Source: Chromobacterium piscinae
GTDB taxonomy: Bacteria; Pseudomonadota; Gammaproteobacteria; Burkholderiales; Chromobacteriaceae
DNA length: 64,000 nucleotides
Reading direction: 5' to 3'
Assembly (NCBI RefSeq): GCF_021129175.1
Contig: NZ_JAJOHV010000022.1
Span: 1 to 64,000, forward strand
The notes below the pieces were generated by a model that ran no database searches, was not told the DNA's origin, and was given only the letters and a program-made list of their open reading frames with translations. The position numbers were made by a program, and so were the translations under genes. Below, in pieces: positions 1 through 64,000 of the stretch (positions are counted from its first letter, which is position 1; each line of letters starts with the position of its first letter).

Positions 1-708
1 GCGGGCAGCCGGGCGCTGGCCGGGGCCGAGGCGCTGCTGCGCTGGCGCCATCCGCAGTTGGGCCTGGTGCCGCCGGCGCGCTTCATCGCGTTGGCCGAGG
101 AGACCGGGCTGATCAAGCCGATAGGCGACTGGGTGCTGCGCGAAGCCTGCCGCCAGCTGGCGGCCTGGGACGCGCTGGGGCTGCGGGTGCCCCGGCTGGC
201 GGTGAACCTGTCGCCGCGCCAGTTCGGCCAGCCGTCGCTGCCGGCCAAGGTGGCGGGCGCGCTGCAGGCCGCCGGCCTCGCCGCCGGGCGGCTGGAGTTG
301 GAAATCACCGAGAGCATGATCATGCAGAGCCCGACCGAGGCGGTGAGCCTGCTGTCCGAACTGAAGTCGCTTGGCGTATGGCTGTCCATCGACGACTTCG
401 GCACCGGCTACTCGTCGCTGTCGCACCTGAAGCGCTTCCCGCTGGACACGCTGAAGATAGACCAGTCCTTCGTCGAGGGGCTGCCGGACGACGACGACAA
501 CGCTGCCATCGCCGAAGCGATCCTGGCGATGGCGAAGAAGCTGAAGTTCCAGGTAGTGGCGGAAGGGGTGGAGAACGAAGCGCAGGCGGTGTTTCTGGAG
601 GGCAAGGGCTGCCATGTGCTGCAGGGCTACCATTTCGGCCGCCCGCTGCCGGCCGACGAGTTCGCCAAGCTCGCCGCCGGCTGGCGGCGCGAGGCCGAGC
701 CGGCCTAG
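1..708 (+). CDS. EAL-domain c-di-GMP phosphodiesterase, C-terminal part (5' end outside window)
   Basis: The reading frame is open from base 1, so the N-terminus lies outside the window. What is visible is a nearly complete EAL domain: an EALLRWRHP start, [42 protein letters not shown] and a final [10 protein letters not shown]. All the acidic and Lys positions expected for metal and substrate binding are present, so the domain should hydrolyse c-di-GMP to pGpG. Proteins of this kind usually carry GGDEF, PAS or receiver domains ahead of the EAL, which cannot be seen here. A short gap with a TACAAT box (745-750) separates it from rlmB. Confidence 0.9.
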
Positions 709-782
709 AGGGCGCGTTCCCTAGGCCGGTGGGCGGCTTGCGGCTACAATGGCGGGAATTGAGAATTCGAGACATCCCCGCC

Positions 783-1532
783 ATGAGCAACAAACGCCTG
801 ATCCACGGCTTCCATGCCATCAACGCCCGCCTGTGGCAGAACCCGAAAAGCCTGCTGGAAATCTGGCTGGCCGGCGGCCGCCACGACGCCCGCGCCAAGG
901 CGGTGCTGGACAAGGCCGGCGCGGAGAACGTCAAGCTGCACATCGTCGACAAGGAACGCCTGGACAGCATGAGCGGCAACGCCCGCCACCAGGGCGTGGT
1001 GGCGATGATAGACGCCAGCATGAACTACGTGGACCTGGACGACGTGCTGGAAAACCTGTCCGAGCCGCCGCTGCTGCTGATCCTGGACGGCGTCACCGAC
1101 CCGCATAACCTGGGCGCCTGCCTGCGCGTCGCCGACGCGATGGGCGCGCACGCCGTCATCGCCCCCAAGGACCGCTCCGCCACGCTGAACGCCACCGTGT
1201 CCAAGGTGGCCTGCGGCGCGGCCGAGGTGGTGCCCTACATCACCGTCACCAATCTGGCGCGCACGCTGCGCGACCTGAAGGACGCCGGGGTGTGGATCGC
1301 CGGCACCACGATGGAGGCCGACACCGACCTCTACCATTTCGACGCTTCCGGCCCGCTGGCCTGGGTGATGGGCGCCGAGGGCGAGGGCATGCGCCGCCTG
1401 ACGCGCGAGCACTGCGACGTGCTGGTGTCCATTCCGATGTTCGGCAGCGTGGAGAGCTTGAACGTGTCGGTATCGTCCGGCATGGTGCTGTCGGAAAGCC
1501 GCCGCCAGCGGGTGTTGAAGACGCAGGGCTGA
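783..1532 (+). CDS. rlmB: 23S rRNA (guanosine-2'-O-)-methyltransferase RlmB
   Basis: 249 residues, the normal size for RlmB, which methylates the 2'-O of G2251 in the 23S peptidyl-transferase loop. The N-terminus (IHGFHAINA) is the small substrate-binding domain. The SpoU/TrmH knotted fold follows, with [15 protein letters not shown] (motif 1), [13 protein letters not shown] (motif 2) and [15 protein letters not shown] (motif 3), including the Asn-Ser-Val SAM loop. The ATG at 783 gives a start that matches family proteins; the frame is open further upstream but that DNA overlaps the EAL gene. A TACAAT hexamer at 745-750 may be its -10 box. A hairpin terminator follows. Confidence 0.95.
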
Positions 1533-1547
1533 TCCGCCCGCCGCAAG

Positions 1548-1570
1548 AAAAGGCCGCGCAGCGGCCTTTT
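1548..1570. terminator. Bidirectional hairpin terminator between rlmB and the LysR gene
   Basis: Arms AAAAGGCCGC / GCGGCCTTTT with loop GCA. The A-tract and T-tract flank the stem, so it can end transcripts from both strands; it sits exactly at the stop codon of the convergent LysR gene. Confidence 0.8.
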
Positions 1571-2460
1571 CAATCCTGCCCGCCCAGCGTCTCCCGCGTC
1601 AGCGCCAGCCAGGCGCGGGCGGCGTGGGACAGATAGCCGCCGCGCTGCCAGATCAGCGCCAGGTGCCAGTACAGCTTGTTGTCGTACAGCGGCACCACGT
1701 CGAACAGCTGGCGGTCCAGCCGCTCGACGATGCTGCGCGGCAGCAGGGTGACGCCCAGATTGGCCGCCACCAGCTCGACGATGAAGTCCCAGTGCGCGCT
1801 GCGGCCGACGATGTTGGGCGTCTTGCCCAGCTCGCGGAAGGCGTCGCCGACGCGGCGGCTGAGGGTGAAGTCGTCCGGGTACAGCACCAGCGGCTGATCG
1901 GCGATGTCCACCAGACGCACCAGCGACTTGTCGCGCCAGCGCGAACCGGCGGGCGCCACCAGGCACAGCGGGTCGCGCACCACCGAGTAGTGGTCGAACA
2001 ACTGGCTGTCCACCGGCAGCACCGCCACGCCTATTTCCAGCTCGCCGCTCTTGATGCGGTTTTCGATCGCCAGCGCGCCGTCTTCCACCATCTTCAGCTC
2101 GATCTGCGGATAACGGCGGCGGTAACGGCTGACCACCGGGGCGAAGAAGGCGACCCCCACCATGGGCGGCAGGCCCACCACCAGCTCGCCGTGGCTGAGC
2201 GAGGCCAGATCGGCCAGCTCGTGCTTGAGCTTGTTCATCGCCGACAGCACGTCCAGGCCGCGCTCGTAAGTGACGCGGCCGGCGTCGGTCAGGCGGAAGC
2301 TGCGCCCCTCGCGCAGGATAAGCGGCATGTCCAGCTCTTCCTCCAGCTGCTTCACCATCTTGCTGATCGTCGGCTGGGTGACGAACAGCGCGTCGGCGGC
2401 GCGGGTGAAGCTCTGGCATTTCACCAGCTCGACGAAATAGCGTAGCGCGCGTATGTCCAT
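1570..2460 (-). CDS. LysR-family transcriptional regulator divergent from cidAB
   Basis: 296 residues, standard LysR length. The N-terminal winged helix-turn-helix is clear (RALRYFVELVKCQSFTRAA, VTQPTISKMVKQLEEEL), followed by a substrate-binding-like effector domain with the usual GVTLLPRSIVERL region. I place the start at 2460, where AGGA precedes the ATG by six bases; the ATG two codons earlier directly abuts that AGGA. The gene is divergent from cidA across about 100 bp holding two inverted repeats, the classic arrangement for a LysR activator of its neighbour. CidR, the LysR regulator of cidABC in staphylococci, is the obvious functional model, but orthology is inferred only from position. 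Confidence 0.9.
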   Translation of the reverse strand: MDIRALRYFVELVKCQSFTRAADALFVTQPTISKMVKQLEEELDMPLILREGRSFRLTDAGRVTYERGLDVLSAMNKLKHELADLASLSHGELVVGLPPMVGVAFFAPVVSRYRRRYPQIELKMVEDGALAIENRIKSGELEIGVAVLPVDSQLFDHYSVVRDPLCLVAPAGSRWRDKSLVRLVDIADQPLVLYPDDFTLSRRVGDAFRELGKTPNIVGRSAHWDFIVELVAANLGVTLLPRSIVERLDRQLFDVVPLYDNKLYWHLALIWQRGGYLSHAARAWLALTRETLGGQD

Positions 2461-2464
2461 TTGC

Positions 2465-2530
2465 ATTCCTATATGGAATCGTCTTGATAATTTTAATTCA
2501 TTTTTAGAATGAATGCCGGCTGGCTATACT
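2465..2530. promoter_or_regulatory. Divergent LysR/cidA control region with two inverted repeats
   Basis: Two dyads are visible: ATTCC-TATAT-GGAAT at 2465-2479 and ATTCAT-N7-ATGAAT at 2496-2514. The second contains the T-N11-A type symmetry expected of a LysR box. A TATACT -10 hexamer for cidA lies at 2525-2530; no good -35 is seen where it should be, and dyad 2 occupies that place, which suits an activator-dependent promoter. Dyad 1 lies just upstream of the LysR start and may serve autoregulation. Confidence 0.6.
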
Positions 2531-2562
2531 TTGCTCAACTCCTAAGTTGATGGAAGCCAAGC

Positions 2563-3003
2563 ATGGCCCGCCTGTTTCACCGCCTGTCGCAACCGCTGCA
2601 AACCTTTTCCCAGGTTCTGCTGCTGAGCCTGGTGTGGATGGCGGCCAACCAGCTGAGCCACCGTTTCCTGCCGGTAATGCCGGCCGGCGTGCTGGGCATG
2701 TTGCTGGTGCTGGCCGGGCTGTGGTCCGGTTTGCTGCCGGTGGACTGGCTCCGCCAAGGGGCCCGCTGGCTGCTGGCCGAGATGCTGCTGTTCTTCATCC
2801 CGGCGGTGGTGGCGGTGGTGCAGTATCCGGACGTGATTCTGTCCGCCGGGGTGCGCCTGCTGCTGGTGATCGTCGCTTCCACCGCGCTGGTGATGGCGGT
2901 GACCGCGTTGGTCGTGGACCGCTGCTACCGGCTGGAAATCCGGCTGCGCCGCCGCGACAGCAACCGCAAGGCGCAGATGAGGGCTGAAGTCCATGGAGCA
3001 TGA
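2563..3003 (+). CDS. cidA: CidA/LrgA-family holin-like membrane protein
   Basis: 146 residues with four hydrophobic segments and a basic C-terminal tail (RLRRRDSNRK), typical of CidA/LrgA. The family motif region with GVLGMLLVL and WLLAEMLLFFIPAVVAVV is present. CidA proteins are holin-like inner-membrane proteins linked to murein hydrolase activity, programmed lysis and, in some bacteria, overflow metabolism. The 3' end overlaps cidB by 11 bases, so the two are probably translated together. Expression is likely set by the divergent LysR protein. Whether this copy is closer to CidA or LrgA cannot be decided from the sequence alone. Confidence 0.9.
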   Translation: MARLFHRLSQPLQTFSQVLLLSLVWMAANQLSHRFLPVMPAGVLGMLLVLAGLWSGLLPVDWLRQGARWLLAEMLLFFIPAVVAVVQYPDVILSAGVRLLLVIVASTALVMAVTALVVDRCYRLEIRLRRRDSNRKAQMRAEVHGA

Positions 3004-3676
3004 GATTGCGTTGATCTCCTTCGTACTCACCGTGGTGTTGTACTGGGTGGTCAAGAAGTATTACCTGAAGACGCGCAGCTGGTGGAGCACGCCGATTTTG
3101 GCGGTGCCGTTGCTGATCATCGGCCTGGTGGTGTTGACGCGGGTGCCGTACCAGACCTACTTCGCCGATACGCGTTGGCTGACCTGGCTGTTGGGGCCGG
3201 CGACGGTGGCGTTCGCGGTGCCGATCTACGAGTACCGGGCGCTGATCCGCAGGCATTGGCTGTCGCTGGGTTGCGGCGTACTGGCCGCGATTCCGGCGGC
3301 GGTGGCCAGCTCGGTGATGCTGGCGCGCTGGCTGGATCTGCCGGATTTGATGCAGAAGAGCCTGGCGCCCAGGTCGATCAGCACGCCGTTCGCGCTGGCC
3401 GCGGCGCAGACGCTGGGCGGCTCGGCCGACCTGACCGCGCTGTTCGTGGTGGTGACCGGGGTGTGCGGCATGATGCTGGGCCAGTTGATGCTGGCGCTGT
3501 TGCCGATCCGCTCCAAGCTGGCGCGCGGCGCGCTGTTCGGCGCGGCGGCCCATGCGGCCGGCACCGCGAAGGCGAGCGAGATAGGCGCCGAGGAAGGCGT
3601 AGTGGCCAGCCTGACCATGATGCTGGCCGGAGTGGCGACGGTGTTCGCCGCGCCCTTGATCAGCCACTGGCTGTAA
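2993..3676 (+). CDS. cidB: CidB/LrgB-family membrane protein
   Basis: 227 residues, the normal LrgB/CidB length, with about six to eight hydrophobic helices. The signature KSLAPRSISTPFALA and the C-terminal GAAAHAAGTAKASEIGAEEG are diagnostic for the family. CidB/LrgB are partners of CidA/LrgA; the Arabidopsis homologue is a plastid glycolate/glycerate carrier, and small organic acid export is a proposed role in bacteria. It overlaps cidA and is followed by a strong rho-independent terminator, so cidAB looks like a two-gene operon. Confidence 0.92.
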   Translation: MEHEIALISFVLTVVLYWVVKKYYLKTRSWWSTPILAVPLLIIGLVVLTRVPYQTYFADTRWLTWLLGPATVAFAVPIYEYRALIRRHWLSLGCGVLAAIPAAVASSVMLARWLDLPDLMQKSLAPRSISTPFALAAAQTLGGSADLTALFVVVTGVCGMMLGQLMLALLPIRSKLARGALFGAAAHAAGTAKASEIGAEEGVVASLTMMLAGVATVFAAPLISHWL

Positions 3677-3749
3677 CGATTTTGTTGTGACCTGACTGCC
3701 GTGGGGTGGTGGTCAGTGGGTTTCTCCTCTTCCCCAAACGAGCGTTGAT

Positions 3750-4256
3750 TTAGGGCCGATCCTTGTTGGATCGGCCATTTTTTTTGGCCGTGTGGTCGTA
3801 ATCCTGGCTGTGGCCGTGATTGTCCTGGCCGAAGGGCGTGTGGCAGACGCAGGGCGCGCCCTCGGCCGCCTCCACCAGCGTCTGCAGGATGCCGCAATCG
3901 GCCGCCGCGTGGCTTTCGTGGCATTTGTCGCGCAGGGCCAGCAACTGCTGCTCCAGCAGCCGCAGCGCCTCCACCTGCTGATGCACCTTGGCGATCTGCT
4001 GGTCGATCAGCAGATTGATGTCCTCGCAGTCGTGATCGTGGTCGGCCTTGAATGCGGCCAGGTTGCGGATGTCGGCCAGCGACATGCCCAACGAGCGGCA
4101 GTGCAGGATGAAGTTCAGCTCGCCCAGCTGCTCCGCAGTGTAGCGGCGATAGCCGGAGCTTGAGCGCTGCGGCGCGGACAGCAGGCCTTCGCGCTCGTAA
4201 TAACGGATGGTTTCCACCTCGCAGCCGGTCTGGCGGGCCAGTTCTCCGATCAACAT
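3750..4256 (-). CDS. cadR: MerR-family Cd(II)/Pb(II)-responsive regulator CadR
   Basis: 168 residues. The MerR helix-turn-helix is at the N-terminus (MLIGELARQTGCEVETIRYYE). Three cysteines, Cys77, Cys112 and Cys121, fall where CadR/PbrR proteins use Cys to bind Cd or Pb, followed by a Cys/His-rich tail (CVCHTPFG, then HGHS). That set, rather than the Zn loop of ZntR, points to a Cd/Pb sensor. The start at 4256 matches the family; an upstream extension of the frame would run through the operator. It is divergent from the cadA ATPase and should repress and activate it from the shared 4279-4309 promoter. Confidence 0.93.
   Translation of the reverse strand: MLIGELARQTGCEVETIRYYEREGLLSAPQRSSSGYRRYTAEQLGELNFILHCRSLGMSLADIRNLAAFKADHDHDCEDINLLIDQQIAKVHQQVEALRLLEQQLLALRDKCHESHAAADCGILQTLVEAAEGAPCVCHTPFGQDNHGHSQDYDHTAKKNGRSNKDRP
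3754..3785 (+). terminator. Rho-independent terminator of cidAB, inside the 3' end of cadR
   Basis: Perfect 9-bp arms GGCCGATCC / GGATCGGCC, loop TTGTT, then A and eight T. It reads as a + strand terminator, yet the same bases encode the last residues of the convergent cadR gene (stop at 3750-3752). Confidence 0.9.
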
Positions 4257-4278
4257 GACGCTCTCCCGAAAGAAACGC

Positions 4279-4309
4279 TTGACCCTGTAGTGACTACAGG
4301 GTGTGCAAT
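4279..4309 (+). promoter_or_regulatory. MerR-type promoter/operator for cadA
   Basis: -35 TTGACC (4279-4284) and -10 TGCAAT (4304-4309) are separated by 19 bp, the over-long spacer used by MerR regulators. The spacer holds a perfect 21-bp dyad, ACCCTGTAGT-G-ACTACAGGGT (4282-4302). Because the -10 box ends at 4309, initiation codons near 4301 cannot be used and cadA must start downstream. Confidence 0.93.
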
Positions 4310-4336
4310 GTGCCCAGACTACCAATGGAGGCGCAT

Positions 4337-6712
4337 ATGTCAAGCGTGACGCGTTACCGCAAGGCCGTACCGCCGCATCAAGGCCATCAACACGCCCGCG
4401 GCGGCGATTGCTGCTCGGCCAAGGCCGAAGCCGCGTTGGCGCTGAAGGGCGCGGACCCGCATCAGCATGCCCATGGCGGCTGCGGCCACGACCACCAGCC
4501 GGGCGACCGGCATGAGCACCACCAGCATGAGCGCCGGCACGGCGCGGGCTGCGGCCACGCGCATGGCCATGAGCATGCCGGTCCGTCCCGCGTGCAACTG
4601 GGAGAGGGCAAAGGCGCGAAGCAGTCGCGGCTGCAGATCCAGGCGATGGATTGCCCGACCGAGGCCAGGTTGATCGAAAAGGCGCTGGGCGGGATGAGCG
4701 GCGTGGTGGCGCTGGAGTTCAACTTCATCGAACGGGTGTTGCTGCTGCGCCACGACCTGCCGCATCTGGACGGCGTGAAAAGCGCCATCGCCAAGGTGGG
4801 TATGCAGGCGGTGGAGCTGGATGCCGGCGCTCAGGCGCAGGCGCCGCAAGGCCATGGCCGCCGCGCCAATCTGCTGTTGATCGCTTCCGGCCTGGCCGCC
4901 GCCGCGGCCGAGGGCATCGCCTGGAGCCTGGGCGACGGCCGGCTGGAAGTGGCGGCGCTGGCGCTGGCCTCCATCCTGCTGGGCGGCATTCCCACGTTGA
5001 AGAAGGGCTGGATCGCGCTGTCCACCCGTACGCTGAACATCCATTTCCTGATGTCGGTCGCCGTGATCGGCGCGATGCTGATCGGCCAGTGGCCGGAAGC
5101 GGCGATGGTGCTGTTCCTGTTCGCCATCGCCGAGCGGCTGGAGGCGATGTCGCTGGCCAGGGCCGGCGAGGCGGTGCGCGCGCTGATGGCGCTGGCGCCG
5201 GAAACTGCCTGGGTGGCCGACGGCGCCGGCTGGCGCGAGGCGCAGGCCGCCGAGGTTGCGGTGGGCAGCCGAGTGCGGGTGCGTCCCGGCGAGCGGGTGC
5301 CGCTGGACGGCCGCATCGCCGATGGCCACAGCAGCTTCAACGAGGCCAGCATCACCGGCGAGAGCCTGCCGGTGGACAAGGGGCCGAGGGATGCGGTGTT
5401 CGCCGGCAGCATCAACGGCAGCGGGGTGGTGGAGGTCGAGACCACGGCGCCGGCGTCCGGCTCGGTGCTGGCGCGCATCATCGCCACCGTGCGCGACGCG
5501 CAGGCATCCAAGGCGCCGACGCAGCGCTTCATCGACCGCTTCGCTTCGGTCTACACCCCGGTGGTGCTGGTTCTTGCCTTGGCCTTCGCCGTCGCCGCGC
5601 CCCTGCTGGGCCTGATGGCCTGGCATCAGGCCATCTACAGCGCGCTGGTGATGCTGGTGATCGCCTGCCCGTGCGCGCTGGTGATCGCCACGCCAGTGAC
5701 GGTGGTCAGCGCGCTGGCCTCGGCCGCGCGCCACGGCTTGCTGGTCAAGGGCGGTGCGCCGCTGGAGATGGCGGCCCGCATCGACACCGTCTGCCTGGAC
5801 AAAACCGGCACGCTGACGCTGGGCGAGCCGCGGGTCACCCGCGTGGCGGCGCTGGGCGGCGGCGACGAATCAACCGTGCTGGCGATGGCCGCCGCGCTGG
5901 ACAGCCATTCCACCCATCCGCTGGCCAAGGCGGTGCTGGACGAGGCCGCGCGGCGCGGCATCGCCGTTCCGGCGGCTGAGCAGGTAAGCGAATTGGTGGG
6001 CCGCGGCGTGCGCGGCCGCGTGGACGGCCGCGCGCTGCAGCTGGGCAGCCGTCGGCTGGCGGAAGAACAGGGCGCGCTGACGCCGGAGCTGGCCGCCGAG
6101 CTGAGCCGGATGGCGGAAGCGGGCGAGGGGGCGCTGGTGCTGTTGGACGGCGGAAGGGCGCTGGGCGTGCTGGCCGTCGCCGACCAAGTGCGGCCGGAAG
6201 CCGCGGCCACCATCGCCCGTCTGGGAGAGATGGGCGTGCGCGCGGTGATGCTCAGCGGCGACAGCCCGCAGGTGGCGGCCGCAGTGGCGGCGCAGACCGG
6301 CGTCTCCGCCGCCCACGGCGGCCTGCTGCCGCAGGACAAGCTGCGCTTCATCGAGCAATTGCAGGCCAGCGGCAAGGTGGCGATGGTGGGCGACGGTGTC
6401 AATGACGCGCCGGCGCTGGCGCGCGCCGACCTGGGCGTCGCGATGGGCGCCGCCGGATCGGACAGCGCCTTGGAAACCGCCGGCGTGGCGCTGATGGACG
6501 ACAAACTGTCGCGGTTGGCCGATCTGATCGCCCACGCCCGCCGCACCGCGGCGGTGCTCAAGGTGAACATCGCGATCGCGCTGGGCATCAAGCTGGTGTT
6601 TTTCGGCCTGGCGCTGGCCGGGGTGGCCAGCCTGTGGATGGCTGTGTTCGCCGACGTCGGCACCAGCCTGATCGTGATCGCCAACGGCTTGCGGCTGGCG
6701 CGGCGGGTTTAA
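4337..6712 (+). CDS. cadA: P1B-type heavy-metal (Cd/Zn/Pb) exporting ATPase
   Basis: 791 residues. The start at 4337 is chosen because a GGAGG ribosome site lies six bases upstream and earlier starts overlap the promoter. Residues about 14-80 form an unusually His/Cys-rich metal-binding extension; an HMA-like domain with MDCPTE at 104-109 follows. The CPC membrane motif lies near residue 444, the phosphorylation motif DKTGT near 488, and GDGVNDAPAL marks the P-domain hinge. CPC together with the CadR partner places it in the ZntA/CadA group, exporting divalent soft metals across the inner membrane. Regulated by CadR; followed by two hairpins. Exact metal preference is inferred. Confidence 0.93.
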   Translation: MSSVTRYRKAVPPHQGHQHARGGDCCSAKAEAALALKGADPHQHAHGGCGHDHQPGDRHEHHQHERRHGAGCGHAHGHEHAGPSRVQLGEGKGAKQSRLQIQAMDCPTEARLIEKALGGMSGVVALEFNFIERVLLLRHDLPHLDGVKSAIAKVGMQAVELDAGAQAQAPQGHGRRANLLLIASGLAAAAAEGIAWSLGDGRLEVAALALASILLGGIPTLKKGWIALSTRTLNIHFLMSVAVIGAMLIGQWPEAAMVLFLFAIAERLEAMSLARAGEAVRALMALAPETAWVADGAGWREAQAAEVAVGSRVRVRPGERVPLDGRIADGHSSFNEASITGESLPVDKGPRDAVFAGSINGSGVVEVETTAPASGSVLARIIATVRDAQASKAPTQRFIDRFASVYTPVVLVLALAFAVAAPLLGLMAWHQAIYSALVMLVIACPCALVIATPVTVVSALASAARHGLLVKGGAPLEMAARIDTVCLDKTGTLTLGEPRVTRVAALGGGDESTVLAMAAALDSHSTHPLAKAVLDEAARRGIAVPAAEQVSELVGRGVRGRVDGRALQLGSRRLAEEQGALTPELAAELSRMAEAGEGALVLLDGGRALGVLAVADQVRPEAAATIARLGEMGVRAVMLSGDSPQVAAAVAAQTGVSAAHGGLLPQDKLRFIEQLQASGKVAMVGDGVNDAPALARADLGVAMGAAGSDSALETAGVALMDDKLSRLADLIAHARRTAAVLKVNIAIALGIKLVFFGLALAGVASLWMAVFADVGTSLIVIANGLRLARRV

Positions 6713-6715
6713 GGC

Positions 6716-6776
6716 CTGATCAAGCTTTTGATCAGCATCGGGCGTAGGCCTTGGAACGACCAAGGGCTACGCCTTT
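6716..6776 (+). terminator. Two tandem hairpins after cadA
   Basis: First a perfect palindrome CTGATCAA-GCTT-TTGATCAG (6716-6735), then 14-bp arms 6741-6754 / 6760-6773 with one mismatch, followed by TTT. The second is the more likely terminator; the T-tract is short. Confidence 0.65.
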
Positions 6777-6837
6777 CGATTTGCATTCAGTCTGTTGGAT
6801 GGCCTTGCGCGGTTCGGCAAAAGACGGTGAGCGGGCC

Positions 6838-7551
6838 CTAGGCGTAGGTGTCGATATTGCCGCCCTTGGCCTGGGCGCTTCCGGTCGGGGCGGCGGCCTG
6901 CTGCATTTTCTGCAGCGGGCTGAGATTCTGATTGCCGTGCTGTTGCTGAAACTGCTGCGCTCGCGCCTGTTGCTCCATCTGCGAGGCCTCGGCCGCCACC
7001 GCGCGGTCCTGGCCGGACGGGTCGGACGGGGCCAGAGCGGCGGCGCGCACCGTCTGGGCGTTCTGTATGGTTTCCTGCGGCGTGCTGCCTTGGCTCAGTC
7101 GGATCGGCACTTCGCCGCCTATCGCGTACTGCTTGCCGTCCGGCCCTTGTTGGTAGGTGAAGCTGGCCGCACCGGCCAGCGCGCCGCCGGCGGCCTGGTG
7201 CGCGGCCTCGTGGCGGCGAACGTCGACGTCGCGCGATCTCAGATCTTCCACTTCCTTCTGCTGCGCGTCGTTCAAAGGCTTGCCGTCCGGCCCTTTGGGC
7301 GCGGCGGCATTGGTTTGCTGAGAGGTTTGCGCATTGCCGGAGCCATTCTGGCTGGAGGCATCGTTGCCGGCTTTGTCCCCGGCCGACGCGGGAGGCGCGG
7401 CGTTGGCGGTTTGCGGCGAAGAGGAGGCTGACGCGCTGGAAACAGGCGCAGCCTGCGAGCGCAAGGCTTGGCAGGCGGGACACTGGCAATTGGCGCCATG
7501 CATGCTGAATCCGTAGCTGGAAGAGCCGCCGGCTACACTGGAAATGGACAT
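6838..7551 (-). CDS. SprA-related putative zinc metalloprotease (CJM1_0395-type family)
   Basis: 237 residues from an ATG with GAGGAA nine bases ahead. The N-terminal third is low-complexity (Ser/Ala/Gln/Asn-rich) with a small Cys cluster, C22-x-C24-xx-C27. The conserved core begins with DVDVRRHEAAHQAAGG, giving an HExxH zinc motif at His114-Glu115-His118, and continues with GPDGKQYAIGGEVPI. This arrangement is that of the SprA-related putative metalloproteases found widely in proteobacteria, whose substrates are not known. The C-terminus is again Gln/Ala-rich. No signal peptide or membrane segment is evident. It stands alone between cadA and a divergent thioesterase gene. Confidence 0.8.
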   Translation of the reverse strand: MSISSVAGGSSSYGFSMHGANCQCPACQALRSQAAPVSSASASSSPQTANAAPPASAGDKAGNDASSQNGSGNAQTSQQTNAAAPKGPDGKPLNDAQQKEVEDLRSRDVDVRRHEAAHQAAGGALAGAASFTYQQGPDGKQYAIGGEVPIRLSQGSTPQETIQNAQTVRAAALAPSDPSGQDRAVAAEASQMEQQARAQQFQQQHGNQNLSPLQKMQQAAAPTGSAQAKGGNIDTYA

Positions 7552-7647
7552 GAAACGCGTTCCTCTGTCCATTCAGTATAGAAGCGCCTGCCCGCTATTC
7601 CAATCAGCGTGGCAGAATGTCCGCTTGTACACATGCGGGAGCAGACG

Positions 7648-8121
7648 ATGAGCGAAGAGGCCCAGAGGCAAAGAGAGCTGGTGATGTCGGTGCTGATGAC
7701 GCCGGACATGGCCAATTTTTCCGGCAATGTGCACGGCGGCGTGCTGCTGAAGCTGCTGGACCAGGTGGCCTACGCCTGCGCCAGCCGCTATGCCGGCTGT
7801 TACGTGGTGACGCTGTCGGTGGACCAGGTGCTGTTCAAGCAGCCGATACACGTCGGCGAGCTGGTGACCTTCCTGGCCAGCGTCAACCACGTCGGGCGCA
7901 CCTCGATGGAGGTGGGCATCAAGGTGGTGGCGGAAAACATCCAGCAGCGCAGCCAGCGCCACACCAACAGCTGTTATTTCACCATGGTGGCCTATCAGGA
8001 CGGCAAGCCGATGGCGGTGCCGACTCTGGTGCTGGAGACCGAGGAGCAGCGGCAGCGCTTCCGCGCCGCCGAAATGCGCAAGCAGTTGCGGATCGAGATG
8101 CAGCAACGCAAGGAGTCATGA
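7648..8121 (+). CDS. Acyl-CoA thioesterase, YciA/ACOT type hotdog protein
   Basis: 157 residues. The single hotdog domain shows ANFSGNVHGGVLLKLLDQVAY, the helix-bearing substrate loop with the key Asp, then VTLSVDQVLFKQPIHVGELV and the TSMEVGIKV strand. Proteins of this type hydrolyse medium- and long-chain acyl-CoA to fatty acid and CoA in the cytosol and act as hexamers. I take the ATG at 7648 (GGGAG ahead) rather than the in-frame ATG 13 codons upstream, which has no ribosome site. The C-terminus is charged and probably helical. Chain-length preference cannot be read from the sequence. Confidence 0.87.
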   Translation: MSEEAQRQRELVMSVLMTPDMANFSGNVHGGVLLKLLDQVAYACASRYAGCYVVTLSVDQVLFKQPIHVGELVTFLASVNHVGRTSMEVGIKVVAENIQQRSQRHTNSCYFTMVAYQDGKPMAVPTLVLETEEQRQRFRAAEMRKQLRIEMQQRKES

Positions 8122-8164
8122 GCGGAAAACTGTGGCGGTCGCTCGGTCGATACTGCCGGGCGGC

Positions 8165-8638
8165 TTATGTTTCGTCGTCCTCCACGCAATTGCTCGGCGC
8201 GTATTTGGATGGAAGGCCAGTATTTGTCGGTAGTTTGCAATCCCATTTGATGCTGCCGCTGGCAGTGCTTGGAGAGAGCGTCAGGGTGTTTTTCCCCGCC
8301 TCTTCATAGACCTTTTCGTTGTAGGCGACAGTGATGACGCCGCTTGCGCCCACGTTGATGCTGGCGACCGCGTTGCCTTGGATCTTATCGCCTGCGGCCA
8401 GCCCCAGTTGTTGGTGGATGGTTTTGCCGCTTGCCTCCTCGGCGTGTTTACCATTCACCGCGTAATAAGTCACCACCGCGGTTTTAGCGCCGCTGGCCAA
8501 TTGCAGGCCTTCGGTGACATGGGTTCGTCTGGTGTAGTCCTGATAAGCTGGAATCGCCAATGTCGCAAGAATGCCGACAATAGCCACGACGACCATCAGT
8601 TCTATCAGGGTAAAGCCCTGTTGCGAGGCGTGTTTCAC
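8165..8638 (-). CDS. Type IV major pilin-like protein (PilA/PilE family)
   Basis: 157 residues, starting at a GTG (8638) preceded by AAAGGA. The short basic leader ends KHASQQG, followed by the prepilin site and the hydrophobic helix [21 protein letters not shown] with Glu5, so PilD would cleave after Gly and methylate Phe. The body has the expected beta-rich sequence and a C-terminal disulfide pair in CKLP...SNC. This is the size and layout of a group IVa pilin. No other pil genes are nearby, so it is an orphan locus; it might be the main pilin or a minor/alternative one. The longer upstream frame is rejected because it lacks a ribosome site and would bury the leader. Confidence 0.88.
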
Positions 8639-8836
8639 GGAAAGTCCTTTCTGTTTTGGCGAAGGTGCGCGGTCGGTTTCGGCTGCATGCCGCGTCGCGG
8701 GAAAGGCTATCAATTTGACCTTGACATGCTCAAGGCATAATTGGTCTTTTGTTGCCATTTGTCATGTTTTGCCCGGCGTTGTCGCCGGCGCGGCGCCTGC
8801 TCTACAATCGGCGGCTGATTCGAAGCCGGAACCGCC

Positions 8837-9511
8837 ATGTACACCCTGATTCATCAAGATCCCCGTTTCTATCTCGTCGACAAGCATCCCGGCGTCGGTT
8901 TCCACCGCGAAGACAACCAGCCCGGGCTGATGGACGCCCTGCGCGAGGGGCTGGGCGACGCGGTCTTGTGGCCGGTGCACCGGCTGGATCGCATCACGTC
9001 CGGATTGATTCTGGTGGCGCGTTCGGCCAAGGCCGCGCGCGCGCTGGGCGACGCATTGGCCGGGCGGGAGATGGAGAAGTATTACCTGGCTTTATCGGAC
9101 CGCAAGCCGCTGAAAAAGCAGGGCAGGGTAGCGGGCGACATGGTCAAGGGACGCGGCGGCGCTTGGCGCTTGGCGGAGGGCAGGGAGAATCCGGCCATCA
9201 CGCAGTTTTTCAGTTTTTCGCTGGAGCCGGGGCTGAGGCTGTTCCTGCTGCGGCCGCGCACCGGGAAGACCCATCAGCTGCGGGTGGCGATGAAGTCGCA
9301 GGGTGCGCCGATATTGGGCGATGCGCTATATGGCGGCAGCGCGGCCGACCGCGGCTACCTGCATGCCTACGCGCTGCGTTTCGAGCTGGATGGCGAACGC
9401 TTTGCCTTCATCTGTCCGCCAGAGGCGGGAGAGAAATTCGCCGGGGAGTCTTGCCGAGCCAAGTTGGCTGAATTGGGCGAGCCCTGGGGCCAATCCTGGC
9501 CTGGGGCCTGA
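8837..9511 (+). CDS. RluA-family pseudouridine synthase (TIGR01621-like)
   Basis: 224 residues with the catalytic motif HRLDRITSG (Asp51) and RPRTGKTHQLRV near residue 140, the two hallmarks of RluA-type synthases. It lacks an N-terminal S4 domain, as in the short TIGR01621 subfamily. The RNA target of this subgroup is not known to me; RluA members modify 23S rRNA or tRNA uridines. A plausible promoter, TTGTCG-18 bp-TACAAT, lies at 8779-8808. It converges on the chbG-like gene across a long hairpin. Confidence 0.88.
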   Translation: MYTLIHQDPRFYLVDKHPGVGFHREDNQPGLMDALREGLGDAVLWPVHRLDRITSGLILVARSAKAARALGDALAGREMEKYYLALSDRKPLKKQGRVAGDMVKGRGGAWRLAEGRENPAITQFFSFSLEPGLRLFLLRPRTGKTHQLRVAMKSQGAPILGDALYGGSAADRGYLHAYALRFELDGERFAFICPPEAGEKFAGESCRAKLAELGEPWGQSWPGA

Positions 9512-9514
9512 GAG

Positions 9515-9556
9515 CCTGTTCAAAGTTTCGCGAGCAAGGGCGAGACTTTGAACAGG
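9515..9556. repeat. Long hairpin with 17-bp arms between convergent genes
   Basis: Arms 9515-9531 and 9540-9556 are complementary apart from one G-U pair, around an 8-base loop. No T-tract follows on either strand. It could terminate both converging genes or be a dispersed palindromic unit. Confidence 0.7.
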
Positions 9557-9575
9557 TTCCGAGCGTTCAGGCCTT

Positions 9576-10388
9576 TTACGCGGTGGCGACGGGGTCGGGC
9601 TGGAAGCGGGCGATGCAGACTCGGCGTTTGAGGCACTGTTGGGCGAAGGCGTCGCCGGCCAGGTAGTCGAATTCGCGGCTGCGGCTGGCGGCGATGGGAT
9701 CGGAGGCGTCTGCGGCGGGCAGGCCGGGATGGCACATGATCAGCGCCCGGTCCGGGATCTTGGCCAGCCAAGCCTGCATCAGGCCAGGAAAATCGGCCTG
9801 GGGGTTCAGCGAATACATGCCGCCGAACCAGGGCGAGGTGGCGAAGCCGCGCTCGCGCGCCTGATCGTCGAAATTGGTGCACACGCTGCGCAGCACCAGC
9901 GCCTTCAGCCGATTGTCGCCGGGATGGCCAAGGCGGTCAGGAGAACGCAGGTAGGGCAGCGGATCCTGCTGCCAGCGCCGAAGAATGGCGTCGAACAGCG
10001 CGTCGCGTATCACCGGCAGCGCGTGAACGTGCTGGTGGCCGTCGACGAAGTCCGGCAGCCGGCCGAAGTGGTCGGCGAAGCGATCGATCTGCGTCAGAGC
10101 CTCATCGCGCAGCGTTGCCAGCGACAGCTGGCGCAACTGGCTCTTCATCAGCCAGTGCGACAGCGGCTTGACCGGCGCGTCGAACGGGTGGGTGAGGTTG
10201 AAATGCAGGCCGACGTCGACCCGTTCCGCCCGCGCCTTCAGTTCGCCGGCCAGTTCCGGCCAGTGCGGGGACTGGCTGAATGCGCTGGTGGCGGACAGGC
10301 GGCCGGCATCGATCAGTTGCAGGATGCCGGCGCTGATGCTGCCGGACTGGGCGAAGTCATCGGCGCAGAGTGTTAATCGTTTCGTCAT
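9576..10388 (-). CDS. ChbG/HpnK (YdjC-like) carbohydrate deacetylase
   Basis: 270 residues. The family metal ligands are visible: LCADDFAQS near the start (Asp pair), GLHFNLTHP (His), and VDGHQHVHALP (His-x-His). YdjC-like enzymes remove acetyl groups from N-acetylated sugars; ChbG acts on chitooligosaccharides and HpnK belongs to hopanoid loci. Here it lies 54 bases downstream of a GtrA/GT2/ArnT-like set on the same strand, so it probably deacetylates a lipid-linked N-acetyl sugar made by that set. The ATG at 10388 fits the family N-terminus better than the upstream ATG. Confidence 0.88.
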   Translation of the reverse strand: MTKRLTLCADDFAQSGSISAGILQLIDAGRLSATSAFSQSPHWPELAGELKARAERVDVGLHFNLTHPFDAPVKPLSHWLMKSQLRQLSLATLRDEALTQIDRFADHFGRLPDFVDGHQHVHALPVIRDALFDAILRRWQQDPLPYLRSPDRLGHPGDNRLKALVLRSVCTNFDDQARERGFATSPWFGGMYSLNPQADFPGLMQAWLAKIPDRALIMCHPGLPAADASDPIAASRSREFDYLAGDAFAQQCLKRRVCIARFQPDPVATA

Positions 10389-10442
10389 GCGCGGTAGGAC
10401 TGTCGGTGATTCCAAAAGTTTTCCGTCGTCATCGCGACTGCG

Positions 10443-10832
10443 TTAATTTGTTTGCGGAGCGGAGGCGAACGCCCACAGCTTGCCCAGCAGGAAGGTGAGC
10501 GCCGCCACCGCGAACAGCACGATGGCCAGCGAGACCCGGTAGTCCAGCGGAGTGAGGCGCAGCAGCGCGAAATACATGGCCTCGTTGACGCAGAAGCTCA
10601 GGCAGGACACGCCGAAAAAGCGCGGCAGCGCCTGGCGGTGCGGCACGTGGCCGGCTTCGAAGGTGAAGCGGCGGTGGCCCCAGTAGCTGAGCTGAAAGGC
10701 GCCGAGGAAACCCAGTACGTTGGCGACGAGCGGCGGCACGCCCATCGGCACCAGAACCAGGGTCACCAGCGCGAAGTGCAGCAGCATCGCCGACACGCCG
10801 ACGACGCCGAACCAGAACAGCTGCTTCTTCAT
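10443..10832 (-). CDS. GtrA-like four-helix membrane protein (putative lipid-linked sugar flippase)
   Basis: 129 residues, four hydrophobic helices, with the family features FGVVGVSAMLLHFALV at the start and LGFLGAFQLSYWGHRRFTF in the middle (the N-[FY]-x-W-x-[KR]-x-x-x-F-like block). GtrA proteins are proposed to move undecaprenyl-phosphate-linked sugar across the inner membrane. Its start overlaps the GT2 stop by four bases, so both are co-translated. Together with GT2 and the ArnT-like transferase this makes a complete load-flip-transfer set. Confidence 0.87.
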   Translation of the reverse strand: MKKQLFWFGVVGVSAMLLHFALVTLVLVPMGVPPLVANVLGFLGAFQLSYWGHRRFTFEAGHVPHRQALPRFFGVSCLSFCVNEAMYFALLRLTPLDYRVSLAIVLFAVAALTFLLGKLWAFASAPQTN

Positions 10833-11854
10833 GCGTCCCGCCCGTCCTTGCGCTTGGAGATGCGGCTGATCAAATAGGTGGGCCGGCCCTTGACCTCGTT
10901 GAAGATGCGGCCGACGTATTCGCCGAGTATGCCTATCGACAGCAGCTGCACGCCGCCGAGGAAGGTGACGGCGACGGCCAGCGTCGGCCAGCCGCTGACC
11001 GGGTTGCCGAACAGCAGCGTGTGCACCAGCTCCCAGATCGCGTAGCCGATCGACAGCATCGAGATCACGCAGCCGACCAGCGTCCAGATTCGCAGCGGCA
11101 TGTTGGAGAAGGCGGTGAGGCCGGTCAGGCCCAGATTGAACAGGCTGCGGAAATTGAAGCTGCTTTTGCCGGCGCGGCGTTCTTGCGTCTGCGTCTCCAT
11201 CGCCAGCTGGGTGAAGCCCACCCAGTTGTACAGGCCTTTCATGAAGCGGTTGCGCTCCGGCATCCGCCGCAGCGCTTCCAGAATGCTCTTGTCCAGCACG
11301 CGGAAATCCTGGGTGTTTTCTGGGATCTTCAACGGCGCGCCGCTGTTCAGCAGCGCGTAGAACACGCGGGTGAACGCGCGCTTGGCCAGGGTCTCGCCGT
11401 CGCGGTTGGCGCGCACGCTGTAGACCATGTCATAGCCCTCGCGCCATTTGGCGAGGAACACCGGCACCATTTCCGGCGGATGCTGGAAGTCGCCGTCTAT
11501 CAGCACGGCGACGTCGCCGCCGATATTGTCGATGCCGGCGGTCAGCGCGATTTCCTTGCCGAAGTTGCGCGACAGCTGGATCACCGTCACCGGCAGGCGC
11601 TTGGCGGCTTCCAGCGCCTTGGGCACGGTGTCGTCGCGGCTGCCGTCGTCCACCACCACCAGCTCGTGGCGATAGCCGTGCTCGGACAGCAGCCGGTGTA
11701 GGGTTTCCAGCATCGGCGCGATGTTTTCCGACTCGTTGTAGGCCGGAATCAGGCAGCTGACCAGCGGGTCGGCCGGGCGCTCGGCGGCGTGCAGCTCCAG
11801 CAGATAGGGAGGAACGAAATTGCGTGCGTCGGTCATGGCGGTTTGCGCTTTCAC
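10829..11854 (-). CDS. Family 2 glycosyltransferase, GtrB/dolichol-phosphate-mannosyltransferase type
   Basis: 341 residues. The GT-A domain carries VVVDDGSRDDT, the LSRNFGKEIALTAG block and the DGDFQHPPE metal-binding motif, then two C-terminal transmembrane helices around residues 235-315. This is the layout of GtrB, PglS-like and ArnC-type enzymes that load a sugar onto undecaprenyl phosphate at the cytoplasmic face. The start given is a GTG inside the overlap with the upstream gene; an ATG at 11836 is the alternative and neither has a clear ribosome site. It is the second gene of the four-gene cluster. Confidence 0.9.
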   Translation of the reverse strand: MKAQTAMTDARNFVPPYLLELHAAERPADPLVSCLIPAYNESENIAPMLETLHRLLSEHGYRHELVVVDDGSRDDTVPKALEAAKRLPVTVIQLSRNFGKEIALTAGIDNIGGDVAVLIDGDFQHPPEMVPVFLAKWREGYDMVYSVRANRDGETLAKRAFTRVFYALLNSGAPLKIPENTQDFRVLDKSILEALRRMPERNRFMKGLYNWVGFTQLAMETQTQERRAGKSSFNFRSLFNLGLTGLTAFSNMPLRIWTLVGCVISMLSIGYAIWELVHTLLFGNPVSGWPTLAVAVTFLGGVQLLSIGILGEYVGRIFNEVKGRPTYLISRISKRKDGRDA

Positions 11855-13320
11855 TGGGCCGCGGCCGGTTTCAGCAGCAGCATTCTGTCCTTCATCACCG
11901 GGAACTCCCCGGCCTTGGCGTAGCCCGCGGCGATGGCCGGCGGCAGGCTGGCGAGGTCGCGCTGCTCGGTGACGATCCAGCTGCCCGGATGCGCGGCAAG
12001 CTGCGGCGCCAGCGCATGGGCGTCGGCGGTGGTGCGTACCTTGCCCTGGCTGTAGAACTCGGCGGAGAACTCGCGGCGGCTATCCCAGTAGAATAGCCGG
12101 GCCTGTTGCGCCGGCTGCTGCGCGCGCCAGGCGGAGATCACCGGCTTCTGGGTGCGGAAGTAGCGGGCGCCGTCATGCCATTGCAGGCCGATGGCGGCCA
12201 GCACCAGCGCGCCGGAGGACAGCGCCAGCCACGGCAGCGCGCGGCCGGAGCGCTCATGGCGGCCGCGATGCCACAGCTCGGCCATCAGCAGCGCCGCGCC
12301 GGGCAGCATCGGCAGCGAGTACGGGAAGATGATGTTGCCGGACATTGTGAAGAACAGCAGCGTCATCACGGTCCACAGCGAAACGTACAGCAGCCAGCCG
12401 TCGCTTTCGCCGGCGCGGACGATGGCCGGCAGCCGGCGCGCGCGGCAGGCCAGCCAGGCCAGCATGGCGATGGACCACGGAAACAGCGCGCCCAGCGCGT
12501 ACGGCCAGATCATGCCGCGCGGGGTGGCGTGGGCGAAGCCGTACTTGTCGCCCTTCCAGCCGGAATCGAGGAAGCGGCTGACGTGCTCGCCCATGATGAA
12601 GTAGTTGAGGAAGCCCGGCGTGCGGATTTCCGCCCAGGCGTACCAGGGCAGGGCGATGGCGGCGGCCAAGAGCGTGCCGGAGATCCACGGCAACTGGCGC
12701 CACAGCGCCTTCCATTGATTGCGGATCAGTACCCAGAAGAAGATCGGCATGCCCACCAGCACCACGGCCAGCGGACCCTTGGCCAACAGGCCCAGGCCCA
12801 GGCCGGCGAAGAAGGCGTAGCGCCAGATCCGGCCGCCGCCGTTCATCGCGTGCCAGAAGGCCACCTGGCTCAGCGTCACGCAGAACATCAGCGACGGGTC
12901 GGTCATCACGGTGCCGGCCGCGCCGTAGAACAGCAGGCCGCCGGCCAGCATCAGCGCGGCGGCCATCGCCGCGTCGCGTCCGGCGCGGCGGCGCATCAGA
13001 TCGGCCGTCAGCCACAGCGCGCCCAGCGCCAGCAGCAGAGCCGGCAGGCGGGCGGCGAATTCATTGACGCCGAACAGGCCCATGCTGGCCGCGGACAGCC
13101 AAGTGGACAGCGGCGGCTTGGCCCAGAACGGCACGCCGTAGTCGTGCAGCGGCGTCACCCAGTTGCCGGTTTCCAGCATCTTGCGGGCGATCTCGGCGTA
13201 GCGCGCCTCGGTGGTGTCGGTGAGCGGGATCGCCCACATCGCCAGCAGGCGGATGGCCAGCAGCGCCAGCAAGGCGTAGCCGGCCGCCTTCCGCCAGGAA
13301 GAAGTTGCAGCGGTATTCAT
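11851..13320 (-). CDS. ArnT/PMT-like GT-C glycosyltransferase, integral membrane
   Basis: 489 residues with about 12 hydrophobic segments and the first-loop signature LTDTTEARYAEIARKM, followed by PFWAKPPLSTW, as in ArnT (lipid A aminoarabinose transferase) and GT39/GT83 enzymes. These use undecaprenyl-phosphate-linked sugars in the periplasm. It heads the cluster with GT2, GtrA and the deacetylase. The acceptor could be lipid A, another envelope glycolipid or a protein; no arnB, arnA or arnD is present, so classical aminoarabinose synthesis is not encoded here. The start at 13320 matches the cytoplasmic N-terminus; the upstream frame extension looks non-coding. Confidence 0.87.
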   Translation of the reverse strand: MNTAATSSWRKAAGYALLALLAIRLLAMWAIPLTDTTEARYAEIARKMLETGNWVTPLHDYGVPFWAKPPLSTWLSAASMGLFGVNEFAARLPALLLALGALWLTADLMRRRAGRDAAMAAALMLAGGLLFYGAAGTVMTDPSLMFCVTLSQVAFWHAMNGGGRIWRYAFFAGLGLGLLAKGPLAVVLVGMPIFFWVLIRNQWKALWRQLPWISGTLLAAAIALPWYAWAEIRTPGFLNYFIMGEHVSRFLDSGWKGDKYGFAHATPRGMIWPYALGALFPWSIAMLAWLACRARRLPAIVRAGESDGWLLYVSLWTVMTLLFFTMSGNIIFPYSLPMLPGAALLMAELWHRGRHERSGRALPWLALSSGALVLAAIGLQWHDGARYFRTQKPVISAWRAQQPAQQARLFYWDSRREFSAEFYSQGKVRTTADAHALAPQLAAHPGSWIVTEQRDLASLPPAIAAGYAKAGEFPVMKDRMLLLKPAAAQ

Positions 13321-13401
13321 CCGTAAATTTGTTTTCAAAACGGGGTAGAGGATCGGCGCAAGGCTATCACAGACCGGGATCGGCGTCTGCCGTCCCGCCA
13401 G

Positions 13402-13427
13402 CGAAAACGCCGCCCGGAGGCGGCGTT
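13402..13427 (-). terminator. Terminator downstream of the POT transporter gene
   Basis: Arms AACGCCGCC / GGCGGCGTT (13406-13414 and 13419-13427) with loop CGGA; on the minus strand the stem is followed by TTTTCGC. Confidence 0.75.
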
Positions 13428-13451
13428 GGCTTGGATGCGGCAAGCGGCGGA

Positions 13452-14825
<1,374 letters not shown>

Positions 14826-15194
14826 AAGGGTTTCCTTCGAGTGACTTGAGATATCACCAGCAACGAGCGGTGTTTTTGTTTTTTATGCATGCCTTGGATT
14901 TTGTAGGCAGCGCAAGATCATATCGATTAAATGTTGAGATGTGAAAATTTTTTTTAAGCCAGATCAATTACATTGTAATAAATGGAGCAAATACTTTTCT
15001 TTGGTGATGATTTTTTGCTAGTTAATACTCTAGGCGTGATGAGTTTATTGCATAGTGGTTATTGTTGACTGTATACAAATCAACATTGAAATAGTTTTTC
15101 CTAATCCTAAATTGTTGCGCAGTCTGACAATCCTGCCCTATCTTGAAGGTACGCCCGCGTCCGGGCGATCATGCAACTGCCTCAAGGTGTGGCG
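14826..15194. promoter_or_regulatory. AT-rich divergent control region, POT transporter / tna
   Basis: 369 bp without a gene. From about 14870 to 15120 it is strongly AT-rich compared with its surroundings. A TTGACT at 15065-15070 is a possible -35 for tna but the matching -10 is poor. A TGTGA half-site at 14940-14944 could be half of a CRP site; the other half is not convincing. I cannot name a confident promoter. Confidence 0.4.
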
Positions 15195-15302
15195 ATGAAT
15201 ATCGAACCCCATGCTGGCCAGGCGCTGACTCACCTCAATGGCCTGCGCCCCAATTGGTACACCGTCGACATCATTCTGACGTTCGACTTCCCGCGCGCCT
15301 GA
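15195..15302 (+). CDS. tnaC: TnaC-like tryptophan-sensing leader peptide
   Basis: A 35-codon open frame begins at an ATG preceded by AAGGTG and ends TGA, 104 bases before tryptophanase. The C-terminal part reads NWYTVDIILTFDFPRA. The spacing Trp21, Asp25, Pro33 is exactly that of the essential Trp12, Asp16, Pro24 of E. coli TnaC (W, +4 D, +12 P). In E. coli, free tryptophan stalls the ribosome on TnaC and blocks Rho-dependent termination before tnaA. Here two residues (Arg-Ala) follow the Pro; E. coli ends at the Pro, but Proteus vulgaris TnaC is, as I recall, also extended. The 35-codon length and family motif make a chance match unlikely. Confidence 0.88.
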   Translation: MNIEPHAGQALTHLNGLRPNWYTVDIILTFDFPRA

Positions 15303-15406
15303 CCTCCTCCGGCAATCGTTCCCTATTTGTTTCGACTGCATGATGGCCCGCCGCCGCTTCGCCCGCGCTTGTCCGGGCGGCGCGCGGCCGCGCCGAGGAG
15401 AAGATC
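15303..15406 (+). promoter_or_regulatory. tnaC-tnaA spacer, probable Rho-dependent attenuator
   Basis: The spacer starts pyrimidine-rich (CCTCCTCC after the stop) and continues C-rich, as expected for a rut region exposed when the ribosome leaves tnaC. No intrinsic terminator with a T-tract is seen. The tnaA ribosome site GAGGAGAAG lies at its end. Confidence 0.5.
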
Positions 15407-16792
15407 ATGGCACGACGCATTCCCGAACCTTTCCGCATCAAGATGGTGGAGCCCATCCGGCAAACCACGCCGTCAGACCGTCGCCGGGCGCTGGCCGACG
15501 CTGGCTGGAATCCCTTCCTGTTGAAAGCCGAGGATGTCTACATCGACCTGCTGACCGACAGCGGCACCGGCGCGATGTCCGATCGCCAATGGGCCGGCCT
15601 GATGATGGGCGACGAGGCCTATGCCGGCAGCCGCAATTTCCTGCGCCTGGCCGACACGGTTCGGGAGCTGTTCGGCTACGCGCACACCATCCCCACTCAC
15701 CAGGGGCGCGGCGCGGAGCAGATATTGTTTCCGGAACTGGTGAAGCGTTGCCGGGGCGAGCGACCAGTGTTCCTGTCCAACTACCATTTCGATACCACCA
15801 AGGCCCATGTCGAGCTGGCGGGCGCCCGCGCGGTCAACGTGCTGACGCCGCAGGCGTTGGACACCGGCACGGCATACGATTGGAAGGGAGACTTCGACCT
15901 GGCGCGGCTGGGGCAGATCATCGAGGCCGAGGGCGACAACGTCGCCGCTGTCATCATCACCATCACTTGCAACAGCGCTGGCGGCCAGCCGGTGTCGATG
16001 GACAATATCCGCGCGGCCAGCGAGCTGGCGCGCTCGCGCGGCATTCCGGTGGTGATCGACGCCGCCCGCTTCGCCGAGAACGCCTGGTTCATCCGCGAGC
16101 GCGATCCGGCCTATGCCGGCGCGTCCATACCGACCATCGCGCGCGAAATGTTCGGCCACGGCGACATGTTCACGATGTCGGCCAAGAAGGATGCGCTGGT
16201 CAATATCGGAGGACTGTGCTGCTTCAAGTACGACGAGGCGCTGTTCCGCGAGGTGCAGGTGCGTTGCGTGCCGATGGAGGGCTTCGTCACCTACGGCGGT
16301 TTGGCGGGCCGCGACATGGAGGCGTTGGCGATAGGATTGAGGGAAGGACTGGACGATGCTTTCCTGGACTACCGCATCGGCCAGGTCGCCTACCTGGGCG
16401 AGCGGCTGCGCGAAGGCGGGGTGCCTATCCAGTATCCAACCGGCGGCCATGCCGTTTTCGTCGACGCCGCGCGCCTGCTGCCGCATATTCCGGCCGAGCG
16501 GTTTCCCGCGCACGCGCTGGCCTGCGAGCTGTATCTGGAAGGCGGCGTCCGGGCGGTGGAGATCGGTTCGCTGCTGCTGGGCCGAAATCCGCAGACCGGC
16601 CAGCAGGAACCGTCGCCGTTCGAGCTGATGCGTCTGACGATACCGCGCCGGGTGTACACCAATGATCACATGGACTACATCGCCGAATGTCTGATCGAGG
16701 TGAAACAGCGCGCGGCGGCGGTGAGGGGGCTGGCCTTCGACTACGAGCCGCCGATACTGCGGCACTTCACCGCGCGGCTGAGGCCGGCGTAG
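15407..16792 (+). CDS. tnaA: Tryptophanase (tryptophan indole-lyase)
   Basis: 461 residues; PLP enzyme splitting tryptophan into indole, pyruvate and ammonia. [13 protein letters not shown] and [10 protein letters not shown] are shared with tyrosine phenol-lyase; the PLP lysine is in SAKKD (Lys261). Two positions separate the families: HFDTT (Asp129, as Asp137 in E. coli TnaA, Thr in tyrosine phenol-lyase) and [12 protein letters not shown], which has Ile where tyrosine phenol-lyase has its phenol-binding Arg. Both favour tryptophanase, as does the TnaC-like leader. No tnaB permease follows; the next gene is on the other strand. In a violacein producer this enzyme would compete for tryptophan. 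Confidence 0.93.
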
Positions 16793-16801
16793 CGCTTGCG
16801 G

Positions 16802-16828
16802 GCGGGAGGCTGCGATTCCGCCTCCCGC
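16802..16828. terminator. Hairpin between convergent tnaA and GST genes
   Basis: Arms GCGGGAGGC / GCCTCCCGC (16802-16810, 16820-16828) around a 9-base loop. No T-tract, so its role as a terminator is uncertain. Confidence 0.5.
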
Positions 16829-16841
16829 GCGTGGCTGGCGT

Positions 16842-17462
16842 TTACGCCTTGCTTGCCTGCCACTGGGCGGCCTGCTCGGCGGCGCGCAGCAGGGCCGGCC
16901 GGTTTTTCAGTCCATCCCAGTAAGCGACCAGCTCCGGCCAGTCGCGCATATTGCCGAACTCGATGCCATAGCCGATCGTGCGGCCGACATACACGTCGGC
17001 GGCGCTGAAGCGGTCTCCCGCGAGATAGCGGCGGCCGGCGACGGCTTTGGCCAGGGTGTTCAGCGTCGCCTCGTATGAGCCGTAGCCGAACATCCGCTGT
17101 TGCTCCTGGGTGGGCGTGAAGCCCGCGGCCTGATTGGTCCAGGCGTGCTCGACACAGCTGGCGGCGAAAAACAGCCAGCGATAATAATCGCCGCGTTCGG
17201 TGGGCGCCGGTGCGAGCCCTGCCTCGGGAAAGGCGTCGGCCAGATAGGCGCAGATGGCCGCGCCTTCGGTGACGACCTGATCGCCATGGCGGATGGCCGG
17301 CACCTTGCCCATCGGATTGATGGCCAGATACTCCGGCGCCTTCATCGAGGCGCCGTACTCCAGCAGCACCGGGCGGTAAGGCGCGCCCACTTCTTCCAGC
17401 ATCCAGTGCACGATATTGCCCCGCGATTGCGGGTTGGTATAGAAGACAAGCTCTTTCGACAT
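16842..17462 (-). CDS. Glutathione S-transferase family protein
   Basis: 206 residues. The thioredoxin-like N-domain has FYTNPQSRGNIVHWMLEEVG, with Ser/Asn in the catalytic position, INPMGKVPAI with the cis-Pro, and EGAAICAYLAD with the glutathione-binding Glu-Gly/Ser pair. The C-terminal helical domain has FSAADVYVG, the usual N-capping motif. It is a soluble cytosolic enzyme; substrates cannot be predicted. It is not obviously in an operon: the methyltransferase gene upstream is on the same strand but 174 bases away. Confidence 0.88.
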   Translation of the reverse strand: MSKELVFYTNPQSRGNIVHWMLEEVGAPYRPVLLEYGASMKAPEYLAINPMGKVPAIRHGDQVVTEGAAICAYLADAFPEAGLAPAPTERGDYYRWLFFAASCVEHAWTNQAAGFTPTQEQQRMFGYGSYEATLNTLAKAVAGRRYLAGDRFSAADVYVGRTIGYGIEFGNMRDWPELVAYWDGLKNRPALLRAAEQAAQWQASKA

Positions 17463-17636
17463 GATCTTCAGCCTTTCTGTACGGTGGTTGCGGCTAGGAC
17501 GCGGATGGCGGAACGCCAGTTTTCGCCGCCGTCCGGCTATGCATGATGCATGTCTGGCGAATGGCGGGCAAGCGGCTTGTGCGGCTGGGCGGCGATGCGC
17601 CGGGCAGGTCCCGGATCGGGATGCGTGGAGCGAGCG

Positions 17637-18221
17637 TCAGCCGGCGAAAGCCGGTTTGCGGATGCGCATCACGAAAGTGCAGTCGCCGATCACGTTGTAG
17701 AAGTTCTGCACCGCCAGCGTGATGTCGTCCTCGGTGAGTTGGCCGCCGTTGAAGCGGCTGGCCCAAGGCTCCAGTATCTTCACATCCGACGATTCCAGTG
17801 CCCAGTCGACATTCAGATAAATACCCAGCGGCGTGCTGGAGCCGCCTTCCTGGATGCTTTGGCGGTTCAGCTCCTGGTTGAACATTTGCAGGCCCATCGC
17901 CGTGATCGGCCGCACATGGGTGGGATCGGCCAGGTAGTTGTCGCTGCGCGGATGCGGCACGGTGATGGTGACGCGGGCATCCGGCGCGCACACCCGGTAC
18001 AACTCCTTGATGATGGCCAGATAGGTGTCGGTATCGGCGCCCAGATGCTCCAGCACGTGGCTCATCACGATCTCGTCCACCGATCCGTCGGCCCAGGGCC
18101 AGGGGAATCGCTCCAGGTCGACCACCTGGTCTGGCTGGCAAGCAGCCTGAGAGTCGACATTAATGAAGCCGGTCCGCTTGTCGTGGCCGCAGCCGAGGTT
18201 GAGTTTGAGCATGGGAGGCAT
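17637..18221 (-). CDS. Class I SAM-dependent methyltransferase
   Basis: 194 residues. Motif I reads KLNLGCGHDKRTGFINVD (SAM-binding Gly-rich loop), motif II region VVDLERFPWPW, and MSHVLEHLG is the His-Glu segment typical of small Methyltransf_11-like proteins often found in polysaccharide loci. The central LADPTHVRPIT block is common in this subgroup. The substrate is unknown. The exact start is uncertain: ATGs at 18221 and 18212 are both possible and neither has a good ribosome site. Confidence 0.8.
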   Translation of the reverse strand: MPPMLKLNLGCGHDKRTGFINVDSQAACQPDQVVDLERFPWPWADGSVDEIVMSHVLEHLGADTDTYLAIIKELYRVCAPDARVTITVPHPRSDNYLADPTHVRPITAMGLQMFNQELNRQSIQEGGSSTPLGIYLNVDWALESSDVKILEPWASRFNGGQLTEDDITLAVQNFYNVIGDCTFVMRIRKPAFAG

Positions 18222-18349
18222 GGATGGGGACGAGGCTTGCAGTGTAGAGGTTGGCTGGGTTGGGCAACAAGCGGCATTCGGGGCTTGTCCATCCGCTTTC
18301 CGGCCTCATGTTGTTTGGAACGATCCAGTATTTGCGGGAGGCGCTGACC

Positions 18350-18826
18350 GTGTTTGAACGTTTGCGGAACATATTGGAACAGGGCCAGGCCCGTTTCCGG
18401 GTGATAGAGCATCCATCCGAGGGCAATTCGCACAAGGTGGCGGAGATACGCGGCACCGAGGTAGGGCAGGGGGCCAAGGCGATGCTGTGCAAGGTGGCGG
18501 ACGCGCCTGGCCGGTTCGTGCTGGCGGTGCTGCCCGGCGACGAGCGGGTGGATTTCGCCAAGGTGGCCGCCGCCGTCGGCGCGCGCAAGGTGAAGCTGGC
18601 CGACGCGGCCGACGCCGAGGCCGCCACCGGCTGCGTGATCGGCTCCATCCCGCCGTTCAGCTTCGATCCGTCCATCCGGCTGGTGGTCGACCCGCAGCTG
18701 TTGGCGCGCTACCGGGAAGTCGCGTTCAACGCCGGCCGGCTGGATGCGTCCATCGTGCTGGACGGCGACGATTACCGGCGTCTGGCGCAACCGCTGCTGG
18801 CGGACATCCGCAAGGAGAACGCTTGA
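18350..18826 (+). CDS. YbaK/EbsC-family aminoacyl-tRNA deacylase
   Basis: 158 residues from a GTG preceded by GGGAG at nine bases. The fold is recognised by FRVIEHPSEGNSHKVAEIRG, GAKAMLCKV (the conserved Lys used for tRNA editing) and GCVIGSIPPFSF (the Gly-x-x-x-Pro loop). YbaK, ProX and related proteins hydrolyse mischarged tRNAs in trans; which tRNA this one edits is not clear. The GTG is preferred to the ATG 33 codons upstream because of its ribosome site and family length. The stop codon overlaps the start of the next gene. Confidence 0.85.
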   Translation: MFERLRNILEQGQARFRVIEHPSEGNSHKVAEIRGTEVGQGAKAMLCKVADAPGRFVLAVLPGDERVDFAKVAAAVGARKVKLADAADAEAATGCVIGSIPPFSFDPSIRLVVDPQLLARYREVAFNAGRLDASIVLDGDDYRRLAQPLLADIRKENA

Positions 18827-19170
18827 TGGCTGGCGCGAGCGAGCCGCTGGCCGGCTATGCGCGGGCGATCATGGGCGGAGCCGGCGCGGAGCGCATCGTC
18901 GGCCGCGAGGATAGGCAGGACAGCTGGCGCGAGGCCGATTGCGAGGTGACGCTGCGGGAGCGCGTGTACCGTTTCGACAACGGCGTGGCGATCCGCCGCA
19001 GCATCGAGGTGGACGATTACCCCAGCGAACTGGCCTGCGCCGAGAGCTGGATCACCTATGAAGTGCTGGAGCTGGGCAGCTCGCCGGGCATCGAGCCGAT
19101 GAGCAAAAGCTTCGACAACGGCTGCCGCGAGGCTTTCTGGCTGCGTTATCACTCGGACGCCGCCATCTGA
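18826..19170 (+). CDS. Small acidic protein of unknown function, coupled to the YbaK-type gene
   Basis: 114 residues, not recognised. The ATG overlaps the TGA of the upstream deacylase gene, and codon use matches the neighbours, so it is almost surely expressed with it. The middle part looks beta-rich (DCEVTLRERVYRFDNGVAIRR, SIEVDDYPS, WITYEVLE) and acidic, with two Cys (39, 70) and one more near the end. No signal peptide or membrane helix is seen. The coupling suggests a role linked to tRNA editing or its control, but that is context only. Confidence 0.75.
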   Translation: MAGASEPLAGYARAIMGGAGAERIVGREDRQDSWREADCEVTLRERVYRFDNGVAIRRSIEVDDYPSELACAESWITYEVLELGSSPGIEPMSKSFDNGCREAFWLRYHSDAAI

Positions 19171-19182
19171 GCCAGGGCTTGC

Positions 19183-20859
19183 TCAGAGCGGGGGAGCCAG
19201 CCACGCTTTGCCGAAGTCCATCCAGCCGCACTGCGCCAGCGTGACGCCCCGCAGCTGCGGCGCGAATTCCATCGTCTGGACATGATGCCGCAGCGGAATC
19301 AGGCTGGCTTCCTCCACCAGCGTTCGCGCCAGCGCTTCGTAGCCTTGCCAGCGCCGCTCCGCGTCCGGTTCCATCGCCAGTCTTCTTTCCGTTAGCCGGA
19401 TTTTTTGTCGAGTCCCTTCTTCCAGCCAATGGCGGTAGCCGGCATCCTGGCACAGCCATTGGTAGACGCCGAAATCCACATCGTCGGCCATCACTTCGCC
19501 GGTCAGCAGCAGGTCCGCGTCGTCCAGCCAGTCGTAGCGGGCGAAATCGGGATAGGACATGACGGTCAGCGCGATCCGGCTGCCAATGTCGCGCAAGCGG
19601 CGCGCCACAGCCTCGGCCAGCTCGATATGGGCCGGCAGTTGGTAGGTGACCAGCCGCAGCGTCGGCGGCAGGCGCGGGGGCTGCGGCTGGACGGGCGCCG
19701 GGCGGTGCCGCCATTGCGGCAGCATGCCCAGCGCCGGTTCGCCGGCAAGCGCGGCTTGCCAGACGGTTGGGTGCAGCCAGTCGGCCAGCGCCCGCCGTTG
19801 CACGGCATCCAGCCGGGCCGGGTTCGCGGCCAGATAGCTGCAGCCGGCCTCCAGTTGGTACAGCGATGGCCGGACGGCAGGCTCATCCGGGTGGCAGAAG
19901 CGGGCATCCAGCCGCGCCCGCACGTCGGGGTCGTCGACGACCCATATGTCCACCGTGTCCAGCAACGGCCTTTCCTTCCAGTGGCGGTCGAAGGCGCGCA
20001 GCGTGGCGCGGTAGTCGTTATTGACCTCCAGCTTGAATGCGCCGGTGCCGATGGGGAGGTGGCCGAAGTCCGTTTGCGGCCAGCAATCGCGGGGCAGGAT
20101 GGAGGAGGCGCTGTCGGCCAGCCGCCGCGGCAGCAGCGCGTCGGAGTGTTTCAGACGGATGTCGACGGTCAGCGGCGCGGGCAGGCTGGCGTCTTCCAGA
20201 TGGGACAGCAAGCTTTGGTGCGGACCGGCCTCGTCGCGCAGCCGCAGCAGGGTCTGGCGGACGTCTTCGCCATCCAGCGCTCGGCCATGATGGAAGGCGA
20301 CGTGGGAGCGCAGATGGAAGCGCCAGTTCCGCCATGCGCCGTCATGGCTCCAGTGGTGGGCCAGCGCCGGGACGATTTCCCCCTGGGCGCGGTCGTAGCG
20401 GGTCAGGCCGTCGAAGATCTGGCGGATCAGGTGGCATTCGGTGCGGCGATTGATCCGGACCGGGTCCAGGCTGTGCAACGGCCGGTAGAAGGGCAGGCGC
20501 AGCGTTTGCGGTTGGGCCGGCGGGACGCCGAGATAGGCGGGCAGCAGCTCGGCCACTTGGCGGCGCGCGGCCGCGGGCAGCAAGCGCATCGCCTTTTCGA
20601 TGTCGCCATCGGCCAGATGGCCGCGCACCGCGTCCATCTCCAGCTGGCCGGCCGGCGCAAGCAGGCTCAGCCGCGACGCATGGCCGCGCCCCAGCCCCGG
20701 CTGCCATCGCAGCCAGCCGTTTGCCGCCATGCTCTGCATCAGTTCGCGGGCATGGCGCGGGCTGCAATGCAGGGCGGCGGCGATGTCGGCCAGCCGCGCC
20801 GGGCCGTCGTGCGCGGGGAGGGCTTGGCTCAGGCGCTGGTAGTGTTGGAGCAGGCGCAT
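19183..20859 (-). CDS. SgrR-family transcriptional regulator (wHTH plus solute-binding domain), copy 1
   Basis: 558 residues. An N-terminal winged helix (ADIAAALHCSPRHARELMQSM, WLRWQPGLGRGHASRL) is fused to a periplasmic-binding-protein-like domain of the SBP_bac_5 type: PLHSLDPVRINRRTECHLIRQIF, HHWSHDGAWRNWRFHLR, FHHGRALDGEDV, GTGAFKLE. This is the SgrR layout; in E. coli SgrR activates sgrS and the setA exporter under glucose-phosphate stress. It is divergent from an MFS exporter gene, which is the likely target. A paralogue with the same arrangement lies at 33071-34729. The ligand is unknown. Confidence 0.88.
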   Translation of the reverse strand: MRLLQHYQRLSQALPAHDGPARLADIAAALHCSPRHARELMQSMAANGWLRWQPGLGRGHASRLSLLAPAGQLEMDAVRGHLADGDIEKAMRLLPAAARRQVAELLPAYLGVPPAQPQTLRLPFYRPLHSLDPVRINRRTECHLIRQIFDGLTRYDRAQGEIVPALAHHWSHDGAWRNWRFHLRSHVAFHHGRALDGEDVRQTLLRLRDEAGPHQSLLSHLEDASLPAPLTVDIRLKHSDALLPRRLADSASSILPRDCWPQTDFGHLPIGTGAFKLEVNNDYRATLRAFDRHWKERPLLDTVDIWVVDDPDVRARLDARFCHPDEPAVRPSLYQLEAGCSYLAANPARLDAVQRRALADWLHPTVWQAALAGEPALGMLPQWRHRPAPVQPQPPRLPPTLRLVTYQLPAHIELAEAVARRLRDIGSRIALTVMSYPDFARYDWLDDADLLLTGEVMADDVDFGVYQWLCQDAGYRHWLEEGTRQKIRLTERRLAMEPDAERRWQGYEALARTLVEEASLIPLRHHVQTMEFAPQLRGVTLAQCGWMDFGKAWLAPPL

Positions 20860-20921
20860 AAAAGGGGAGGAATGGTTTTAAAATGTTCCATTTTTGTCTC
20901 CGCTTTTGTGCCGGATACTGC
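20860..20921 (+). promoter_or_regulatory. Shared-type operator/promoter of MFS exporter copy 1
   Basis: An imperfect inverted repeat AAAAGGGGAG (20860-20869) / CTCCGCTTTT (20898-20907) flanks the element CCATTTTT (20888-20895). A -10-like GATACT is at 20914-20919 with TTTTTG about 17 bp upstream. The same order (CCATTTTT, TCCGCTTT, ATACTGC) recurs before the second exporter at 34758-34820. Confidence 0.65.
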
Positions 20922-20949
20922 CGCTTCTGTCAAATGTCATGGAGCGCGC

Positions 20950-22155
20950 ATGTCCGCGGTTTCTTCCTCTTCCTTGTGGCGGCAGCCGGTGTTTACCGGC
21001 CTGTTCGCTTCCACCGCGCTGCTGGCGCTGGGCGGCCAGATTTACCAGTTGGCGCTGCCGATGATCCTGTACGAGCTGACGCATTCCTTGGCGGCGATGA
21101 GCAATCTGCGCGCGGTGGAGTTCCTGCCCAATCTGCTGTTGGCGGCCTTCATCGGCGTGTGGGTGGACCGGGTGTGCCGCCGCAGCTGGGCGCAGCGGGC
21201 CTTGCTGGCGATGGCCGCATTGCTGGGCGTCTGCGCGCTGGCGCTGGCCGGCGGCGGAATGGCCGCGTGGCTGTTCTATCCGCTGACTTTCTGCGTGATG
21301 CTGTGCAACTACGTGACCGCTATCTGCCGGATGGCTCTGGTGAAGGAGAGCGTGCCGGCGGCGCAGCTGGTGCAGGCCAATGGCTATCTGGGCAGCTTGT
21401 TCGACGTGTTCGCCGTCAGCGGCCCGATGTTGTCCGGCCTGCTGATCGCCTGGGCCAGCCCGCACTGGAGCCTGGGCGCGCCGGCGCTGATGTTTTTATT
21501 GTCCTCGTTGCTGATGGCCAGAGTGCCGGCGCTAGCGCCGCGGGGGAGCGGCGAGCGGCGTTTCTTGGCGGAGCTGGCTACTGGCTGGCGGACGCTGCGC
21601 GGCAATTCGGCGCTGTGGCAACTGAGCTGGGTGGTGGTGCTGGCTAATGGCGCGGCCGGCGTGGCCGAGGTGTTGTTCCTGTTCCGCGCCCGCGACCAGC
21701 TGGGTTTTTCTCCAGGGCAACTGGGGCTGCTGTTCGGCTGCGCCGGCGCGGGCGGCATTGCGGCCGGCTTGTGCGTGGCGCGAGCGCGGAGGGCGCTGGG
21801 ACTGGGGCGGATGATCTGTCTGGCCCTGCTGCTGGAGGCGGCCGGCATGGCGGCGCAGGCTTTGTTGAGCGAGATGCCGTGGCTGGCGGGCGCGATGGCG
21901 CTGCAGAGCTTTGTCGTGGTGTGCGGCAATGTCGGCGTGTGGAGCTACCGGCAGGAAGCGACGCCGGCGGCGCTGATCGGCCGCGTGTCAGGGCTGACCG
22001 GCTCCTTGTTCAAGCTGCTGATGCCGTTGGCGCTGGTTTTGGGCGGCGTGTTGTCGGCCGGCATGCCGCTGCGGGACTTGATGCTGGCGACGGCGGCGTG
22101 GCAGGCGGGCGCGGGCGCGCTTGCCTGGCTCAGCCGGGTGAGGGCGGTGGCGTAG
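20950..22155 (+). CDS. MFS exporter, divergent from SgrR-like copy 1
   Basis: 401 residues, twelve predicted transmembrane helices. The N-terminal half has LRAVEFLPNLLLAAFIGVWVDR, the loop 2-3 region with the Gly-x-x-x-Asp-Arg pattern of the enterobactin-exporter/MFS_3 subgroup. It is likely a proton-driven exporter in the inner membrane. The ATG at 20950 has ATGGAG upstream; the much longer frame that extends back across the regulator gene is an artefact of high GC. Substrate unknown; by analogy with sgrR-setA it may remove sugars or toxic metabolites. Confidence 0.85.
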   Translation: MSAVSSSSLWRQPVFTGLFASTALLALGGQIYQLALPMILYELTHSLAAMSNLRAVEFLPNLLLAAFIGVWVDRVCRRSWAQRALLAMAALLGVCALALAGGGMAAWLFYPLTFCVMLCNYVTAICRMALVKESVPAAQLVQANGYLGSLFDVFAVSGPMLSGLLIAWASPHWSLGAPALMFLLSSLLMARVPALAPRGSGERRFLAELATGWRTLRGNSALWQLSWVVVLANGAAGVAEVLFLFRARDQLGFSPGQLGLLFGCAGAGGIAAGLCVARARRALGLGRMICLALLLEAAGMAAQALLSEMPWLAGAMALQSFVVVCGNVGVWSYRQEATPAALIGRVSGLTGSLFKLLMPLALVLGGVLSAGMPLRDLMLATAAWQAGAGALAWLSRVRAVA

Positions 22156-22177
22156 TTCGGGGGGCGGCCAGGCAAAG

Positions 22178-22203
22178 AAAACGGCCCGCGCGTGGGCCGT
22201 TTT
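22178..22203. terminator. Bidirectional terminator between MFS gene and fixH
   Basis: Perfect 10-bp arms AAAACGGCCC / GGGCCGTTTT with loop GCGCGT; A- and T-tracts on both sides suit the convergent genes. Confidence 0.9.
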
Positions 22204-22224
22204 GATAGGGGTCGAGTTTGGCGC

Positions 22225-22758
22225 TCAGTGCTCGACCGGTTCCAGATGCGGCTGGCCCAGCATCGCCATCTGCCCGGAGCCCGGCTTCCATTCGCCCTGG
22301 ATCCGCCATTTCTTGTCATGGTCTTCCAACTGTACGTACCAGTGGTTGGCGTTGACCGGGATCTTGGGCAGGATGCCCTGGTACAGATTGGGACCGGCCA
22401 TGGTCATCACGGCGGACAGGTCGTAATCGTCCTGGGCCGGGTGGATCATGTTCAAGGACAGGGTGTCGGGCAGCTTGACCTTGCTGCTTGTGACCAAGCG
22501 CAGGCTGCGGCCGTCGCTGCCGAACATCAGCTGGGCGGACAGGCCCATTTGCGCCGCGGCCTTGTCGCGCCGCAGCTCCATATTGATCGCCTTACCCTTC
22601 TTGTAATAGTCGTCGGTGACCAGGCCGTCGTCGGACTTGATCGCCGCCATCAGGAAAAAGATGCCGACGACGACGGACACCGCCGGCAGGCCGAACAATA
22701 TCCAGGGCCAGGGTTCCTTGTACCAGGGGCGGGACGGGTGGTGGGCGGTGTGCTGCAT
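22225..22758 (-). CDS. fixH: FixH-family cbb3 oxidase assembly protein
   Basis: 177 residues with one N-terminal membrane helix (PWPWILFGLPAVSVVVGIFFLMAAI) and the family block DDGLVTDDYYKKGKAINMELRRD. FixH acts with FixG/CcoG and CcoI in maturation of cbb3 cytochrome c oxidase, probably in copper handling for the CuB site. It starts one base after the ccoG stop and so belongs to the same transcript. The C-terminal domain is periplasmic. No ccoI or ccoS is in the window. Confidence 0.9.
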   Translation of the reverse strand: MQHTAHHPSRPWYKEPWPWILFGLPAVSVVVGIFFLMAAIKSDDGLVTDDYYKKGKAINMELRRDKAAAQMGLSAQLMFGSDGRSLRLVTSSKVKLPDTLSLNMIHPAQDDYDLSAVMTMAGPNLYQGILPKIPVNANHWYVQLEDHDKKWRIQGEWKPGSGQMAMLGQPHLEPVEH

Positions 22759-22759
22759 G

Positions 22760-24193
22760 TCATTCTCCGATGAAGCTGGATTTTTCTTCTACCCGCAGCG
22801 AGGGATCGCCGGCGGATTCTACGATGAAGCGGATCGGGTGGCTGCCCTTGGTCGCGTACTGCGGATCGGCTTCCACGTGCACGGTTGCGCTGTCGGTGGC
22901 GGCGGCGGGAATGGCCACCAGCGGCGTTTCGGTCTTGACCTTGATGTCGGGCAGGCCTTCGGCGGTGATCCGGAATTGCTGCGGACGTTCCGTGGTGTTG
23001 ATGATCTTGATGATGTAGGTGTTTTCCAGCCAGCCTTCGTCGGTCTCGCGCACCAGCGAGGCGCGGTCGCGCAGGATGTCCACCTTGAACGGCTTGCGCA
23101 TCGCCAGCGAGGTGACGGCGGCGATGATCACCGCGCTCAGCACCAGGATGTACAGCACCACGCGGGGCCGCTTCAGCCGCGACGCGATTTCCTTTTCCGG
23201 GTACTTGCCTTCCAGCGCGTTCTCGGTGGTGTAGCGGATCAGGCCGCGCGGATAGCCCATCTTGTCCATCACTTCGTCGCAGGCGTCGATGCAGGCGGCG
23301 CAGCCTATGCATTCGTATTGCAGGCCGTTGCGGATGTCGATGCCCACCGGGCACACCTGCACGCAGATGCTGCAGTTAATGCAGGAGCCCAGGCCTTGCT
23401 CCTTGGGGTCAGATCCCTTCTTGCGCGCGCCGCGTGGCTCGCCGCGGGCCTCGTCGTAGGAGATGATCAGCGTGTCGGCGTCGAACATCACGCTCTGGAA
23501 GCGGGCGTACGGGCACATGTACTTGCACACCTGCTCGCGCATGAAGCCAGCGAACAGATAGGTGAAGCCGCCGTAGAAGAACATCCAGAACGTCTCCCAC
23601 GGACCGTAGCCGAAGCTGGGCAGCGCTGCGATCAGGCTGCGAATCGGCGTGAAATAGCCTACCAGCGTGAAGCCGGTCCACAGCGAGAAGACGATCATGA
23701 TGAAGTGCTTGGCGGTTTTCAACCTGAGCTTGCGCATGCTCATCGGCGCGGCGTCCAGCTTGATGCGCTTGTTGCGGTCGCCCTCCACCCATTGCTCTAT
23801 CCACAGCATGATCTCGGTGTACACCGTCTGCGGACAGGAATAGCCGCACCACAGCCGGCCGGCGATGGTGGTCCAGGTGAACAGGCCGAAGGCGCAGCAC
23901 ATCAACAGCGCGGCGAGATAGACGAAGTCCTGCGGCCAGACGGTGAGGCCGAACAGGTAGAACTTGCGATCGGCCAGATCGAACAGCACCGCCTGGCGGC
24001 CGTCCCATTGCAGCCAGGGCAGGCCCAGGTAGACCAGCTGGGTGCCGAGCACGAACAGGATGCGGAGGTTGTTGAACATGCCTTTGGCGGCACGGACGTA
24101 GATTTTCTGGTGGGATTCGTACAGCGAGACGGTTTCGTTGTCCTGGCCGGCGCCTTCAACCTTGATCGGGATTTTCTTCAGCGATTCGGACAT
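22760..24193 (-). CDS. ccoG: Cytochrome c oxidase accessory protein CcoG (FixG/RdxA)
   Basis: 477 residues, five to six membrane helices and two 4Fe-4S motifs, CINCSICVQVCP and CIGCAACIDACD, plus the conserved WCGYSCPQTVYTE segment. CcoG is a membrane Fe-S protein that reduces copper during cbb3 assembly. The C-terminal third is an Ig-like periplasmic domain, as usual. It lies 122 bp after ccoP; that gap contains a GC-rich stem (24273-24280 / 24296-24303) that might partly separate the oxidase genes from the accessory genes. Confidence 0.95.
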   Translation of the reverse strand: MSESLKKIPIKVEGAGQDNETVSLYESHQKIYVRAAKGMFNNLRILFVLGTQLVYLGLPWLQWDGRQAVLFDLADRKFYLFGLTVWPQDFVYLAALLMCCAFGLFTWTTIAGRLWCGYSCPQTVYTEIMLWIEQWVEGDRNKRIKLDAAPMSMRKLRLKTAKHFIMIVFSLWTGFTLVGYFTPIRSLIAALPSFGYGPWETFWMFFYGGFTYLFAGFMREQVCKYMCPYARFQSVMFDADTLIISYDEARGEPRGARKKGSDPKEQGLGSCINCSICVQVCPVGIDIRNGLQYECIGCAACIDACDEVMDKMGYPRGLIRYTTENALEGKYPEKEIASRLKRPRVVLYILVLSAVIIAAVTSLAMRKPFKVDILRDRASLVRETDEGWLENTYIIKIINTTERPQQFRITAEGLPDIKVKTETPLVAIPAAATDSATVHVEADPQYATKGSHPIRFIVESAGDPSLRVEEKSSFIGE

Positions 24194-24315
24194 GTCGTTT
24201 TCCTGAAGAGGGTTTGGTGAAACTCACCGGTCGATGCGCTCTACCAAAGCCTCTGGGTGGGGGAGAGGCGAAGCGCGCCGCCCGCGCGGGGCGGACGGCG
24301 CGCCGGGCAAGGCGC

Positions 24316-25245
24316 TTACTGCTGCGCCTTGGGGTTGTTGGACAGGCTCCAGACGTAGGCGGCCAGCAGGTGTACCTTGCCTTCGCCGAGGAAATCCTTC
24401 CAGGCCGGCATCTGGCCGTTGCGGCCGTTGGTGATGGTCTCGATGATAGCCTTCTCGGTGCCGCCGTACAGCCAGCTGCCCGACGGATGGGTCAGGTTGG
24501 GCGCGCCCAGTTGCTGGTTGCCTTTGCCGTCCGGTCCGTGGCAGGTGGCGCATACCGCGGCGAAGGTTTCCTTGCCTCGGGCCGCGCGCTCCGCGTCGAA
24601 CTTCTTCTTGTGTTCGGACAGCGACATCACGTAGTTGGCCACATCCTTGACCTTCTCCTCGCCGAAGGCCGCGCCCCAGGCTGGCATCTGGCCATGGCGG
24701 CCATTCAGAATGGTGGTCTTGATGGTGTCCGGCTCGCCGCCGTAGATCCAGTCATGGCTCACCAGATTGGGGAAGCCCTTGGCGCCGCGGGCATCCGCGC
24801 CGTGGCACTGCACACAGTAGGTCTGGAACAGGCGACGGCCCATTTCCTGGGCTTTGGGATCGGCGGCGACCGACTTCATATCCTGCTTCAGGTACTTGTC
24901 GTACAGCGGCTGGTATTTTTGCTCAGCGGCCTTGCTCTCGGCCTTGTACTGGTCGATCTGGGTCCAGCCGAAAGCGCCCTTGTAGTCGCCCAGGCCCGGG
25001 TACAGCACCAGGTAGACCACGCCGAAGATCAATGTGATGTAGAACATCAGCATCCACCAGCGCGGCAGCGGGTTGTTGTACTCGGCCAAGTCGCCATCCC
25101 AGATGTGGCCGGTGATGTCGACTTCTTCGCCCTTTTTGACCGTGGTCTTGGATTGGGTGAACACCAGCAGCGTCAAGCCGATGATGCCGCCCAGTACGAT
25201 CACGATAATCCAGATATTCCAGAAACCGCTTGTGAATTGACTCAT
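24316..25245 (-). CDS. ccoP: cbb3-type cytochrome c oxidase subunit III (dihaem)
   Basis: 309 residues. Two N-terminal membrane helices (about 8-30 and 64-83) are followed by two cytochrome c domains with CxxCH motifs at Cys144-His148 and Cys232-His236. The membrane-proximal DITGHIWDGDLAEYNNPLPRWW block is the CcoP signature. The protein passes electrons from soluble cytochromes through CcoO to the haem-copper centre. Its start overlaps the ccoQ stop by four bases. Confidence 0.97.
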   Translation of the reverse strand: MSQFTSGFWNIWIIVIVLGGIIGLTLLVFTQSKTTVKKGEEVDITGHIWDGDLAEYNNPLPRWWMLMFYITLIFGVVYLVLYPGLGDYKGAFGWTQIDQYKAESKAAEQKYQPLYDKYLKQDMKSVAADPKAQEMGRRLFQTYCVQCHGADARGAKGFPNLVSHDWIYGGEPDTIKTTILNGRHGQMPAWGAAFGEEKVKDVANYVMSLSEHKKKFDAERAARGKETFAAVCATCHGPDGKGNQQLGAPNLTHPSGSWLYGGTEKAIIETITNGRNGQMPAWKDFLGEGKVHLLAAYVWSLSNNPKAQQ

Positions 25246-25433
25246 TTTCTTGCTCCGTGGGCAGCCTCGTCGTGCGGGGCTTCCTCTACCTTGTCGTCGT
25301 CCAGGAAGGGCAGGTTGGCCGCCTCCTCGTACCGGTTCTTGGAGCGTTTGCTGTAGGCCATGATCAACACCATGATGAAGAACGCGAAGCAGACCACGGT
25401 GAACAGCGAACGCCCGAAAGTGACCCAGTCCAT
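25242..25433 (-). CDS. ccoQ: cbb3-type oxidase small subunit CcoQ
   Basis: 63 residues with one membrane helix (SLFTVVCFAFFIMVLIMAY) followed by a charged cytosolic tail rich in Asp and Glu. Position between ccoO and ccoP and size are diagnostic. CcoQ stabilises the oxidase complex. It begins three bases downstream of ccoO. Confidence 0.93.
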   Translation of the reverse strand: MDWVTFGRSLFTVVCFAFFIMVLIMAYSKRSKNRYEEAANLPFLDDDKVEEAPHDEAAHGARK

Positions 25434-25436
25434 GGC

Positions 25437-26051
25437 TTAGCGCCTATTCTTCACGGCAAGGCCCAGGCCCTGCAGGTAGGCGACGACGGCGTCCTGCTCG
25501 GATTTGCCTTCCACTTGAGACTTCGCCTCGGCGATGTCTTTGTCGGTATAGGGCACGCCGACCAGGCGCAGGGCTTCCATCTTCTTCGGCACCACATCGG
25601 CGTCGGCTAGGTTCTTGGACAGCCACGGGAAGGCCGGCATGTTCGACTCCGGCACCACGTCGCGCGGGTTGTTCAAGTGCACGCGGTGCCATTCGTCGGA
25701 ATAGCGGCCGCCGACGCGGGCGAGGTCGGGGCCGGTGCGCTTGGAGCCCCACAGGAACGGGTGGTCGTACACGGATTCGCCGGCCACGGAGTAATGGCCG
25801 TAACGTTCGGTTTCGGCACGGAACGGGCGGATCATCTGGGTGTGGCAGGTGGTGCAGCCTTCGCGGATATAGATGTCGCGGCCAGCCAGCTGCAGGGCGG
25901 TGAACGGCTTGACGCCGGCCACCGGTTCGGTCACGGATTTCTGGAACGCGAGCGGCAGGATTTCCACCAGGCCGGCCACGCTGACCACCAACAGGGTCAG
26001 CACGATCAGCCAGCCTACATGCTCTTCAATCAGTTTCTGGATTCTGTCCAT
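25437..26051 (-). CDS. ccoO: cbb3-type cytochrome c oxidase subunit II (monohaem)
   Basis: 204 residues, one N-terminal membrane anchor and one cytochrome c site, [15 protein letters not shown] (Cys66-xx-Cys69-His70), followed by [40 protein letters not shown]. That last block is the highly conserved CcoO region, with Met ligand candidates downstream ([10 protein letters not shown]). CcoO hands electrons from CcoP to haem b in CcoN. Confidence 0.97.
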
Positions 26052-26066
26052 GATTATTCTCGCCTG

Positions 26067-27491
<1,425 letters not shown>

Positions 27492-27828
27492 TTAAGGTTT
27501 TCTCCAAGGTTGCTAACTCAGAACATGACAAACCGAGGCGGCTTGAACTTTTCAACCTCATCCCAATCTGGAAATAGGAAAGCAAGCCGCGGGGAACCGT
27601 GTAGTGAAAGTCGAATCAGGTGCTTGACCTGTACCGATAGGCTTTGATGTCTGTATTAGCAGTTTGCCGGCCTTTTCGATAGCACCAAATTTCCACGTAT
27701 CCAATGCCGTTATTCTAAATCAAATGCCTTATGCGAGCCAGTTGCATAGTCGGCTTGGATCGGTTCTTGTCTGTCCCAATTCTCGCGGTATTACGAGGGT
27801 AGCGATACGAATAGTACATGTTGCTACG
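27492..27828 (-). other. Long 5' leader of the cco operon, no clear gene
   Basis: If transcription starts near 27828 (see promoter), the ccoN message carries about 337 untranslated bases. The stretch is less GC-rich than the flanking genes. Short open frames exist but have no ribosome sites or family resemblance. I see no named riboswitch or strong terminator in it. Confidence 0.45.
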
Positions 27829-27834
27829 CATGCA

Positions 27835-27875
27835 ATTGTATTGTCGTATTGGTATGACTTCTTGACATGGATCAA
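27835..27875 (-). promoter_or_regulatory. FNR/ANR-type promoter for ccoNOQP
   Basis: TTGAC-ATGG-ATCAA at 27862-27875 matches the FNR box TTGAT-N4-ATCAA in nine of ten positions. On the minus strand a TACAAT -10 hexamer (27840 down to 27835) lies 31 bp from the box centre, which puts the box at about -41 from the expected start, the class II FNR spacing. The same spacing toward the peptidase gene on the + strand lacks a -10. Confidence 0.8.
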
Positions 27876-27949
27876 TACGCCACGAGGACAACCGCCGAAA
27901 TCGCGGAAATGCTAAAATCATCAAGTTTTGCAACGCTTGCAGGCCGATC

Positions 27950-29743
27950 ATGACCCAATCCGTCCCAGTACATTACACGCTGCGCCCGGTGTCGCCGGAT
28001 GCGCATCTGTTCGAGGCAACCGTCACAGTCACGCACCCGGCCAAGGATGGCCAGGTGTTTTTTTTGCCGGCATGGATTCCCGGCAGTTATATGATCCGTG
28101 AATTTTCCAAGCACATCGTCGAGATGGAGGCCCGCGCCGGCGGCAAACCGGTGGCGCTGCGGCAGCTGGAAAAGAACCGCTGGCAGGCGGCGCCGGCAAA
28201 AGGTGCGCTGACGCTGCGCTATCTGGTTTACGCGTTCGACCTGTCGGTGCGCGGCGCCTATCTGGATGGCGAGCGCGGCTTCTTCAACGGCACCAGTGTG
28301 TTCCTCGCGGTGGAAGGCTATGAGGGCGAGCCCTGCGCCGTGGACATCCACGAGCCGGAAGGCAAGGTCTACGCCGGTTGGAAAGTGGCGACCAGCCTGC
28401 CTGCCGTCGACGTCAAGAAAAAGAGCGGCTTCGGCGCTTACCAGGCATCCAATTACGATGAGCTGATCGACCACCCGGTGGAAATGGGCGAGTTCCAAAA
28501 GGTCAGCTTCAAGGCTTGCGGCGTGCCGCACGAGTTTGTCGTTTCCGGCCGGTTCCAGGGCGATCTGAAGCGATTGGCCGAAGACACCAAAAAGATTTGC
28601 GAATACCAGATCAAGCTGTTCGGCGAGCCGGCCCCGTTCGATCGCTACGTGTTCATGCTGTTCGTCGGCAAGGACATCTATGGCGGCCTGGAGCACCGCG
28701 CGTCCACCGCGCTGGTGGCCAATCGCGACGATTTGCCCGCGCCTGGCGCGACCGATATCGGCGACGGCTACCTGAAGCTGCTGGGCCTGATCAGCCACGA
28801 GTACTTCCATAGCTGGAACGTTAAGCGGATGAAGCCGGCGGCGTTCACGCCCTATGACCTGAACCGCGAAGGCATGACTCGGTTGCTGTGGGCATTCGAA
28901 GGCATCACTTCTTATTACGACGACCTGACCCTGGTTCGCTGCGGCCTGATCGACGAGAAGCGCTACCTGGGCCTGCTGGCCGAAACCATCACCAGCGTGC
29001 AACGCGGCGCGGGTCGCCTCAAGCAGACGCTAGAGCAGTCCAGCTTCGAGGCCTGGACCAAGTACTACCGCCAGGACGAGAACAGTCCCAACAGCATCGT
29101 CAGCTACTACACCAAGGGTTCGCTGGCCGCGCTGGCGCTGGATCTGCTGATCCGCCGCGACAGCAAGGGCAAGCAGTCGCTGGACGACGTGATGCGCGCG
29201 TTGTGGAGCAAGTGGCTGGCCGACGGCAAGGGCCTGGAAGAGGACGAGTGGGAAAAGATCGCGATCGAAACCACCGGCCTCAAGCTCAAGCCCTTCTTCG
29301 ACTTAGCGCTGCGCAGCACCCAGGACCTGCCGTTGGCCGAGCTGCTGAAGAGCCAAGGCGTGGAACTGAAATTCGAGGCCGCACAGGGCGCGTCCGACCG
29401 CGGCGGCGTGGTGGACGCCTTCGCCGGCAAGCCGGCGCCGCTGACGCTGGGCGTCAAGGCCGCGGCCGACGCCGTCGGGGTCAAGCTGGTTCAGGTGCTG
29501 GACGGCGGCGCGGCGCAACAGGCCGGCCTGTCCGGCGGCGACGTGGTGGTGGCGGTGGACAAGCTCCGAGCCTACGATTTGGACAAGCAACTTGTCCGCC
29601 TGTCTGCGGGTGACAAGATCAAGCTGCACGCCTTCCGCCGCGACGAACTGATGACGTTCGACGTCGCGCCGCAGGCCGCGCCGGAGGACACCTGCCGCCT
29701 CAAGTTGGAAGCCGACGGCGGCAAATGGATTGCAGGCCGCTGA
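27950..29743 (+). CDS. M61-family glycyl aminopeptidase-like metallopeptidase with PDZ domain
   Basis: 597 residues. An N-terminal beta domain ([12 protein letters not shown]) leads to the zinc motif [11 protein letters not shown] near residue 283 with the downstream Glu ligand in [12 protein letters not shown], as in M61 peptidases. The C-terminal part contains a PDZ-like domain ([31 protein letters not shown]). M61 enzymes cleave N-terminal Gly or Ala from short peptides; no signal peptide is evident so it is cytosolic. A TAAAAT box at 27913-27918 may be its -10. It lies ahead of pepN on the same strand, 94 bases apart, making a peptide-degradation pair. Confidence 0.92.
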
Positions 29744-29837
29744 CAGAACGGCTGATTTCGACCAGGAGCGGCGCTTACCGGGCGCCGCGCCGTCTATGAA
29801 AGAGACCGGCCACGAGCCGGACCGCAAGGAGACACGA

Positions 29838-32456
29838 ATGGCTCAACAGCCGGAAGTGAAGTACCGCAAGGATTATCAGGCCCCCGCTTTTCTGATCGAC
29901 CGCGTCGATCTGGTGTTCGACATCGAGGACGAATCCACCCGCGTGCAGTCGCGGCTGGTGGTGACCCGCAACGGCGAATCCGCCGAGCGTGACCTGAAGC
30001 TGGACGGCAGTGCCAAGCTGGTGGCGGTGCTGCTGGACGGCGAGAAGCTGGACGAAACCCGCTACGGCCTGGCCGATGACGTGCTGACCGTGAGCCAGGT
30101 GCCTGACAGCTTCATCCTGGAAGTGGAAACTGAGCTCGAACCGGCTGCCAATACCAGCCTCATGGGCCTGTACGCGTCCAGCGGCAACCTGTTCACCCAG
30201 TGCGAGCCGGAAGGCTTCCGCAAGATCACCTACTACCTGGACCGTCCGGACGTGATGGCCAAGTTCACCACCACCATCAAGGCCGACAAGCAGAAGTACC
30301 CGGTGCTGCTGTCCAATGGCAACAAGGTGGGCGAGGGCATGGTGGACAAGAAGCGCCACTGGGTTAAGTGGGTAGACCCGTATCGCAAGCCGTCCTATCT
30401 GTTCGCGCTGGTGGCCGGCAAGCTGGTGGCCTTGCGCGACAAGTTTGTGACCATGCGCGGCCGCGAAGTGGCGCTGGAAATCTGGACCGAGCCCGCCGAC
30501 CAGGACAAGACCGCGCACGCGATGGAGTCGGTCAAGCATTCGATGAAGTGGGACGAGGAGCGCTTCGGCCTGGAATACGACCTGGACATCTACATGATCG
30601 TCGCGGTCGGCGACTTCAATATGGGCGCGATGGAGAACAAGGGCCTCAACATCTTCAACACCAAGTACGTGCTGGCGCGCCAGGACACCGCCACCGACGC
30701 CGACTTCGAAGGCATCGAGGCGGTGATCGGCCACGAATACTTCCACAACTGGACCGGCAACCGCGTCACCTGCCGCGACTGGTTCCAGCTGAGCCTGAAG
30801 GAAGGCCTGACCGTCTATCGCGACCAAGAGTTCAGCGCCGACATCTACAGCCGCGCGGTGAAGCGCATCGAGGACGTCAAGGGCCTGCGCATGGCGCAGT
30901 TCCCGGAAGACGCCGGCCCGACCGCGCACCCGATCCGCCCGGACAGCTATATCGAGATGAACAACTTCTACACCATGACCGTGTACGAGAAGGGCGCGGA
31001 AGTGGTGCGGATGTATGAGACGCTGCTGGGCCGCGACGGTTTCCGCAAGGGCATGGATCTGTACTTCAAGCGCCATGACGGCCAAGCCGTCACCTGCGAC
31101 GACTTCCGCGCCGCGATGGCCGACGCCAACGACGTCGACTTGTCGCAGTTCGCGCTGTGGTACAGCCAGGCCGGCACGCCGCGGCTGGCCGTTTCCTCCA
31201 GCTACAATCCGGCCGAGCGAAGCTACACGCTGACCGTCAAGCAGAGCTGCCCGGCCACGCCGGGCCAGCAGGCCAAGCTGCCGTTCCACATCCCGCTGGC
31301 GCTGGGCCTGATGGGCGCGGACGGCCAGGACCTGCCGCTGCGCCTGAAGGGCGAGGCGGAGGCCGTCGGGGCCTCGCGCGTGCTGGACGTCAAGGCCGCC
31401 GAGCAGAGCTTCACCTTCGTCGACATCCCGGCCGAGCCGGTGCCGTCGCTGCTGCGCGGCTTCTCCGCGCCGGTGAAGCTGGAATACGACTGGCGCGACG
31501 ACCAGCTGGTGTTCCTGATGGCCAACGACAGCGACAGCTTCTGCCGCTGGGAAGCCGGCCAGATCTTCGCCGAGCGCCTGTTCAAGCAGTTGCTGGACGA
31601 CGCGGCCGCCGGCCGCGGGCTCAAGCTGTCGGAAACCTTCATCGGCGCCTTCCGCGCGGTGTTGAAGGACCATAGCCTGGATCCGGCGTTCAAGGCGCTG
31701 ATGCTGAATCTGCCGAGCGAGGGCGAGATTCTGGAAATGGTGGACGTGGCCGATCCGGCGGCGATCCACCTGGTGCGCGAATTCGTGCTGGACCAGCTGG
31801 CGCAGGCGCTGCGCGGCGAATGGCGCGAGGCTTACGAGCTCAGCCTCACCCGCGACTACAAGCCGCAGGATTCCGGCAAGCGCAGCCTTAAGAACCGCGC
31901 GCTGTGGATGCTGAACCGCCTGGACGACGCCTGGCCGGCCGAGATGGCCGCCAAGCAGTTCCGCGACGCGGACAATATGACCGACCAGATGGGCGCGCTG
32001 CTGGCGCTGCGCGACCGCGACGGCCAGGAGCGAGACGATTGCTTCACCGATTTCGCTTCTCGTTGGCAGAACGAGGCGCTGGTGATGGACAAGTTCTTCA
32101 CCTTGATCGGCGGCAGCCAGCTGGACGGCACGCTGCAGCGGGTGGAGGCGGCGCTGCATCACCCGGCGTTCAGCATCCGCAATCCGAACAAGGTGCGCTC
32201 GCTGCTGGGCGCTTTCGGCGCCAATCTGCACCACTTCCATGCCGGCGACGGCAGCGGCTACCGTTTCATGGCCGACCGCATCCTGGAGCTGGACGCCATC
32301 AATCCGCAGGGCGCCAGCGGCCTGACCCGCGCCTTCCGCCGGATGCAGAAGCTGGAGCCTGGCCGGCAGGCGCTGATGCGCGCCGAGCTGGAGCGGATGG
32401 CCAAGGCCGAGCTGTCCAAGGACGTGTACGAGATCGTTTCCAAGATCCTGGCCTGA
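29838..32456 (+). CDS. pepN: Aminopeptidase N (M1 family)
   Basis: 872 residues, the size of E. coli PepN. The substrate motif [12 protein letters not shown] and zinc motif [11 protein letters not shown] (near residue 300) with the third ligand in [14 protein letters not shown] are intact. C-terminal helical domains with the DUF3458-type region follow. It is the main cytosolic broad-specificity aminopeptidase. The ATG at 29838 has AAGGAG seven bases upstream and gives the family N-terminus; the frame is open further upstream without support. A strong terminator follows. Confidence 0.97.
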
Positions 32457-32474
32457 TTCGCGTCATCGCCAGTG

Positions 32475-32504
32475 AAAACGCGCCGGGAGACCGGCGCGTT
32501 TTTT
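32475..32504 (+). terminator. Rho-independent terminator of pepN
   Basis: Arms AACGCGCCGG / CCGGCGCGTT (32477-32486, 32491-32500), loop GAGA, then TTTT. Confidence 0.92.
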
Positions 32505-32528
32505 ATTGCCGCGGGGCCGAGGCTGAGC

Positions 32529-32954
32529 TTATTCGATCCGCAGCCGCTGGCCGGCGCCGCCGCTGCGGCGCTTCGGCAGCGTCAGGCTCAGCACGCCGTT
32601 TTCATACCGGGCGCTGGCGGTTTCGCGGTCGATGTCCTGCGGCAGCTGGAAGCTGCGCGACACCAGGCCGTAGTAACGCTCGCTGCGCAGCGGACGTTCG
32701 TCTTTGCCTTGCTGGTCGAACTGTTTGATCTCGGCTTTGATCGTCACCAGCGCGCCGTCGATGTCGACGTGGATGTCTTCCTTGCCGACGCCCGGCAATT
32801 CGGCTTCCACCTGATAGGCGTCGCCGGTTTCCTTCACATCCATCTTGATCTGCGCCGGCAGCGCGTCGCCGTGCAGCGGCTTGACGAGGAACCCCGGGGT
32901 GAAATCGCGGAAAAACTCGTCAAACAGGCTATGGTGGGCAGGTAGCATGCTCAT
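32529..32954 (-). CDS. Small heat-shock protein, Hsp20/alpha-crystallin family
   Basis: 141 residues. The alpha-crystallin domain runs from about residue 36 to 130 (KMDVKETGDAYQVEAELPGV, KEDIHVDIDGALVTIKAE, SRSFQLPQDID, ENGVLSLTLPKR), ending with an RLRIE tail that carries an I-x-I-like anchor. It is an ATP-independent holdase chaperone. AAGGAG precedes the ATG. A sigma-32-like promoter lies upstream (33008-33036), so heat induction is expected. Confidence 0.95.
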   Translation of the reverse strand: MSMLPAHHSLFDEFFRDFTPGFLVKPLHGDALPAQIKMDVKETGDAYQVEAELPGVGKEDIHVDIDGALVTIKAEIKQFDQQGKDERPLRSERYYGLVSRSFQLPQDIDRETASARYENGVLSLTLPKRRSGGAGQRLRIE

Positions 32955-33007
32955 TTGCTTCTCCTTTCAGTTCATGGGCTTACGGCGGATTCGCCGTCCT
33001 GTGGATG

Positions 33008-33036
33008 AAGATGAGGCGCATCTCCGCGGTTTCAAG
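33008..33036 (-). promoter_or_regulatory. Sigma-32-like heat-shock promoter for the Hsp20 gene
   Basis: On the minus strand: CTTGAAA (33036-33030), a 13-bp spacer, then CCTCATCTT (33016-33008). This matches the RpoH consensus CTTGAAA-N11-16-CCCCATnTA closely. Confidence 0.8.
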
Positions 33037-33070
33037 CGGCGGAGCGCGTTCTGACTTGACGCGCGTCAAC

Positions 33071-34729
33071 TCAGCCGCGCAGCCACAGGCCGGCGAAGTC
33101 GGTCCAGCCGTTGCCGCCCAGCTGCAAGCCGGCCAACTGCGGGCTGGCGTCGTGGCCCAGGGTCTCGTGCGACAGCGGCAGCATCCAGCCTTCGGCCACC
33201 AGCCAGTCGCCGGCGCGGCGGTAGCCGTCCTGGCGCGCGGCGAATTCCGGTTCCGCCTGCAGGCTGCGCATGTCCCGGGCCAAGCGGGCGGCGGCGTCGG
33301 GCGCCAGTCCCAGTTGCAGCGTGCTGCAGCCGCTCAGCCATTCGAACATGCCGTAGTCGCGGTCGTCGTGCAGCAGTTCGCTGCACAGGATCAGGTCGGC
33401 GCGGTCGCGCCAGGCGGCGCTGTCGAAGAATTCGCGTCGGGACAGGCTATGGATGTCGAGCTCGACGCCCTGTTGCGCGAGCCGCTGCGCCAGCGCGGCG
33501 GCCAGCGGCGGGAAGCAGGGCAGATCGTAATGGAACAGCGTCAGCCGCGCGCCATCCAGCCGAGGCGGCGGAACCGGCGCCGGGCGCGGATGGCGCCAGC
33601 CCGGCTGCAGCCCCAGCGCCGGCGCGCGTTCATCGCAATCGGCCACCGGATGCGGCTCGGCCAGGAAGCGCATCAGCGGCAGCCGTTGCCCGGCCGCCAC
33701 GCGGACGCTGCGCGGCGACAGCAGCAGATAGGTGCAGGCCGACTGCTGCATGGTGGCGCCGCGCTGATTGCCGTATTCCAGTCGCAGGTGGAAGTCCTGT
33801 TCGGCCGGGGAAGGGATGATCCACAGCTCGATCGAGTCCAGCAGCGCGCGCTCGCGGTAGTGTTGGTCGAACGCGGCCAGCTTCAGCCGCTGCGGGCTGC
33901 TCAGCTCGACGCGGAACGGCCCGCTGCCCACCGGCATGCGCTCGAAATCCGCGCCGCGCCGCATCGGCACGATGGACGAGTTGGCGGTCGCCAGCCGCTG
34001 CGGCCACAGCTGGTCGGCTTCGGACAGCCGGCAGCTGAACGACAGCGCGTCATGGACGTCGATCTGCCGCAGATGGCCGTACAGCGAGTGGTAGGGATTA
34101 TCCGGCTGTTTGAGCCTGAGCAGGCTGGCGGCCGCGGTTTCGGCGTCCAGCGCTCCGCCGTCGTGGAAGCGCAGGCTGGGACGCAGCCAGAATCGCCAGT
34201 TCCGGCCCGCCGCGTCAGCCTCCCAATGGTGGGCCAACGCCGGTCGCAACTCCTGGCCCAGGCGGTCGTGGCGGCACAGCCGATCGAAAATCTGCCGCAC
34301 CAGGTGGGACTCCAGCCGGGAGTTGACGTGCTGCGGGTCCAGCGTCAGCGGTGGGTGCGGAATGGGAATGCGCAGGCTGCGTCCGCTGTCGCCGGCGCCC
34401 AGGTGCTGCGGCAGGGCGGCCAGCAGCCGCTGCTGCCTGGACGGTTCCAGCCGGGAGAAAGCCTGCTCCAGCTGGCCTCGCGCCAGCATGCCTTGCAACT
34501 GCTGCCACTCCAGCTCGTCCGGCCGCTGCAGCAGCCTGAGCGTGGAGCGGTGGCCGCGTCCGCGGCCAGCCCGCCATTCCAGCCAGCCCAGTTCGCGCAT
34601 TCTGGCCAGCTGCAGCCGCGCGTTGCGTTCGCCGCATCGCCATAACTCGGCCAGCTGCGGCAGGCCGGGCTGGGCCGGAGCGTCGCCGTAGGCCAGGTAG
34701 AGTTGCTGGTATTGCTGCTGCAGGCGCAT
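33071..34729 (-). CDS. SgrR-family transcriptional regulator (wHTH plus solute-binding domain), copy 2
   Basis: 552 residues, collinear with the protein at 19183-20859. Matching blocks include an N-terminal M-R-L-x-Q-x-Y start, LEWRAGRGRGHRSTL, PPLTLDPQHVNSRLESHLVRQIFDRL, LAHHWEADAAGRNWRFWLR, FHDGGALDAETA, GSGPFRVEL and the C-terminal GNGWTDFAGLWL (copy 1 has QCGWMDFGKAWL). The wHTH of copy 2 is a little more divergent. The gene is divergent from another MFS exporter with a near-identical promoter element, so the two pairs look like ancient duplicates. Ligand unknown. Confidence 0.87.
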   Translation of the reverse strand: MRLQQQYQQLYLAYGDAPAQPGLPQLAELWRCGERNARLQLARMRELGWLEWRAGRGRGHRSTLRLLQRPDELEWQQLQGMLARGQLEQAFSRLEPSRQQRLLAALPQHLGAGDSGRSLRIPIPHPPLTLDPQHVNSRLESHLVRQIFDRLCRHDRLGQELRPALAHHWEADAAGRNWRFWLRPSLRFHDGGALDAETAAASLLRLKQPDNPYHSLYGHLRQIDVHDALSFSCRLSEADQLWPQRLATANSSIVPMRRGADFERMPVGSGPFRVELSSPQRLKLAAFDQHYRERALLDSIELWIIPSPAEQDFHLRLEYGNQRGATMQQSACTYLLLSPRSVRVAAGQRLPLMRFLAEPHPVADCDERAPALGLQPGWRHPRPAPVPPPRLDGARLTLFHYDLPCFPPLAAALAQRLAQQGVELDIHSLSRREFFDSAAWRDRADLILCSELLHDDRDYGMFEWLSGCSTLQLGLAPDAAARLARDMRSLQAEPEFAARQDGYRRAGDWLVAEGWMLPLSHETLGHDASPQLAGLQLGGNGWTDFAGLWLRG

Positions 34730-34757
34730 CGGGTCTCCTGTTGGGATGGGCAGGATA

Positions 34758-34820
34758 AAAGCGGAAGTATTTATTCTGGATTGTATCCATTTTTACATTC
34801 CGCTTTATCGGCAATACTGC
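34758..34820 (+). promoter_or_regulatory. Shared-type operator/promoter of MFS exporter copy 2
   Basis: A perfect 9-bp inverted repeat AAAGCGGAA (34758-34766) / TTCCGCTTT (34798-34806) brackets CCATTTTT (34787-34794). A -10-like AATACT is at 34813-34818. Elements and order match those at 20860-20921. Confidence 0.68.
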
Positions 34821-34851
34821 AGCGGTTCCCTTTGCTTTACAAGGTGTTGTC

Positions 34852-36060
34852 GTGGATCTGCGTTCTTCCGTGGTGCGGCGCGTGCTGCTGTCTTCTTTTT
34901 TGTTGTCCCTGTCGCGGGCGGTGATCTCGCCGCTCTTGGTGCTGGCGCTGGGCAAGCAATTGCAGTTGTCGGTGCAGGCCACCGGCACGCTGCTGGCGGC
35001 GGTGCTGCTGGGGTCCGCCTTGTTCGGACTGTATGGCGGCTACTGGCTGGACCGGCTGCCGAGGGGGCCGGCCCTGCGCGGCGCGGCGGTGCTGATGGGC
35101 GCGGGCGGCGTGTTGCTGCCTTACGGCCACAGCTACGCGACGGTGGTGACGGCGCTGGCGGCGGGCGAGCTGGCGATGGTGGTGTACAGCATCGCGGTGA
35201 AGGCGATACTCAGCGACGTGGTGTCCGAGCAGTGGCGCAGCAAGGCGTTTTCTATGCGCTACACGCTGGCCAACGTGGCCTGGGCGTTGGGGCCCATGCT
35301 GTGCGCCGGCATGTTGTTCTGGCACGAGACGGCGCCTTATTGGCTGGGCGGCCTGCTTGCGCTGGCGGGCCTCGCGGCGCAGCCCCAACTGCCGGAGAGG
35401 CGGCATGATCCCGCGGCGCTGCCCGACGGTTTCGCCGCCACGCTGCGCACTTTGGCCGGCGACCGGGTGCTGGTGTGGTTCACCCTCAGCAGCTTGTTGG
35501 CCTATGTGGTGTACGGCCGTTTTTCCGGCTATTTGCCGCTGTTCCTGCTGACGCGGATGGACGAGGCCGAGGCGATGCGCTGGATGTCGGCGCTGATCAG
35601 CTGCAACGCGGTGGTGGTGGTGCTGCTGCAATATCCGCTGGGCCGGCTGTTGAAGCCGAATCGTTTGATGCGGGCGATCGTCGGCGGATTTCTGCTGATC
35701 GGCGCCGGCATGCTGTGGCTGGGCAGCGTGGACAGCCTGCCGCTGATGTGCGCGGCGATCGCGCTGTTCACTCTGGGCGAGATCGTACTGGTGCCGGCCG
35801 AATACCTGTACATCGACGCCATCGCGCCGGACGCGCTGAAGGGCAGCTATTACGGCGCGCAGAATCTGGCTTCGCTGGGCGGCGCGCTGGGGCCGGCGAT
35901 GGTGGGCGTGCTGCTGTCGCATGGGCCGTCCTGGGTGGTGTTCGCCATATTGGCGCTGCTGTGCGTGGCTGGCGCGGGGCTGGCGCTCTACAGCGAGCGG
36001 CTGCGTTTGCGGCAGGACGGCGCGCGAACGGCTTTTCCTTTGCCGGGTTCTTTGTCATGA
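34852..36060 (+). CDS. MFS exporter (MdtH-like), divergent from SgrR-like copy 2
   Basis: 402 residues, twelve hydrophobic helices. The loop 2-3 motif reads YGGYWLDRLPRGPALR, and SDVVSEQWRSKAFSMRYTLANVAWALGPML resembles the MdtH/YceL-type drug-resistance group. The start is a GTG with AAGGTG six bases ahead, inside the promoter-proximal region. Substrate unknown. The pairing with an SgrR-like sensor suggests export of a small metabolite or sugar that the regulator binds. The sequence is clearly not a close copy of the exporter at 20950, although the regulators are. Confidence 0.85.
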   Translation: MDLRSSVVRRVLLSSFLLSLSRAVISPLLVLALGKQLQLSVQATGTLLAAVLLGSALFGLYGGYWLDRLPRGPALRGAAVLMGAGGVLLPYGHSYATVVTALAAGELAMVVYSIAVKAILSDVVSEQWRSKAFSMRYTLANVAWALGPMLCAGMLFWHETAPYWLGGLLALAGLAAQPQLPERRHDPAALPDGFAATLRTLAGDRVLVWFTLSSLLAYVVYGRFSGYLPLFLLTRMDEAEAMRWMSALISCNAVVVVLLQYPLGRLLKPNRLMRAIVGGFLLIGAGMLWLGSVDSLPLMCAAIALFTLGEIVLVPAEYLYIDAIAPDALKGSYYGAQNLASLGGALGPAMVGVLLSHGPSWVVFAILALLCVAGAGLALYSERLRLRQDGARTAFPLPGSLS

Positions 36061-36118
36061 TCAAGCGTTTGCTTGAATTGCCGCGCAGACGGCGATGGCA
36101 TCGGCCAGCGAGGAAAAT

Positions 36119-37039
36119 ATGGAGAAACTGCAGCAGGATTTATGGGTGCCGGTCGGAGACGGCGAGCGTTTGTATCTGAAGCGCATCTGCGGCCGCGAAG
36201 GCGGCGCGCCGGTGCTGATGGCGCATGGCGTGATGGCCAACGGCCGCACCTTTTATACCGAATCAGGCAAGGGCCTGGCCCACTTCCTGGCCGACGCCGG
36301 CTACGACGTGTACGCAGCCGACCTGCGCGGCCGGGGCCGCAGCACGCCCAAGATCGGCCCGCATTCCCGCCACGGCCAGACCGAGACCATTTGCGAAGAC
36401 CTGCCGGCGCTGCATGACTTCGTCCGCAGGAAAAGCGGCGGCCAGCAGGTGCACTGGATCGCCCATTCATGGGGCGGCGTGCACATGACCAGCTGCCTGG
36501 TTCGCTTCCCGGAAATCGCCGCCCAGGTGGCGAGCGTGGTGTATTTCGGCTCCAAACGCAGCGTGCGGGTGCGCAATCTGAACAAACTGATCGAAGTGGA
36601 CTTCATGTGGTGCACCGCCGCGCGCTGGCTGATCAAGGCTTGCGGCTATCTGCCGGCGCGGCGCATCCGGCTGGGCGCCGACGATGAGAGCGACAAGAGC
36701 CATTTGCAGAGCAAGCTGTGGGCCCAGCCCAGGCCGTGGGTGGACAGCGACGATGGCTTCGATTACGCGGTGGCGGCGGAGACCGGCCATTTGCCGCCGA
36801 TTCTATACTTCGCCGCGGCCAATGACCCCTGCCGCGGCCATCCGGAAGACGTGCGCCGCTTTCGCGACGAATCCGGGCCGCATTTGTCGCGCCTGCATTT
36901 GCTGGGGCGTCGGGCCGGCCATCTGCACGACTACAACCACGTGTCGCTGCTGACCCACCCGGATGCGCCGCGCGACCACTTCCCATTGGCGCTGGACTGG
37001 CTGGCGGGGCGCTACGACGCGGTGGCGGAGAATTATTGA
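36119..37039 (+). CDS. Alpha/beta-hydrolase, lipase-like
   Basis: 306 residues. The oxyanion loop MAHGVMANGRTF comes first, then YAADLRGRGRS, the nucleophile elbow AHSWGG (Ser117), an Asp candidate in AANDPCRG and the catalytic His in HDYNHVSLL. AGGAAA precedes the ATG at 36119, eight codons inside a longer frame. The nucleophile motif A-H-S-W-G is a variant of G-x-S-x-G. No signal peptide is visible, so a cytosolic esterase or lipase is likely; the family also includes gastric-lipase-like acyl hydrolases. It follows the MFS gene by 58 bases on the same strand and could share its transcript. Confidence 0.85.
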   Translation: MEKLQQDLWVPVGDGERLYLKRICGREGGAPVLMAHGVMANGRTFYTESGKGLAHFLADAGYDVYAADLRGRGRSTPKIGPHSRHGQTETICEDLPALHDFVRRKSGGQQVHWIAHSWGGVHMTSCLVRFPEIAAQVASVVYFGSKRSVRVRNLNKLIEVDFMWCTAARWLIKACGYLPARRIRLGADDESDKSHLQSKLWAQPRPWVDSDDGFDYAVAAETGHLPPILYFAAANDPCRGHPEDVRRFRDESGPHLSRLHLLGRRAGHLHDYNHVSLLTHPDAPRDHFPLALDWLAGRYDAVAENY

Positions 37040-37104
37040 GCCGGCTTGGCTGGGTGGATGGCTGGGTCTTGGATTTCAGCGCCCATTCTGCATTTTTTGC
37101 GTGA

Positions 37105-37142
37105 GAGAGGCCGCATGGATGCCATGCGGCCTCTCAAGTATT
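37105..37142 (+). terminator. Strong hairpin terminator after the hydrolase gene
   Basis: Perfect 12-bp arms GAGAGGCCGCAT / ATGCGGCCTCTC (37105-37116, 37124-37135), loop 7 bases, then AAGTATTTTT. Confidence 0.85.
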
Positions 37143-37709
37143 TTTAGCTGCGCCACCGCGCCACGCGCGAGCGGCTTTCCCCGGCTGGCGAGTCATGGCC
37201 GCGCGCTAATTTATAACTCGGCCTCTCATTTAAAAACGTGATAAACAACTAATCATTTGGCGCCGAATATTGTCGATGTTGATCATTGTCAAATCCAGCT
37301 TCTGTGGAATATGTTTGATCTTGCAATTTTAAAGAGCAGGTGTGAATAAAAAGGCAGTGTGAAGTATTAGCATTAAAGAGCAGTTTTAGTTGAATATGCG
37401 ACATGATGGATGGCTATGTCCTGTGGCGGCGGCCTTTTACTCAATTCGAATTGATTCTTTACGCCTTGTTTTATGGTCGAGCCGTATTGACAGACCAGGG
37501 CGATAAACCGATAAAATCCAGAATCTTGATTGCATTGCTTCCATTTCTCGCGATTTCGGCCTTGATTGGTTTTCGCTTTTGCCAAGGCTTTATCTTGTTG
37601 TGGAACGGATTAAATAATGGTAATGCCAATGGAGCGGCGGTTGTCGATGGCGAAGCGATATATATTCGGCCATGCCGCGGATTAATTCGAACGAAACAGG
37701 TATACCATC
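37143..37709 (+). other. AT-rich region upstream of the triple-RidA gene
   Basis: About 570 bases, from 37210 on distinctly AT-rich for this genome. It contains TTGAT-CATT-GTCAA (37279-37292), nine of ten matches to an FNR box, with TTTGAT (37314-37319) at the class II -10 distance. A 104-codon open frame at 37403-37717 with one hydrophobic stretch has no ribosome site and overlaps the next start, so I do not call it a gene. Confidence 0.5.
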
Positions 37710-38978
37710 ATGAGTAGCTTCAACGCGGTACTGGCAAGGAATTCGGAAAAGGCGCCAAATGGAATGGGGCGGTATTCCCAAACGGTAGCCTTCTCGCACT
37801 ACAACAATTTGTCGGCTCAGTTGCCGGTGGATCCCGCGACGGGGCGCTTGGTGGCCGGCGGAGTGAAAGAACAGGCCGAAAGATGCTTCAAAAATATCCA
37901 GGAAATTATAAAAAGCATCGGCCATGAGATGAGCGATGTGGTGAGGATCACCATTTTTCTGCAAGATATCTCCGACATGGATGCGGTCAATGCGGTGTAT
38001 TCCGCCTTCTTCCCGGATTATGTTCCTACCTTGACGACTGTCGCGGTCGCGGCTTTGCCGATGGGAGCCTTGTTGCAGGTGGAGGCTCTGCTTTCCAATG
38101 GCGAGGGCACGATTCCCAATGCGCCGCAGGCTGGCGATCTGGTTAAGGTCGCAAGCGATAGCCGCAATGCGCCGACCAGCCATTTGTCTACCCAATCGGT
38201 AGCCTTTTCCCATTACAACAATATCTCGGCTCAGTTGCCGATTGATCCTGAATCCGGAAAACTGGTCGCCGGCGGCGCAAGAGAGCAGGCAGTTCAGTGC
38301 TTGAAGAATATCCGGGCGATTCTGGAAAATATCGCAGTGCCGTTTGACGATATTGTCAAAGTCAATATTTTCCTTAAAAACCTGTCGGATATCGAATCGG
38401 TAAACGAAGCTTATCGCGCGTTCTTCCCGGATTCGGCCATCGCCAGGGCCGTGGCCTATGTTCCGGCGCGCACGGTAGTGGAAGCCACGCTGCCTATGGA
38501 CGCTTTGGTGCAAATTGAAGCGGTGGTGTCGCATGGGGACGGCACGCCGCCGCAAGCGGTTGAAGACAGGCACGGCATCGTGATCAACGCGCATAACACT
38601 GACAACGCTCCCCGCTGCCCGCTTTCTACGCAAACGGTGGCGTTCTCCCATTACAACCATCTTTCCGCTCAATTGCCTTTGCATCCGGAGACGGATGAAA
38701 TGGTGGCCGGCGGCGTGAAAGAGCAGGCCGCGCAGTGCTTGAACAACATCAAGGCCATCGTGGAGAGCATAGGCCACGCGATGGGCGATGTGGTCAAGGT
38801 CAATGTTTTCCTTAAAAACATCGCGGATATGGATGCGGTGGACGAGGTTTACGCCACCTTCTTCCCGGGCGGCGTTCCCGCGCGGCGGGTGGTGGGCGTT
38901 GGCGCCTTGCCTCGCGGCGCGATGATACAAATCGATGCCGTGGTGGCGAATGCCGAGGGCACGCCTCCGAAAGCATAA
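37710..38978 (+). CDS. Protein of three tandem RidA (YjgF/UK114) domains
   Basis: 422 residues made of three RidA-like units at about 8-131, 150-275 and 298-414. Each has the series VAFSHYN-xx-SAQLP, an EQA-x-x-C-x-x-N-I helix, a hydrophobic VxIFL/VFLK strand and an A-x-FFP segment. Ordinary RidA is a single ~130-residue domain forming a trimer that hydrolyses reactive 2-aminoacrylate. Its catalytic Arg105 aligns with Leu108 in unit 1, Arg254 in unit 2 and Arg392 in unit 3, so unit 1 looks inactive. The fusion could form a trimer-like unit in one chain. Codon use is less GC-biased than nearby genes, suggesting transfer. Substrate unknown. Confidence 0.9.
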   Translation: MSSFNAVLARNSEKAPNGMGRYSQTVAFSHYNNLSAQLPVDPATGRLVAGGVKEQAERCFKNIQEIIKSIGHEMSDVVRITIFLQDISDMDAVNAVYSAFFPDYVPTLTTVAVAALPMGALLQVEALLSNGEGTIPNAPQAGDLVKVASDSRNAPTSHLSTQSVAFSHYNNISAQLPIDPESGKLVAGGAREQAVQCLKNIRAILENIAVPFDDIVKVNIFLKNLSDIESVNEAYRAFFPDSAIARAVAYVPARTVVEATLPMDALVQIEAVVSHGDGTPPQAVEDRHGIVINAHNTDNAPRCPLSTQTVAFSHYNHLSAQLPLHPETDEMVAGGVKEQAAQCLNNIKAIVESIGHAMGDVVKVNVFLKNIADMDAVDEVYATFFPGGVPARRVVGVGALPRGAMIQIDAVVANAEGTPPKA

Positions 38979-38996
38979 ACAGTCGTTTTTTTGGCT

Positions 38997-39028
38997 AAAG
39001 AGAGCGGGATTATTTCCGCTCTCTTTTT
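38997..39028 (+). terminator. Terminator of the triple-RidA gene
   Basis: Perfect 11-bp arms AAAGAGAGCGG / CCGCTCTCTTT (38997-39007, 39016-39026) followed by T. Confidence 0.9.
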
Positions 39029-39204
39029 GCATTGCCCGCGCAGAGCCTGCCCAAGGCTGGCCTGCCCGGAGCCCGCTTGAGGGTTGCGGAGACGCCGTCG
39101 CTCGCGGCTCGGCCGGATAAGCGTGCAAGGATTGATATTCGACATTCGCCAGCGGGTGCGGCATGTGGTAGAAAGCGTCAGCCCGTTTTCTGGACAACTT
39201 CGAC

Positions 39205-39834
39205 ATGACCGCGCTGCAATTCGAACTCGACGCCGTACTCGACACCCTGGCCGACCAGGGCTGGATCGTCATCCCCCGCGCCTTGCCGGCGGAATTGGTC
39301 GCCAATCTGCGCGAGGCCTGCCTGCAAGTGTGGGACGATGGCCGCTTCCACGAGGCCGCCACTGGCCGCGCCGATGGCCAGGCGCGCCGGGCAGAGATCC
39401 GCTCCGACTCGGTGCTGTGGCTGGATCAGGTGGATGGATTGCCGGCGGTGCGCGCCTACAACGCCGCGATGGACGAAATCATGCAGGCGGTGAATCGCGG
39501 CCTGTACCTGGGCCTGACCGAGCTGGAGTCGCATTTCGCCGTCTACCCGGAAGGGGCGTTCTACAAAAAACACCTGGACCGCTTCCGCGACGACGACGCT
39601 CGCGTGTTGACCACGGTGTTCTACCTAAACGAGAACTGGCCGGCCGACGGCGGCGGCCAGATCCGCCTGTACCTGGACAATGCCTGCCAGGAATTCATCG
39701 ACGTGGAGCCGGAAGCCGGCACCTTGGTGTTGTTCCTGGCCGACCGTTTCTGGCATGAGGTATTGCCGGCCAAACAGCAGCGCTTGTCGGTCACGGGCTG
39801 GTATCGCCGCCAGGGCGGCAGCTTGCCGTGGTGA
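39205..39834 (+). CDS. 2OG-Fe(II) oxygenase, prolyl-hydroxylase-like
   Basis: 209 residues. The iron triad is readable: His123-x-Asp125 in YKKHLDRF and His184 in FWHEVLP; Arg193 (QQRLSVTGWY) should bind 2-oxoglutarate. The P4Hc-type core continues with VLTTVFYLNENW and GGGQIRLYL. Similar bacterial proteins resemble PHD2/SM-20 and the Pseudomonas PPHD that hydroxylates EF-Tu, so a protein prolyl target is plausible. It is a single gene between the RidA fusion and a noncoding block; any functional link to RidA is unknown. Confidence 0.88.
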   Translation: MTALQFELDAVLDTLADQGWIVIPRALPAELVANLREACLQVWDDGRFHEAATGRADGQARRAEIRSDSVLWLDQVDGLPAVRAYNAAMDEIMQAVNRGLYLGLTELESHFAVYPEGAFYKKHLDRFRDDDARVLTTVFYLNENWPADGGGQIRLYLDNACQEFIDVEPEAGTLVLFLADRFWHEVLPAKQQRLSVTGWYRRQGGSLPW

Positions 39835-40279
39835 ACATAGAGCGAAAAAGATCTGATTTTACGTTGTGTCTTGTCGCGGCATTGTCTGTGACGGCATGCT
39901 TTATCTCAGAGTTTTTGTCTTCGGTGCATGATGTTTGAGGTCTATTTGTGACCTCTTGCATGATTTTGAAGGCTGAGCGCGAGAAACCACGTTTTCAATG
40001 TGACCCGATCCCTTTAAGCCTGCCGCCGGGTGGCAGGCCTGAGGTTTTAAGCGGCTGCCTGTTTGAGCCCCGCGACGCTAGCGCGGGGCGAGTTCAGCCG
40101 CGCCTCGGGCCTGACGGGTCCCGGCGGGGAGCCGAAGGCCAGGCTTGCAGGGTGGCCTTTAGGGGTGGAGGGGATATTTGGCCACCCAAATATCCCCTCC
40201 CTGCCTGCCGGGCAGCCCCGGCAATGAAAATTTATTATCCGCGCAGCGGATTCAAAAGCAGGGTGATTGGAGCAAGTCC
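39835..40279. repeat. Noncoding block with large palindromes (possible dispersed element)
   Basis: 445 bases without a credible gene. It holds GCCCCGCG/CGCGGGGC (40067-40074, 40082-40089) and a perfect 15-bp hairpin, GGAGGGGATATTTGG / CCAAATATCCCCTCC with loop CCAC (40167-40200). The surrounding text (AGGCTTGCAGGGTGGCCTTT and following) recalls hairpin blocks scattered through many proteobacterial genomes. A 111-codon frame here (39948-40283) looks like a by-product of the GC content. Confidence 0.55.
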
Positions 40280-41080
40280 TTAGCTCTTGGCTAAGCAGGC
40301 CTGCCTCGCCAACAGCGCCGCCCAGCGCGGATCGGCGGCGCTGCCGTCTTTCAGCCCCACCCCGGTAGCCTGGCGCAGCGCGGCGTCTATCAGCCAGGCG
40401 AGCTTGAAGGCCGCCAGCGGATAGGGCAGGCCGTCCGGCCGCACATTGGAAATGCAGTTGCGTTCGGCGTCGCTGCGGCCGGCGCGCGGCGCGGCGGTCA
40501 GGTACAGGCCCAGGCTGTCCGGCGAGCTCAAGCCCGGCCGCTCGCCTATCAGCATCGCTGTCATTCTTGCGCCCATGATTTCCCCGGCCTCGTCGCCCAG
40601 CGCCACCCGTGCTTCGCGCGCGATCAGCAGCGGGCCGACGCTCAAACCCATCTCCCGCACCCGCGGCAGCAGCTCGCGCAGCAGCGGCGCCGCGTGCAGG
40701 GAGGGCGCGCGCGAGGACAGGCCGTCGGCGATGAGGATCAGCAGGTCGCAGCCCTTGTCGGCTTCCGCCAGCAGTAGTTCGCGGCTGGCTTCGTCCAGCT
40801 TGCGGCCCAGGTCCGGCCGCTGCAGGTATTCGGCGCGGCTGCCGGCGGCGCTGCGGATGTCTATGACGCGATGGCCGTCGGCCGCGAGTTCGCCGGCCAG
40901 CGCGGCGGCATCCAGCGGCGTGTGCACCGCGTCGCGCGCCTGGGCGTGGGCCAAGGCGAAGCGCAGCGTTTCCCTGCAGGGCAGGCTGCTGCCGGCTCGG
41001 CCCAGCGCGATGCGGGCGGCGGTGAGGCGGGACAGCTCGCTCCAGCCGTCCTCGGTGATTGGATTTTGCTTTTCTTTCAC
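40280..41080 (-). CDS. eutC: Ethanolamine ammonia-lyase small subunit
   Basis: 266 residues. Starts at a GTG overlapping the eutB stop (GTGA), the usual coupling. Family blocks seen: TAARIALGRAGSSLPCRETLRFALAHAQARDAVHTPLD, then DLLILIADGLSSRA and GARMTAMLIGERPGLSSPDSLGLYLTAAPRAG, which form the cobalamin-binding site with EutB. The enzyme converts ethanolamine to acetaldehyde and ammonia using adenosylcobalamin. The region upstream in the same frame is the shadow of eutB. Confidence 0.95.
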   Translation of the reverse strand: MKEKQNPITEDGWSELSRLTAARIALGRAGSSLPCRETLRFALAHAQARDAVHTPLDAAALAGELAADGHRVIDIRSAAGSRAEYLQRPDLGRKLDEASRELLLAEADKGCDLLILIADGLSSRAPSLHAAPLLRELLPRVREMGLSVGPLLIAREARVALGDEAGEIMGARMTAMLIGERPGLSSPDSLGLYLTAAPRAGRSDAERNCISNVRPDGLPYPLAAFKLAWLIDAALRQATGVGLKDGSAADPRWAALLARQACLAKS

Positions 41081-42459
41081 GCCACGCCCTCCATCAGCGC
41101 CAGCAGCCGCTGGCGCTTGTCCTGCGGCAGCAGCCTGCCGCCGCGGGTGATCTCCATTGTCTCCAGCCAGTCCTCGAACTCCGGCGCGCGCTTCAGCCCC
41201 AGCGTATTGCGCAGGTAGAGCGCATCGTGGAAGGAGGTGCTCTGGTAGCCCAGCATGATGTCGTCGGCGCCGGGCACGCCGATGATGAAGTGCACGCCGG
41301 CCGCGCCCAGCAGCGTCAACAGCGCATCCATGTCGTCCTGGTCGGCCTCGGCGTGGTTGGTGTAGCAGATGTCGCAACCCATCGGCAGGCCCAGCAGCTT
41401 GCCGCAGAAATGGTCCTCCAGCCCGGCGCGGATGATTTGCTTGCCGTTGTACAGATACTCCGGGCCGATGAAGCCGACCACGGTGTTGACCAGCAGCGGC
41501 GAGTAGCGGCGCGCCACCGCGTAGGCGCGCGCCTCGCAGGTCTGCTGGTCCACGCCCCAGTGGGCGTTGGCCGACAGCGCGCTGCCCTGGCCGGTCTCGA
41601 AATACATCACGTTGCCGCCCACCGTGCCGCGCTTCAGCTCCCGCGCCGCCTGATGGGCTTCGTCCAGCACGGCGAGGCTGACGCCGAAGCCGGCGTTAGC
41701 TTTTTCGGTGCCGGCGATGGACTGGAACACCAGGTCCACCGGCGCGCCCTGGCGGATCAGGTCCAGCGTGCTGGTGACGTGGGTGAGCACGCAGCTTTGC
41801 GTCGGGATCGCGTAACGTTGACGGACCTCGTCCAGCAGGGTCAGCAGGTTGCGGATGTCGTCTGGGCTGTCGCCGGCCGGGTTGATGCCGATCACCGCGT
41901 CGCCGGCGCCGTAGAGCAGGCCGTCCAGCGTGGCGGCGGCGATGGCGCGCGGATCGTCTGCCGGATGGTTGGGCTGCAGCCGCACCCCCATCCGTCCCGG
42001 CAGGCCCTGGGTGTTGCGAAAGGCGGTGACAACGCGGCACTTCTTCGCCGCCTGCACCAGGTCCTGGTTGCGCATCAGCTTGGACACGGCCGCCGCCATT
42101 TCCGGGGTAAGGCCGGGCGCCAGCGCGGCCAGCGTTTCCGCGGCGGCCGCGTCGGACAGCAGCCAATCGCGCAGGCCGCCCACGGTCAGGTGGGAGACGG
42201 CGGCGAAGGCGGCGGCGTCGTGGCTGTCCAGGATCAGCCGCGTGACTTCGTCCTCCTCGTACGGGATTAGCGCCTGGTTGAGGAAGACGGTCAGCGGCAG
42301 ATCGGCCAGGCACATTTGCGCCGCCACCCGCTCCTCGGCGCAGGCGGCGGCGACGCCGGCCAACTGGTCGCCGGAGCGCAAGGGGCTGGCGCGCGCCATC
42401 AGCGTTTTCAGGTCGGCGAAACGGTAGGTCCGCGGTCCTATGGCGATGGCGTGGCTCAT
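41077..42459 (-). CDS. eutB: Ethanolamine ammonia-lyase large subunit
   Basis: 460 residues. The catalytic TIM-barrel subunit: KLMRNQDLVQAAKKCRVVTAFRNT, RLQPNHPADDP, GDAVIGINPAGDS, TNHAEADQDDMD and GCDICYTNH are strongly conserved. The ATG at 42457-42459 overlaps the permease stop and is preceded by GGAG. Together with EutC it makes the B12-dependent lyase. No microcompartment, eutA reactivase or aldehyde dehydrogenase is present nearby, so this is the minimal form as in pseudomonads. Confidence 0.96.
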   Translation of the reverse strand: MSHAIAIGPRTYRFADLKTLMARASPLRSGDQLAGVAAACAEERVAAQMCLADLPLTVFLNQALIPYEEDEVTRLILDSHDAAAFAAVSHLTVGGLRDWLLSDAAAAETLAALAPGLTPEMAAAVSKLMRNQDLVQAAKKCRVVTAFRNTQGLPGRMGVRLQPNHPADDPRAIAAATLDGLLYGAGDAVIGINPAGDSPDDIRNLLTLLDEVRQRYAIPTQSCVLTHVTSTLDLIRQGAPVDLVFQSIAGTEKANAGFGVSLAVLDEAHQAARELKRGTVGGNVMYFETGQGSALSANAHWGVDQQTCEARAYAVARRYSPLLVNTVVGFIGPEYLYNGKQIIRAGLEDHFCGKLLGLPMGCDICYTNHAEADQDDMDALLTLLGAAGVHFIIGVPGADDIMLGYQSTSFHDALYLRNTLGLKRAPEFEDWLETMEITRGGRLLPQDKRQRLLALMEGVA

Positions 42460-43877
42460 GTTTGGCTCCGGATGGTGGGAGAGGACTCGGCGGCAATCTC
42501 GGCCGAACCTTGCAGTTGAGCGTCGATGCCGGCTTCGGCGCGCTGGCGGGCGGTGGCGAGGAAGTACAGGTAGCCGGCGGCCAGCATCGCGGCGAAGATG
42601 CCGGCCAGCAGCCGGTTGTAATAGACCATGGCGACCAAGCAGATCAGCGAACAGCCCAGCGCCAGCGCCGGCAGCCACGGATAACAGGGCGCGGAGAACG
42701 GCCGGGGCAGCGCCGGCTCGCGGCCGCGCAGCCGAAACAGCGCCAGCATCGACACGATGTACATGACGATGGCGCCGAACACCGACAGCGTGACGATGTT
42801 GGCGGTCAGCGGCTGGCCGGCGATCTGCACCAGATCGTCGCTGAAAATGGCGGCGATGCCGACCGCGCCGCCGGCCAGAATCGCCCGGTGCGGCGTCTTG
42901 AAGCGCGGATGGACGGCTGCCAGCGCGCGCGGCAGGTAGCCGGCCCGCGCAAGAGCGAAGATCTGCCGCGAATAGCCCATGATGATGCCGTGGAACGACG
43001 CCACTAGGCCGAATAGGCCCAGCCATACCAGCATGTGCAGCCAGCCGCTGTGCTCGCCGACGATCAGCTTCATCGCCTGAGGCAGCGGGTCGTTGATATT
43101 GGCCAGCCGGCTCCAGTCGCCGGCGCCGCCGGCCATCACCATCACGCCGAAGGCCAGCACCACCAGGGTGAGGATGCCGGCGATGTAGGCGCGCGGGATC
43201 GTCCGCGCCGGGTCCTTGGCCTCTTCGGCGGCCATCGCCGCGCCCTCTATCGCCAGGAAGAACCAGATCGCGAACGGCAGGGCGGCGAACATGCCGCCGA
43301 CGGCGCCCCAATGGAAGGCGTCCTGTCCGGCCCAGCCGTGGCGCATGAAGTTGTCCCAGCTGAAGCCGGGCGCCACCACGCCCATGAATACCAGCAGTTC
43401 GAAGATGGCCAGCAGCGTGACCGCCAGTTCGAACATCGCGGCGATGCCGACCCCGGCGATGTTCAGCGCCATGAACGCCAGATAGGCGCCGCAAGCGGTC
43501 CATTTGGGCGCCAGCGACGGAAATTGCACATTGAGGTAGGCGCCGATGGCCAGCGCGATGGCCGGCGGCGCGAACACGAATTCGCACAGCGTGGCGAAAC
43601 CGGCGATGAAGCCGCCCAGCGGGCCGAAGGCGCGGCGGGCGTAGGCGAAGGGCCCGCCTGCGTGCGGAATGGCGGTGGTCAGCTCGGTGAAGCTGAAGAT
43701 GAAGGCGGCGTACATCAGCGCGACGAACAGCGTGGCGCACAGAAAGCCCAGCGTGCCGGCCTGCGCCCAGCCGTAGCTCCAGCCGAAGTATTCGCCGGAA
43801 ATCACCAGCCCCACGGCGATGCCCCATAGTTGCCAGCCGCCGAGCTTGCGCGCGAGGCCGGGTGTCGATGCGTTCAT
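42456..43877 (-). CDS. eat: Ethanolamine permease (APC superfamily)
   Basis: 473 residues, twelve membrane helices. The first helix region WQLWGIAVGLVISGEYFGWSYGW is typical of ethanolamine permeases (TIGR00908-like), and GPFAYARRAFGPLGGFIAG is the APC consensus loop. AGGAG precedes the ATG at 43877. It heads the eat-eutB-eutC operon, whose genes overlap by four bases at each junction. Expression appears to depend on a sigma-54 promoter about 70-85 bases upstream. Confidence 0.93.
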   Translation of the reverse strand: MNASTPGLARKLGGWQLWGIAVGLVISGEYFGWSYGWAQAGTLGFLCATLFVALMYAAFIFSFTELTTAIPHAGGPFAYARRAFGPLGGFIAGFATLCEFVFAPPAIALAIGAYLNVQFPSLAPKWTACGAYLAFMALNIAGVGIAAMFELAVTLLAIFELLVFMGVVAPGFSWDNFMRHGWAGQDAFHWGAVGGMFAALPFAIWFFLAIEGAAMAAEEAKDPARTIPRAYIAGILTLVVLAFGVMVMAGGAGDWSRLANINDPLPQAMKLIVGEHSGWLHMLVWLGLFGLVASFHGIIMGYSRQIFALARAGYLPRALAAVHPRFKTPHRAILAGGAVGIAAIFSDDLVQIAGQPLTANIVTLSVFGAIVMYIVSMLALFRLRGREPALPRPFSAPCYPWLPALALGCSLICLVAMVYYNRLLAGIFAAMLAAGYLYFLATARQRAEAGIDAQLQGSAEIAAESSPTIRSQT

Positions 43878-43902
43878 GGCAGACTCCTGTCCGATTGGAT
43901 GG

Positions 43903-43961
43903 CCTTCCCGTCGGGAAGGGCGGGCATTCCCGCATCGCCCATTTATGCAAAAAGAATGCCA
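43903..43961 (-). promoter_or_regulatory. Sigma-54 promoter and leader hairpin of eat-eutBC
   Basis: On the minus strand, TGGCAT-TCTTT-TTGCAT (43961-43945) fits the RpoN consensus TGGCAC-N5-TTGCA/T, with the invariant GG and GC ten bases apart. Between it and the eat start is a perfect stem CCTTCCC-GTC-GGGAAGG (43903-43919) in the presumed leader. In Pseudomonas, ethanolamine use is under an RpoN-dependent activator, which supports the reading. Confidence 0.8.
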
Positions 43962-44062
43962 GCGTCCGCTGCCGATTTCAATGCGCGCCGCAGCATGGCT
44001 GCTTGCTGCGCGCGCCATGCTAGAATCGATGACGATACGCAATCAGCGGCAGGGGAAAGCAG

Positions 44063-45163
44063 ATGTCAGGCAGCAGCATGGGACGATTGTTTACGGTGAC
44101 TTCCTTCGGCGAGAGCCACGGGCCGGGCATAGGCTGCGTGGTGGACGGTTGTCCGCCGGGACTGGCCTTGACCGAGGCGGACATCCAGGCGGAGCTGGAC
44201 CGCCGCAAGCCCGGCACCAGCCGCCACGTCACCCAGCGCCGCGAGCCGGACACCGTGGAAATCCTGTCCGGCGTCTACGAGGGCAAGACTACCGGCACGC
44301 CCATCGCGCTGCTGATCCGCAACACCGACCAGCGCAGCAAGGACTACGGAAATATCGCCGAGACTTTCCGTCCCGGCCACGCCGATTACTGCTATTGGCA
44401 TAAATACGGCACCCGCGATCCGCGCGGCGGCGGCCGCTCCTCGGCGCGCGAGACGGCGGTGCGCGTCGCGGCCGGCGCCATCGCCAAGAAGTGGCTGAGC
44501 GAAAAATACGGCATCGTCATTCGCGGCCACATGACCCAGATCGGCGAAGTGCAGATGCCGTTCAAGGGCTGGGAGCATGTGGGCGGCAATCCCTTCTTCA
44601 GCGCCGACCCGGACATCGTGCCGCGGCTGGAGGAATATATGGATTCCATCCGCAAGAGCCTGGATTCCATCGGCGCGCGGCTGCGCGTGGTGGCGGACAA
44701 TGTGCCGGTGGGCTGGGGCGAGCCGGTGTTCGACCGCCTGGACGCCGACATCGCCTACGCGATGATGAGCATCAACGCGGTCAAGGGCGTAGAGATCGGC
44801 GCCGGCTTCGGCTGCGTGGCCCAGCGCGGCAGCGAGCATGGCGACGAACTGACGCCGCAAGGCTTCGCCAGCAACCACGCCGGCGGCGTGCTGGGCGGCA
44901 TCTCCACCGGCCAGCAGATCGACGTATCGATCGCGATCAAACCGACGTCGTCCATCGCCCAGCCGCGCCGCTCGATCAACAAGCAAGGCGAGGCGATAAC
45001 GATGGAAACCCACGGCCGCCACGATCCCTGCGTCGGCATCCGCGCCACGCCGATCGCCGAGGCGATGCTGGCCTTGGTGCTGATCGACCATGCCTTGCGC
45101 CACCGCGCGCAATGCGGCGACGTGCGGGTGGAAACGCCGAGAATTGCAGGTCATATCGGCTAG
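44063..45163 (+). CDS. aroC: Chorismate synthase
   Basis: 366 residues. [27 protein letters not shown] (signature 1), [53 protein letters not shown], and [33 protein letters not shown] are intact. It makes chorismate from EPSP with reduced FMN, the branch point for Trp, Tyr and Phe. TAGAAT at 44021-44026 may be its -10. It is divergent from the ethanolamine operon and 55 bases upstream of the HDOD gene. Confidence 0.97.
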
Positions 45164-45218
45164 AATGCACATATACCGGCCGGGCAGCTCGAGGCCAGTT
45201 CAACTCTGGGATGACACC

Positions 45219-46646
45219 ATGCTGAAAAATCTGATAGATGGATTGGCCGGACGTCTGAAGAAGAACGCGCATGAGGAAGAGGCCCCGCATCATGAAGCGG
45301 GGCCAGAGCCGCTCGACACCATCATCCTGCCGCCGCCGGAGGAGGAGGAGCCGGTCGATCTGCCCGCCACGTTGGGCTTCGTGTCCCACCAGCCGGTGAT
45401 GGACCGTCAGCAGCGCGTCGTCGCCTACGATTTTTTCGTCCGCCAGGGAAAGCGCAATATCGAGGCCGGCAAGCAGCAGGAATTCGACCGTCTGCTGCTG
45501 GCCACGCTGCACAATATGGACATCTTCCGGCTGCTGGCTTACCGCCGCGCCTTCGTCCACATCGCGATGACCTCGCTCGACGATCCTCAGCTGCGCGGCA
45601 TGCCGGCGGGCAGCGTGATCTTCGTGCTGGAGCCGCTGCCGGGCATGGAGGTGGCGGAGCACATGCTGCGCCAGCTGGACGAGCTGCAGAAGCTCGGCCT
45701 GCGCTTCGCGCTGGAGCCCGCGGCCTACGATCAGAACATGCTGAGCCCGGGTTTGCAGGCCGATCTGTTCAGCCGGGTCGACTTCATGGTGCTGGATTTC
45801 GCCGGTCCGTCCACCCGGGTGCTGGCGCCCATCCTGGACCAGTTGCCCAAGCGCTATCCCGGCGCCCGGTGGCTGGCGCGCAATGTCGGCACCGCCGAGG
45901 ATCTGGACGTTTGCCTGCGCGGACCGGGCAATAATCGGTTCGCGCTGTTCCACGGCCCCTTCGTCACCACCGCCCATGCGTTGGAGGGCGGCAAGGTGGA
46001 CACCAACCAGACCCGCGTGCTGCAGATCATGCGCCTGTTGCGCACCAGCGCCGATCCCAAGGAAGTGGAAGCCCAGTTCAAGCTGGACTCGGTGCTGTTG
46101 TTCAAGCTGCTGCGCTTCATCAATTCGCCGATACACGGCTTGTCGCGCAAGGTGCAGACGATAGAGGAGACCCTGTTGTTGCTGGGGCGGGAGACCTTGT
46201 TCAAATGGCTGTCCATGCTGCTGTTCACTTCGCGCAAAGAGGACGGCACCGCTGTCGCGCTGCTGGAAAAGTCCTTGATCCGCGCCCGCTTCATGGAGAA
46301 ACTGGGCGGATACCGCGGCAACAAGCTGGAGGCTGAGCATCTATTCCTGACCGGGATGTTCTCGTTGCTGGACGTGTTGCTCAACCAGCCCTTTCCCGAT
46401 GTGCTGGACCCGCTGGAGCTGCCGCTGACGGTGAGGGAGGCGGTGGTGGAGGGCAAGGGCATCTTCTCGCCGCATCTGTCGCTGGCGATGGCCTGCGAGC
46501 AGGGCGACAACCCGCAGATCGAAGCGCTGGCTAGGGTGTTGGACTTCGACCTGGACCTGGCCAACCAGTATTACCTGGATGCGGTGGTGTGGGCGCAGGT
46601 GGTGCTGCGCGACAGCGAAGTGCACAACAACGTCGAGGCGGTCTAG
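45219..46646 (+). CDS. HDOD signalling protein with degenerate EAL domain (YuxH-like)
   Basis: 475 residues. The N-terminal half resembles EAL phosphodiesterases but has lost the key residues: the EAL triplet is replaced by YDFFVRQG and the later Glu/Asp pairs are absent, so it should not cleave c-di-GMP. The C-terminal half is an HDOD domain (VLQIMRLLRTSADPKEVEAQFKLDSVLLFKLLRFINSP, then LLGRETLFKWLSMLLF). An acidic, low-complexity linker occupies residues 15-50. Such proteins act as regulators of motility or c-di-GMP networks. It starts at 45219, the point where family similarity begins. Confidence 0.87.
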   Translation: MLKNLIDGLAGRLKKNAHEEEAPHHEAGPEPLDTIILPPPEEEEPVDLPATLGFVSHQPVMDRQQRVVAYDFFVRQGKRNIEAGKQQEFDRLLLATLHNMDIFRLLAYRRAFVHIAMTSLDDPQLRGMPAGSVIFVLEPLPGMEVAEHMLRQLDELQKLGLRFALEPAAYDQNMLSPGLQADLFSRVDFMVLDFAGPSTRVLAPILDQLPKRYPGARWLARNVGTAEDLDVCLRGPGNNRFALFHGPFVTTAHALEGGKVDTNQTRVLQIMRLLRTSADPKEVEAQFKLDSVLLFKLLRFINSPIHGLSRKVQTIEETLLLLGRETLFKWLSMLLFTSRKEDGTAVALLEKSLIRARFMEKLGGYRGNKLEAEHLFLTGMFSLLDVLLNQPFPDVLDPLELPLTVREAVVEGKGIFSPHLSLAMACEQGDNPQIEALARVLDFDLDLANQYYLDAVVWAQVVLRDSEVHNNVEAV

Positions 46647-46696
46647 CGCCGCAGGCCGAAGGGCCAGGCGGCTTGGGCGCCCGGCTCCTCGCGTAA

Positions 46697-47716
46697 TCAG
46701 AACAGCATCAGCACGTCGTGCTCCGCCTGCTGGGACAGGTCTCCCCATATTTCCTTGATTTCCAATAGCTTGGGCAGCGCCGCGTCGAACACTTCGACCA
46801 GCCTGGGCTCGAAATGGATGCCGCTGCCCTGGCGCAGCGTGGCCAGCGCCTTTTCCATCGGCCAGGCATCCTTGTAGGGACGGCGCATCGTCAGCGCGTC
46901 GAACACGTCGGCCAGGGAAATGATGCGCGCCGATTCGGGAATGGCCTCTCCGGCCAGTCCGTCCGGATAGCCGCTGCCGTCCCATTTCTCATGATGATAC
47001 AGTGCGATTTCCGCCGCCAGTCTGAAGACCGGCGCTTCGCTGCGGATCAGGATGTCGTAGCCGATGCGGGTATGGGTTTTCATGATTTCCCATTCTTCCG
47101 GCGTCAGCGGGCCGGGCTTGCGCAGGATGGCGTCCGGTATGCCCAGCTTGCCGGTGTCGTGCATGGGCGCGGCCAGCTCCAGCAGATGGCAGGACGGCGC
47201 GTCCCAGCCGCTGGTCGAGGCCAGCATCGCCGAATAGCCCGCCATCCGCCAGATGTGGACGCCGGTGTCGGTATCGTTGAAGTGGCCGGCCTGGCCCAGC
47301 ATGTAGATCGCGTCACGGTGGCTTTTCTCCAGCTGTGTGGCCTGAACCAGCGATAGATGGGTGCGTACCCGCGCCTGCACGATGGATGGCGAAACCGGCT
47401 TGACCAGATAGTCCACCGCGCCGGCGTCGAAACCGGCTGCTTCGTTGCCGATTTCCGCCAACGAGGTGACGAAGATCACCGGGGTGGCGGAGGATTGCGG
47501 ATCTTTCTTGAGGCGGCGGCAAACCTCATAGCCGTCCATGTCCGGCATCTGGATGTCTAGCAGCACCAGCGAGGGCCGGTGCTTGGCGGCCGCCGCCAGC
47601 GCTTCGGCGCCGTTGCGGGCGAAGACCAGCGGGTATTGCGGCGCCAGCACCTGGCGCATCGCGGCCAGGTTTTGCGGTTCGTCGTCGACAACGAGCAAGG
47701 GAGGGGAGGGCTGCAT
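46697..47716 (-). CDS. Response regulator with HD-GYP c-di-GMP phosphodiesterase output
   Basis: 339 residues. A receiver domain occupies about 1-120 (Asp11-Asp12, phospho-acceptor Asp54, Lys106). The HD-GYP domain follows with His186-Asp187 ([11 protein letters not shown]), HH at 241-242 and the GYP motif at 249-251 (WDGSGYPDG). It should degrade c-di-GMP to pGpG or GMP when phosphorylated, like RpfG. The gene begins three bases after the stop of the hybrid kinase upstream, so the two are a kinase-regulator pair. Confidence 0.95.
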
Positions 47717-47719
47717 GTT

Positions 47720-51892
<4,173 letters not shown>

Positions 51893-52747
51893 TTCGGCCC
51901 CCTCTCTCGATGCGGGGGGGCGTCTCATCCATTCAAGTTAGTTCATCGCATTGCCTTTTGGCATGAGCGTAGGCTCGAATTGGATGGCGTTTGGCCTTTA
52001 ATCAAGACAAGTGGATGATTTCTAGTAGAAATACGGATGCGGTTTCAGTCCGCCGGTCAAGGCTTCAGGACGAAAGGTTTGTCTTTGGGTTGCATATTCC
52101 TTCTGTCATTTCCTCATGGTTTGCGGGCCGGAAGGCGCTGGCCGCGTCCTTCGTCGAGGCGTACCGGGCTAGGGGCGGGCCGCGTCTGGGCCAGGCCTGG
52201 GAGCGTCTGGTCCATTCTGGGAAATAAAATGGAAAACGGAAACTCTGAAATTTTATTTTTAATGACAATGGATATTCTGCGCGGCTTGAGCGGAAGGCTG
52301 GGGAGGGCGGATGGGATTTGCCGCTCAGCCTTTGATGGCGAAGGCGGATTTCTTTTGTATTTCAAGGGATCTGACGGATTTCCATCAGCTTGGGTGGCCA
52401 GTTCTGCTGAGAAGAAACGGCTCTTTATGGCGGGATATTTTTCAGCACGTTTGGATCAAATGTAATGTTTATCATGCTGTTTTTTCTGCAATATCAAGAT
52501 TATTATGGTGTTTTTGAATATTAGATTGTTTGCATGTTGTTTTGCGCGATGTTATAGTGCTTGTGAAGTTCATCGGCGCGCAACGCGCCACTCAATTCTT
52601 CGGGCTCGTCCCGTTCCCGCGTTTCACGCACCTCGTATCCGGCTTGGCCGGATGTCTTGAAAATCTACTGGCAGCTCTCTGGTTGTCGCGATCATTACAG
52701 CGGATCGCCGGCGGTTTTGTCGTCGCTATCCGCCAAGGAGGACGCAG
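51893..52747. other. Intergenic region, AT-rich in the middle
   Basis: About 850 bases. The part from about 51960 to 52560 is AT-rich and has scattered short frames; one of 78 codons at 52229-52465 begins after GGGAAATAAA but resembles nothing known and I do not call it. The stem ATCCGGC-TTG-GCCGGAT lies at 52638-52654 in the leader of the ABC operon. Nothing else is recognised. Confidence 0.4.
52530..52558 (+). promoter_or_regulatory. Probable promoter of the osmoprotectant ABC operon
   Basis: TTGCAT (52530-52535) and TATAGT (52553-52558) with a 17-bp spacer. The -10 is good, the -35 moderate. It implies a leader of about 180 bases before the first gene. Confidence 0.5.
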
Positions 52748-53464
52748 ATGCACAAAAGAGCGTTTGGCAAGCGCAGCATGATCTGGCTGATCCTGGCCGC
52801 CTTGGCGGCGGCGGGACTGTATTACGGCCTTGGCCCGGCCGTGTGGGCTGAATACCGCGAAGACCTGCTCTATCTGGGCGGGCGGCATCTGTATCTGGTC
52901 GGCGCGTCGATGGCGCTGGCGCTGGCTGTGGGCTTGCCCAGCGGCATCCTGCTGAGCCGGCCGCGGCTGCGGGGCAGCGCCGAATCTTGGATGCAAATCT
53001 TCAATATCGGCAACACCCTGCCGCCGATGGCGGTGCTGGCGCTGGCCATGGTGGTGGTGGGCATCGGCGACGCGCCGGCCATCGCCGCCTTGTTCCTGGC
53101 ATCCCTGCTGCCCATCGTGCGCAATGTCTATGCCGGTCTGGCCGGCCTGCCGCCGGCCTTGCTGGAGGCGGCCGACGCGCTGGGGATGACGCCGCGGCAG
53201 CGGCTGTTGCGCGTGGAACTGCCCAATGCCTTGCCGGTGATTCTCTCCGGCGTGCGGATCGCGCTGGCGCTGAACGTCGGCACCGCGCCGCTGGCCTTCC
53301 TGATCGGCGCCAGCAGCTACGGCGAGCTGATCTTCCCCGGCATCTATCTCAACAACCACACGGCTTTGCTGCTGGGCGCCGGCGGCACCGCGCTGATGGC
53401 GTTGGCGCTGGACCAGTCAGTGGCGCTGATCGGCCGCCTGGCCGCCGCGCGCGGCGTCGCCTGA
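52748..53464 (+). CDS. Osmoprotectant ABC transporter permease (OpuCB/YehW-like), gene 1
   Basis: 238 residues. After an N-terminal membrane helix, the ABC permease domain shows LGGRHLYLVGASMALALAVGLPSGIL, FNIGNTLPPMAVLALAM and the EAA loop EAADALGMTPRQRLLRVELPNALPVILSG. AAGGAGG precedes the ATG by six bases. It is one half of a pair of permeases in a four-gene operon for glycine betaine, choline or carnitine uptake. The closest functional analogues are OpuC and the YehYXWZ (OsmU) systems. Confidence 0.9.
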   Translation: MHKRAFGKRSMIWLILAALAAAGLYYGLGPAVWAEYREDLLYLGGRHLYLVGASMALALAVGLPSGILLSRPRLRGSAESWMQIFNIGNTLPPMAVLALAMVVVGIGDAPAIAALFLASLLPIVRNVYAGLAGLPPALLEAADALGMTPRQRLLRVELPNALPVILSGVRIALALNVGTAPLAFLIGASSYGELIFPGIYLNNHTALLLGAGGTALMALALDQSVALIGRLAAARGVA

Positions 53465-53488
53465 GCGGGCCCGCAGGAAGGATTACCT

Positions 53489-54418
53489 ATGAAAATGATT
53501 GCGTGTTTTCGACGCTGGCTGGCCTCTGCCTGTCTGGCGGGAGCGGCGATGGCGCTGTTGCCCGCGGCGGCCGCGGCCGCCGGCCTGACCCTGGGCAGCA
53601 AGAATTTCACCGAACAGCACCTGCTGTCCGAGTTGACCGCGCAGTATCTGAGCGGCAAGGGCTATGAGGTGGCGCAGAAGCCGGACCTCGCCACCGTGAT
53701 CCTGCGCAATGCGATGGAGCATGGACAGATCGATCTGGCCTGGGATTACACCGGCACCGGGCTGATCATCCACCATGGCATCCAGCAGAAATTGAGCAAT
53801 GAGGAGGCCTACGCCATGGTCAAGCGCCTGGACGAGCCCAAGGGCCTGATCTGGCTGAATCCTTCAGCGCTCAACAACACCTACGCGCTGGCGATGAGGC
53901 GCGATCGGGCCGAGGCGGAGGGCGTGCGCACGCTGTCGGAGCTGGCGCGGGCCGTGAACCGGAGCAATGGCGGCGACAAGCGCGGGCAGCTGGGTTTCGA
54001 CATGGAATTCGCTGGACGCCCGGACGGCCTCAAGCCGCTGCAGCAGCTGTATGGCATGGAGTTGAGCCGGCCGCAGATCCGGCAGATGGATTCCGGCTTG
54101 GTGTACAACGCCATTCGCGACGGCTTTGTCGATGCCGGCCTGGTCTACACCACCGATGGCCGGATCAAGGGTTTCGAATTGCTGGTGTTGCAGGATGACC
54201 TGAATTTCTTCCCGGCCTATGCGGCGACGCCGGTCGTGCGCAAGGAGGTTCTGGACCGCAATCCCGGCCTCGCCGACGAGCTGAACCGTCTGTCCGCCTT
54301 GCTGGACAACGATGCGATGTCGACGATGAACGCGGAGGTGGATATCCGGCATCGCCCGGTCCGAGAGGTGGCGGCCGAGTTTCTGCGCAGCCGCGGGCTG
54401 GCGAAGGAGGGCGCGTGA
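53489..54418 (+). CDS. Osmoprotectant ABC transporter substrate-binding protein (OpuCC/OsmF-like)
   Basis: 309 residues. An N-terminal signal peptide (basic start, then CLAGAAMALLPAAAAAA) precedes the mature OpuAC-type binding domain: LTLGSKNFTEQHLLSELTAQYL, ARG-like DLAWDYTGTGLI, and the late VDAGLVYTTDGRI. Aromatic residues for quaternary-ammonium binding would be expected; DYTG is one conserved position. There is no lipobox Cys at the signal cleavage point. It sits between two permeases, 24 bases after the first. Confidence 0.9.
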   Translation: MKMIACFRRWLASACLAGAAMALLPAAAAAAGLTLGSKNFTEQHLLSELTAQYLSGKGYEVAQKPDLATVILRNAMEHGQIDLAWDYTGTGLIIHHGIQQKLSNEEAYAMVKRLDEPKGLIWLNPSALNNTYALAMRRDRAEAEGVRTLSELARAVNRSNGGDKRGQLGFDMEFAGRPDGLKPLQQLYGMELSRPQIRQMDSGLVYNAIRDGFVDAGLVYTTDGRIKGFELLVLQDDLNFFPAYAATPVVRKEVLDRNPGLADELNRLSALLDNDAMSTMNAEVDIRHRPVREVAAEFLRSRGLAKEGA

Positions 54419-55077
54419 TGGAAACCCTGCTGGAAACCGGCCGCTACATGCTGGCCAATCTGTCTTATATCGGCGTTTTGGCCGGGCAGCATCTGACGCT
54501 GGTCGGCATCGCCGTCAGTCTCGCCGTGCTGTTGGGCGTGCCGCTGGGCGTGCTGATCGTGCGCTTTCCCGCCATCGCCGACGTGGTGCTGAGCCTGGCC
54601 ACCGTGTTGTTGACCATTCCGGCGATCGCGCTGTTCGGCCTGATGATCCCGCTGTTTTCGCTGATCGGCCACGGCATCGGCGCGGTGCCGGCCATCTCCG
54701 CCGCTTTTCTTTACTCGCTGCTGCCCATCGTGCGCAACGCCCATGCGGCGCTGACGCAGCTGGAGCCGGGCGTGCGCGAGGCCGGCCGCGGCATCGGCCT
54801 CACCTTCTGGCAGCGTCTGCGCTGGGTGGAGCTGCCGCTGGCGGTGCCGGTGATCTTCGGCGGCATCCGCACTGCGGTGGTGCTGAACATCGGCGTGATG
54901 GCGATCGCCGCCATCGTCGGGGCCGGCGGCCTGGGCACGCTGATCCTGCACGGCATCAGCCAGAGCGACATCCGCAAGCTGATCGCCGGCGCCCTCGCCG
55001 TAAGCCTGCTCGCCGTGGCCATGGACTGGCTGCTGCTGCGCGCCCAGCGCGCGTTGACACCGAAAGGAATCCGCTGA
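54418..55077 (+). CDS. Osmoprotectant ABC transporter permease, gene 3
   Basis: 219 residues. Begins at an ATG seven bases after AAGGAGG, overlapping the TGA of the binding-protein gene; a GTG one codon earlier is closer to the site. Five to six membrane helices; the EAA loop is EAGRGIGLTFWQRLRWVELPLAVPVIFGG. It is similar in layout but not identical to the first permease, so the transporter probably uses a heterodimeric channel. The stop overlaps the ATPase gene. Confidence 0.9.
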   Translation: METLLETGRYMLANLSYIGVLAGQHLTLVGIAVSLAVLLGVPLGVLIVRFPAIADVVLSLATVLLTIPAIALFGLMIPLFSLIGHGIGAVPAISAAFLYSLLPIVRNAHAALTQLEPGVREAGRGIGLTFWQRLRWVELPLAVPVIFGGIRTAVVLNIGVMAIAAIVGAGGLGTLILHGISQSDIRKLIAGALAVSLLAVAMDWLLLRAQRALTPKGIR

Positions 55078-56219
55078 TGATAGAACTGCAAAATCTCTGC
55101 AAGCAATTCACTCAAAAGAACGGCCAGGCATTCAAGGCCGTGGACAACGTCAGCCTGAAGGTGGCCGAGGGCGAGATCTGCGTGCTGTTAGGCCCGTCCG
55201 GCTGCGGCAAGACCACCACCATGAAAATGATCAACCGCCTGATCGAACCCACCTCCGGCAAGGTGCTGATAGGCGGCGAGGACACCGCGGGCATCGATAC
55301 CGTGACGCTGCGCCGGCACATCGGTTACGTGATCCAGCAGATCGGCCTGTTCCCCAATATGACCATCGAGGAAAACATCACGGTGGTGCCTCGCATGCTG
55401 GGCTGGGACAAGAAGCGCTGCCGCGAGCGCGCCCGCGAGCTGATGCATATGGTGGCGCTGGATCCGGACCGTTTCCTGCAGCGTTACCCGAGAGAGATGT
55501 CCGGCGGCCAGCAGCAGCGCATCGGCGTGATCCGCGCGCTGGCGGCCGACGCGCCGGTATTGCTGATGGACGAGCCGTTCGGCGCGGTGGACCCGATCAA
55601 CCGCGAGCAGATCCAGAACGAGTTCCTGCAGATGCAGCGCCAGCTCGGCAAGACGGTGATGCTGGTCAGCCACGATATCGACGAGGCGATCAAGCTGGGC
55701 GACCGCATCGCGGTGTTCCGCCAGGGGCGGATGGTGCAGTGCGCCGGATCGGACGAGGTGCTGGCGCATCCGGCCGACGACTTCGTCGCCAGCTTCGTCG
55801 GGCACGACCGCACGCTGAAGCGGCTGCTGCTGGTGAAGGCAGGCGAGGTGGCCGAACAGCGGGAGACGCTGACCGCCCGGCTGGACACGCCGCTGTCCGC
55901 CGCCTACGGCATGATGGACGACGCCGATCTGCTGCACCTGACCGTGGTGGGCGAGGCCGGCGAGCCGCTGGGCTTCGTCAAGCGCCGCGACGCCAAATCC
56001 GGCGACGGCCGCTGCCGCGACAAGCTCAATCGGATCGAAGTCACGGCCGGCGTCGGCGAGAACCTGCGCATCGTGCTGTCCCGGTTGTACGAGCACAACC
56101 TCACCTGGATGCCGGTGGTGGACGAGTCCGAACGTTACTGCGGGGAGGTGTCGCAAGACTATATCGCCGATTACCTGCATTCGGGCCGCACCCGAAGAAA
56201 GGGCGTCGCGCTGGCGTGA
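55077..56219 (+). CDS. Osmoprotectant ABC transporter ATPase (OpuCA-like), with CBS domains
   Basis: 380 residues. ABC domain: Walker A GPSGCGKTT (about 38-46), MSGGQQQRIG signature, Walker B VLLMDEPFGAVDP, His switch in VSHDIDEA. The C-terminal 130 residues contain CBS-like repeats (EVTAGVGENLRIVLSRLYEHNLTWMPVVDE), which in OpuA act as the ionic-strength gate. It is the last gene of the operon; its ATG overlaps the TGA before it. A good terminator follows. Confidence 0.93.
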   Translation: MIELQNLCKQFTQKNGQAFKAVDNVSLKVAEGEICVLLGPSGCGKTTTMKMINRLIEPTSGKVLIGGEDTAGIDTVTLRRHIGYVIQQIGLFPNMTIEENITVVPRMLGWDKKRCRERARELMHMVALDPDRFLQRYPREMSGGQQQRIGVIRALAADAPVLLMDEPFGAVDPINREQIQNEFLQMQRQLGKTVMLVSHDIDEAIKLGDRIAVFRQGRMVQCAGSDEVLAHPADDFVASFVGHDRTLKRLLLVKAGEVAEQRETLTARLDTPLSAAYGMMDDADLLHLTVVGEAGEPLGFVKRRDAKSGDGRCRDKLNRIEVTAGVGENLRIVLSRLYEHNLTWMPVVDESERYCGEVSQDYIADYLHSGRTRRKGVALA

Positions 56220-56237
56220 TGTTGTCGTAGATTGGCC

Positions 56238-56263
56238 AAAAGGCGCGTATTCGCGCCTTTTTT
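56238..56263 (+). terminator. Terminator of the osmoprotectant ABC operon
   Basis: Arms AAAAGGCGCG / CGCGCCTTTT (56238-56247, 56252-56261), loop TATT, then more T. Confidence 0.92.
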
Positions 56264-56277
56264 GTTGCGCTGAGTTT

Positions 56278-56288
56278 GGGGGGGGGGG
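56278..56288 (+). repeat. Homopolymer run of eleven G
   Basis: Eleven consecutive G lie between the ABC operon terminator and the tRNA gene. It is outside any gene I can call; homopolymers of this length are prone to slippage or sequencing error. Confidence 0.8.
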
Positions 56289-56373
56289 CGTGCGGGCGGC
56301 GATTTGGGGCGGGATGCGAGCATTCGGACGGCTGCAATCCGGAGCGGGTGGCCATGTATTTGTCGAAGGCAAC

Positions 56374-56401
56374 AAAAAAGCCCTTGATTGCTCAAGGGCT
56401 T
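56374..56401 (-). terminator. Terminator of tRNA-Ser
   Basis: Arms AAGCCCTTGA / TCAAGGGCTT (56378-56387, 56392-56401), loop TTGC; on the minus strand it ends in a run of T. Confidence 0.92.
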
Positions 56402-56414
56402 GATTGCGTTCTAC

Positions 56415-56504
<90 letters not shown>

Positions 56505-56578
56505 GGTGTCAGTCGAGGAACGCATTATGTCCGTGCGGGCCCGTACTGTCAATAGTTTCTTGCAGTTCTCCGCCCATG

Positions 56579-56604
56579 AAAAACGCCACCGCGAGGGTGG
56601 CGTT
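56579..56604 (-). terminator. Terminator of the gltP-like gene
   Basis: Arms AACGCCACC / GGTGGCGTT (56582-56590, 56596-56604), loop GCGAG; the minus-strand transcript ends with TTTTTC. Confidence 0.85.
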
Positions 56605-56624
56605 GGCGTGGGGGAGGAAGCTGC

Positions 56625-57860
56625 TCAGTGGCGCTTCAGTTCGCCTTCCCACTTGGCGACCACGGCGGTGGCGACGGAATTGCCCACCACGTTGGTGGCG
56701 GAGCGTCCCATGTCCAGGAAGTGGTCGATGCCGAGTAGCAGCAGCAGGCCGGCTTCCGGGATGTTGAACTGCGCCAGGGTGGCGGCGATCACCACCAGCG
56801 ATGCGCGCGGCACGCCGGCCATGCCCTTGGAAGTCAGCATCAGGATCAGCAGCATGGAGATTTCCTGGGCCAGCGTCAGGTCGATGCCGTAAGCCTGGGC
56901 GATGAAGATCACCGCGAAGGTGCAGTACATCATCGAGCCGTCCAGGTTGAACGAATAGCCCATCGGCAGCACGAAGCTGGCGATCTTGTTGGACACGCCG
57001 AAGCGTTCCAGTTGTTCCAAGGTTTTCGGATAGGCGGCTTCCGAGCTGGCGGTGGTGAACGACAGCAGCAGCGGCTCCTTGATCATGCCCATCAGGTGCA
57101 ACAGGCGCGGGCCGACGATCAGCACGCCGACGGCGATCAGCAACAGCCACAGGATGCCGATGGACAGATAGAACTGGGCCATGAACTTGCCGTAGGTGCC
57201 GAGAATGGACAGGCCTTCCTTGGCCACGGTGGCGGCGATGGCGCCGAACACCGCCAGCGGGGCGAAGTTCATCACGTAGCTGGTGACCTTCAGCATCACG
57301 TGGGCGATGACATCGATCACGTCGATCAGCGCCTTGGAGCGCTCGCCCAGAGCCGCCATCGCACTGCCGAAGAACACCGAGAAGATCACGATCTGCAGAA
57401 TTTCGTTGTTGGCCATCGCTTCGAACACGCTCTTGGGAATGGCGTGGGTGACGAAGTCCTTCAGCGAAATGGCGCCGGCCTTGATGCCGGAGTCGGCGTG
57501 CATGTCGGGCAGCGGCAGGTTCAGCGCCACGCCCGGCTTCAGGATGTTGACCATGATCAGGCCAAGGGTCAGCGACGCCAGCGAGGCGCAGATGAACCAG
57601 CCCATGGTCTTGCCGCCGATGCGGCCCACCGATTTGGCGTCGCCCATCTTGGCGATGCCTACCACCAGCGTGGAGATCACCAGCGGGGCGATGATCATCT
57701 TGATCAGCCGCAGGAAGATGTCGGTGAGGATGGACATGCCGTCGACGAAGGATTTGATCGCGGCGGCATCATCGCCGGCGTGTTGGCGGAAGAGGTAGCC
57801 TACGAGGATGCCCAGCAGCATCCCGACCAGAATCAAGGCCGTGAGTTTTTTAGACTTCAT
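56625..57860 (-). CDS. Glutamate/aspartate or dicarboxylate:cation symporter (GltP/DctA family)
   Basis: 411 residues, eight membrane helices plus two re-entrant loops. The diagnostic serine-rich tip TTASSEAAYP and the helix motif SFNLDGSMMY are intact, and FLDMGRSATNVVGNSVAT holds the substrate Arg and Asn of the glutamate transporter family. It takes up acidic amino acids or C4-dicarboxylates with protons or Na+. No C4-dicarboxylate two-component system is near. A promoter with TATAAT is seen about 210 bases upstream. Confidence 0.93.
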   Translation of the reverse strand: MKSKKLTALILVGMLLGILVGYLFRQHAGDDAAAIKSFVDGMSILTDIFLRLIKMIIAPLVISTLVVGIAKMGDAKSVGRIGGKTMGWFICASLASLTLGLIMVNILKPGVALNLPLPDMHADSGIKAGAISLKDFVTHAIPKSVFEAMANNEILQIVIFSVFFGSAMAALGERSKALIDVIDVIAHVMLKVTSYVMNFAPLAVFGAIAATVAKEGLSILGTYGKFMAQFYLSIGILWLLLIAVGVLIVGPRLLHLMGMIKEPLLLSFTTASSEAAYPKTLEQLERFGVSNKIASFVLPMGYSFNLDGSMMYCTFAVIFIAQAYGIDLTLAQEISMLLILMLTSKGMAGVPRASLVVIAATLAQFNIPEAGLLLLLGIDHFLDMGRSATNVVGNSVATAVVAKWEGELKRH

Positions 57861-58255
57861 TCAGTTGTTCCTGCCTGTTCTTGAGACGTTTTCAAACGAG
57901 CGTCGCATTTTCATGACATGACATGCGGCTTAATGGAGGGAGTCATGTGTGCGTGCCGTGTGTCCGGCATGTTTCGCCATGTAGCGGCCGGGCTACTTTG
58001 TTGTTTTTAGCCCGTTTTCAGGGACTTGTACCTGTTGTTGTCCGACAGGAGCAGCCGGCTGAAGGTTAGCGATTATAGAGTGTTAGTACGAGGTTGTCTT
58101 GACGGGATTTCGACAATTGCTGTTCGAATTCGAATATTTCGCAATGATCTTAAAGACTTAAGAATTCCATGATGCGCTAAAGAAGCGCATCGCATGGAAA
58201 GGGCTGCCGCGTTGATGCCGTTCGTGTAGCGCGACGACAACGCGGCGGGCGGGGA
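57861..58255 (-). promoter_or_regulatory. Upstream region of the gltP-like gene with sigma-70 promoter
   Basis: 395 bases without a gene. On the minus strand a perfect TATAAT -10 (58077-58072) lies 17 bp from AAGACA (58100-58095). The implied leader of about 200 bases contains small dyads but no recognised riboswitch. Confidence 0.55.
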
Positions 58256-58534
58256 TCAGTGGTGGATGTCGAGGGTGACGTCGCCGCGCTCTTCGGCGAC
58301 GGTTTGCAGAATTTCCAGCACGGTGGCGTAAACGTCGGCGCCCATCCCGCGGCGCGCTTCCTCGGTGTCGCGCCAAAGCAACTCGAACGGACCGGCCACG
58401 TCGTTGGCCAGGCTGTCGTACAGCGCGTCCAGGTTGCGGCCGAAATGGGCGGGCAGCGACAGCTGGCGCTCCAGCTCGTCGTAGAACTGCTCCAGGCTGC
58501 GGATGTGGCGCAGCTCGCATACTTTTACTTGCAT
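58256..58534 (-). CDS. Barstar-family ribonuclease inhibitor
   Basis: 92 residues, the size of barstar (89). The binding helix PAHFGRNLDALYDSL matches barstar PEYYGENLDALWDCL, keeping Asp36 and Asp40, equivalent to the barnase-contacting Asp35 and Asp39; Trp38 is Tyr here and Tyr29 is His. It overlaps the end of the RNase gene by ten bases and is translated just after it. It should neutralise the linked enzyme inside the cell. Confidence 0.93.
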   Translation of the reverse strand: MQVKVCELRHIRSLEQFYDELERQLSLPAHFGRNLDALYDSLANDVAGPFELLWRDTEEARRGMGADVYATVLEILQTVAEERGDVTLDIHH

Positions 58535-58968
58535 GGCGCGACCTCGATGAAGCTGTTGTAGTGATCCACGGTGACGAAGCGCTGGCCCTGGCGGCTGAAC
58601 AGCAGGCGCTTGGCTCCGCGCTTGCCGCCGGTGTAGCCCAGGTCGGCTTCTTGCCACTGGCCGGCGGGCAGACGTTTTTCGTAATTGCCGAAGCGGTCGC
58701 CGCCCATGGACTTGCCCTGCAGGCCGGGCGCGCTCCACAGGCTGCGGCCCGGCTTCCAGCCGGCGGCCTGGGCCTGGCGCTTGGTGACGAACTTGTCCGG
58801 CAGCCGGCCATCGCGGTTGAGGCTTTGCAGCATGTCGCCCAGCTCGGCCACGTCCAGCTGGCGGGAGGCCTGCAGATTGACCTTGGCGGCGACGTCGCGA
58901 CAGGAGGGCGCGGCCAGCGCCGGGAGGCTCAGCGCCGACAGCAGCAGTAACAGCAATCTTGTTTTCAT
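58525..58968 (-). CDS. Secreted barnase-like guanyl-specific ribonuclease
   Basis: 147 residues with an N-terminal signal peptide (KTRLLLLLLSALSLPALAA). The mature domain follows barnase closely: LPDKFVTKRQAQAAGW, NYEKRLP, QWQEADLGYTGGKRGAKRLLFS, VDHYNSF. The catalytic and phosphate-binding residues Glu107, Arg117, Arg121 and His136 each lie exactly 34 positions after barnase Glu73, Arg83, Arg87 and His102, so all are conserved. Cys23 and Cys146 could form a disulfide. With the next gene, barstar-like, it makes a secreted RNase with cytosolic protection. The start at 58968 gives a clean signal peptide. Confidence 0.94.
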   Translation of the reverse strand: MKTRLLLLLLSALSLPALAAPSCRDVAAKVNLQASRQLDVAELGDMLQSLNRDGRLPDKFVTKRQAQAAGWKPGRSLWSAPGLQGKSMGGDRFGNYEKRLPAGQWQEADLGYTGGKRGAKRLLFSRQGQRFVTVDHYNSFIEVAPCK

Positions 58969-59032
58969 GATGAAACCTGAGGCAAAGGGTTGCCGCGCCA
59001 TTCTAGCGTCGGGGCGGCGGGGGGAGAAGCGC

Positions 59033-59812
59033 TCAATCCAGCGGCTGCGACTCCACCGGGTAAGGGCGGCCGATCAGCTGCGGCAGCCGCAGCGCCATCT
59101 CGCCGGAGTCGGCCGAGGTGGTGATGAAGCGGTAGTAGCGGTCGCCCTGGCTGTCGCAGCCGTGCTGGCGCAGCAGGTCGCCGACGCGGCGGGCGATGGC
59201 CTCGGCCGGGTCGTACAGCTGGATGCGGTCGCCGGTGACTTCGCGGATCAGCGGCTCGAGAAACGGGTAGTGGGTGCAGCCCAGCGCGATGTGGTCGATG
59301 TTTTCGCCCATCAGCGGCTCCACCACGCTGCGCACCAGCGCGCGAGTGCGTTCGCTGGACAGTTCTCCGGCCTCCACCTGCTCCACCCAGCCGTGGCCGG
59401 CGCGTCGCAGCACGTCCACGCCGTCGGCGTGGTCGTCGAGCAGCGTTTTCACGCGCGCGCTGGCCAGCGTGTACTCGGTGGCCAGCACCGCGATGCGGCC
59501 GGTGCGGCTCATCGCGGCGGCGGGCTTGATCGCCGGCTCGATGCCGACGATGGGCAGCGACAGCTCGGCGCGCAAAGCGGCGATGGCGGCGGTGGTGGCG
59601 GTGTTGCAGGCCACCACCAGGATGGTCGCTCCCTGGCTGACCAGGTAATGCCCCACCTTCAGCGCCCGGGCGATGATTTCGTCGCGGCTGCGCGGGCCAT
59701 ACGGGCAATAGGCCTGGTCAGCCAGATAAGTGATCGGCCAGTCGGGCAGGGCGGCGCGCACCGCGCGCCACACCGACAGCCCGCCCAGGCCGGAATCGTA
59801 CATTGCGATCAT
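59033..59812 (-). CDS. murI: Glutamate racemase
   Basis: 259 residues. MYDSGLGGLSVW (Asp and Ser catalytic bases), ACNTATTAAI (first catalytic Cys) and LGCTHYPFL (second Cys, His) are present, so it interconverts L- and D-glutamate for peptidoglycan. It starts eight bases after the mrp stop. The ATG at 59812 gives MIAMYDSG; a second ATG three codons later is also possible. No strong ribosome site is visible for either. Confidence 0.95.
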   Translation of the reverse strand: MIAMYDSGLGGLSVWRAVRAALPDWPITYLADQAYCPYGPRSRDEIIARALKVGHYLVSQGATILVVACNTATTAAIAALRAELSLPIVGIEPAIKPAAAMSRTGRIAVLATEYTLASARVKTLLDDHADGVDVLRRAGHGWVEQVEAGELSSERTRALVRSVVEPLMGENIDHIALGCTHYPFLEPLIREVTGDRIQLYDPAEAIARRVGDLLRQHGCDSQGDRYYRFITTSADSGEMALRLPQLIGRPYPVESQPLD

Positions 59813-59820
59813 GCTGAGGC

Positions 59821-60972
59821 TCAGTTGTTCTGGATCACGATCTTGGGGAACTTGCCGGAGAAGTCCTGAGCCTTTTCTCCCACCTTCACCGCCACGCGGC
59901 GGGCGATGGCGCGGTACAGCTCGGCCGGCTTGCCGGACGGATCGGCCGCCACGCTGGGCTTGCCTTCGTCCACCGCCAGGCGAATGGCCAGATCCAGCGG
60001 CAGCGAGCCCAGCAGGTCCACGCCGAAGTCCTGCGCCATCTTGGCCGCGCCGCCTTCGCCGAAGATGTGTTCGGTGTGGCCGCAGTTGGAGCAGATGTGG
60101 ATCGCCATGTTTTCCACCAGGCCCAGGATGGGCACGCCCACCTTCTGGAACATGGTGACGCCCTTGCGCGCGTCCAGCAGGGCGATGTCCTGCGGGGTGG
60201 TGACGATCAGCGCGCCGGTGACCGGCACCTTTTGCGACAGCGTCAGCTGCACGTCGCCGGTGCCCGGCGGCATGTCGATCACCAGATAGTCCAGATCGTC
60301 CCAGCGGGTGTCGTTCAACAGCTGCTGCAGCGCCTGGCTGACCATCGGGCCGCGCCATACCATCGCCTGATCGGCGTCCACCAGGTAGCCGATAGACATG
60401 GTCTGCACGCCGTGATTGGACAGCGGCGTCAGCTTGCCCTCGGCCGATTCCGGACGCTGGCCCTGCAAGCCCATCATCAGCGGTTGCGACGGGCCGTAGA
60501 TGTCCGCGTCCAGAAGGCCGACGCGCGCGCCTTCGTCCGCCAGCGCCAGCGCCAGGTTGGCGGCGGTGGTGGACTTGCCGACGCCGCCCTTGCCGGAGGC
60601 GACGGCGATCACGTTCTTCACGCCGGGCAGCAGCGGCACGCCGCGCTGGGCGGAGTGGCTGGCGATCTGGCTGCTCACCGCCACCTTGACGGCGCGGCCT
60701 TCCGCCAATGGGGCCAGAGCCGCCTCGAACTGCTGGCGGACGGCGTTGAACTGGCTCTTGGCCGGGTAGGCCAGCACCACGTCCAGGCTGATCTCGGCGT
60801 CGCCACACTTGAGGTTCTTGACGTTTTTGGCCGCTACGTAGCTTTTGCCGGTATTGGCGTCGATCAGCGGCTTCAGGATTTCGAGGATCTGGTTTTCGAG
60901 CTGTGCCATGGTTTCGTTCTGGGTGGCCCGGTCGGCTTGGCCGCCGAACAGGCGGGTGAGTTTGGAGAACAT
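59821..60972 (-). CDS. apbC: Mrp/ApbC P-loop Fe-S cluster carrier
   Basis: 383 residues from 60972; an ATG at 60909 would give 362 residues, closer to E. coli Mrp, and neither start has a good ribosome site. An N-terminal MIP18-like part is followed by the deviant Walker A SGKGGVGKST, DADIYGPSQP, VIDMPPGTGD and the Fe-S motif CSNCGH. The protein carries 4Fe-4S clusters to target proteins. It forms a unit with murI downstream. In E. coli apbC and metG are divergent neighbours; here an exporter gene sits between them. Confidence 0.93.
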   Translation of the reverse strand: MFSKLTRLFGGQADRATQNETMAQLENQILEILKPLIDANTGKSYVAAKNVKNLKCGDAEISLDVVLAYPAKSQFNAVRQQFEAALAPLAEGRAVKVAVSSQIASHSAQRGVPLLPGVKNVIAVASGKGGVGKSTTAANLALALADEGARVGLLDADIYGPSQPLMMGLQGQRPESAEGKLTPLSNHGVQTMSIGYLVDADQAMVWRGPMVSQALQQLLNDTRWDDLDYLVIDMPPGTGDVQLTLSQKVPVTGALIVTTPQDIALLDARKGVTMFQKVGVPILGLVENMAIHICSNCGHTEHIFGEGGAAKMAQDFGVDLLGSLPLDLAIRLAVDEGKPSVAADPSGKPAELYRAIARRVAVKVGEKAQDFSGKFPKIVIQNN

Positions 60973-61118
60973 GCGAGGTTCCGGATGGATATTTCCGACA
61001 ATTTTAATCGGATTTTGTCTCGGGCGCATCGCGCTCCGCGATGTCCGCATCTTACTCCTGAGCGCTTTCCTAGGGCAGGGAATTTATTGCGTATCAGCGT
61101 TTGGTTTATAAGTTTTTT

Positions 61119-61147
61119 TTGATAAAAGTCTTTGAAAAGCGTAGTAT
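61119..61147 (+). promoter_or_regulatory. Sigma-70 promoter of the MdfA-like gene
   Basis: TTGATA (61119-61124), 17-bp spacer, TAGTAT (61142-61147). A leader of about 90 bases with GC-rich stems separates it from the ATG. Confidence 0.72.
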
Positions 61148-61244
61148 TACCGGTTCTTTACGCAATGCGCGACGCTTGCGTTCCAAGGCTCGGCCCCGTC
61201 AGGCCGCGGGCCCTGCTCTTTGATCGAAAGGCTTTCTCCGCTTT

Positions 61245-62504
61245 ATGCAGTCCAAACACGCCAAGCTTACCTGGGCCAATCTGCTGTTCCCGCTGGCCCT
61301 GGTCCTGTTCGAATTCGCCGTCTACATCTGCAACGACATGGTGCAGCCTGCCATGCTGGCCGTGACCCGCGAGTTTCTGGTTGACGCCTCTTGGGCGCCG
61401 ACGTCGATGACCGCTTTCCTGATCGGCGGCGCGTTGCTGCCGTGGCTGACCGGCCCGCTGTCCGACCGCATCGGCCGCCGCCCGGTGCTGCTGTTCGGCG
61501 TCGCTTACTTCACCATCGCCTGCCTGGCCACTTATCTGGTCAGCTCGATCGAAGCCTTCATCGCGCTGCGCCTGCTGCAGGGCGTGGGCCTGTGCTTCAT
61601 CAACGCGGTCGGCTACGCCTCGCTGCAGGAATCGTTTGAAGAAAGCGCCGCAGTGCGCGTGACCGCGCTGATGGCCAATGTGGCGCTGATCGCGCCGCTG
61701 GTCGGCCCGCTGGCCGGCGCGGCGCTGCTGGAGCTGGCGCCGTGGCGCAGCGGCTTCCTGTTCATCGCCGGCCTGTCTTTCCTGGCGTTGATCGGCCTGT
61801 ACCTGCGGATGCCGGAAACCGTCGAGCCCAGCCATGAGAAGCTGCCGCTGTCCAGCATGGGCCGCGACTACCTGAAGGTGTTCGGCCACAGCCGCTTCGT
61901 GCTGGCCGCGCTGTGCATCCCGCTGCTGGCGCTGCCGCTGATGGGCTGGATCGCGATGTCGCCGGTACTGCTGGTGCGCGACCTGCACATGAGCACCGTC
62001 GAGTACGGCCTGATGCAGCTGCCGGTGTTCGGCGGCCTGATCGCCGGCAACCTGGCGCTGGCCGTGATCGCCGACCGCTGGCCGCTGGGCCGTTCCGCGC
62101 TGGTGGGCATGTGGCCCATCGTCGGCGGCCTGGCCGTGATGGTTGGCGGTGTGCTGTTTTCGTCGGCGCCGCAGTACTGGATGGTGGCCGGCATGAGCCT
62201 GATGGCTTTCGGCGAAGGCCTGGCTTTCGGCGTGCTGTACCGCTTCGCGCTGATGTCCTGCGACCTGGCTGGCCGCGGCACCATCTCCGCCAGCATGAGC
62301 ATGATCTCGATGGCCGGCTACGCGGTGGGCATCGAGCTGTTCCGCCAGGTTTACCAGACCAGCGGGCTCGCCGGTTTCGCGGTGCTGTCCTTGTGTTTCT
62401 CGCTGGCCTACGTGCTGCTGGGCCGCAAGATGGTGGGCATCGCAATGGCCGAGCGCGCCGCGCCGGCGGAACGACAGGGCGAATTGGCTGGCCAGAGCGC
62501 CTGA
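61245..62504 (+). CDS. MdfA-like MFS multidrug exporter
   Basis: 419 residues, twelve membrane helices. The first helix ALVLFEFAVYICNDMVQPAM keeps the acidic pair that in E. coli MdfA (Glu26, Asp34) binds protons and cationic drugs, and GPLSDRIGRRPVLLFG is the loop 2-3 motif. It is probably a drug/proton antiporter. GAAAGG precedes the ATG at a slightly long distance. It is flanked by its own promoter and terminator, between apbC (minus) and metG (plus). Confidence 0.9.
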   Translation: MQSKHAKLTWANLLFPLALVLFEFAVYICNDMVQPAMLAVTREFLVDASWAPTSMTAFLIGGALLPWLTGPLSDRIGRRPVLLFGVAYFTIACLATYLVSSIEAFIALRLLQGVGLCFINAVGYASLQESFEESAAVRVTALMANVALIAPLVGPLAGAALLELAPWRSGFLFIAGLSFLALIGLYLRMPETVEPSHEKLPLSSMGRDYLKVFGHSRFVLAALCIPLLALPLMGWIAMSPVLLVRDLHMSTVEYGLMQLPVFGGLIAGNLALAVIADRWPLGRSALVGMWPIVGGLAVMVGGVLFSSAPQYWMVAGMSLMAFGEGLAFGVLYRFALMSCDLAGRGTISASMSMISMAGYAVGIELFRQVYQTSGLAGFAVLSLCFSLAYVLLGRKMVGIAMAERAAPAERQGELAGQSA

Positions 62505-62523
62505 TCCGTCCGTTTAGACCATG

Positions 62524-62562
62524 ACAAGCCCGGCCGCCGCGCGTTCCGGGCTTGTGTTTTTT
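62524..62562 (+). terminator. Terminator of the MdfA-like gene
   Basis: Arms ACAAGCCCGG / CCGGGCTTGT (62524-62533, 62546-62555), loop 12 bases, then GTTTTTT. Confidence 0.88.
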
Positions 62563-62657
62563 ATGCGCGGCAATATCGGCGGCGCGGCGCGATGGCCGCC
62601 CGTCCGTTCTGTCTCTATAATCGATCGCTTGAGATTGCCGATACGGATTACCCAACC

Positions 62658-64000
62658 ATGACAAAACGCAAGATTCTGGTGACCAGCGCGCTGCCTTACG
62701 CCAACGCGGGGTTGCACCTGGGCCACATGCTGGAACAGATCCAGACCGATATCTGGGTGCGCTTCCAGAAGATGCGCGGCCACGAATGTTATTACGTGTG
62801 CGCCGACGACACCCACGGCGCGCCCATCATGCTGGCCGCCGAGAAGCGCGGCATCACGCCCGAGCAACTGGTGAATGAAGTGCGCGAGCTGCACGTCGCC
62901 GATTCGCAGGGTTTCCTGATCGGCCACGACAACTACTACAGCACCAACAGCCCGGAGAACAAGGCGCTGGCGGAGCAGGTCTACCTGGCGCTGAAGGCCG
63001 ACGACAAGATCGCCTGCCGCACCATCGAGCAGCTGTTCGATCCGGAAAAGCAGATGTTCCTGCCGGATCGCTTCGTCAAGGGCGAATGCCCGAAGTGCGC
63101 GTCCAAGGACCAGTACGGCGACAACTGCGAAGTCTGCGGCGCCACCTACGCGCCGACCGAGCTGAAGAACCCGTACTCGGCGGTGTCCGGCGCCAAACCG
63201 GTGCTGAAAACCTCCGAACACTACTTCTTCCGCCTGGGCGAATGCGCGGACTTCCTGAAGGCCTGGACCAGCGGCTCCAGCCGCCGCGCCGACGGCGCCG
63301 TGCAGCAGCATCTGCAGCCGGAATCGTTGAACAAGATGAACGAGTGGATTGGCGGCGGCCTGCAGGATTGGGACATCAGCCGCGACGCGCCGTATTTCGG
63401 CTTCGAGATTCCTGGCGCGCCGGGCAAGTACTTCTATGTGTGGCTGGATGCGCCGATCGGCTATATGGCCAGCTTTAAGAACCTGTGCGAGCGTCTGAGC
63501 CTGAACTTCGACGAATGGTTCGCCAAGGATAGCCAGACCGAGATGTACCACTTCATCGGCAAGGACATCCTGTACTTCCACGCGCTGTTCTGGCCGGCGA
63601 TGCTGAACTATTCCGGCCTGCGCTCGCCGACCGGCGTGTTCGCCCACGGCTTCCTGACCGTGGACGGGCAGAAGATGTCCAAGTCGCGCGGCACTTTCAT
63701 CCAGGCCAAGAGCTATCTGGATTGCGGCCTGAATCCGGAGTGGATGCGCTATTACATCGCCGCCAAACTGAACGGTCGCATCGAGGACATCGATCTCAAC
63801 CTGAACGACTTCGTCGCGCGGGTGAACTCCGACCTGGTCGGCAAGTTCGTCAACATCGCCAGCCGCTCCGCCGGCTTCATCGCCAAGCGCTTCGACGGCA
63901 TGCTGGCCGCCCAGGTGTCCGACGGCGAGATTCTGGCCAAGCTGCAGGCCGCGGCCGAAGAACTGGCCGCCGCCTACGAGGCGCGCGAATACGCGAAGGC
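62658..64000 (+). CDS. metG: Methionyl-tRNA synthetase, N-terminal part (3' end outside window)
   Basis: The first 447 codons are present; the gene runs off the window. The nucleotide-binding HIGH motif is HLGH in [12 protein letters not shown], the Zn-binding tetra-Cys element is [17 protein letters not shown], and the KMSKS loop is in [12 protein letters not shown] (near residue 337). This is the long, zinc-containing class as in E. coli. A TATAAT box lies at 62616-62621. It charges tRNA-Met in the cytosol. Confidence 0.97.

Follow-up and report, generated by a model that had tools for sequence, protein, structure and literature searches.

The name 3x-RidA was introduced by Niehaus et al. 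in 2015 (PMC4433059) for proteins that carry three tandem RidA domains; the authors gave EF_0115 of Enterococcus faecalis as the example and presumed that these proteins form covalently linked trimer units. In the passages of that paper available to us, the name occurs at one place, without residue analysis, activity or regulation, and the term 'triple RidA' denotes a triple knockout, not a fusion. Among the matches listed from the open-licence literature, '3x-RidA' appeared only in PMC4433059, and neither a second study of tandem, fused or triple RidA nor a functional study of 3x-RidA was found. The EF_0115 locus has been recorded elsewhere: one mutation listed for a drug-evolved population falls between it and EF_0116 (a passage of PMC6834293), and it is an entry in a table covering pathogenicity-island regions (PMC3084688). 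These passages have no bearing on function; PMC2432076 deals with a different E. faecalis L-PSP gene, EF2574. No solved triple-RidA structure was present among the 48 PDB sequence matches listed, the longest of which was 165 aa. The triple-RidA architecture is known and named.

Passages of Niehaus et al. describe Arg105 as highly conserved, with Ser in ~10% of RidA proteins, and Glu120 as a residue of RidA and Rid1-7; Glu120 is a conserved RidA residue, but not the criterion used by these authors for the RidA subfamily. According to a study of Arabidopsis RidA (PMC4960622), E180, the equivalent of Glu120, enters the pocket from the neighbouring subunit, the R165A variant keeps 2.2% activity, the effect of E180A is moderate, and K136A/R cause activity falls that are among the largest. 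A 3x-RidA protein is a natural experiment on such a homotrimeric enzyme, in which three formerly identical pockets, once fused, can each be lost independently, and conservation across relatives tells which pocket is kept.

A 3x-RidA gene in Chromobacterium piscinae

We analysed a 64,000 nt stretch of C. piscinae DNA (the window), and the features of the locus are collected in Table 1. The gene is a single open frame of 422 aa plus a stop codon, in which the Pfam search found PF01042 as three stretches (E 6.1e-75) and the NCBIfam search found TIGR00004 (Rid family detoxifying hydrolase), also as three stretches (E 9.2e-87; 287.6 bits against a curated cut-off of 106.25). A whole-genome PF01042 search placed the three units in one open frame, bearing out the reading of the first-pass annotation that three RidA units lie in one 422-residue chain. 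Like the EF_0115 type, the window protein thus consists of three tandem RidA domains, and an E. faecalis copy aligns over 100% of the query at 65% identity. The suggestion that this architecture was a novelty did not survive: beside the published name, we found it in approximately 2% of sampled species across three phyla.

Table 1. Features of the 3x-RidA locus (positions in the window)
Feature	Position	Strand	Basis
Left border gene, alpha/beta hydrolase, outside the system	36095..37039	+	Pfam
Terminator-like hairpin following the alpha/beta hydrolase gene	37105..37135	+	Terminator scan
FNR/ANR-like palindrome TTGATCATTGTCAA	37279..37292	+	9/10 consensus letters
Promoter-like TTGTCA-18-TATGTT, overlapping the FNR-like box	37286..37315	+	Consensus match alone
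Promoter-like TTGACA-17-GATAAA	37487..37515	+	Leader alignment; not listed by the promoter scan
3x-RidA gene, 422 aa, three PF01042 units in one chain	37710..38978	+	Translation, Pfam, NCBIfam
RidA unit 1, residues ~13-127	37746..38090	+	PF01042 search
RidA unit 2	38196..38528	+	PF01042 search
RidA unit 3	38634..38948	+	PF01042 search
Inverted repeat with an adjoining T run past the stop codon, possible terminator	38999..39028	+	Sequence; not listed by the scan
Right border gene, 2OG-Fe(II) oxygenase, outside the system	39205..39834	+	Pfam

The alignment also agreed with the residues first proposed at the Arg105 position: Arg254 and Arg392 in units 2 and 3, and Leu108 in unit 1, so that two of the three units keep the catalytic Arg. 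This Leu distinguishes the window copy from the 3x-RidA of Niehaus et al. Unit 1 further carries Arg79 at the Lys73 position, Gln123 at Glu120 and Ala36 at Gly31, with SHYN at residues 29-32; the corresponding residues are Lys217, Gln268, Ala174 and SHYN at 167-170 in unit 2, and Lys363, Gln407, Ala320 and SHYN at 313-316 in unit 3. Glu120 is therefore kept in none of the three units.

Pairwise protein identity between the window units was 67/121, 71/127 and 69/121 (55-57%), and DNA identity was 68-73% over ~240 bp, far above chance, in line with the proposed origin by duplication. As had also been noted, the gene is less GC-rich than its surroundings, with a GC content of 0.56 against 0.645 for the window; the 670 bp preceding the gene have 0.47, and the GC3 of the gene is 0.67, compared with 0.83-0.88 in three neighbours. 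The window genome contains two PF01042 matches besides 3x-RidA, one of which is a 127-aa RidA-like frame.

Pocket residues are conserved unequally between the units

We aligned 92 distinct 3x-RidA proteins and counted the residues at each pocket position. At the Arg105 position, unit 3 has Arg in 92/92 proteins, unit 2 in 87 (with Leu in three and Val in two), and unit 1 in only 59, with Leu in 26, Gln in four and Lys in three. The Lys73 position is similarly invariant in unit 3 (Lys in 92/92) and mostly Lys in unit 2 (Lys 83, Arg 8, Asn 1), and is usually Arg in unit 1 (Arg 82, Lys 10). The loss of the catalytic Arg is, in this alignment, graded: optional in unit 1 and fixed in unit 3. Of the altered or dead unit 1 site that had been expected, the Arg-to-Leu change is real, but one dead site is not a hallmark of these proteins, because 59 of the 92 relatives keep the unit 1 Arg; a dead site would be something that unit 1 tolerates, not something that defines the protein.

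Other changes are common to all units. The residues S-H-Y in a hairpin turn were present in 92/92 proteins in each unit, and the full F-S-H-Y-N in 86, 92 and 92 of 92 (units 1, 2 and 3); Gly31 is replaced by Ala in 91, 92 and 84 proteins and Glu120 by Gln in 91, 92 and 91, whilst Tyr17 is usually lost from units 2 and 3. For comparison we used 22 one-unit Rid proteins, taken as single-domain by their one-unit match, one of them a partial match to another Rid type. Gly31, Arg105 and Glu120 were present in all 22, and S-H-Y in none of the 21 that cover the turn. The S-H-Y turn and the replacements of Gly31 and Glu120 in all units, which the first-pass annotation does not mention, are a stronger signal than Leu108 of unit 1, and the turn, whose conservation exceeds that of the catalytic Arg in units 1 and 2, represents a testable clue to function.

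Some candidate signatures proved uninformative. A lone His at the turn is not a unique mark of 3x-RidA, as one of the 21 one-unit proteins has His there. Arg at the Lys73 position of unit 1 is a weak sign of inactivity, because Arg occurs there in 5/22 one-unit proteins as well. We rejected a faster decay of unit 1, since its mean pairwise identity (0.697, against 0.771 and 0.718 for units 2 and 3) is only slightly the lowest.

The three units fit a single old triplication

We built a tree, by a quick method and from few columns, of 81 units drawn from 27 of the 92 proteins together with 21 one-unit RidAs; it split the 3x units from the single-domain proteins at support 100. All unit 2 sequences formed one group (support 92), as did all unit 3 sequences (support 95). 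Unit 1 needs two changes on this tree and was not resolved as one group, because the branch of the single-domain proteins falls among the unit 1 rows; rooting or long branches may explain this. Groups that follow unit position and span phyla agree with one ancient triplication, whatever the precise order of its steps.

On a tree of the 92 proteins built with position 108 omitted, the unit 1 position changes between Arg and non-Arg eight times. However, 25 of the 26 Leu fall within one clade of 26 rows (support 98), the remaining Leu lying elsewhere. The clade holds Neisseriales, Pseudomonas, Buttiauxella and two further genomes, with one Arg (Pseudonocardia) inside. Leu108 is, on this tree, mostly a lineage trait.

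Predicted structure and possible functions

The AlphaFold2 model of 3x-RidA is compact (pTM 0.91), and in a comparison with PDB structures by VIA-align the best match was the whole single-chain chorismatase fold (PDB 4bps, 5a3k and 5ag3; 287 residues aligned). A built-in trimer, as anticipated by the first-pass annotation, is thereby predicted. Chorismatase is a different enzyme, with 11-13% identity to 3x-RidA in the structural alignment; no chorismatase model was among the Pfam and NCBIfam matches, a result to be read with the caveat that the presence of such a model in either collection was not established. In its predicted fold, and in Arg105 and Lys73 of units 2 and 3, 3x-RidA resembles the RidA/TdcF/UK114 homotrimers. 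It differs from these in being one chain, in having Ala for Gly31, Gln for Glu120 and S-H-Y in all units, and in mostly missing Tyr17 in units 2 and 3.

We lean, with some reserve, towards 3x-RidA being a covalent RidA-like trimer that acts as an imine deaminase with altered pockets. The three units would together make up one ring whose pockets lie at the unit boundaries, as they do in the RidA homotrimer, and the Arg-keeping pockets of units 2 and 3 would hydrolyse reactive imines or enamines, or a related small carboxylate imine. Fusion would have let the units diverge, with Arg392 and Lys363 of unit 3 unchanged in 92 proteins and the unit 1 Arg optional, and we infer a functional asymmetry in which the unit 3 Arg is essential and the unit 1 Arg dispensable. 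As unit 1 has Leu in the Neisseriales-centred clade, two of the three pockets in the window enzyme would have the canonical Arg and the third would be altered. S-H-Y and the replacements of Gly31 and Glu120 in all units imply a substrate or chemistry somewhat unlike that of single-domain RidA, which four of five tested hosts and the window genome possess as well; indeed, given Gln for Glu120 and the usual loss of Tyr17 in units 2 and 3, the pockets may not perform RidA chemistry.

That consideration leads to a possible, though less probable, explanation: that the RidA-fold pseudo-trimer has moved from imine deamination to another reaction or to ligand binding, as chorismatases did, with S-H-Y, Ala31 and Gln120 marking the new job and Arg kept only to hold a carboxylate. 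The presence of S-H-Y in every unit of all 92 proteins and in none of the 21 one-unit proteins, the retention of Gly31 and Glu120 by all 22 one-unit proteins, and the chorismatases as best whole-chain fold match are all consistent with this, as is the additional PF01042 protein kept by four of five tested 3x-RidA hosts. Such a shift is harder to reconcile with a unit 3 Arg and Lys that are invariant in 92 proteins, with a score above the TIGR00004 cut-off for a RidA-type protein when identity to chorismatases is just 11-13%, and with Raoultibacter timonensis, in which 3x-RidA is the only PF01042 protein found. A more speculative extension, which we consider rather doubtful as a whole, is that three His-Tyr turns joined by the ring form a second, ring-level site for a metal, anion or cofactor that is absent from homotrimeric RidA; that would make 3x-RidA an enzyme in its own right, operating under low oxygen in Neisseriales and passed between phyla as a single gene, and the interface Arg pockets would serve as accessory sites for carboxylates. 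This would account for a unit 1 Arg that can be lost, yet no loss of His or Tyr.

Relaxed constraint on unit 1 in a trimer that otherwise behaves like RidA, with Leu108 neutral, would fit the eight changes on the tree and the occurrence of Gln and Lys at the same position. We judge it unlikely, as 25/26 Leu in one clade looks like a stable replacement and not drift to many residues, and unit 3 keeps its Arg in 92/92 proteins. Chaperone activity after chlorination and ribonuclease activity have been published for single-domain RidA/YjgF members, but with no pointer to either in sequence or context, and with the unit 3 Arg and Lys invariant in 92 proteins, a non-enzymatic or RNase role is highly improbable.

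A stand-alone gene in a variable insertion spot

In 8/19 Chromobacterium genomes, the 3x-RidA gene lies between the hydrolase and oxygenase genes; two others (G008 and G011) carry it elsewhere. The hydrolase and oxygenase matches are <100 bp apart in six gene-less spots (G001, G002, G005, G008, G013 and G018) and about 250 bp apart in G011, and three Chromobacterium species (G003, G004 and G016) have 600-750 bp of other sequence; the hydrolase match was absent at the G010 spot. A tblastn search of the 3x-RidA protein against nine gene-less gaps (G013 excluded) gave a best E value of 0.24. The hydrolase-oxygenase interval is a variable insertion spot. Judged by eye, the three inserts of other sequence contain a gene for a membrane protein and a frame resembling an acetyltransferase.

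RidA genes at large cluster with threonine dehydratase and other PLP-enzyme genes, as reported by Niehaus et al. (PMC4433059). In contrast, the 3x-RidA gene showed no such clustering, which weighs against the imine deaminase reading. When the ORFs of 80 loci and the window were clustered, with flanks of up to 8 kb, no partner was conserved in more than 7/81 loci, antisense ORFs of the 3x-RidA gene aside. The commonest neighbours, each in 7/81 loci, were a groEL-like gene, accompanied in six loci by a groES-like one (both identified by eye), and another ORF cluster. By heuristic gene calls, a same-strand ORF lay within 60 bp upstream in 1/76 loci and downstream in 1/75. 3x-RidA is a stand-alone gene without conserved partners.

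An FNR/ANR-like box precedes the gene in some Neisseriales

The consensus of the FNR/ANR binding site is TTGAT-N4-ATCAA. The palindrome upstream of the window gene occupies the same aligned columns in eight Chromobacterium leaders, and boxes of this type precede the Chromobacterium and Aquitalea copies. For the Neisseriales we compared 21 leaders, with three duplicate records removed and one species represented twice; 13 have a box of at least 9/10 letters, compared with 0-1/21 for six control patterns, and eight score below 9. Outside the Neisseriales, the box was found in 7/72 leaders, within the 1-9/72 of the controls, and we rejected it as a family-wide trait. Low-oxygen control cannot be general, given that the box scores below 9 in some Neisseriales and is at control level elsewhere. 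In the window genome, the box pattern has 27 strand matches against five for the reversed control. In Chromobacterium and Aquitalea, oxygen probably governs the gene by way of an FNR/ANR regulator, and the protein would be used at low oxygen; an FNR-type box can also repress, so that activation and repression through the box at 37279 are both possible. A lone cross-phylum gene that has this box in some Neisseriales offers a physiological setting for tests.

The leader is long, with 418 bp between the box and the ATG. Within the downstream promoter-like element, TTGACAG and CGAT are invariant across the eight Chromobacterium leaders. Several leader blocks are kept in eight Chromobacterium genomes (window 37310-37709), and these could be a second promoter or an RNA element; the Rfam search for a known RNA in the leader gave one match, far below the gathering score. 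An ORF in the leader (37403-37717) was rejected as a gene, having no Pfam match and a frame that, by eye, is not kept in the leader alignment.

The only other exact match to the box in the window, TTGATCCATGTCAA (27862-27875, -), lies 371 bp before ccoN (26067-27491, -; TIGR00780, 804.5 bits). Genes for cbb3 oxidase are controlled by FNR-type regulators. This second box is not assignable to ccoN alone, because a divergent PDZ/HtrA-like gene (27950-29743, +) begins 75 bp away.

Distribution and proposed transfer between phyla

A contig scan with patterns derived from the window protein identified 320 relatives, of which the best 80 were kept. Each of these spans query residues 11-422 or more, with 66-99% identity to the window protein, the copy of Chromobacterium vaccinii MWU205 being 99% identical. 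In whole genomes sampled by phylum (E <= 1e-60, centre genome counted), 3x-RidA was found in 7/398 Pseudomonadota, 9/398 Bacillota and 10/396 Actinomycetota. Its occurrence is patchy, yet the sequence is well conserved across phyla. Closer to the window genome, a full-length protein was present in 18/61 relatives, the window's own included: 10/19 in the genus, 8/18 others in the family and 0/24 in the other families of the order.

The window protein shares up to 77% identity with copies from Sporosarcina, about the level seen between two copies from the same genus (78%). Across 78 loci, gene GC follows host GC with a slope of 0.57 (r 0.83), and several high-GC hosts have a 3x-RidA copy of much lower GC. 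The near-congeneric identity of the Sporosarcina copies, the slope and the low-GC copies in high-GC hosts suggest repeated transfer of a horizontally mobile gene between phyla. The gene was further found in 12 plasmid records; those bearing 3x-RidA in Vibrio parahaemolyticus are 85-104 kb, and several are from shrimp. Viral contigs gave one pattern match and no confirmed relative, and of 24 records in the phages collection, two match over 80% or more of the query. One of the phage-labelled records, Enterococcus phage Efs 1-1-1 (OR846589.1), has a full 3x-RidA, but we did not accept phage carriage, as its score and that obtained for an E. faecalis replicon are almost equal (548 and 549 bits) and the copy is probably host DNA. 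Among E. coli complete genomes, a DNA match to a Citrobacter 3x-RidA copy was absent.

Two 3x-RidA copies on separate contigs were observed in Holophagaceae bin-1248, and likewise in Clostridium sp. CF012. The R. timonensis genome, in which the 3x-RidA units gave the sole PF01042 matches, is for that reason a natural host in which to ask if 3x-RidA replaces RidA.
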